Positions 1-34,496 of a DNA stretch of 34,496 nt are shown here, piece after piece (the stretch's first letter is position 1; each line of letters starts with the position of its first letter). This stretch comes from Lachnospiraceae bacterium (GTDB lineage Bacteria; Bacillota; Clostridia; Lachnospirales; Lachnospiraceae), in assembly GCA_029052995.1 (NCBI GenBank), contig JAIDHZ010000166.1, forward strand, positions 1 to 34,496. The letters are read 5' to 3'. Both the position numbers and the translations under genes were made by a program. Under the pieces are notes generated by a model. That model worked only from the letters and a program-made list of their open reading frames with translations. It had not been told where the DNA came from and did no database searches.

Positions 1-39
1 ATGATAGATAGTACAGAAAGTGACTTGGAGGAATGAGTC

Positions 40-357
40 ATGATTATAGAAATTAGAGCAAAAAACTGTTATGCATTTAAGGATCAAATTGCATTTTCAA
101 TGAAAGCAGATATGCGAAACAAAAAATTTGTGACCAATGTTCATAAAGAAAATAATTTCAATGTAATTAAAACGGTTGGAATCTATGGACCTAACAATGC
201 AGGAAAAACTTGTTTGATTAAGTGCATTAGAGCGATAAAGGGAGTACTTTTAAATAAGAAAAATAGATTGATTCCTAATATATTTACAGAGAGTGATGTA
301 TGTGAACTAGGTGTAACATTTATGGCATCTGGAAGAAAGTTTTCTACGGTTGCTTAA
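40..357 (+). pseudogene. Truncated AAA/ABC-type ATPase N-terminus (AbiLii/RloC-like AAA_15-type start)
   Basis: 105-aa ORF with Walker A 'GPNNAGKT' after a beta-strand-rich start 'MIIEIRAKNCYAFKDQIAFSM'. It stops soon after the Walker A region, with no Walker B. RBS-like 'ttggaggaatgag' upstream. Confidence 0.65.
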
Positions 358-400
358 TGAGCAGACACTATTTATTAAAACAAAAAAGGAGGACATTTTT

Positions 401-958
401 ATGGATATGAAACGAAAAGCATGGATTGTGATGATTATCTTCATTACATTGGCTATCGCAGTTGTGATGGGATTCATAGGTTTATACACTCCTGATCCCA
501 TAGGTAAAAAGGGAGTGGTTAAGGAAATTATCCTTCATTTCGATATTATTATCATAGGATGCTGCTTTGCTATTATATTTTTTCTTTTTACTCCTAAAAA
601 AGTAATAAAAAGCCTGCCCGGTATTCTGATTCTTATATTGGCAGCAGTGGCAGGTCTATTTGGCATCGGCACCATCTTCGAAGGAATTATGGCTTTAAAT
701 TCCAATCCTATAACGATAGAGAATGGTAACTATGAACTTGAATATAGATCTTCTTATCGTGGACTGGGAACAGGAGAGTATTATATGGTTGTAGTCAATG
801 AATACAGCATCACCCATATTCGTATTGATAAAAACAACTATGATTATCTAAGCTCAAATACACCAAATGTAACAATTTCATATTATCCGTATATTAATAT
901 AGCTGCTGAAATTACCTATGAGCCAGATGACCCACAACAGACTGAAGAAATTCATTAA
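401..958 (+). CDS. Hypothetical membrane protein (about 3 TM helices)
   Basis: RBS 'aaaaggaggac' before ATG at 401; hydrophobic segments 'AWIVMIIFITLAIAVVMGFIGLY', 'IIIIGCCFAIIFFLF', 'LPGILILILAAVAGLFGIGTIF'. The track start at 350 is upstream of the RBS-supported start. Confidence 0.6.
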   Translation: MDMKRKAWIVMIIFITLAIAVVMGFIGLYTPDPIGKKGVVKEIILHFDIIIIGCCFAIIFFLFTPKKVIKSLPGILILILAAVAGLFGIGTIFEGIMALNSNPITIENGNYELEYRSSYRGLGTGEYYMVVVNEYSITHIRIDKNNYDYLSSNTPNVTISYYPYINIAAEITYEPDDPQQTEEIH

Positions 959-1037
959 ATATTGGTGAAAAAGCCAGCAACTTTACTGCAAGCAACAGGA
1001 TATCAATCTTGCAATGCTGCAAAGCAGAGGGGTATGT

Positions 1038-1205
1038 GGTCTACGCTCTGCTTCGGCCCGTGCTAAACGTGTGTCACTGGCACACAGCCCCCTTGCGGCA
1101 GGTCTACGTTTCATTTGGTTCGTGCTTAACAAACGTCCACTGGACGTTTAGCACCGCCAACTGTACGTGCAAGCACCCACGCTTGATTCATTGCCCGTGG
1201 GAATC
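1038..1205. repeat. Tandem diverged hairpin-bearing repeat units (A about 1038-1088, B about 1101-1154) plus further inverted repeats to 1205
   Basis: Both units start 'ggtctacg' and run through 'cgtgctNaac' into a stem with loop ACT: gtgtgtc-act-ggcacac (1069-1085) and aaacgtcc-act-ggacgttt (1131-1149). Confidence 0.6.
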
Positions 1206-1228
1206 AACATGTGGAAATGAAGATTTCA

Positions 1229-1498
1229 TGACAGAAAAAGATATAGCCCAACGTGAGACCGAATTGTAGGCACGTCTGGAACGCTTGGCTGGAACGCCTG
1301 GAAGAATTAGAAAAGGATATCCGAAAACGGGAAAAAACAGTAAAAGAAAAGGAAAAAGCCAAGAAACAGATCCTGCTTCGTCTGTCTCCTAACCTTTGGA
1401 ACGAGCTTGCAAAATGGGCAGATGAGGATTTCCGTTCCATTAACGGACAGATTGAATACCTGTTATCAGAGGCAGTGCAAAAACGTAGAAAATCATAA
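1229..1498 (+). pseudogene. Arc/ribbon-helix-helix-type DNA-binding protein, apparently disrupted by a nonsense codon and frameshift
   Basis: C-terminal 'KKQILLRLSPNLWNELAKWADEDFRSINGQIEYLLSEAVQKRRKS' is Arc/RHH-like. The likely N-terminus 'MTEKDIAQRETEL' lies in a different frame and ends at TAG, just before 'ERLEELEKDIRKREKTVKEKEKA'. Confidence 0.55.
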
Positions 1499-1533
1499 AC
1501 AGTCAATAAAGAATGAATGTTAAAGCATTTCGC

Positions 1534-1779
1534 TTACTTCAACAGCCGTCCTTTACTTGTTTCCTGCCTCTCTCTTGGAAAAAACAGTTTTGCCTTAAAC
1601 TGGTCATAGTCTATACTGATATCAAATTCTCCGCCTAAAGCACTGGTGTAAGTCCTGACAATAGCAAGTCCCAATCCATTTCCTTCACTATTTCTTGCCT
1701 TATCTCCACGGGCAAACTGTTCCACAATATCTTCTTTATCAAAATCCATAAAATATCCCGCTGTATTTGTAATCTCCAT
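1534..1779 (-). pseudogene. Sensor histidine kinase C-terminal fragment (HATPase_c G-box region)
   Basis: 'MEITNTAGYFMDFDKEDIVEQFARGDKARNSEGNGLGLAIVRTYTSALGGEFDISIDYDQFKAKLFFP'; GNGLGLAI is the G2 motif. No DHp domain or full HATPase upstream. Confidence 0.75.
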
Positions 1780-1815
1780 GCACAGTTTTTCTTTTGCATC
1801 CTGCTGTTTTTCCTT

Positions 1816-2055
1816 TTACCATACTTCCAAACTATCAATTATATCTATCCATGTTTGCATTTCTCCATATAAAACAAGTCTTGCATATTCTAAGTGTTCA
1901 TCTATTGCTAAGGCATTAAGTGAGTTTTGTGAGCAGGGGGCAGTTTTCAATCCATCCTCTGATTTGTTACAATCAATCCGTAATATGTAAATTTCAAATG
2001 TTGTAAGATCAATACTATTGGTTAGCGGATTATATTCTGCATAAATCAATCCCAT
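1816..2055 (-). CDS. Small hypothetical protein resembling DUF6061-type accessory proteins
   Basis: 79-aa ORF 'MGLIYAEYNPLTNSIDLTTFEIYILRIDC...EHLEYARLVLYGEMQTWIDIIDSLEVW'. Family recollection is tentative; the C-terminus abuts the kinase fragment. Confidence 0.4.
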   Translation of the reverse strand: MGLIYAEYNPLTNSIDLTTFEIYILRIDCNKSEDGLKTAPCSQNSLNALAIDEHLEYARLVLYGEMQTWIDIIDSLEVW

Positions 2056-2206
2056 TTATATCAATCTTTTCCTGTAAATAATAAAAGCATTTCAATCAGT
2101 TCACACAGTCCGTTCATATTGTGTTATAATGTGTTATGTGATTACACAATTCCGATTTGTTGGAAATTTGTTTAGAGCTAAAAATCAGTATCTTACGAGG
2201 TGTTCA

Positions 2207-2764
2207 ATGGGTAAGAAATTATCTGAAATGAGTTTGGAAGAGTTATGGCAACTATTTCCTATCTTTTTAACAGAATATCAGACTAGTTGGAAAGAATGGT
2301 ATTCAGAGGAAGAAATATTTTTGAAAAAGGTAATATCAGGCGCAAGAATAAGTCATATAGGGAGTACAGCAATTGGTTCTATTTGGGCAAAACCGATTAT
2401 TGATATTCTTGTGGAAGTTCCAAAGGAATCTAAGTTATCAAATTATAAGGATTTGGTTGTAAATAGTGGCTACATTTGTATGGCTCAAAATGCAAATAGT
2501 ATTTCTTTTAACAAGGGATATACAGAAAATGGATTTGCCAAAAAAGTATTTCATTTACATTTAAGATACATTGGGGATAACAATGAATTGTATTTTAGAG
2601 ATTATCTTATTGAGCATCCTGATGTTGCAAGTGAATACGAGAAAATGAAATTGAAGTTATGGAAAGAATATGAGCATAACAGAGATGGATATACAAACGC
2701 TAAATCCGAATTTATTCAAAAGTACACAGAAAAAGCAAGGTTTCTTTATAGGAATAGATATTAA
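2207..2764 (+). CDS. GrpB family protein (UPF0157, nucleotidyltransferase-like)
   Basis: 'RISHIGSTAIGSIWAKPIIDILVEVP' and 'FHLHLRYIGDNNELYFRDYLIEHPDVASEYEKMKLKLWKEYEHNRDGYTNAKSEFI' match the GrpB pattern. ATG at 2207 is preferred over the track start at 2129. Confidence 0.85.
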   Translation: MGKKLSEMSLEELWQLFPIFLTEYQTSWKEWYSEEEIFLKKVISGARISHIGSTAIGSIWAKPIIDILVEVPKESKLSNYKDLVVNSGYICMAQNANSISFNKGYTENGFAKKVFHLHLRYIGDNNELYFRDYLIEHPDVASEYEKMKLKLWKEYEHNRDGYTNAKSEFIQKYTEKARFLYRNRY

Positions 2765-2814
2765 CAATTTTGACTTATATTTACCAATGTGCTTAACATT
2801 GAGGGGGGATTGTA

Positions 2815-3123
2815 GTGATTACTTATGATGATACACATAAAGCAATCGTAGAAAAAGGGATAGATAGTATTAGACAAATATTATTTAGTGATGATAAAGC
2901 AATGATTAGATCCGTTTTATTTTGTCTTGATTATTATTTGGATCCATATTATAAAAATAGGCTTTCATATGAAAATGAAATATTTGAGCTGTTACAGGAA
3001 GTGGCTGTTTCAAGTAGGGATGATGAAGTGATTGATGATTGCTTGCAACTGATAAAAGATTATGCATGTATTAATCTCACCATTATGAATGAAAAATCAG
3101 ATAATCAGAAATTTCATGTATAA
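2815..3123 (+). CDS. Hypothetical small helical protein
   Basis: GTG start after 'gaggggggattgta' RBS; 102 aa with alternating helical segments. Confidence 0.5.
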   Translation: MITYDDTHKAIVEKGIDSIRQILFSDDKAMIRSVLFCLDYYLDPYYKNRLSYENEIFELLQEVAVSSRDDEVIDDCLQLIKDYACINLTIMNEKSDNQKFHV

Positions 3124-3181
3124 GAAGCAATAAGCAAAATGAAATTGTGAAACACAAAAGAAATAGAAAGAAGGTGCCACA

Positions 3182-3289
3182 ATGGACATAAAGGAATTGA
3201 AAATCTGGCAAAGAAGAAAAAAGATTTTTGAACAGGTATTTGAACGTAAAGGTGGTAAGCGTTACAGATATTGGGAAATTCATGAATAG
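3182..3289 (+). CDS. Possible 35-aa basic small protein (MDIKELKIWQRRKKIFEQVFERKGGKRYRYWEIHE)
   Basis: ATG with upstream 'agaaagaagg'; short; not in the supplied track. Could be a fragment. Confidence 0.25.
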   Translation: MDIKELKIWQRRKKIFEQVFERKGGKRYRYWEIHE

Positions 3290-3354
3290 AATGTAAACCA
3301 ATACCTGACAGTGTAATTGTCTAAGAAAAATTATAATTAAGGAGGAAATGAGAT

Positions 3355-3816
3355 ATGTTGGAAGCAGGCGTTAAAGCACCGGATTTTACATTGCAGGATA
3401 AGGATGGCAATGAGGTGTCTCTTGCTGATTTTGCAGGGAAAAAGGTGGTATTGTATTTTTACCCAAGGGATAACACACCGGGGTGCACAAGGCAGGCATG
3501 TGCATTTGGCGGTGCGTATGAACAGTTTAAGGCAATGGATGTTGTTGTGATTGGCATCAGCAAGGACAGCGTGGCATCACATCAGCGGTTTGCCCAAAAA
3601 TACGAGCTGCCATTTATATTATTGTCTGACCCGGAAAGAATTGCTATTGAGGCATATGATGTGTGGCAGGAGAAGAAAAATTACGGAAAGGTCAGCATGG
3701 GAGTAGTCCGCACTACCTATGTTATTGATGAGGAGGGGAAGATTGAGAAGGTCATGAAGAAGGTAAAGCCGGACACAAATGCGGCGGAGATTTTGGAGTA
3801 TTTGAATCGTGGTTAA
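3355..3816 (+). CDS. bcp: Thioredoxin-dependent thiol peroxidase (peroxiredoxin, Bcp type)
   Basis: 'FYPRDNTPGCTRQACAFGGAYEQF' peroxiredoxin motif with 'LPFILLSDPE'; RBS 'aaggaggaaatg'. Confidence 0.93.
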   Translation: MLEAGVKAPDFTLQDKDGNEVSLADFAGKKVVLYFYPRDNTPGCTRQACAFGGAYEQFKAMDVVVIGISKDSVASHQRFAQKYELPFILLSDPERIAIEAYDVWQEKKNYGKVSMGVVRTTYVIDEEGKIEKVMKKVKPDTNAAEILEYLNRG

Positions 3817-3871
3817 TTTTTTTGAACAATATTTAACCCCTGTTCAGTTGTGAAAGCTTTGCCTGTCTGAT

Positions 3872-3904
3872 ATGATGAAAACATTACAGGGGTTCATCAT
3901 TTTT
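3872..3904 (+). terminator. Putative rho-independent terminator after bcp
   Basis: 8-bp perfect stem atgatgaa (3872-3879)/ttcatcat (3893-3900), followed by a T-rich tract 'tttt'. Confidence 0.5.
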
Positions 3905-4006
3905 CTCAACCAGCGTTCAGCAAGGTTTTTCAAAACAGAAAGATGAATTTGTTATAGACTTTTTGTTTCGGCATATAATGAAAAGAAAGAATAATAAGGA
4001 CTCATA

Positions 4007-4969
4007 ATGAGACAAAGAATTTCATTAGAACCGGAGGCATTAGAAGTCTCTGTTGCCAATGCAAAGCCGCCCTTTATTTTCCAGATGCCGCCAAGTCAGG
4101 GACGGGAGGTGCTGGAAGAGGTTCAAAGCACACCGATTTGCATGTATCCTGTAAATATACAAAATATCATTATTGATGTGGGAGAATGGGGCAGTGTGAA
4201 GGTTTATACTGTATGCCCGGAATGTGTAAGCTCCCCTGCAAATGTTATATTTTATCTTCATGGTGCAGGTTGGGTGTTTGGAAGCTTTCATACCCATGAG
4301 AAGCTGGTGCGGGAACTGGCAGCGAGAACGGAATCCATTGTGGTATTTCCAGAGTACAGCCGTTCTCCGGAGGCTCGTTATCCCGTAGCAATTGAACAGT
4401 GCTATAATGTATTATGTAAACTGAAATGTGTTTTAAATCAGATGGAAATACAGATGAATCCCTGCACCCTCACCGTAGCGGGAGACAGTGTGGGGGGAAA
4501 TATGGCTATTGCCATGGCGCTTATGGCAAAGTATAGAAAGGGTCCATTTATCCAAAAGCTGTTATTATATTATCCGGTAACAAATGCATGTTTTTCTACG
4601 GCTTCCTACCGTCAGTTTGGGGAGGGGTATTACCTGTATCGTCAGGGGATGATGTGGTTCTGGAATCAGTATGCACCATCCGGCTGTGATAGGAATCAGA
4701 TTACTGCCTCACCACTCAGGGCAGGTATAGAGCAGTTAAGAGGTCTTCCGGATACCATGCTCTTAAATGGAGAAGCAGATGTGCTCCGGGACGAAGGGGA
4801 GGCCTTTGCCTGCAAATTAAGGGCGGCAGGAGTAGATGTAACCGCTATACGGTTTCAGGGCATGATACATGATTTTGTCATGTTAAATGCGCTTAATCAG
4901 ACAAATGCATGCCGTGCTGCAATGGATGTTTCTGTTTCGTGGATTAACAGGAAAAATGCATTGTCATAA
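4007..4969 (+). CDS. Alpha/beta hydrolase (HSL-type esterase/lipase)
   Basis: 'YLHGAGWVFGS' HGGG-like oxyanion motif, 'VAGDSVGGNMA' nucleophile elbow, 'ADVLRDEGEAF' and 'MIHDF' catalytic acid and His regions. Confidence 0.9.
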   Translation: MRQRISLEPEALEVSVANAKPPFIFQMPPSQGREVLEEVQSTPICMYPVNIQNIIIDVGEWGSVKVYTVCPECVSSPANVIFYLHGAGWVFGSFHTHEKLVRELAARTESIVVFPEYSRSPEARYPVAIEQCYNVLCKLKCVLNQMEIQMNPCTLTVAGDSVGGNMAIAMALMAKYRKGPFIQKLLLYYPVTNACFSTASYRQFGEGYYLYRQGMMWFWNQYAPSGCDRNQITASPLRAGIEQLRGLPDTMLLNGEADVLRDEGEAFACKLRAAGVDVTAIRFQGMIHDFVMLNALNQTNACRAAMDVSVSWINRKNALS

Positions 4970-5325
4970 GCTGCTGTAAAAAATATATAATGAAGCAGGT
5001 TGTAAATAGAAGAGTATAAAGCGGCAAGAGGCTTGAACGTTAAAAGTGTAATTAGTAGCAGGATTTATTATTCCAAAAAAGTCAGAGTGTAATTCCAAAA
5101 TAGTAAATAACAATCAAAAAGAGGAATAGACTTCGTTTTTGATTGTTGTTTCTTGAAAAACGGAGTATAATATCGGATATAAACATAGAGGTAGTGTAAA
5201 ATAGATTATGAAAATCTATGAGACGGGAAATTTCCCGCATTAAAATCTGCTTCGTAGATGGGAGGACAAGAAGGCAATCAATTTTGCAGAGTAAAATTGG
5301 TACAAAGATGAGGGAGGATATTAAT

Positions 5326-6243
5326 ATGGAATTAAGGCTTGCAAATGATGAAAAAAAGGAGGAAGGCGGAGGATTAAAATTAGCGGGGGTGGAGTCTGCC
5401 AATTCTTTAAATAATCCTGCAAAGGAGGAAAACCCATGGGATTTTGATAAACAGGCAGGAGCGGTGCAGTCAATGTCAATCTCGGAATCTGCACCTTACC
5501 AATCAGATATGTCGGTGCATCAAGGTGAAAGCACTGTTGTAAAAGTAAGTGGGATTATTATGTACCTTTCATTTATAGGGGAAATTGTAATTATAGCTTT
5601 ATTGTGTATGGGTCACAAGATAGATATTTATGCTGACATGTTTCGTTATAAATTTATATTACGTTTTTTTCAAATTATACCGTTTGTTGATGCGATTATT
5701 GTAAACGCATTATATGAAAAAAAGATATCTCTTATTTTTCTTGCGGGTTTTTTGACGTTTCTTTATCCGGGAAAAAGAGATAGGCATGTAAATGGTGGAG
5801 GATTTGGAACGCTGCTTGGGATTGCCTCTTTGATTGCAGTGATTGCGGTATTAGGAAATTTGATAAGTGCAATGCTGACTTATGGTGTGAAAACAGTGAG
5901 GATATCAGATAAGGAAACAAGGACAGAGGTGGCGGCTATGTTAGACTATCCAACAGCCAATGGAAATACCTTTGGAGAAACTTTACGTTCCAGTTTTATG
6001 ATTGCAGAGGCAACCGTAGAGGAACAGGGGGGTAAGAAAATAATTGCATTATTGGGAAACGGCTCCTGTATGTTAAATTCGGATAACACTTATACTATGA
6101 CGAATAAGAATACACCTACTCTGCTTTTATATGAAAAAGATACAGCCACCAATACCTATGAATTAAAAGGGGTAACAACGGGTAATATGCAATTAAATTC
6201 GCCTTATATAAAATGGTATCAAAATGAAATTTTAAGATATTGA
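5326..6243 (+). CDS. Hypothetical membrane protein with acidic low-complexity N-terminus
   Basis: RBS 'gagggaggatatta' before ATG 5326; TM-like segments 'VSGIIMYLSFIGEIVIIALLCMG', 'FGTLLGIASLIAVIAVLGNLISAML'. The track start at 5218 precedes the RBS. Confidence 0.65.
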   Translation: MELRLANDEKKEEGGGLKLAGVESANSLNNPAKEENPWDFDKQAGAVQSMSISESAPYQSDMSVHQGESTVVKVSGIIMYLSFIGEIVIIALLCMGHKIDIYADMFRYKFILRFFQIIPFVDAIIVNALYEKKISLIFLAGFLTFLYPGKRDRHVNGGGFGTLLGIASLIAVIAVLGNLISAMLTYGVKTVRISDKETRTEVAAMLDYPTANGNTFGETLRSSFMIAEATVEEQGGKKIIALLGNGSCMLNSDNTYTMTNKNTPTLLLYEKDTATNTYELKGVTTGNMQLNSPYIKWYQNEILRY

Positions 6244-6263
6244 TGTATATTCGTTTTTATATT

Positions 6264-6296
6264 AAAACAGCCGTTGACACAGCGGTTGTTTTTTAA
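6264..6296 (+). terminator. Rho-independent terminator
   Basis: 'aaaacagccgttgacacagcggttgttttttaa': stem aaacagccg/cggttgttt followed by a T run. Confidence 0.75.
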
Positions 6297-6401
6297 TATA
6301 ATTCACTTCATGTCGTTAAAGCTTTAAATGGCAAAAGTTTAAGGCACATAAACTATTATTTATCATAATCTGGTCTTAAAACTTAAAGGAGGGAGAAAAC
6401 T

Positions 6402-7937
6402 ATGGTAATTAAAATTGTGTTACTCATTGTATTTTTTGCAGTAATGGTTGGTGTTGGTATCTATTCAAGGAAAAATGCTACCAATGTCAATGATTTTGTT
6501 TTAGGAGGAAGAGGTGTTGGACCGTGGCTTACAGCTTTTGCATTTGGTACGTCTTATTTTTCTTCTGTTGTGTTTGTGGGGTATGCGGGACAGTTTGGAT
6601 GGAAATATGGTCTCGCTTCTACATGGATTGGTCTTGGAAATGCATTTATTGGAAGTCTGCTTGCCTGGCTGGTGTTAGGACGGAGAACACGTATCATGAC
6701 ACAGAGGTTAGACGCAAAGACTATGCCGGAATATTTCGGAATGCGTTTTGATTCCAAGGCACTTAGGGTTGTGAGTTCTGTTATCGCATTTGTATTTTTA
6801 GTACCTTATACAGCATCTATTTACAATGGTCTTTCAAGGCTGTTTGGTATGGCATTTAATATTAAATATGAGTTCTGTCTGATTGTTATGGCATTGCTGA
6901 CCGGTGTATATGTAATTGTGGGCGGATACATGGCTACTGCATGGAATGATTTTATCCAGGGTATTATCATGCTGTTTGGTATTTGTGCAGTTATTGCTGC
7001 AGTGTTAAACGGGCAGGGAGGCTTCTTAAATGCTGTGAAAGAACTGGCAGCAATTTCTGCTGATGATGTAGCAGTACCGTCACTTCAGGGAGGCCAGGGT
7101 CTGCTTGCAAGCTTTTTCGGACCGGATCCTTTAAATCTGCTTGGCGTTATTGTATTGACCTCCCTTGGCACATGGGGACTTCCACAGATGGTACATAAAT
7201 TCTATGCTATAAAAGATGAAAAAGCTGTTAAGACAGGAACGGTTGTTTCTACATTTTTTGCAATTATAATTTCGGGTGGATGTTATTTCTTAGGTGGTTT
7301 TGGAAGATTGTTTGACTGTGACGCAATATACAATGCGGATGGCAGTATTGCATTTGACTCCATTGTACCGCAGATGTTGTCCACATTACCAGACATCTTA
7401 ATTGGAATTGTGATTGTATTAGTACTTTCCGCTTCCATGTCAACCTTGTCTTCGCTGGTACTTACTTCAAGCTCCACGCTGACACTGGATTTTCTAAAAG
7501 AAACCTGTATAAAGAAAATGGATGATAAGACTCAGTTGATTATCATGAGGGTGCTGATTGCATTTTTTATTATTCTGTCGGTTGTACTGGCATTGAATCC
7601 ACCGACATTTATCGCCCAGCTTATGGGTATTTCGTGGGGTGCCCTGGCTGGTGCGTTCTTAGCTCCGTTTATGTATGGGCTTTATTCAAAAAAGGTGACA
7701 AAGGCTTCTGTCTGGGCAAGCTTTATTGTAGGAGTGGGTATTACAGTGCTCAATATGTTCATTAAATTTATTGCATCACCGATTAATGCAGGTGCCATTG
7801 CCATGTTGGCCGGTCTTGTAGTAGTGCCGTTGGTAAGTGCGGTTACCCCGAAGCTTAAAAAGGAGTTTGTGGATGACATTTTCACCTGCTATGATGAAAA
7901 AGTAACTGTACACAAGACCCATTCTTTGGAGGAGTAA
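6402..7937 (+). CDS. Sodium:solute symporter (SSS/SLC5 family)
   Basis: About 13 hydrophobic segments; 'VNDFVLGGRGVGPWLTAFAFGTSYFSSVVFVGYAGQFGWKYG', 'GGYMATAWNDFIQGIIMLFG', 'SASMSTLSSLVLTSSSTLTLDF' are typical of the SSS family. Confidence 0.92.
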   Translation: MVIKIVLLIVFFAVMVGVGIYSRKNATNVNDFVLGGRGVGPWLTAFAFGTSYFSSVVFVGYAGQFGWKYGLASTWIGLGNAFIGSLLAWLVLGRRTRIMTQRLDAKTMPEYFGMRFDSKALRVVSSVIAFVFLVPYTASIYNGLSRLFGMAFNIKYEFCLIVMALLTGVYVIVGGYMATAWNDFIQGIIMLFGICAVIAAVLNGQGGFLNAVKELAAISADDVAVPSLQGGQGLLASFFGPDPLNLLGVIVLTSLGTWGLPQMVHKFYAIKDEKAVKTGTVVSTFFAIIISGGCYFLGGFGRLFDCDAIYNADGSIAFDSIVPQMLSTLPDILIGIVIVLVLSASMSTLSSLVLTSSSTLTLDFLKETCIKKMDDKTQLIIMRVLIAFFIILSVVLALNPPTFIAQLMGISWGALAGAFLAPFMYGLYSKKVTKASVWASFIVGVGITVLNMFIKFIASPINAGAIAMLAGLVVVPLVSAVTPKLKKEFVDDIFTCYDEKVTVHKTHSLEE

Positions 7938-7971
7938 TCTGTTGAGGTTTAATGAAAGAAATAGTGTATAT

Positions 7972-8000
7972 AAGCGAAAGAGGGTATTCTTTCGCTTTTT
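7972..8000 (+). terminator. Terminator between convergent genes (likely bidirectional)
   Basis: Perfect 10-bp stem aagcgaaaga (7972-7981)/tctttcgctt (7988-7997), loop gggtat, then T run. Confidence 0.8.
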
Positions 8001-8009
8001 GTGACTCAA

Positions 8010-8675
8010 CTATAATCTGTTCAAAACACCATCAACATCTATTCCCGGGTGCGTCAAATACATACGGCAGACCCTGTCAACATCCTCTTCCATAATACCA
8101 TATTTTTTTGCAATTTTCTCTACCTGCACTCCTTTATCAATGTCTCTCATTATGAAATGAATTATTTTATTCAAATCTGCGTTATTCTTTGTTTTAAGAC
8201 TTTCCAAATGGGTGCTTTTGGCTTCTGCAATGTTTTTTTGGGTAATTTGAAATGTACCGTCATCCTTTACCTCAATAACCGCCATTGTAACCGGAAGAAA
8301 AAAACGCCCGGGACCGCAGCTTCCCGGATTCAGCCATACCTGATTTTTTCTGCTCTTCTCCTCGTATATGTGGGAATGCCCATAAATCACAATATCAGCA
8401 TTGGAAATATCTTCGTGTATTTCATCTTTATTATGAATGACAAAAAAATGAAGCCCTTGTACCTGTACATGGAGACTTTTGGGAATATCTGCTGCCCATT
8501 GTGTATCTGCATTGCCCCGAACTACATATAAGGGTGCTATTTTCTTTAATTCCTCCAACACTTTATATGTGTCAATATCACCTGCATGCAGTATCATGTC
8601 GCAGTCCGCTAATATCTGCCTGACTTCTTCCCGTAGTTTTCCATGCGTATCCGAAATAACACCAATTTTCTTCAT
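8010..8675 (-). CDS. YfcE/MJ0936-type metallophosphoesterase with C-terminal helical extension
   Basis: 'MKKIGVISDTHGKLREEVRQILADCDMILHAGDID', 'VRGNAD', 'VIYGHSH', 'NPGS'. Start at 8675 supported by 'ggaggcgaaagggcat'; track start 8723 is too far upstream. Confidence 0.88.
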   Translation of the reverse strand: MKKIGVISDTHGKLREEVRQILADCDMILHAGDIDTYKVLEELKKIAPLYVVRGNADTQWAADIPKSLHVQVQGLHFFVIHNKDEIHEDISNADIVIYGHSHIYEEKSRKNQVWLNPGSCGPGRFFLPVTMAVIEVKDDGTFQITQKNIAEAKSTHLESLKTKNNADLNKIIHFIMRDIDKGVQVEKIAKKYGIMEEDVDRVCRMYLTHPGIDVDGVLNRL

Positions 8676-8760
8676 ATGCCCTTTCGCCTCCACATGTTTT
8701 CGTCCAATGTTTAATAAACTCATTTATTATGTTATAACAAAACAAAATGGCAAAAGCAAG

Positions 8761-8878
8761 CTTTTCTATATAAAAACAGCCGTTGACACAGAGGTTAGAT
8801 GTAAAGACTATGCCGGAATATTTCGGAATGCCTTTTGATTCCAAGGCACTTAGGGTTGTGAGTTCTGTTATCGCATTT
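8761..8878 (+). repeat. Chimeric duplicated relic: copy of 6252-6282 joined to copy of 6697-6791
   Basis: 8784-8878 matches 6697-6791 at 92/95 by hand alignment. 8761-8791 matches 6252-6282 at 28/31. The junction is at the shared octamer TGACACAG (8784-8791). Confidence 0.85.
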
Positions 8879-8906
8879 TTTACATATGTTTTTTCGAATC
8901 TTTACT

Positions 8907-8934
8907 TTGATAGCGGGAAGAACTATGTTATACT
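8907..8934 (+). promoter_or_regulatory. Possible sigma-A promoter upstream of the MCP gene
   Basis: TTGATA (8907-8912), 16-nt spacer, TATACT (8929-8934). Confidence 0.4.
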
Positions 8935-9294
8935 ATAAGGATAGAAAAAGCGTATGTTGATTATGAAGGCTCGAGACCAGATAAAAGGAAAGAGATGTAG
9001 ATGAAACAATTAAAAAAAGGAATATGAGAAGAATTGTAAACCGGGTATTGTCCATAGCGTTGACAATGGATACACCGGATAATCATGTTTTGTGTGCATT
9101 TGAGGAATTGATTAAATAATATTTGTGGATATTTTCATGGAATAGTGTTACAATGTATAAGCGTTGTTAGATGAATTAGATAAAGGAATTATATAATTTG
9201 TTGAAGAAAAGCCTGAATATTAGTGAATGAATAATATAAGAAAAGATTCATGTTTACTCTTGTTAAAATAATTGAGATAAGGAGGAAATAAACA

Positions 9295-10776
9295 ATGGGT
9301 AAAAAGGAGTGCTCTGCTATTGAACGATCTAACAGGATTGCTGTGCTTTGTTTTGTGATTTTGGATTTGGTGCTTGTTTTGGCTTATTTGGCGGAGGTAT
9401 TAAAGCATGCAAGAACAATTGGCTATTATTTTGTGTTTTGCATTTTGGCGCTGGTGCCGCTATTTATATCAATAGGGATGTTTCAGAGGAACAGGGAATC
9501 TGAACTTATTAAGTACTCTATTGCAATAGGATATAGCATCTTCTACTTTTTTATTATTTTTACTACGGTTTCGCCGGCGGCATATACCTATACCATGATA
9601 CTGGGACTGCTGCTGATTAGCTATAATGACAAAAAGCTGACACTTTCCTATATGGGTGCGAGCCTTATTGCCAATGTAATCCAGATTGTGGTAATGGGTG
9701 TGCAGGGACAGATTGCAGATGGGGATGTGGCAAATGTTGAGATTCGAATTGCCTCGCTTTTACTGTTTACTATATTTATGTATTTGGAAACCCAGGGTAC
9801 AAAGCAGAATAATGATATGCAGATTAGACAGATTGAGGGGGAGAAGGAGCGCACGACGGATATGATGCAGCAGATTCTTGGAATTTCCGAGAGAATGATA
9901 GAGGATGTCCGGACTGTTTCTGAAAAAATGCATATTTTAGAGACAACGGCTGACCGAACCAAAAATTCAATGGAAGAGGTAACGATTGGTACAAATGAGA
10001 CTGTAGAATCTATTCAGATGCAGCTTCAGAAAACAGAGGATATTCAGCGTACCATTAACAGGGTAGAGCAATCTTCCGATTCTATCAGTAATGATATTTC
10101 TGATACGAAAAAAGAATTGGAGTCATCACAAATTAATATTGATAATCTGATTAAGCATGTCAATATTTCCAATCAGGCCAATGAAAATGTATCAAAAGAA
10201 CTGGGAGAGCTTTCTGAATATACAGACCAGATGCAGTCTATTATTGGATTGATCAATGGTGTTGCCGAACAGACCGGATTACTTGCTTTAAATGCCAGTA
10301 TTGAGGCAGCCAGAGCTGGTGAAGCAGGGCGGGGTTTTGCAGTAGTTGCATCGGAGATTTCCAATCTGGCAACCCAGACCCAGCAGGCAACCGTGGAGAT
10401 TACTGCATTGATTGGCAACATTTCTAATGAGCTTTCGGAGGTAGTGCAGGTTATTGAGAAAATGATAGAAAATGCCAGGGAACAGAATAAAGCAGCCAAC
10501 AGTACTGCCGACAGCTTTAAGACGATTTCCGAAAAGACACAGCAGATTCATCAGGAAGTGGGTCAGATGGTAAGCCTGGTAGCTGAACTTACAAGTGCAA
10601 ATGAGTTGATAGTGCATGGTATCGAAACAATTTCTGCGGCGACAGAAGAAGTAACAGCACACTCTAATGAGACATTGGAAAGCAGTGAGGAAAACAGTGC
10701 AATTACTAATGAAGTAGGAGGTATCATAGAGGGATTAAGCCAGCTTGCACAGGAATTACAGGCAATGAATGGGTGA
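9295..10776 (+). CDS. Methyl-accepting chemotaxis protein with multi-TM N-terminus
   Basis: Hairpin signature '[41 protein letters not shown]'; N-terminus of several consecutive hydrophobic segments without a large extracytoplasmic domain. Confidence 0.92.
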
Positions 10777-10860
10777 TTAATGTAAGATGGGAGGCATTGC
10801 TTAATTTTATCTCTTTATGAAATCCCCGTTTTTTCCGAAATATTATATATAGCGGACAAC

Positions 10861-10882
10861 AAAAAAGCCGAAAGGCTTTTTT
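10861..10882 (+). terminator. Rho-independent terminator
   Basis: 'aaaaaagccgaaaggcttttttg': stem aaaaaagcc/ggctttttt with a short loop. Confidence 0.85.
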
Positions 10883-10964
10883 GTGTATGGGGGAAATGCT
10901 ATCAGTTGTGATGAATTCCTATGAATATCAAAAAAGTGGCAAGTATGAAAAATGAGGTGACAGC

Positions 10965-13900
10965 ATGAACTATCAAATTAGTGGCGGCAATCAGGGAAAT
11001 ACATATGACAGTATGATGTTTGGCGGTGCAGGTTTATCGGGAACAGGTAAAACGGACCAAGATGGTGCAAATAGTATTTTGAAAAATAACGATATTGGGG
11101 ATTTGCTGAAATGTAAGCTTGTTAAGGGTGGAGAACACCCGGTGCTCGATATGAATGGCGTTCAGATTAAGACAAGGGCTTCCAAAGAGCTTTCAGAAGC
11201 AAAAGAAGGAGATACCATTTATTTAAAAATCCAGCAGGCAGACAAGAATAAAGTGTCATTAAAGATAGCAGGTATTGTTTCGGCGGCAGAAGCCTTAGAG
11301 GGTTCATCGTTGGGAGCGGTAACCAGTGCACAGGTAATGCAAAGCACAGAACAGTTCTCAGATATGATTAAGGAAAATATAGGAGGCGCTTTAGATGAGA
11401 AGGAAGCAAAGGAAAACCAAAAAGAGATTTTGAGAAATATTTCACCGGAAGAGATTACTAAGCTTCGAATGATGCAGATTGATGTGACAAATTCCACCCT
11501 TTCAGATTTGATAGGCATGGTTATTAATATTCGGTCTAACGAGCATCAGGATGAGGTAAACGAACTGCTTTCGGACATTGCGGAGGAGACAATCGGAAAG
11601 CTTAAGGAATCCTTTGCACCGGGAGCAGAGTCGAATAATATGACAGCGGGGACAGAGAATGCGGGCGGTGAAGATTATGTGGCAGAGCTCGCACCGATAG
11701 CAGACGTTCCGGTTAAAAGCAACTTAAACAGTGAAGGATATGTTGTAAGTACACCAATTCGTCCGGCAGGAGAAAAAGCTGCTAATGGCATGGAAGGTGG
11801 CCTGCAGGGTGATGATGGTTCCGGAAAAAATGAGGGACAGGTTAAGGTCACAGAGGAACAGCTGATTTATCTGATTAAAAACAATATGGATTTGACCATT
11901 GAGAATTTGAATATTGCAAGAACAAGTGTAAATGAGTCAAGCAAAAGCCAGGAACTTCCAATTGATAATCAGGTATGGAATGATATTTATCCCCAGGTGA
12001 CAGATATAATTGAGGCAGCGGGAATGACAGTTTCTGAGCAGAGCCTTTCAGGAGCGCAGTTTATGTTAAAGTATGAGCTGCCGATTACGGTGGATTCCCT
12101 TCGTCTTTATATGGCAGTAAACTCTTTGAACCAGAGAGGTATGTCAGAGGAGCAGACTAAGGCTAATATTAATGAACAGATTGCCCAGGGAAATCCACCG
12201 GAGCAGGCAAGAATAAATGGAAGCACCATACATGAACGGGCAACACGTATGGTAGAAAAGGTGAATACCATAACAATGCAGTCGGTGGACAGTGCTGTGA
12301 ATCAGGGAAAAACTATTACGATTTCCCTGTTATATAATATGACTATGCGAACGGCAGGTAACCGCAGAATAAGTACACCGGTAAATGCCGGTGTGGAGGG
12401 GGCAAGCCTTTCTTTGAGTGGGAATTCCGGGGATGGTTATAAGCCGGAGGGTACAGGAATGCCGTTATCAACGAATTCGAATGCAGTGGCAGTGAGACGC
12501 CAAATTGAGGAAATACGTCTATCCATGACAATGGAGGCGGCGGTTCGTCTTATCAATATGGATATTAATATTGATGCAAAACCACTTTCACAGATTGTTG
12601 AGGCATTAAGAAATCAGGAGAATACTTATTATGAAAAAGTGGCCTCTACTCATGATTTACATGATGTCCCGGAAGAGGAGGACTTGTTAAAGGAAACCTT
12701 AAAAAAGACAGATGAGTTAAAGGTAATGCCTGAATATGCATTAGGTGAGATGGTAAGGCAGCCATCCATTACAGTGAGCGGTCTTTATGATACTGCAAGT
12801 AAGATGAAGGTCAGCCTTTTGAATAATGCGTATGAAACCATGATGACAAGACCGAGAAGTGATATGGGTGATTCGATTACGGAGGCTTTTCAGAATATAG
12901 ATGATATTTTAAAGGATTTGGATTTGGACCGTAATGAGGAAAATCAGCGTGCAATTAGAATTCTTGCTTATAATGAGATGGAGCTCTCAATTCAGAATAT
13001 TATCGGTGTCAAAGGGGCTGATGCCAAGGTGCAGCAAATGTTTGAGACATTGACACCACAGATTGTTTTAAATCTGATACGGCAGAATAAGAATCCGCTT
13101 AATATGACAATTGACGGGCTAAATGAAGAAATTATGCAGCAAAAGGAAGTATTAGGTGTAACGGATGAACAGCGGTTTAGCGAATTTTTATACCAGATGG
13201 ATAAAAATAATGCCATTACGAACGAGGAGCGTCAGAGTTTTATTGGAATTTACCGTTTGCTTGACAAGGTAGAAAAATCCCATGGGAAGGATATCGGTGC
13301 GCTCATCCGTAACGGGCAGGAGGTAACGCTTCGCAATCTCTTTGTGGCAGACAAGAGCCGGAAGGCAAGGGGAATTAATGTTGCTGTAGACGAAAGGTTT
13401 GGAGAACGGGTGGATGTAAATACCCAGGAGCAAGGCATTTTAGAGCAGATTGATACGGCTTATAATCAGACGCTTACCGGCAGCATTTTACGCCATATCC
13501 GTCCGGAAATATTAAAGAGTCTGCAGGATGCGGACTATCAAAATATGTCATTTGAGGAATTAAATGCCCTGATGAAAGCGGGAGACAATGGTGTTGGCGA
13601 AACAGAGCTTTCGGAGGAGTTATACGCTGTTTTGCAGGAGGCTCTTTCTTATGAAGATGAGGTCTCAACTATGCTGGAAGCCAATGACATGCCACGTACG
13701 GTAACTAATATGATGGCAGCTCATCAGGTTATGTATGGAAGTGACGGAATATTTGGCATGATTCATAAGGCAAAGAACAGCCTGACGAAAGAAAAGCGGG
13801 AAGAGATTACAGCCCGGGAGGCAGTCTTTTTAGACGCTGTTGACAGTAAAGAAGATGTCATATACGGATTGGAAAATATAAGGTCTTCGCTGTCGCAGGC

Positions 13901-14405
13901 GATTCATGAGAAAGAATCTGATGGAACAATTACTTCCATGGATATACAGGCACTAAAATACATTAATGCAGGAATGCCGATTGCCATGCGGGCGGTGGAG
14001 CAGGATGTATTTCAGGTTCCGATTGTAGTTGATGATAAGGTCAGCATTATGAAGGTTTCCATTATACATGACGGAAGCAATGCAGGGGAGATAACTGCCA
14101 CTATGGATACACCAAGGTATGGAACAATGGAAGCATTTTTACATATGGAAGGCAGTCAGGTTGAAGGTTATGTTGTGACTGAGGATGAAAGTGGACAACG
14201 TGTATTGGAAGCCAACGAGCTTACTCTCCGTTCCGTATTTGCAAAAGCTGGTATGGAGGTTAGGGACCTGCGTTTAGACGGTACAAAGCCTGTACATTAT
14301 GGTTCGGAGGTTAAAAAGGAGAAAATACCAACTTCAAAGCTTTATAAAGCTGCGAAACAACTTATCACGGCTATTAAGTTAACCGGAATTAACGCCGATA
14401 ATTAA
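10965..14405 (+). CDS. Very large (1146 aa) flagellar-locus protein, FliK-like (hook-length control) candidate, possibly DUF6240-type
   Basis: N-terminal small beta domain 'DIGDLLKCKLVKGGEHPVLDMNGVQIKTRASKELSEAKEGDTIYLKI'; long helical middle; C-terminal 'VSIIHDGSNAGEITATMDTPRYGTMEAFLHMEGSQVEGYVVTEDESGQRVLEANELTLRSVFAKAGMEVRDLRL' resembles a FliK/Flg_hook C-domain. Located immediately before flagellin. Confidence 0.6.
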   Translation: MNYQISGGNQGNTYDSMMFGGAGLSGTGKTDQDGANSILKNNDIGDLLKCKLVKGGEHPVLDMNGVQIKTRASKELSEAKEGDTIYLKIQQADKNKVSLKIAGIVSAAEALEGSSLGAVTSAQVMQSTEQFSDMIKENIGGALDEKEAKENQKEILRNISPEEITKLRMMQIDVTNSTLSDLIGMVINIRSNEHQDEVNELLSDIAEETIGKLKESFAPGAESNNMTAGTENAGGEDYVAELAPIADVPVKSNLNSEGYVVSTPIRPAGEKAANGMEGGLQGDDGSGKNEGQVKVTEEQLIYLIKNNMDLTIENLNIARTSVNESSKSQELPIDNQVWNDIYPQVTDIIEAAGMTVSEQSLSGAQFMLKYELPITVDSLRLYMAVNSLNQRGMSEEQTKANINEQIAQGNPPEQARINGSTIHERATRMVEKVNTITMQSVDSAVNQGKTITISLLYNMTMRTAGNRRISTPVNAGVEGASLSLSGNSGDGYKPEGTGMPLSTNSNAVAVRRQIEEIRLSMTMEAAVRLINMDINIDAKPLSQIVEALRNQENTYYEKVASTHDLHDVPEEEDLLKETLKKTDELKVMPEYALGEMVRQPSITVSGLYDTASKMKVSLLNNAYETMMTRPRSDMGDSITEAFQNIDDILKDLDLDRNEENQRAIRILAYNEMELSIQNIIGVKGADAKVQQMFETLTPQIVLNLIRQNKNPLNMTIDGLNEEIMQQKEVLGVTDEQRFSEFLYQMDKNNAITNEERQSFIGIYRLLDKVEKSHGKDIGALIRNGQEVTLRNLFVADKSRKARGINVAVDERFGERVDVNTQEQGILEQIDTAYNQTLTGSILRHIRPEILKSLQDADYQNMSFEELNALMKAGDNGVGETELSEELYAVLQEALSYEDEVSTMLEANDMPRTVTNMMAAHQVMYGSDGIFGMIHKAKNSLTKEKREEITAREAVFLDAVDSKEDVIYGLENIRSSLSQAIHEKESDGTITSMDIQALKYINAGMPIAMRAVEQDVFQVPIVVDDKVSIMKVSIIHDGSNAGEITATMDTPRYGTMEAFLHMEGSQVEGYVVTEDESGQRVLEANELTLRSVFAKAGMEVRDLRLDGTKPVHYGSEVKKEKIPTSKLYKAAKQLITAIKLTGINADN
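14375..14401 (+). promoter_or_regulatory. Sigma-28 (FliA/SigD)-type promoter for flagellin
   Basis: TAAG (14375-14378), 15-nt spacer, GCCGATAA (14394-14401); overlaps the last codons of the upstream ORF. Confidence 0.8.
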
Positions 14406-14508
14406 ATTAGATGTAACAGCGAAAACGGAAAAGGAAGTCCGTCATGAAAAGTTTTAAGGCAGAGAGAAAAGGAATTCCCTGTGAATAAAAAATATTGAGG
14501 TGACGAAT

Positions 14509-15903
14509 ATGAGACTTAATCATAACACATTAGCTTATGCTGCCAACAGTAATCTGAATGCAATTAACAATAATCTGACACGTTCCATGGAACGTCTTTC
14601 TTCAGGATATAAGATTAACAAATCCTCTGATGATCCTGCAGCGTATGCAATTTCCCAGAAAATGCAGGCACAGATTGACGGATTAAAGAGAGCAACCAAT
14701 AATGCAAATGATGGTATATCAATGATTCAGACGGGAGAAGGTGCGCTTAACGAGGTACATTCTATTCTTGCAAGAATCAGGGAGCTGACTGTCCAGGCTG
14801 CAAATGAAACTTATGATGAAGAGGATAAGGATGCAATGCAGGCAGAGATTAAGCAGATGCAGGCAGAGATTGACCGAATTGCAGAGACTACAGATTTTAA
14901 TGGCCGTAAATTATTAAACGGAGAGTTAAACAAAAAAGGATATGTTGATACCAATGATTTGAGTATTGTTGAGATAGGTGGAGATATTGATCCGGGTGAA
15001 TATGGTATTACAGTAACAGGCACAGGTACGCAGGCTCAGAATTCTATTAATGTATTGCCGGATAACTATGTTGTACCAAAAGCCAACGAAGGAACACTGC
15101 TTATTAATAATTTTGAGATTGAGATAAAGGAAGGCATGACAGGTGCCGAGGTAAATTCCAAAATTCGTGATGCCGCATATAAGATTGGAATTGATTATGA
15201 TATGCAGTCAGGGGCTTTAACTACTCAGGAATATGGAAGTAAGCAGTCTATTACAGTTAAGAGTGCAAATGATAACGTTGCAGCATTGTTTGGTGCGACT
15301 GGGGAGACGACATATGGTTCCAATGCAGAAGCAGAATTTACACAACAAGGCGGCGCTAGGGTTGGATTTAAAGACACGGCAACAATTGAAACACAGGGTA
15401 ACCGTATTACGGTGACAGATAAGAATGGATTTAAGATGGTATATGATGTGGAGCCGGGCAGTGCAGCTGCTGCAGATGTTACTGCAAATATTACGGTGTT
15501 GTCAGCCGGGCCCATGGTATTTCAGGTTGGCAGCGATGAGGGACAGGTTATGAATGTCAATATCGGTAAAACAACAGTAGAGTCATTAGGTATTGATAAA
15601 ATTAATATATATACAAATGCATATGCACAGGATGCATTAGGAAAGATTGATGATGCAATTGTAAAGGTTTCTGATATTCGTTCTGCACTTGGTGCCATTC
15701 AGAACCGTTTGGATTACACCGTAACAAATCTTGAGACGGCAGATGAGAATCTGACCAGTGCCGTATCACGGATTAAAGATACAGATATGGCAGAGGAGAT
15801 TACGGAATATACAGAGAGAAATGTATTAAGCCAAAGTGCGCTTCAGATGCTGACCCGTTCGAATGCACGTCCGGAGGGGCTACTGCAGTTGTTCCAGAGA
15901 TAA
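14509..15903 (+). CDS. hag/fliC: Flagellin
   Basis: N-terminal 'MRLNHNTLAYAANSNLNAINNNLTRSMERLSSGYKINKSSDDPAAYAISQKM...GISMIQTGEGALNEVHSILARIRELTVQAANETY' and C-terminal 'IRSALGAIQNRLDYTVTNLETADENLTSAVSRIKDTDMAEEITEYTERNVLSQSALQML'. ATG 14509 follows GAGGTG. Confidence 0.97.
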   Translation: MRLNHNTLAYAANSNLNAINNNLTRSMERLSSGYKINKSSDDPAAYAISQKMQAQIDGLKRATNNANDGISMIQTGEGALNEVHSILARIRELTVQAANETYDEEDKDAMQAEIKQMQAEIDRIAETTDFNGRKLLNGELNKKGYVDTNDLSIVEIGGDIDPGEYGITVTGTGTQAQNSINVLPDNYVVPKANEGTLLINNFEIEIKEGMTGAEVNSKIRDAAYKIGIDYDMQSGALTTQEYGSKQSITVKSANDNVAALFGATGETTYGSNAEAEFTQQGGARVGFKDTATIETQGNRITVTDKNGFKMVYDVEPGSAAAADVTANITVLSAGPMVFQVGSDEGQVMNVNIGKTTVESLGIDKINIYTNAYAQDALGKIDDAIVKVSDIRSALGAIQNRLDYTVTNLETADENLTSAVSRIKDTDMAEEITEYTERNVLSQSALQMLTRSNARPEGLLQLFQR

Positions 15904-15914
15904 GGGGATGTAAT

Positions 15915-16382
15915 ATGACAGTAGAAGAGATGAACATATATAAAATGCGAATTTCGCAGGCAGGAATTGCTGAGCTGACAGTAGTTATGTTAGAGATGGA
16001 GATGCAGTGGATTAAAGAAGCACTGGATTTTTATGAGAATTCTGACATAGATTCATTTTTGGAAGCGGTAAATAAGGCACAGTCAACTCAGGTGGAATTG
16101 ATGAATGTTATGAATATGGATAATGCAGTGGCAACAGATGTATATTCAATCTTTGCATTTGTTAACCGCCAGCTTATTGAGGCAAAAATCAAGCGCCAGC
16201 CATTAGACCTTTCAAGATGCAAGGGAATGCTGGAACGTCTCCATGAAAGCTTTCAGAAAATTGTTTCTACTGATACGGCAGGTCCCATCATGTTACAAAG
16301 TGAAAAGGTGTATGCCGGCCTTACTTACGGCTCCGGCGGACTTATGGAAAACAGCGTTGGGGGAAAAGAGTATACTGTGTGA
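15915..16382 (+). CDS. FliS-like flagellar export chaperone (divergent)
   Basis: Immediately downstream of flagellin; four-helix pattern 'YKMRISQAGIAELTVVMLEMEMQWIKEALDFYEN...ATDVYSIFAFVNRQLIEAKIKRQPLDLSRCKGMLERLHESFQKI'. Confidence 0.65.
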   Translation: MTVEEMNIYKMRISQAGIAELTVVMLEMEMQWIKEALDFYENSDIDSFLEAVNKAQSTQVELMNVMNMDNAVATDVYSIFAFVNRQLIEAKIKRQPLDLSRCKGMLERLHESFQKIVSTDTAGPIMLQSEKVYAGLTYGSGGLMENSVGGKEYTV

Positions 16383-16413
16383 CAGGCTTATGACTGTACA
16401 AGGAGGTTACATA

Positions 16414-16830
16414 ATGAAAAAGGAAGATTGTTTATTTTGTAAGATTGCAAACGGGGAGATTCCGTCCACTACCATATATGAGAATAATGATTTTCGTGTT
16501 TTTTTTGATATTGCACCGGCGAGCAAAGGCCATGCGCTGATTGTTCCTAAGCAGCATTATAATGATATTTTTGATATGGATGCTGAAACGGGGGGGAGAT
16601 TATTTTCCCTTGCTACTGCGGTTGCAAGAGCTTTGAAAAAGGAGCTTAAATGCGAAGGCATGAATATTGTACAGAATAATGGATTGATTGCAGGACAGAC
16701 TGTATTTCATTTCCACCTGCATTTGATTCCGAGATATACCGGAGATACTGTTAATATTGTATGGCAGCCGGGGGAGGCAGATCAGAATGAGCTTCAGGCG
16801 CTCGCAAAGGCAGTCCGGAAGGATCTTTAA
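16414..16830 (+). CDS. HIT family protein (histidine triad nucleotide hydrolase)
   Basis: 'CLFCKIANGEIPSTTIYENNDFRVFFDIAPASKGHALIVPKQHY' and 'FHFHLHLIPRY' (HxHxH). Start 16414 after 'aaggaggttacata'. Confidence 0.95.
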   Translation: MKKEDCLFCKIANGEIPSTTIYENNDFRVFFDIAPASKGHALIVPKQHYNDIFDMDAETGGRLFSLATAVARALKKELKCEGMNIVQNNGLIAGQTVFHFHLHLIPRYTGDTVNIVWQPGEADQNELQALAKAVRKDL

Positions 16831-16834
16831 CTGG

Positions 16835-17503
16835 TTACATGTAAGTTTTAATTAAATATAACGCAATTAGATGGATCGGATAGAACCAATAGAAAAACAT
16901 TTTGGCTTCCGGTCCTTTCTTTTTGTTATAAAAGGCAATAAACACCAAAGCGAGTACACCGTATAATTCTGTTGGACCAAAAAATAAATATAAAATTAAA
17001 GTGCATAAAATTAAACGTGTCAGGGGAGACTTTTCTGTTACATAAAACATACAGATTAATAAAACACCGCCTAACCCATAGTCACAGTGAATCAGATATG
17101 CAGTAATCCAAAGAAAAACAAGCAAAATCCAGTACCTTCTCCGATTGTTAATCTCTTCTAGGCAGAAGATGCATAACAGTCCTAATGTAAGGGTGAAAAA
17201 TACATTTTGGTGCCCCCAGTCAAACAGCTGCCTGCGGAATGCCAAATCAAAAGGAATTTCTGAAATGATTGTAAATATAAATAATCGGATAAAATAATTA
17301 AAAGGACTTCTTGTGTGATGAAATCCCTCTACTATGAGATAACAATAAATGGGAAAGGCAATTCTTCCTATCTCTCGAAGAACTGGATATTCAGGGAAAA
17401 AAATTAATCCCACATGATCAATTAGCATGGAGATTACAGCAATCATTTTAAGGTAAAAATGATTGATGAACCCTACTGGTTTTTCGTTCAAGGAAATTAC
17501 CAC
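16835..17503 (-). CDS. TraX family membrane protein
   Basis: 'MIAVISMLIDHVGLIFFPEYPVLREIGRIAFPIYCYLIVEGFHHTRS...ISEIPFDLAF', 'NVFFTLTLGLLCI', 'DYGLGGVLLI' are typical of TraX. True start may be TTG at 17491. Confidence 0.85.
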   Translation of the reverse strand: MVISLNEKPVGFINHFYLKMIAVISMLIDHVGLIFFPEYPVLREIGRIAFPIYCYLIVEGFHHTRSPFNYFIRLFIFTIISEIPFDLAFRRQLFDWGHQNVFFTLTLGLLCIFCLEEINNRRRYWILLVFLWITAYLIHCDYGLGGVLLICMFYVTEKSPLTRLILCTLILYLFFGPTELYGVLALVFIAFYNKKKGPEAKMFFYWFYPIHLIALYLIKTYM

Positions 17504-17602
17504 CTTTCATTGCTTTGACATATTTTCTGTACCATTGTTACTAAGTATAGCAGAGGGAAAAATAAAGCACAATGTTTTTTTGATAAAAAAGTGGCATTTA
17601 TC

Positions 17603-17631
17603 TTGAAAGATTGTGTTTGTATCGTTATAAT
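17603..17631 (+). promoter_or_regulatory. Sigma-A promoter for the DivIVA-like gene
   Basis: TTGAAA (17603-17608), 17-nt spacer, TATAAT (17626-17631). Confidence 0.75.
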
Positions 17632-17665
17632 AAACAATATATGGTATGTGAAAGGAGCTAAACCA

Positions 17666-18589
17666 ATGGCGAAAGAAGAGAAATTCAAAACAACATCTTT
17701 TGGAGGATATGATAAAACAGCAGTAGATCAGTATATAGATAATTTGAAAAAAGAACATCAAGAGGATGTTGCAGATTTGAAGCAGACAATCAGCAAGCTT
17801 AGTGAGACTGTAAAGAGCTTACAGCTTGTAAAAGACAGCATGAATTCCGAGTCAAATCAAGCAATTGAAAATATGCAGAAATATAATGAATCATTGCAGT
17901 TGGAACTTGAAAAGGCAAACCGCAAGCTGGCAGAGAAGGAAGAACACAGCAAGGGATACACAGACAAGCTTGAGATTATCTCAAAGACCCTGGTGGATAC
18001 CAATGAACGTTGTGATATCATGTTGAAGGATGCAGAGGCAAAGAGTAAGCAGATGGTGGAAGAGGCAGAGGCAAAGAGCAGCCAGATGCTGGTTTCTGCA
18101 AAGGAAGAAAGTAACAGGCTTCTATCAGATGCTAAAACCAAAAGTAACAATATGATGCAGGAAGCTCAGGAAAAGAGCACCCATTTAATGGAGGATTCCC
18201 AAAGGCAGAGTGCAAACATTATAAAACGTGCTGAAGAAGAACGGGATGCATTGAGGGTGCGTGCTGAAGAGGAGTACAAGCAGTTGACAGCGCAAAAAGA
18301 TGCTGAATGCCGGGAAATGATAGAAAATGCAACTCAGGAAAAAGAAAACATGTTAAGTGAAGCCAGAGAGAAGGTGAATTCTATTCGTGCTTCCATAAAA
18401 CGTGAGTGTGAGAATGTAAGTGCTTATATGGCAAGCTTGATGGATTCTGTTGAAGGTGTTGTAAAAGCATGTAATGAGACAAAGAGTATTACAGAAAAAG
18501 CGTTTAAAGGAATTGGAACTTCTAAACCGGAGACTCTGGCATTACCCGATGAAGATGCAGATGAGATTCCGCAGATTGACGTTAAGTAG
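17666..18589 (+). CDS. DivIVA-domain coiled-coil protein with 13 hendecad repeats
   Basis: N-term 'KFKTTSFGGYDKTAVDQYIDNLKKEHQEDVADLKQTI' is DivIVA-like. Start 17666 after 'gaaaggagc'. Hendecads at 17999-18427. Confidence 0.75.
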   Translation: MAKEEKFKTTSFGGYDKTAVDQYIDNLKKEHQEDVADLKQTISKLSETVKSLQLVKDSMNSESNQAIENMQKYNESLQLELEKANRKLAEKEEHSKGYTDKLEIISKTLVDTNERCDIMLKDAEAKSKQMVEEAEAKSSQMLVSAKEESNRLLSDAKTKSNNMMQEAQEKSTHLMEDSQRQSANIIKRAEEERDALRVRAEEEYKQLTAQKDAECREMIENATQEKENMLSEAREKVNSIRASIKRECENVSAYMASLMDSVEGVVKACNETKSITEKAFKGIGTSKPETLALPDEDADEIPQIDVK

Positions 18590-18597
18590 GTGTGAAT

Positions 18598-21099
18598 ATG
18601 GATAAGGATCGTATAGATAGCTTTAAACAATTTGCTAAGTATTTGGAATATCCCATGGTTGTATTTGAAGCGGAGTCCGGAAAGGTTCTGGATATTAATT
18701 ATGAGGCAGAGGTGCTTATAGGAGGTAACGCTGTTAAGATTCATTTAGAACCTGGAAGAGCTATGACTAAAATCAATTTTTGGGAAAAGCTGCACGATAA
18801 AAAAACAGTAATGTGGCAGAGTATGCGGCTGCTTGCGGATGATAGGGAGTATCTAATCAATGGTTTGGTTAATGAGGCGGTTTCTGATGGGAACACCATT
18901 TACAGTCTCATGTTTGAGAAACAGACAGATACCAGCTTTGGTGGATTGATTCTTGAACGGGTTTTAAATCAGGCAGGTGCTGTGGCGGTTTATTTAGGAA
19001 GAGAAGGAGACGGGTTTCAGGTTGAGTTTATCTCAAAAAATATTAACAGATATGGTTATACAAGAGAACAGTTTTATGAAGGCGTTATTCATTTGGCAGA
19101 TTTAGTGTGTCCGGAGGACTGGGAATGGGTGGAGGAAAGCATGGAGGATGCTATAAGGGCACATGAGAATGAGCTTGAATTTTCTTGTAGAATTTTTACA
19201 GAGATTAAGGAACTGATTCCGGTAAGGGTAAATGTAAGATATGTTTATAATGATTACGGTAAATTGACAGATGTGGAACTGCTTATTATAGATTCCAGGG
19301 AAGAGTTAAGACGTAATAGTGAGAATATGCATTTAAATAATGCGATTTCCAAAATGAAGAATGTAGTGATGGTAAAATCATATCATGCCGGAAAGCGTAC
19401 GCTCCTATACATTTCTCCAAATGCCGGAATGGTAGGAATGAATGTTGAAGCGCTTTCTAAAGGTTATAAGCTCACAGAGGATTATATTCATCCGGATGAC
19501 AGGGATGAGGTACTTGATGGGATTTATCAGGCAGTAGCCAATGGTGTTACAGACTATAGCTATACTTACCGTATGGTAAGGGATGATGGAAAACTGATAT
19601 GGGTATTAAGCGAGGCAACAATTACCAGAATATCAGATGGTGAGGCTGAGATTTCTGTTTTGTTGACAGATATAACAGAACAAAAAGAGATAGAAAAGGA
19701 GCTTGCTGCAGCAAGAGAACGTGTCTTTTTGAGAGATGCAAAGAAAAAAAACGAGGCTCCCGTGTCTGCCAATGTTGATAAGGATGATAAAGAATTGTTA
19801 GAACAATTCTGCCTTCTGACGGAAGCCCTGAACCAAAATGCAGATTACTATACTGTGGTGTTAGACTGGAAGGGTAAATTATTAACTAATCCGGTAGGGC
19901 CGGTTGATGAAATGGGACAGTTTTATGATCTTTTTGAGCGTCGTCAATTTAAGGAACAATTTATAAATGTGTCGGCAAAGGCAAACGAGCTGGGAAAACC
20001 GCAAAGCGCAAGCTTTGCAGTGGACCGGCTACAGGTTCACATGGTATTGGCATCTATTGCAACGAAGGGTGCCGTGATAGCGTATTTGGTACTTACAAGT
20101 TTTAAACAGGATGGTTTAGATCGTATTGGCTCAGTAATTGAACAACAATCGAGGCTGGCAAATGCTGTTGTAAAATGTCTCTATGCCGAAGAGATGGAAT
20201 TGCAGGAGCAAAAATACAGAAAGCTTGCAGAGATGCATTTGGAAAAGGAACGAAGGAGCAGGCAGGTAGCCAGTGATATTTTAGACTGTATTGTTGCCAA
20301 GGCAGAATCCGGGATTGGTGAGGCGTGCCAAAAGGCGGGAGTTTTCTTATCAGTTATAAATATTGGACTGTATAAAGAGAATAAAGATGAAGAAAAGACG
20401 GAATCCTATTATACATGGAACCGGTTTGGTGATGATGCCGGATTTTTTGATGCAATGGCTATGACAGCGTTAGAATATAAAGCATTGCGTGAATGCATGA
20501 ATGATAATGGCTATGTTGTGGCTGATAAGACTTCGGCGGAGCCTTTTATAAAGGAAATGCTGAGAAAAACGGGAATGGAAGTCATTTTTGTACGCCGTAT
20601 GGTTATGGGTTTCGGGCAACGGGGATATATCGTTTTTGCGGATGATCGTAAGCGGCGGAAGTTTGAAGAAAAAGAGATTGGATTTATGGTGTTGGTTTCC
20701 CAGATTTTTGAGGGTATGCTTGTCAGCAATCAGAAAATGATTCGGGCACAGAGCGTAAAGGAGACTTTTATTGAGGCATATGATTATATTCGGGATGCGG
20801 TATTTGTAAAGGATAACGAGACAGGTGACATTATTTTTGCCAATAAAGCAATGGATAAATTATTCGGCTACAGCGTGGTAGGGATGCCGGCGGGCGCCGT
20901 GGTTAGTGATCAAATGGAGCAGTACAAGAATATTAGCAACGTTGGAAAACGATTTATTGCTAATAAAAAGGTGACAAAATGGCAAAGATATATGAAAGAG
21001 TTAGACCAAAATATGAACATTGTTGAGGTTCATATGGAGTTGTTTAATGACACAGACTGCAGCCTGTATATATTGAAGAAAAGCAAGATTAAAAAATAA
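18598..21099 (+). CDS. Multi-PAS/GAF-like sensor protein without recognisable output domain
   Basis: PAS-like blocks 'YLEYPMVVFEAESGKVLDINYEAEVLIGG', 'YISPNAGMVGMNVEALSKGYKLTEDYIHPDDRDEVLDGIYQAVANGVTDYSYTYRMVRDDGKLIWVLSEATI', 'ETFIEAYDYIRDAVFVKDNETGDIIFANKAMDKLFGYSVVGM'. No GGDEF, EAL, HATPase, MCP or SpoIIE motifs seen. Confidence 0.75.
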   Translation: MDKDRIDSFKQFAKYLEYPMVVFEAESGKVLDINYEAEVLIGGNAVKIHLEPGRAMTKINFWEKLHDKKTVMWQSMRLLADDREYLINGLVNEAVSDGNTIYSLMFEKQTDTSFGGLILERVLNQAGAVAVYLGREGDGFQVEFISKNINRYGYTREQFYEGVIHLADLVCPEDWEWVEESMEDAIRAHENELEFSCRIFTEIKELIPVRVNVRYVYNDYGKLTDVELLIIDSREELRRNSENMHLNNAISKMKNVVMVKSYHAGKRTLLYISPNAGMVGMNVEALSKGYKLTEDYIHPDDRDEVLDGIYQAVANGVTDYSYTYRMVRDDGKLIWVLSEATITRISDGEAEISVLLTDITEQKEIEKELAAARERVFLRDAKKKNEAPVSANVDKDDKELLEQFCLLTEALNQNADYYTVVLDWKGKLLTNPVGPVDEMGQFYDLFERRQFKEQFINVSAKANELGKPQSASFAVDRLQVHMVLASIATKGAVIAYLVLTSFKQDGLDRIGSVIEQQSRLANAVVKCLYAEEMELQEQKYRKLAEMHLEKERRSRQVASDILDCIVAKAESGIGEACQKAGVFLSVINIGLYKENKDEEKTESYYTWNRFGDDAGFFDAMAMTALEYKALRECMNDNGYVVADKTSAEPFIKEMLRKTGMEVIFVRRMVMGFGQRGYIVFADDRKRRKFEEKEIGFMVLVSQIFEGMLVSNQKMIRAQSVKETFIEAYDYIRDAVFVKDNETGDIIFANKAMDKLFGYSVVGMPAGAVVSDQMEQYKNISNVGKRFIANKKVTKWQRYMKELDQNMNIVEVHMELFNDTDCSLYILKKSKIKK

Positions 21100-21112
21100 T
21101 TCGTCAAAATCT

Positions 21113-21139
21113 TAAGTTTAACAGAGAAAATGACGATAT
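21113..21139 (+). promoter_or_regulatory. Candidate sigma-28-type promoter upstream of mreB/mbl
   Basis: TAAG (21113-21116), 15-nt spacer, GACGATAT (21132-21139). Confidence 0.5.
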
Positions 21140-21160
21140 ACATGGGAAAGGAGTACGAAC

Positions 21161-22159
21161 ATGGCAAGTTCGGATATTGGAATTGATTTGGGTACAGCTA
21201 GTATTCTTGTCTATGTGAAAGGAAAAGGTGTTGTATTAAAGGAGCCGTCAGTGGTGGCCTTTGACCGTGATACGAATAAAATAAAGGCGATTGGTGAAGA
21301 GGCAAGATTAATGCTTGGCAGAACTCCGGGCAGTATTGTTGCAGTAAGGCCACTTCGTCAGGGTGTTATTTCAGATTATCGAATCACAGAAAAAATGTTA
21401 AAATATTTTATTCAAAAAGCCGCTGGCAAAAGTTTTTTTGGCAGAAGACCAAGAATTTCTGTCTGTGTGCCAAGCGGAGTGACAGAGGTGGAAAAAAAGG
21501 CAGTTGAAGATGCAACATATCAGGCTGGCGCTAGGGATGTTTCCATTATTGAGGAGCCGGTAGCGGCAGCTATTGGTGCAGGTATTGACATTGCAAGGCC
21601 ATGTGGTAATATGATAGTGGATATTGGCGGTGGTACTGCTGATATCGCAGTAATATCATTAGGGGGAACGGTAGTCAGTACATCTATCAAGACTGCGGGT
21701 GATGATTTTGATGAAGCCATTGTTCGTTATATGCGTAAAAAGCATAATCTTTTAATTGGTGAGCGTACTGCTGAAGAGATTAAGATTAAGATAGGTACCT
21801 GTTACCGTCGGCCAGAGAACCTTACATTGGACATCAGAGGGAGGAATCTTGTGACCGGACTTCCGAGAACCGTTACAGTGGCGTCAGACGAGACGGTGGA
21901 AGCTCTGGAAGAGATAACAGAGCAGATTATTGAGGCGGTACATTCTGTGCTGGAGAAGACCCCGCCAGAGTTAGCAGCAGATATTGCTGACAGAGGAATT
22001 GTATTAACCGGTGGTGGAGCTATGCTTCATGGTTTAGAAGAACTTATTGAGGAAGAAACCGGTATCACTACTATGACGGCAGAGGATCCGATGACCTGCG
22101 TTGCCATTGGTACCGGTAAATATATAGAATTTTTAAGTGGTGTGATGGAAGAAGAATAA
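21161..22159 (+). CDS. mreB/mbl: MreB/Mbl-family rod-shape actin homologue
   Basis: 'IGIDLGTASILVYVKGKGVVLKEPSVVAFD', 'RPRISVCVPSGVTEVEKKAVEDATYQAGARDVSIIEEPVAAAIGAG', 'MIVDIGGGTADIAVISLGG', 'IVLTGGGAMLHGLEELI'. Confidence 0.95.
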   Translation: MASSDIGIDLGTASILVYVKGKGVVLKEPSVVAFDRDTNKIKAIGEEARLMLGRTPGSIVAVRPLRQGVISDYRITEKMLKYFIQKAAGKSFFGRRPRISVCVPSGVTEVEKKAVEDATYQAGARDVSIIEEPVAAAIGAGIDIARPCGNMIVDIGGGTADIAVISLGGTVVSTSIKTAGDDFDEAIVRYMRKKHNLLIGERTAEEIKIKIGTCYRRPENLTLDIRGRNLVTGLPRTVTVASDETVEALEEITEQIIEAVHSVLEKTPPELAADIADRGIVLTGGGAMLHGLEELIEEETGITTMTAEDPMTCVAIGTGKYIEFLSGVMEEE

Positions 22160-22200
22160 CAGGTTGCCGGAACCGGACAACCGGAAAAGGAGTTTACAAT

Positions 22201-22986
22201 ATGGTAAGAGGTCTTTATACAGCGTGGACTGGTATGATTAATGAGCAAAAACGCCTTGATGTACTTTCCAACAATATGGCCAATGCAGATACAATAGGTT
22301 ATAAAAAGCAGGGAACTACATCCCAGTCATTTGATGATGAATTGACAATCAGGATTCATGATAATAATGTGTATTTGGCAAATCATAAGCCTGTTGGCAA
22401 TATGAATCTGGGAGTAAAGATTGGGGAAACCTACCATGATTTTTCGCAGGGCAGTTTGCGTGAGACTGGAAATACTTATGATTTGGCGTTAAGTGGTGAT
22501 GGATTCTTCACTATTCAGACAACTAATAAACAGGGAGTGACAAGCACTAAGTATACACGGGATGGCTCTTTCACTGTAAACACGGAAGGATACCTTGTTA
22601 CCAAGGATGGGGATTATGTATTAGATACTAACGGAAGACGAATTCAGATTCCTGGAGCGCAGACAGCGGCAAATGTTGTATTTGATGAAAAGGGCAATAT
22701 TATGGTGGATGGCCAGATGATTGCTACTTTAGGAATAGTAAGCTTTGCAGATCCACAGGCATTATTGCTCTATGGTGAGAATATGTATGAGGCGACCGAT
22801 GCAGCGGGGCTGCAGGCATCCACGGCGACTGTTAATCAGGGTTATTTGGAGATGTCTAATACGAATGTAATTGAAGAAATGGTAGATATGATTACAGTTA
22901 CAAGAGCATATGAAGCCGGACAGAAAATGATTCAGACAGTAGACAGCACGTTACAGCAGGCAGCTACTGAGCTTGGAAGAGTTTAA
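22201..22986 (+). CDS. flgF: Flagellar hook-basal body protein (FlgF/FlhO type)
   Basis: 'MVRGLYTAWTGMINEQKRLDVLSNNMANADTIGYKKQ', 'LALSGDGFFTIQT', C-term 'QGYLEMSNTNVIEEMVDMITVTRAYEAGQKMIQTVD'. Confidence 0.92.
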   Translation: MVRGLYTAWTGMINEQKRLDVLSNNMANADTIGYKKQGTTSQSFDDELTIRIHDNNVYLANHKPVGNMNLGVKIGETYHDFSQGSLRETGNTYDLALSGDGFFTIQTTNKQGVTSTKYTRDGSFTVNTEGYLVTKDGDYVLDTNGRRIQIPGAQTAANVVFDEKGNIMVDGQMIATLGIVSFADPQALLLYGENMYEATDAAGLQASTATVNQGYLEMSNTNVIEEMVDMITVTRAYEAGQKMIQTVDSTLQQAATELGRV

Positions 22987-23003
22987 GAAAGAGGTGAAGG
23001 ATT

Positions 23004-23855
23004 ATGATGCGTTCATTGTGGTCTGCGTCATCAGGAATGCTGGCGCAACAGACGAACTTAGATACAATTGCAAATAATTTATCCAATGTAAATACAGCAG
23101 GATATAAGAAAGATACGGTGGAGTTTAAGACGCTTCTCTATCAGACATTACAGTCACCATCTACAAATAATGTGGGACAGAACAAGCCGGTACCGGCACA
23201 GGTTGGATTGGGAACGAGAACTGCGTCAATTACGACAGTATTTACACAGGGTAATTTGCAGGAGACAACGAATAATTCATTTATGGCAATTGAAGGAACC
23301 GGGGGAACAGGGTTTTTTAAAGTTCGTGACAGTGATGGAAATATCTGTTACACAAGGGATGGCAGTTTTAATATGCAGCCGGTGGAAAATGGAACGATGC
23401 TTTGTAACTCTGCCGGATATCCGGTGTTGGACCAGAATAATAATCCGATTATATTACCACAGGGGTATACTGTGGAGGATTTCAAGGTTGATACCGAAGG
23501 CAATGTTTTTTATGTTGATGCAAATAATGACAGACATCCGCTTGTAGCGACAGCCAACGGTCAGAATTATAATCAGCAGATTGGTCTGGTGCAGTTTAAC
23601 AACCCTTCAGGTCTTAACAGTATTGGTGGTAATTTATATCAGCCTACGGTAGCATCTGGTGAACCATTGGAAGAATCTGCAAATCCCGGACTCAAAAGAA
23701 GCAGAATTCATCAGGGCTATTTGGAGATGTCTAATGTCCAGGTTGCGGATGAAATGGTTAATATGATTGTAGCTCAGCGAGCTTATGAGATGAACTCAAA
23801 AGCAATTCAGGCTTCAGATGAGATGTTACAGCAGGCTAATAACCTGAGAGGATAG
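23004..23855 (+). CDS. flgG: Flagellar basal body rod protein (FlgG/FlhP type)
   Basis: 'MMRSLWSASSGMLAQQTNLDTIANNLSNVNTAGYKKDTVEF', 'QGYLEMSNVQVADEMVNMIVAQRAYEMNSKAIQASDEML'. Confidence 0.95.
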   Translation: MMRSLWSASSGMLAQQTNLDTIANNLSNVNTAGYKKDTVEFKTLLYQTLQSPSTNNVGQNKPVPAQVGLGTRTASITTVFTQGNLQETTNNSFMAIEGTGGTGFFKVRDSDGNICYTRDGSFNMQPVENGTMLCNSAGYPVLDQNNNPIILPQGYTVEDFKVDTEGNVFYVDANNDRHPLVATANGQNYNQQIGLVQFNNPSGLNSIGGNLYQPTVASGEPLEESANPGLKRSRIHQGYLEMSNVQVADEMVNMIVAQRAYEMNSKAIQASDEMLQQANNLRG

Positions 23856-23914
23856 TGTTATTATGTTGAATTTGCTTATATTATTTTGGGTTTGGTAAGA
23901 AAGGATGAATACAT

Positions 23915-24274
23915 ATGGCTATTACAGGAACTGATCCGAGCAGTTACTATAGTGATTATTATACGAATGCATCAAAGGTCTCTGCGGCAGCTTTGGAAAA
24001 AACCCTTGGCAATGTTAATAAAGAAACCAAAGAAGATGAGCTGATGGAAGCCTGCAAGGAGTTTGAAGCATATTTTATTGAACAGATATTTAAGGGTATG
24101 GAAAAGACTATTATGAAGGCAGATAACGGTGAGTCCAGTACGGCAAGCCAGTATATGGATTATTTTGGTGATATGCGGACTCAGGAGTATGCAAAGATGG
24201 CGGCTAATCAGGGAAACGGAATTGGACTTGCGAGTCAGCTTTACGAGCAGATGAAGCGCAATTACGGACTATAG
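23915..24274 (+). CDS. Rod-binding protein (FlgJ N-terminal domain type)
   Basis: 'LMEACKEFEAYFIEQIFKGMEKTIMKADNGESSTASQYMDYFGDMRTQEYAKMAANQGNGIGLASQLYEQM' is the FlgJ/rod-binding pattern; lacks the muramidase domain. Confidence 0.88.
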   Translation: MAITGTDPSSYYSDYYTNASKVSAAALEKTLGNVNKETKEDELMEACKEFEAYFIEQIFKGMEKTIMKADNGESSTASQYMDYFGDMRTQEYAKMAANQGNGIGLASQLYEQMKRNYGL

Positions 24275-24451
24275 CGTATTAATATGTTGATATTTGGTAA
24301 AACTGCGCTGGATATTCGATTATCTGCAGGGAAGATTTTCGATGGTGTAGCGGTGGCTATAGCTAGAAAATCTACTAGTACATAGCTGGCTAAGTTTTTG
24401 GCAGATAAGATGTCGCAGATGAAAGATACACAGTTGACTTTAAAATAGTAA

Positions 24452-24498
24452 CACACAGGTTCATGCAGGTTTTTAACTTACATGAATTTGTGTGTTTT
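24452..24498 (+). terminator. Putative rho-independent terminator
   Basis: Stem cacacaggttcatg (24452-24465)/catgaatttgtgtg (24481-24494), two G-U pairs, followed by tttt. Confidence 0.7.
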
Positions 24499-24563
24499 CG
24501 TTATCTTCTGCGTTACGTGTTTAATGCTTCTTGACCCATTAAAGTTACAGGAGGAGAAAGTAT

Positions 24564-26840
24564 ATGGAGCGGGAAGGCATCGTTTCCAAAATTATATATA
24601 GAAATGAGGGAAACCAGTATATTGTGTTTGCAGTAGAGACCTCTGATGGCGAAGACGAGACTTTTGTAGGTTATCTTTCAGGAATAGAAGAAGGAATGTA
24701 TATAGCTGCAAAGGGAGAATATGTGGAACATCCAAGTTACAGCCTTCAGTTTAAAGTAGACTGCTATGAAGTGAAAATGCCTGATGATTTAGTAAGTATG
24801 GAACGCTACCTTGGTTCAGGTGCCATTAAAGGAATCGGTGAGATTATGGCAAAGAGGATTATTAAAAAATTTGGCAAGGATGCTTTCCGTATAATGGAAC
24901 AGGAGCCGGAGCGGCTTGCGGAAATCAAAGGCATATCAGAAAGAAAGGCTAATGAAATTGGTGTACAGTTTATTGAAAAGCAGGCGATGCGGGAGGCATT
25001 GATGTTTTTGTCAGAGTTTGGAATCACACCAAATCTTGCTGTTAAAATATTTACGGAATATGGACAAAAGATGTATTCAATTGTAAAACAGAATCCCTAT
25101 AAAATTGCAGAGGATATAAGCGGTGTGGGATTCAAAATGGCAGATACCATTGCCATAAAGGCGGGAATTGGCATGCAGTCAGATTTTCGCATCCGGGCTG
25201 CAATCATTTATACATTGAACCAGGCTACAGGACTTGGGCATATTTATCTACCGAAGCAGATACTTCTAAACTGGACAAGACAGCTTTTGGCAAAGAGTAC
25301 TGCGGGATATGGGGAAAATGTGTACGAAGTTGAGGAGCAGACGATAGAAACACAGCTTATAAATCTGCAGGTGGAGCGAAAGGTTGTTTTTCGCGAGGCG
25401 GGTGAGGATATATCGGTCTATGCATCGTATCATTACCACAAAGAGTTAGATGTGGCAAGGATGTTACTGGAAAATAAATCATCTGTGGGAATTCTGGACA
25501 GTGCTTTTGACAAAACAATTTCTTCAATTGAGGAAAAGGAAAAAATTACACTGGATGAACAGCAAAGGGAGGCGGTAAGACAGGCGGTAAGACAGGGTCT
25601 GCTGGTTATTACCGGAGGGCCGGGGACAGGAAAGACCACTACAATTAATGTGATTATCAAATATTTCGAAATGGAAGGTCTGGAGCTTTTATTAGGAGCG
25701 CCCACAGGAAGGGCAGCAAAGAGAATGACGGAGACGACGGGGTATAAGGCACAGACAATACACCGTATGCTGGAGCTTAATGGTGGTGTTGATGATGATA
25801 ATAATCATCAAGCAGCCCGCTTTGAGAGAAATGCCTCTAATCCGTTAGAAGCGGATGTGGTGATTATTGATGAAATGTCAATGGTGGATTTGTCCCTGAT
25901 GCATGCGCTGCTTAATGCGATTATTCCCGGAACCCATTTGATTTTAGTGGGAGATGAGAAACAACTGCCTTCTGTAGGTGCAGGCAATGTGTTAAAAGAT
26001 ATGATTCGTTCAGGCTGTGTACCTGTAGTGTCCCTTAAAAAAATTTTTCGGCAGGAGGAGGGCAGTGCGATTGTGGAAAATGCCCATAAAATTAACCGGG
26101 GTGAACCTATTGTGTTAGATAATAAAAGCAGGGATTTCTTTTATATGCCGCGCAAAAGCACAAAAGAAGTAGCGGGAGAGACGGGATTACTGCTATCAAA
26201 AAAGCTTCCTGATTATGTGGGCTGTGAGAGTAAAGAAATCCAGGTGCTTACACCTATGAGGAACGGAGAACTGGGGGTAGGTAACCTCAATGCAGTTTTA
26301 CAGAGTGTGTTAAATCCACCAGATGCCTGTAAAAAGGAAAAAGAACTTTCGAACGGTACCATATTCCGTGAGGGGGATAAGGTAATGCAGACCCGCAATA
26401 ATTACAAACTGGAATGGTGCATTTACAGCAAAAAGGGACGCTTTAAGGTGGAGGAGGGTACAGGCGTTTTTAACGGAGATATGGGTATTATTGAACAGAT
26501 AGATGACTATAATGAAGAAGTTATAGTGTTGTTAGATGATGATAAGGAAGTACGTTATCCTTATAATCTGTTGGACGAATTGGAGCTGTCCTATGCGATT
26601 ACAATTCATAAGTCACAGGGAAGCGAATATCCAGCAGTGGTATTGCCTTTGTTTAGTGGTCCAAGAGTATTGATGAACCGAAATTTGCTATATACTGCGG
26701 TTACGAGAGCGAAACAGTGTGTGGTTATTGTGGGAAACGGCAGCCTGGTTTCCGGGATGATCCAGAATAACGATGAACAAAAAAGATATTCCTCATTGAA
26801 TTTGCGGCTGCAGGAATTAGAGGAGGGTGGAATTTATTAA
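24564..26840 (+). CDS. recD2: RecD2-type ATP-dependent DNA helicase
   Basis: Walker A 'ITGGPGTGKTTTINVII', 'VVIIDEMSMVDLSLMHALL', 'LILVGDEKQLPSVGAGNVLKDMI', 'YAITIHKSQGSEYPAVVLPL'; N-terminal HhH region typical of RecD2. Confidence 0.95.
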   Translation: MEREGIVSKIIYRNEGNQYIVFAVETSDGEDETFVGYLSGIEEGMYIAAKGEYVEHPSYSLQFKVDCYEVKMPDDLVSMERYLGSGAIKGIGEIMAKRIIKKFGKDAFRIMEQEPERLAEIKGISERKANEIGVQFIEKQAMREALMFLSEFGITPNLAVKIFTEYGQKMYSIVKQNPYKIAEDISGVGFKMADTIAIKAGIGMQSDFRIRAAIIYTLNQATGLGHIYLPKQILLNWTRQLLAKSTAGYGENVYEVEEQTIETQLINLQVERKVVFREAGEDISVYASYHYHKELDVARMLLENKSSVGILDSAFDKTISSIEEKEKITLDEQQREAVRQAVRQGLLVITGGPGTGKTTTINVIIKYFEMEGLELLLGAPTGRAAKRMTETTGYKAQTIHRMLELNGGVDDDNNHQAARFERNASNPLEADVVIIDEMSMVDLSLMHALLNAIIPGTHLILVGDEKQLPSVGAGNVLKDMIRSGCVPVVSLKKIFRQEEGSAIVENAHKINRGEPIVLDNKSRDFFYMPRKSTKEVAGETGLLLSKKLPDYVGCESKEIQVLTPMRNGELGVGNLNAVLQSVLNPPDACKKEKELSNGTIFREGDKVMQTRNNYKLEWCIYSKKGRFKVEEGTGVFNGDMGIIEQIDDYNEEVIVLLDDDKEVRYPYNLLDELELSYAITIHKSQGSEYPAVVLPLFSGPRVLMNRNLLYTAVTRAKQCVVIVGNGSLVSGMIQNNDEQKRYSSLNLRLQELEEGGIY

Positions 26841-27552
26841 TAAGAATTGGATTTTAGATTTGGTATACCCCAGGCATTGTCCTTTTTGTGGAGAGATACA
26901 GCCTTACGGAGCATCGTCAATTTGCAGGAAATGTATCCCCAGGTTAAAAAGGGTAGAGAAGCCGTATTGTATGAGGTGCGGAAAGACTGTTTCCTCTGAA
27001 GATGAGGAATACTGCAATGACTGCCACATGATTCCAAAAAGCTATGAAAAAGGATATCCGGTATTTGTATACCAGGACCCGTTAAAAAAGGCTTTATATG
27101 ACTTTAAGTACCATAATCAAAGGGAGTATGCCGTATTCTTTGCAAAGTGTATGTATTTGTGCTATAGGAAGGAATGGGAAAGGCTTGAAATTGATGGGAT
27201 TGTTCCTGTGCCGGTGCATAGAAGAAAAAGGCGGGCAAGAGGATACAATCAGGCATACCTTTTGGCGAAGGAGCTTTCGAAACATTTGAATGTGCCATGC
27301 CATGCATCTTATCTTGTGAGAATATCCGATACAAACCCTCAAAAAGAGTTAAATGATAAAGAACGCATGAATAATTTAAAAAATGCTTTCAAAATCGGTC
27401 AAAATAGGATAGAATTAAAGAGAGTACTGCTGGTAGATGACATTTATACTTCAGGTGCAACGATTGACAGCTGTGCAAAGGTGTTAAAATCAGCAGCTGT
27501 GGAAAAGGTCTGGTATACAAGTGTTGCTATTGGGCACGGGTATTCAAAATAA
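26827..27552 (+). CDS. comFC: ComF family protein (ComFC-like phosphoribosyltransferase)
   Basis: N-term zinc-ribbon 'CPFCGEIQP...CRKC', 'CMRCGK...CNDC'; 'GYNQAYLLAKELSKHL', PRPP loop 'VLLVDDIYTSGATIDSCAKVL'. Overlaps recD2 end by 14 nt; GTG start. Confidence 0.92.
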   Translation: MEFINKNWILDLVYPRHCPFCGEIQPYGASSICRKCIPRLKRVEKPYCMRCGKTVSSEDEEYCNDCHMIPKSYEKGYPVFVYQDPLKKALYDFKYHNQREYAVFFAKCMYLCYRKEWERLEIDGIVPVPVHRRKRRARGYNQAYLLAKELSKHLNVPCHASYLVRISDTNPQKELNDKERMNNLKNAFKIGQNRIELKRVLLVDDIYTSGATIDSCAKVLKSAAVEKVWYTSVAIGHGYSK

Positions 27553-27595
27553 GATCAGAATATTATTTTTACAGAATAAAAGGAGGATGAGAAAA

Positions 27596-27997
27596 ATGGA
27601 AGTAAGAACATGTAAACAATGTAAAAGACTGTTCAATTATATTTCCGGTGCCCCTGTTTGCGGTGCCTGCAGGGATTTGTTAGAGAAAAAATTTATAGAG
27701 GTAAAGGAATATGTAAGGGAGAATCCCCATGAAGGCATTAATGAAGTGGCAAAGGCGAATGAAGTATCTACCAATCAGATACGCCGCTGGATTAGGGAGG
27801 AACGCCTTGCGTTCTCTGATGAATCGGGTGTCGGGCTTGACTGTGAGAACTGTGGAAAGACAATAAAGACAGGACGCCTGTGTCAGGCATGTAAAGATAA
27901 ACTAATTGGCTCAGCAAATGATCTTTATAAGACGAGCGATTCCGTTGTGGATAAAAAACACAGGGAAGCCGCAAGAATGAGATTTTTGGAAAATTAA
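27596..27997 (+). CDS. yvyF: Flagellar operon YvyF-like protein
   Basis: 'CKQCKRLFNYISGAPVCGACRD...VKEYVRENPHEGINEVAKANEVSTNQIRRWIREERLAF...CENCGKTIKTGRLCQACKDKL'; position before flgM. Start 27596 after 'aaaggagga'. Confidence 0.88.
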   Translation: MEVRTCKQCKRLFNYISGAPVCGACRDLLEKKFIEVKEYVRENPHEGINEVAKANEVSTNQIRRWIREERLAFSDESGVGLDCENCGKTIKTGRLCQACKDKLIGSANDLYKTSDSVVDKKHREAARMRFLEN

Positions 27998-28010
27998 TTT
28001 GTCACAGATA

Positions 28011-28037
28011 TAATCTTTTTAAAATATAATCCGATAT
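28011..28037 (+). promoter_or_regulatory. Candidate sigma-28-type promoter for flgM-flgN-flgK
   Basis: TAAT (28011-28014), 15-nt spacer, TCCGATAT (28030-28037). Confidence 0.6.
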
Positions 28038-28117
28038 ATATATTGAATCAATTTTGTAAGGATTCCATGAGCCATGACGTATGAGTCGTTTATGGCAAGA
28101 AGGAGGAAGGTGTAACG

Positions 28118-28405
28118 ATGAGAATTGGTGCATATAATCAGGTTGCTCAGTTATATGGCAGCCAGTCAGTAAAGACAAGTCGTGGTGCGAATTCAATTGG
28201 CGATACATCAACATTAGATCAGGTATCTTTCTCTACAGTTGGAAAAGATATGCAGGTTGCAAAGAATGCCCTTAACAGTGTTCCGGATGTAAGACAGGAA
28301 AGAGTGAATGCGTTAAAGGAAAGTATAGCGAATGGTACCTATCAAGTGAGTGCGGAGAGCTTTGCAGAAAAAATGCTCGCTGCATATGATGAAAAATTCT
28401 TTTAA
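28118..28405 (+). CDS. flgM: Anti-sigma-28 factor FlgM
   Basis: 'DQVSFSTVGKDMQVAKNALNSVPDVRQERVNALKESIANGTYQVSAESFAEKML' FlgM signature. Confidence 0.95.
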   Translation: MRIGAYNQVAQLYGSQSVKTSRGANSIGDTSTLDQVSFSTVGKDMQVAKNALNSVPDVRQERVNALKESIANGTYQVSAESFAEKMLAAYDEKFF

Positions 28406-28407
28406 TT

Positions 28408-28427
28408 CCGGAAGCATATGCTTCCGG
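28408..28427. repeat. Perfect 20-bp palindrome CCGGAAGCATATGCTTCCGG between flgM and flgN
   Basis: Direct reading; self-complementary over 20 nt; no T-run follows. Confidence 0.9.
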
Positions 28428-28464
28428 GGTCAAAGGATGCCGAATAGGAACGAAGGAGAGTCCC

Positions 28465-28980
28465 ATGGCAAGCATAATTGAGAATTTAATTGATGCGCTG
28501 AATGAGGAGAGCGCTTTATATGAATCTCTGACACAGGTTTCAATTGAAAAGACACCGGTAATTGTTGCAAATGATTTGGAACGTTTACGGCAGGTTAATG
28601 CAAGAGAGCAGCAGTTGGTGGATGAGATTACAGCAGTATCGCATCGAAGAAATAAGGCGCTTAATGAGATAGCGACAGTATTAGGCAAGGATGCAAAAAC
28701 GATTACGGTTTCTGAGGTCATCAAATTGATGGAGAAGCAGCCGGAGTTTCAGCATCCTTTAATTGCGTTAAAGGATAAAATGATAAAGCAGGTGGAGGAA
28801 CTCGGAAGGGTAAGCGTCCACAATCAGGAATTACTCAGTCAGTCTTTGGAGATGACGGAGTATTCTATTAATTTGATTCAGTCCATGAGTCAGGCCCCGG
28901 AGACGGCAAACTACAGCAGGGGGTCTTATAGCGGCACAACACTTGGGGGAAACAGATCCTCATTTGATGCCAAACAATGA
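28465..28980 (+). CDS. flgN: FlgN-type flagellar export chaperone
   Basis: Helical 'LIDALNEESALYESLTQVSIEKTPVIVANDLERLRQVNAREQQLVDEI...LIQSM'; located between flgM and flgK. Confidence 0.88.
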   Translation: MASIIENLIDALNEESALYESLTQVSIEKTPVIVANDLERLRQVNAREQQLVDEITAVSHRRNKALNEIATVLGKDAKTITVSEVIKLMEKQPEFQHPLIALKDKMIKQVEELGRVSVHNQELLSQSLEMTEYSINLIQSMSQAPETANYSRGSYSGTTLGGNRSSFDAKQ

Positions 28981-29017
28981 TAGAATTGCAGAAGCGGTTT
29001 AGGAAGGAGAATTATGT

Positions 29018-30850
29018 ATGTCAGGAACAATGGGTAATTTTTATGTTGGTGTATCCGGTATGCAGTCGAGCCAGTATGCGCTTAACATTACAGCACACAA
29101 CATCACAAATGCAGGTACGGAAGGTTTCTCAAGGCAGCAGATTATTCTTTCGGATGTAGGATATGTGAATCTTGGTGACACGGCAGTTGGCAGAAACCAG
29201 TCAGGGCTTGGAACAAGAATTTCAGATGTAAGACTGGTTCGGGATACTTTTATTGACCGGGCATACAGGTCGGAACTCGGAAGAGGGCAGTTTTACCAAA
29301 GCAAATATGATGTGGTTGCAGAAATCCAGAATTATTTTGGAGAAATGGAAGGCAGTTCTTTTCGGTCTTATATGGAGAAATTGTGGACTTCTGCCCAGGA
29401 ACTCCAAAAGGAATCTAACAGTATTGTAACAAGAAGCTCATATATTGCGAATGCTGTTACCTTTGTGGAACAGGCTAATGAGATTTATAAGGAGCTTACA
29501 ACATTTCAAAAGAACTTAAATACACAGATTCAGGATCAGGTAGACCGTATAAATGAATTGGCAGATCAGATTTATGAGTTGAACCATAAGATTTCATTGA
29601 TAGAGGCTGGTGGTATAGAAAATGCCAATGATTACCGCGATCAGAGGGATCATGCGTTAGATGAACTTTCCGGGTTTATTTCAATCTACTATAAGGAAAT
29701 GTCGGATGGTCAGGTTGATGTCTATGCAGAGAACAGAACCTTGGTAAGCATGGACCGGGTATACAGGATAGAAACAGAAAGGGTAAGCGATTCCTGTGAT
29801 TATCTTATTCCTATATGGAAAGATGATAAGAGAAACGTATTTAACTTATTTAATGTTCCGACCGCAGAGAGAGGAACGGATGTAGGTTCATTAAAAGGCT
29901 TGATAATGGCAAGAGGTGACTGGATTCCGAATTATACAGATATTCCGGTTTGTCCGAAAGCACCGGTGCGTCCAATCCGGGCAGATTATGGGACGGATGA
30001 TGAATACGATGCAGCTGTAGCGCAGTACGGAGTTGATTATCAACAGTACCAGAAAGATTATGAACAGTTTTCAAAAGACAGAGATTACTATAATACATAT
30101 TTAGAGCCCTATACAGCAAGCAATATTATTGCCCAGTTTGATTATATGATACATGGTATTGTAACAAAGCTTAATGATATTCTTTGTCCCAACAAAGAGA
30201 TTGCGGTACAGGTGAAGGATGCAGACGGTAATGTTACCGGAACCAAAACCATCAAGGTATTAGATGAGGAAAAGGCCGGATATGGTATGGGAGAGGAAAA
30301 CCGAATACAGGGTACGGAGCTGTTTGACCGGACTGCCGTGAAGCGTTACGAAGAGCAGACCGTAACCTTAGAAGATGGTACGGAAGCTGTAGTTTGGGTC
30401 TATAATGAAGAGAATCCGGATGATAAAGCATCCTTATATACATTAGGTAATATATCAGTAAATGATGAACTTATTAAAAATCCGAGTTTGCTGCCACTTT
30501 CTAATCTGAAAAATGAGGAGCTGCAGGAAATTGCAGACCAGCTTATCAAGGTATGGCAGGAGGATTTTGCAACTATTGGTCCAAACAGTCTGGTTACCCA
30601 TGACTTTATGGGATATTACAAAGAATTTATTAATGATTTTGCAACAAAGGGAAAGACATATTCGGGAATTGTAACATCTCAGAACCAGGCGGTTCAGGAG
30701 CTTGAGAATCAGAGGCAGACGGTTGTCGGTGTATCTACAGACGAAGAGCTTAGTAATCTTATTAAATTTCAACAGGGATATAATGCGGCTTCCAGATATT
30801 TTACAGTTGTATCTGAGATGGTGGAGCATTTAATTCAGAGATTAGGTTAG
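29018..30850 (+). CDS. flgK: Flagellar hook-associated protein FlgK (copy 1)
   Basis: 'FYVGVSGMQSSQYALNITAHNITNAGTEGFSRQQIIL', 'NDYRDQRDHALDELSGFI', C-term 'STDEELSNLIKFQQGYNAASRYFTVVSEMVEHLIQRLG'. Confidence 0.92.
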   Translation: MSGTMGNFYVGVSGMQSSQYALNITAHNITNAGTEGFSRQQIILSDVGYVNLGDTAVGRNQSGLGTRISDVRLVRDTFIDRAYRSELGRGQFYQSKYDVVAEIQNYFGEMEGSSFRSYMEKLWTSAQELQKESNSIVTRSSYIANAVTFVEQANEIYKELTTFQKNLNTQIQDQVDRINELADQIYELNHKISLIEAGGIENANDYRDQRDHALDELSGFISIYYKEMSDGQVDVYAENRTLVSMDRVYRIETERVSDSCDYLIPIWKDDKRNVFNLFNVPTAERGTDVGSLKGLIMARGDWIPNYTDIPVCPKAPVRPIRADYGTDDEYDAAVAQYGVDYQQYQKDYEQFSKDRDYYNTYLEPYTASNIIAQFDYMIHGIVTKLNDILCPNKEIAVQVKDADGNVTGTKTIKVLDEEKAGYGMGEENRIQGTELFDRTAVKRYEEQTVTLEDGTEAVVWVYNEENPDDKASLYTLGNISVNDELIKNPSLLPLSNLKNEELQEIADQLIKVWQEDFATIGPNSLVTHDFMGYYKEFINDFATKGKTYSGIVTSQNQAVQELENQRQTVVGVSTDEELSNLIKFQQGYNAASRYFTVVSEMVEHLIQRLG

Positions 30851-30871
30851 TTATAGGAAGGACGTGAGTGA

Positions 30872-32767
30872 ATGCCATCTACATTTTTAGGATTAAATAC
30901 AGGATTATCAGGACTTAATTATTATCAGGGAACCTTAAATACAACTGCACATAATATTTCAAATGCGGACACAAAGGGATATTCAAGACAGCAGGTTCTT
31001 TCAAGAGCAGCAGAGGCGATTCGAGTTAACAATTCATATGGGATGATGGGAACCGGAGTAGAGTCCACGGGAATTACTCAGCTTAGGAATGTATACTATG
31101 ATACTAAATTCAGGTCTTCAAATGCGAAGCTTCATGAATACAGCGGTATCAGAGAGCAATTATCCCAATTGGAATCTTATATGAATGAAGCCAAGTCAGA
31201 GACCGGGTATACCCAGTTGTTGCAGCGGTTTGATGGAGCACTACAGGATTTGTCCTCAAGTCCCTCAAATGCAACATACCGGACGCAGTTTATACAGTGT
31301 GCAAATAATTTTACGGATTTTATAAATGAGCTGGCAACTAATTATCAAAATACACAAAGGGATATAAACAGCGAGATTGCAATTCATGTGGATACAATTA
31401 ATTCTATAGCTTCCCAGATATATACCTTAAACCAGCAGATTATGAATATTGAAAGCAGGAGCGGTAATGCCGGAGATTTACGAGATCAGAGAGAGCTATT
31501 GGTGGATCAGCTTTCAGAGCTTGTTAATGTAGATGTAGTAGAAACCCCAATCATGTTTGGAACTGGTGCAAATGCGGTAGCTTCCGGTGCAACCCGGTAC
31601 GAAGTCCGGATTGGAAATTCGCTGCTGGTTGATGAAATGGAATGCAGGCAGCTTAAGGTTGCTGCAAGAGAGGCAAAGATAAATCAAAATGATATAGATG
31701 GTTTGTATGATGTGTACTGGCAAGGACTGGATGATACGGTTGGTGATAAATTCAATTTTAACTCCGGCAATGTATCAGGTCTCATTAAAGGTCTTTTGGA
31801 AGCCAGAGATGGTAATAACGACAATCCTTTTTCCGGAACCATTATGGAGATGGAAGAGGATACTGCAAACGGTTCAATTGTAAAGATTAACCTTGGCCCA
31901 GCAGGCGCAGATATTGATAAGCTGAATCTTCCTAAGGAGGGAATTATTACCCTTAATTGTAAGGAATACTATTATGAGGGATGGGAAGCGTCCTATGACA
32001 GTAATGGTAACCTTAATGATTTTGTATTCAAAAATCTGACAGTTACAGATAAAAATACAGGAAAACGTATTCCGGCAGTTTTTGATAATAAAGCTCAGGA
32101 TTTGGGAAAAGAAGGAGCTTTGGGAGATTCCATTGACTGTAAAGGCATTCCATACTATATGCAGGAATTAAACGAGTTTGTCAGAACTTTCTCAAAATAT
32201 ATGAATGATATTTATACAGCGGGTGCTGATGCAAACGGAGAAGCAGGCTTGGACTTTTATACGGGAACGGACATAAACGGTGCAGATTATGAATTAAAAG
32301 TGCCTGAAGGTCAGGAAAAGCCTGCTCCGTCATCCGTTTCTTCTACGTACTATCAGTTGACAGCCCTTAACTGGGGTGTTAATCAGGCGATTATGCATGA
32401 CCAGAATAAGCTTGTGGTTTCGTATAAGTCAGACATCGACCAGGGGAATTTAGATGCAAAAGATATTGTTTTGAAGGTTATGGCGGGTATGAAGAACCAA
32501 AATATGTATGCGCAGGGAACACCGGCACAATTTCTGCAGTCGATTACCACTTCGCTGGGAGTTGATATTATGAAATACAAATCTTTTGCCAACAATATGG
32601 ATGAGGTGTCAAACATAATAAATAATCAGAGGCTTTCTGTTTCTTCGGTAGATACTAATGAAGAGGCTGCTAATCTGATTGTATATCAGAATGGATATAA
32701 TTTAGCATGTAAAATAATATCGGTAATGAATGAAATTTATGATAAGCTTATTAACCAAACGGGTTGA
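30872..32767 (+). CDS. flgK: Flagellar hook-associated protein FlgK-like (copy 2)
   Basis: 'FLGLNTGLSGLNYYQGTLNTTAHNISNADTKGYSRQQVL', 'GNAGDLRDQRELLVDQLSELVNVDV', C-term 'SVDTNEEAANLIVYQNGYNLACKIISVMNEIYDKLINQTG'. Confidence 0.92.
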   Translation: MPSTFLGLNTGLSGLNYYQGTLNTTAHNISNADTKGYSRQQVLSRAAEAIRVNNSYGMMGTGVESTGITQLRNVYYDTKFRSSNAKLHEYSGIREQLSQLESYMNEAKSETGYTQLLQRFDGALQDLSSSPSNATYRTQFIQCANNFTDFINELATNYQNTQRDINSEIAIHVDTINSIASQIYTLNQQIMNIESRSGNAGDLRDQRELLVDQLSELVNVDVVETPIMFGTGANAVASGATRYEVRIGNSLLVDEMECRQLKVAAREAKINQNDIDGLYDVYWQGLDDTVGDKFNFNSGNVSGLIKGLLEARDGNNDNPFSGTIMEMEEDTANGSIVKINLGPAGADIDKLNLPKEGIITLNCKEYYYEGWEASYDSNGNLNDFVFKNLTVTDKNTGKRIPAVFDNKAQDLGKEGALGDSIDCKGIPYYMQELNEFVRTFSKYMNDIYTAGADANGEAGLDFYTGTDINGADYELKVPEGQEKPAPSSVSSTYYQLTALNWGVNQAIMHDQNKLVVSYKSDIDQGNLDAKDIVLKVMAGMKNQNMYAQGTPAQFLQSITTSLGVDIMKYKSFANNMDEVSNIINNQRLSVSSVDTNEEAANLIVYQNGYNLACKIISVMNEIYDKLINQTG

Positions 32768-32778
32768 TAAGTCGATAT
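32752..32778 (+). promoter_or_regulatory. Candidate sigma-28-type promoter upstream of flgL
   Basis: TAAC (32752-32755), 15-nt spacer, GTCGATAT (32771-32778); overlaps the end of flgK copy 2. Confidence 0.4.
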
Positions 32779-32953
32779 AGTAAGCAGAGATGCTGCATGA
32801 AATTGGTATAGGTCTAAGGAGCTGTTCATAAATAACTTGTGAATAGTTCCTAAGTATAAGAATTCGGCTTAGAGGGATTTCATGTATATAATAAGTCTAT
32901 GGAGAGATTATAAATAAGTGAGGTTAATGGAATAACCGGATGGGAGAACAAAA

Positions 32954-34496
32954 ATGAGAGTAACAAACCATATGGTAACAAGCAGTTCGCTGCGCAATAT
33001 GCAGAAAGCCATGCAGAAAGTGAGTACTTTGAATGAGCAGGTTACAACCGGTAAAAAGATCTCGGCACCATCCGAGGATCCTGTAATTGCAATCCGTGCA
33101 TTAAAACTTAGAACCACTTGTGATCAGCTTGAACAATATAAGAAAAAGAACATTCCGGATGCCTTGTCATGGTTAGACACTACAGAGACTTCCATAGAGA
33201 ATATTGAAAAGCGCCTGGCAGGTATTTACTCATATTGTACACAAGGGGCGCATGATACATTTTTGGAAGAGGATCGCAGTAAGATCGTTAATGAACTTCG
33301 ATCCCTTAAAGAGGCGATTTATGCAGAGGGTGGCACGACTTATGCCGGAAGATATTTGTTTTCAGGCTACAAGACAGAAACGAATCTGATTTTTCAGGAT
33401 GCGGCGGCGAAAGAGGGCTTATCCTATAATATTAATGAAGAACTGTCACCGGCAAATATTAGACCTAAGAATGTGGTATTAAATGAGGTGAATGCGAACA
33501 GTATAGATGATATTTTGGCAGGAAATACGGCTTACAATTCACCGGTTTCAGACAGTGCCTATGTATTAAAGTTAGCTTATGATGGTGTTGACAGTGCGGC
33601 TTTCTCTGTTTATCCGGCTGCACCCATTCCACCGAATGGGATTAAAAATTATATCAGAGTAACTGATACTGACGGAAATGAAGTTTCACTGGCCGGTGTG
33701 GCTATAACTACCAAAGCGGTGAAGGATGCAGCAACCTATTATGATGCGGCGGATGATGAGATAAACTATATTCCGGAGACAGGGGAACTTGTCTTTGGTA
33801 AAAATGTTTATGATAAGATAAAGAATGCGGGTAATATTTCTGTAAATTATGACAAGTCCCAATTCGAGGTTGGAGATTTACGTCCGGAGATGTATTTTAA
33901 CTGTATACAGACGAAAACTACGGCGGACGGTTCTAAAATCGTTGATTTTACAGTTGATGATGCCGGGCAGAATATAAAATATGAAGTAAGCTTTAACCAG
34001 TATATTACTGTTAATGCGGAAGGCAAGGATATTATCAAGCATGATATGGGCAATTGTATTGAAGATATGGCTAATGCCGTTCAGGATGTGCTTGATATAG
34101 AAAATACCATTACGAAGCTTAAGGAAATGTTAGAAGACCCTAAGTATAAAGGTGATGAGACGGCAGAAAAGCAGATTAATAAAATGCTGGAGGATGCCGA
34201 TGTGGAACTGGCCATGAAGCGTGAAAATATGCAGAAGCTTTTTGGCAACAATATGACAAATTTCCAAAACTTTATGGATGATGTAAGTGCAGTGCAGGCT
34301 AGAGTGGGCACAACTGTTTCCAAGCTCAAATTGATTCAGACCCGTGTTACGGAGCAGAAAGATAATTTTGATGAGTTAAAATCTTTAAACGAGGATGTTG
34401 AGACAGAGGAAGCTGCCATTGATCTTTATCAGTCAGAGCTTGTGTATGAGTCTTCACTTGCAACAACCAGTAATGTAATTAAGAAAACATTATTAG
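32954..34496 (+). CDS. flgL: Flagellar hook-associated protein FlgL, truncated by the window edge
   Basis: 'MRVTNHMVTSSSLRNMQKAMQKVSTLNEQVTTGKKISAPSEDPVIAIRALKLRTT...AEGGTTYAGRYLFSGYKTE' and 'EEAAIDLYQSELVYESSLATTSNVIKKTLL'. Open frame to 34496, so absent from the ORF track. Confidence 0.93.
   Translation, partial: MRVTNHMVTSSSLRNMQKAMQKVSTLNEQVTTGKKISAPSEDPVIAIRALKLRTTCDQLEQYKKKNIPDALSWLDTTETSIENIEKRLAGIYSYCTQGAHDTFLEEDRSKIVNELRSLKEAIYAEGGTTYAGRYLFSGYKTETNLIFQDAAAKEGLSYNINEELSPANIRPKNVVLNEVNANSIDDILAGNTAYNSPVSDSAYVLKLAYDGVDSAAFSVYPAAPIPPNGIKNYIRVTDTDGNEVSLAGVAITTKAVKDAATYYDAADDEINYIPETGELVFGKNVYDKIKNAGNISVNYDKSQFEVGDLRPEMYFNCIQTKTTADGSKIVDFTVDDAGQNIKYEVSFNQYITVNAEGKDIIKHDMGNCIEDMANAVQDVLDIENTITKLKEMLEDPKYKGDETAEKQINKMLEDADVELAMKRENMQKLFGNNMTNFQNFMDDVSAVQARVGTTVSKLKLIQTRVTEQKDNFDELKSLNEDVETEEAAIDLYQSELVYESSLATTSNVIKKTLL

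Follow-up and report, generated by a model that had tools for sequence, protein, structure and literature searches.

The intergenic segment at positions 8761-8878 of the window (the whole 34,496-nt stretch of Lachnospiraceae bacterium DNA that was analysed) is 118 bp long and joins two pieces of the symporter locus next to it, and we regard it, with a probability of about 0.85, as a neutral product of a microhomology-mediated rearrangement of that locus. The relic itself is an ordinary scar that changes no view of the organism, and it offers a recent example, easily read from the sequence, of a junction at a hairpin apex. The analysis also yielded a more interesting by-product, a nested promoter and terminator upstream of the symporter gene.

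Two donor pieces and their junction

A repeat search followed by base-by-base alignment resolved the relic into two overlapping plus-strand copies. The downstream piece (8784-8878) is a copy of 6697-6791, codons 99-130 of a plus-strand gene (6402-7937) for a 511-aa SSS sodium:solute symporter (Pfam PF00474, E 1.4e-57), and is identical to it at 92 of 95 positions. The upstream piece (8761-8791) matches 6252-6282, a part of the terminator-like hairpin that is nested with the symporter promoter, at 28 of 31 positions. Both pieces contain the exact 8-mer TGACACAG (8784-8791, plus strand), which is also found at 6275 and, 422 bp further on and inside the gene, at 6697. The relic, which lies about 2.1-2.5 kb downstream of its donors, keeps their order and orientation and lacks the donor interval 6283-6696 (414 bp). 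Two segments from distinct places are thus joined at an 8-mer present at both, as in a microhomology junction. The coordinates and counts in the initial annotation agree with this alignment.

No other repeat in the window approaches in strength the match between 6697-6791 and 8784-8878 (97% over 95 nt). The repeat search also paired 6254-6287 with 8763-8796 (91% over 34 nt). Past TGACACAG the homology picks up again after one mismatch (GGTT). The upstream piece shares a 19-nt exact run, AAAACAGCCGTTGACACAG, with its donor, and the 23 nt that remain when the shared 8-mer is set aside still match at 20 positions. The runner-up in the window, on either strand, has 16/23, and a score of 20 was not attained in any of 300 shuffles; the match is therefore not due to chance. 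TGACACAG also has two unrelated plus-strand occurrences in the window and one on the minus strand. When the rest of the symporter gene was looked for beside the relic, only 10-mers matched. A longer mosaic was considered, given that a 12-mer at 8745, left of the relic, AAATGGCAAAAG, recurs in the symporter leader (6326); this match was taken as chance because a match of 12 nt turns up in about 4% of AT-rich 60-mers taken from the loci of the relatives and because it overlaps a candidate promoter of the neighbouring phosphoesterase gene.

A search of the organism's own genome (a 3.08-Mb draft in 409 contigs) with 8700-8960 returned the query itself, 6697-6791 and 6254-6287 only, and exact copies of the 17-mer AACAGCCGTTGACACAG are confined to 6266 and 8775. 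The source of both pieces is therefore unambiguous and unique in the genome. A better third donor for the whole 118 bp, which the initial annotation had named as one of the findings that would overturn its reading, was searched for in this genome and in 59 relatives and was found in none. The identity and uniqueness of the donors give good support to the proposal that the relic came from the symporter locus through a rearrangement joined at microhomology. No viral contig held an exact match to a 26-mer spanning the junction. A mobile element of the IS or MITE kind was rejected, there being no inverted repeats of at least 25 nt in the window and no further copies of the relic in the genome.

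The fusion was not found in any of the 59 other genomes, 25 of which are congeners; their best matches begin at the position of TGACACAG and extend no further than the part derived from the gene. Of the 26 genomes of the genus, 22 yield a single strong symporter match each, and the proteins of the 21 congeners share 81-92% identity with that of the window. Over the 95-nt donor stretch, 22 other symporters from the genus and family match at 66-77 positions, and the nearest congener differs at 18 or more, as against three differences between relic and parent. With 92/95 identity to its own symporter and at most 77/95 to that of any congener, the relic is supported as having arisen recently in this lineage, well after the split from the nearest sampled congener. 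In three congeners the contig stops 112-149 nt past the symporter stop codon (G020:C24, G018:C59 and G021:C5), and a repeat may follow the gene there.

The element upstream of the symporter

The upstream donor occupies 6252-6302 on the plus strand. A consensus scan identified a symporter promoter at 6274-6302 that matches the sigma-70 consensus at 12 of 12 positions (TTGACA-17-TATAAT; -35 box at 6274-6279, -10 box at 6297-6302), and the 46 nt around it fold as a long RNA hairpin (-17.6 kcal/mol, z -7.3). The -35 box, and with it the TGACACAG junction, sits at the hairpin apex, and the second arm together with a T-run make up the spacer between -35 and -10. The initial annotation had called this stretch a terminator region; the hairpin agrees with that description, but the stretch also holds the symporter's own perfect promoter, so that "terminator" alone does not describe it.

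We compared the symporter upstream regions of the window and of loci L047-L067 and L007. A perfect promoter stands at the same place in 20 of the 22 symporter loci, the window included, one of them with an 18-nt spacer, and no such promoter was found upstream of the symporter in the remaining two (G020 and G017). Twelve of the 20 promoter-bearing loci place the -35 box in the apex region of a hairpin with z between -4.4 and -7.6; in the remaining eight, z is close to 0. Among five congeners in the same register, 6 of 15 base pairs are changed on both sides, a count that none of 500 shuffles reached. Given the perfect promoter at a constant place, the hairpin folds and the doubly changed base pairs, the element is, as judged from sequence comparison, a promoter nested in a terminator-like hairpin and conserved in the genus. 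With its -35 box at the tip of a terminator-like hairpin, this arrangement could tie the start of symporter transcription to termination of the upstream gene, and a link of the nested element to the recycling of RNA polymerase after termination is possible (PMC6978380). Just 3' of the -10 box, at 6304-6328, lies CACTTCATGTCGTTAAAGCTTTAAA, which is conserved across the genus and occurs nowhere else in the genome within 3 mismatches; it is probably the operator of some regulator.

Formation of the relic and competing explanations

In the mechanism that we favour, the first arm of the promoter hairpin with the -35 box (6252-6282) and, behind it, codons 99-130 of the symporter gene (6697-6791) were copied downstream in the same order and orientation and joined at TGACACAG, which lies at the hairpin apex and inside the gene. 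The sequence itself shows which pieces were copied, their order and orientation and where they meet; a replication or repair polymerase presumably moved from one copy of the 8-mer to the other. This could have taken place through a template switch during copying or through a later deletion of 414 bp from a duplicated segment, and we lean slightly towards the switch, since a single event could then account for all boundaries in few steps. Both kinds of event have published support: in the Lac system of E. coli, the junctions of amplified segments lie at 2-15 bp of microhomology (PMC2621351), and bacterial as well as archaeal polymerases have been documented to slip, promoted by hairpins, at short direct repeats (PMC4134008). 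According to the model published for such slippage, the polymerase pauses at the base of the hairpin, inside the first of the direct repeats (PMC4134008). The repeat studied here is at the hairpin apex and not at its base, so the classical model fits the relic only loosely, and the part of the hairpin in the rearrangement is only suggestive.

The deletion route, which is of the same nature as the favoured reading, would begin with a tandem duplication giving the order symporter, phosphoesterase, second symporter, followed by whittling that included the deletion between the TGACACAG copies. It has a substantial chance of being the actual path, if a somewhat less than even one. The parental order and orientation of the pieces agree with it, an 8-nt direct repeat followed by one mismatch and GGTT is a typical deletion junction, and short-direct-repeat deletions are common in bacteria (PMC2621351, PMC4134008). 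The route needs at least three events, though all of common kinds; moreover, no congener has a second symporter copy at E <= 1e-100, and no further gene remnant lies next to the relic.

The genes on either side of the relic bear on a different account. Between the symporter gene and the relic lies a minus-strand gene for a calcineurin-like phosphoesterase (8010-8723; Pfam PF12850, E 8.1e-33), transcribed away from the relic, and downstream of the relic lies a plus-strand gene for a methyl-accepting chemotaxis protein (9295-10776; Pfam PF00015, E 1.9e-35). Close homologues of the phosphoesterase exist only in two congeners (G025 and G021), at other loci, and a scan of the contigs returned distant homologues only. 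In one congener (G015) the symporter is directly followed, after a 302-bp gap, by the homologous chemotaxis gene, without phosphoesterase or relic. These observations would suit a joint arrival of the phosphoesterase gene and the fragment between the symporter and chemotaxis genes, with symporter homology serving as anchor on one side and illegitimate joining on the other. We consider this unlikely, though worth keeping in view: the adjacency of symporter and chemotaxis gene is seen in that one congener only, the genes of the other congeners examined being unlinked or on different contigs, and the intergenic sequences have no detectable homology, so the ancestral arrangement is not fixed.

Two further features were observed in this neighbourhood. 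The C-terminal extension of the phosphoesterase (about residues 172-237) has matches in several congeners, at the C-termini of proteins that are longer and otherwise unlike it, and the intergenic stretch at 9013-9120, before the chemotaxis gene, contains very short adjoining reading frames that resemble a decayed small gene.

An assembly artefact, in which a misjoin placed reads or graph paths of the symporter locus between the genes for the phosphoesterase and the chemotaxis protein, is very improbable. The draft is fragmented and the feature is in no other genome searched; however, the relic differs from its parents by 3 substitutions in 95 and 3 in 31, whereas misjoined parental reads would be identical. 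Exact sharing with the parent extends over at most 46 bp, so that larger k-mers would not merge the copies, and both copies lie within one 34.5-kb contig.

It is slightly harder still to credit the nested element as a rearrangement hotspot, in which the hairpin, extruded or folded so that its -35 apex is exposed, would seed template switching at that apex and the relic would be one trace of a recurrent process in the genus. A self-comparison of 162 kb of the genome found no other displaced coding fragment of at least 40 bp at 85% identity, the remaining hits being intergenic repeats, and thus gave no sign of a recurrent process.

Elsewhere in the genome, a MITE-like element is present as two 83-bp intergenic copies, 89% identical and with inverted ends AGGAACTG...CAGTTCCT (L120, G000:C16, 3437-3519 and 7134-7214). 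A 45-bp direct repeat with 93% identity (L110, G000:C6, 3523-3567 and 4864-4908) lies 5' of two reading frames with secreted-looking products.

Content of the relic and known systems

The upstream piece keeps the first hairpin arm and the -35 box TTGACA. The second arm, the T-run and the -10 box are absent, and the RNA fold drops to -4.2 kcal/mol (z -0.9) from the values of the parent; the relic therefore cannot act as a symporter promoter or terminator. The downstream piece reads MTQRLDVKTMPEYFGMPFDSKALRVVSSVIAF in the symporter frame, with one silent change (D->D) and two replacements, A->V and R->P, that alter residues invariant in 22 of 22 symporters compared, and so carries nonsynonymous changes at conserved residues in the manner of a pseudogene fragment. 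The peptide (D)TEVRCKDYAGIFRNAF, previously described as common to both loci, does not belong to the symporter frame, in which the symporter reads MTQRLDAKTMPEYFGMRFDSK, and even in the quoted frame the two loci differ, with R in the parent and C in the copy. The base differences are C/T, C/T and G/C; with none of them at A, a template or variable repeat of a diversity-generating retroelement was rejected.

No Rfam family matched the relic at the gathering score, its fold is unremarkable on either strand (z +0.7 and -1.1), and promoter-like sites around it are not more numerous than expected from shuffles. The candidate phosphoesterase promoter (minus strand, 8726-8753, TTGCCA-16-CATAAT; 10/12 in the consensus scan) lies just outside the relic and is not evidence of its function. 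The three changes in the downstream piece, though few, point to lost constraint and not to maintenance. The initial annotation had proposed that the fragment is fairly recent or maintained; the first half of that proposal agrees with the comparison among congeners, and the second half is not supported, since two of three substitutions hit positions at which none of the 22 symporters varies, neither the promoter nor the terminator is left intact and no RNA family matches. Without an intact promoter, terminator or reading frame, we infer that the relic does nothing.

An RNA acting on the symporter mRNA, as an antisense if the minus strand were read or as a decoy if the plus strand were, could pair almost perfectly through its 97% identity over 95 nt, but the shuffle-level count of promoter-like sites, the unremarkable folds, the lack of an Rfam match and the occurrence of the fusion in 0 of 25 congeners leave such a role scarcely believable. 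Reverse transcriptase switching at hairpin-associated direct repeats is known behaviour, but an origin in which a symporter transcript was reverse-transcribed, with a template switch, and the cDNA then inserted is the least credible reading of all, because the start predicted for the symporter transcript (promoter 6274-6302) is 3' of the upstream piece, so that normal symporter mRNA would lack it and only read-through from the upstream gene would contain it.

The neutral rearrangement that we favour can be set beside three known systems. Short decaying coding pieces with an intact source gene nearby are familiar as bacterial intergenic gene fragments, or truncated pseudogenes; the relic is like them, but it is chimeric, combining a promoter piece with an internal gene piece. 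With hairpin-promoted slipped-mispairing deletion (PMC4134008) it shares the association of a direct repeat and a strong inverted repeat, and the loss of the intervening sequence. The arrangement differs, since one copy of the repeat is at the hairpin apex and does not flank the base, and the second copy is 422 bp away in the gene. With template switching, as in FoSTeS/MMBIR and the E. coli Lac amplification junctions, it has in common a discontinuous copy of nearby sequence in the same orientation with a short shared junction, and its 8 nt fall inside the 2-15 bp of the E. coli junctions (PMC2621351). In contrast to those systems, the relic is only about 118 bp long, involves no amplification and has outer junctions without clear microhomology, and the event is known from its sequence alone.
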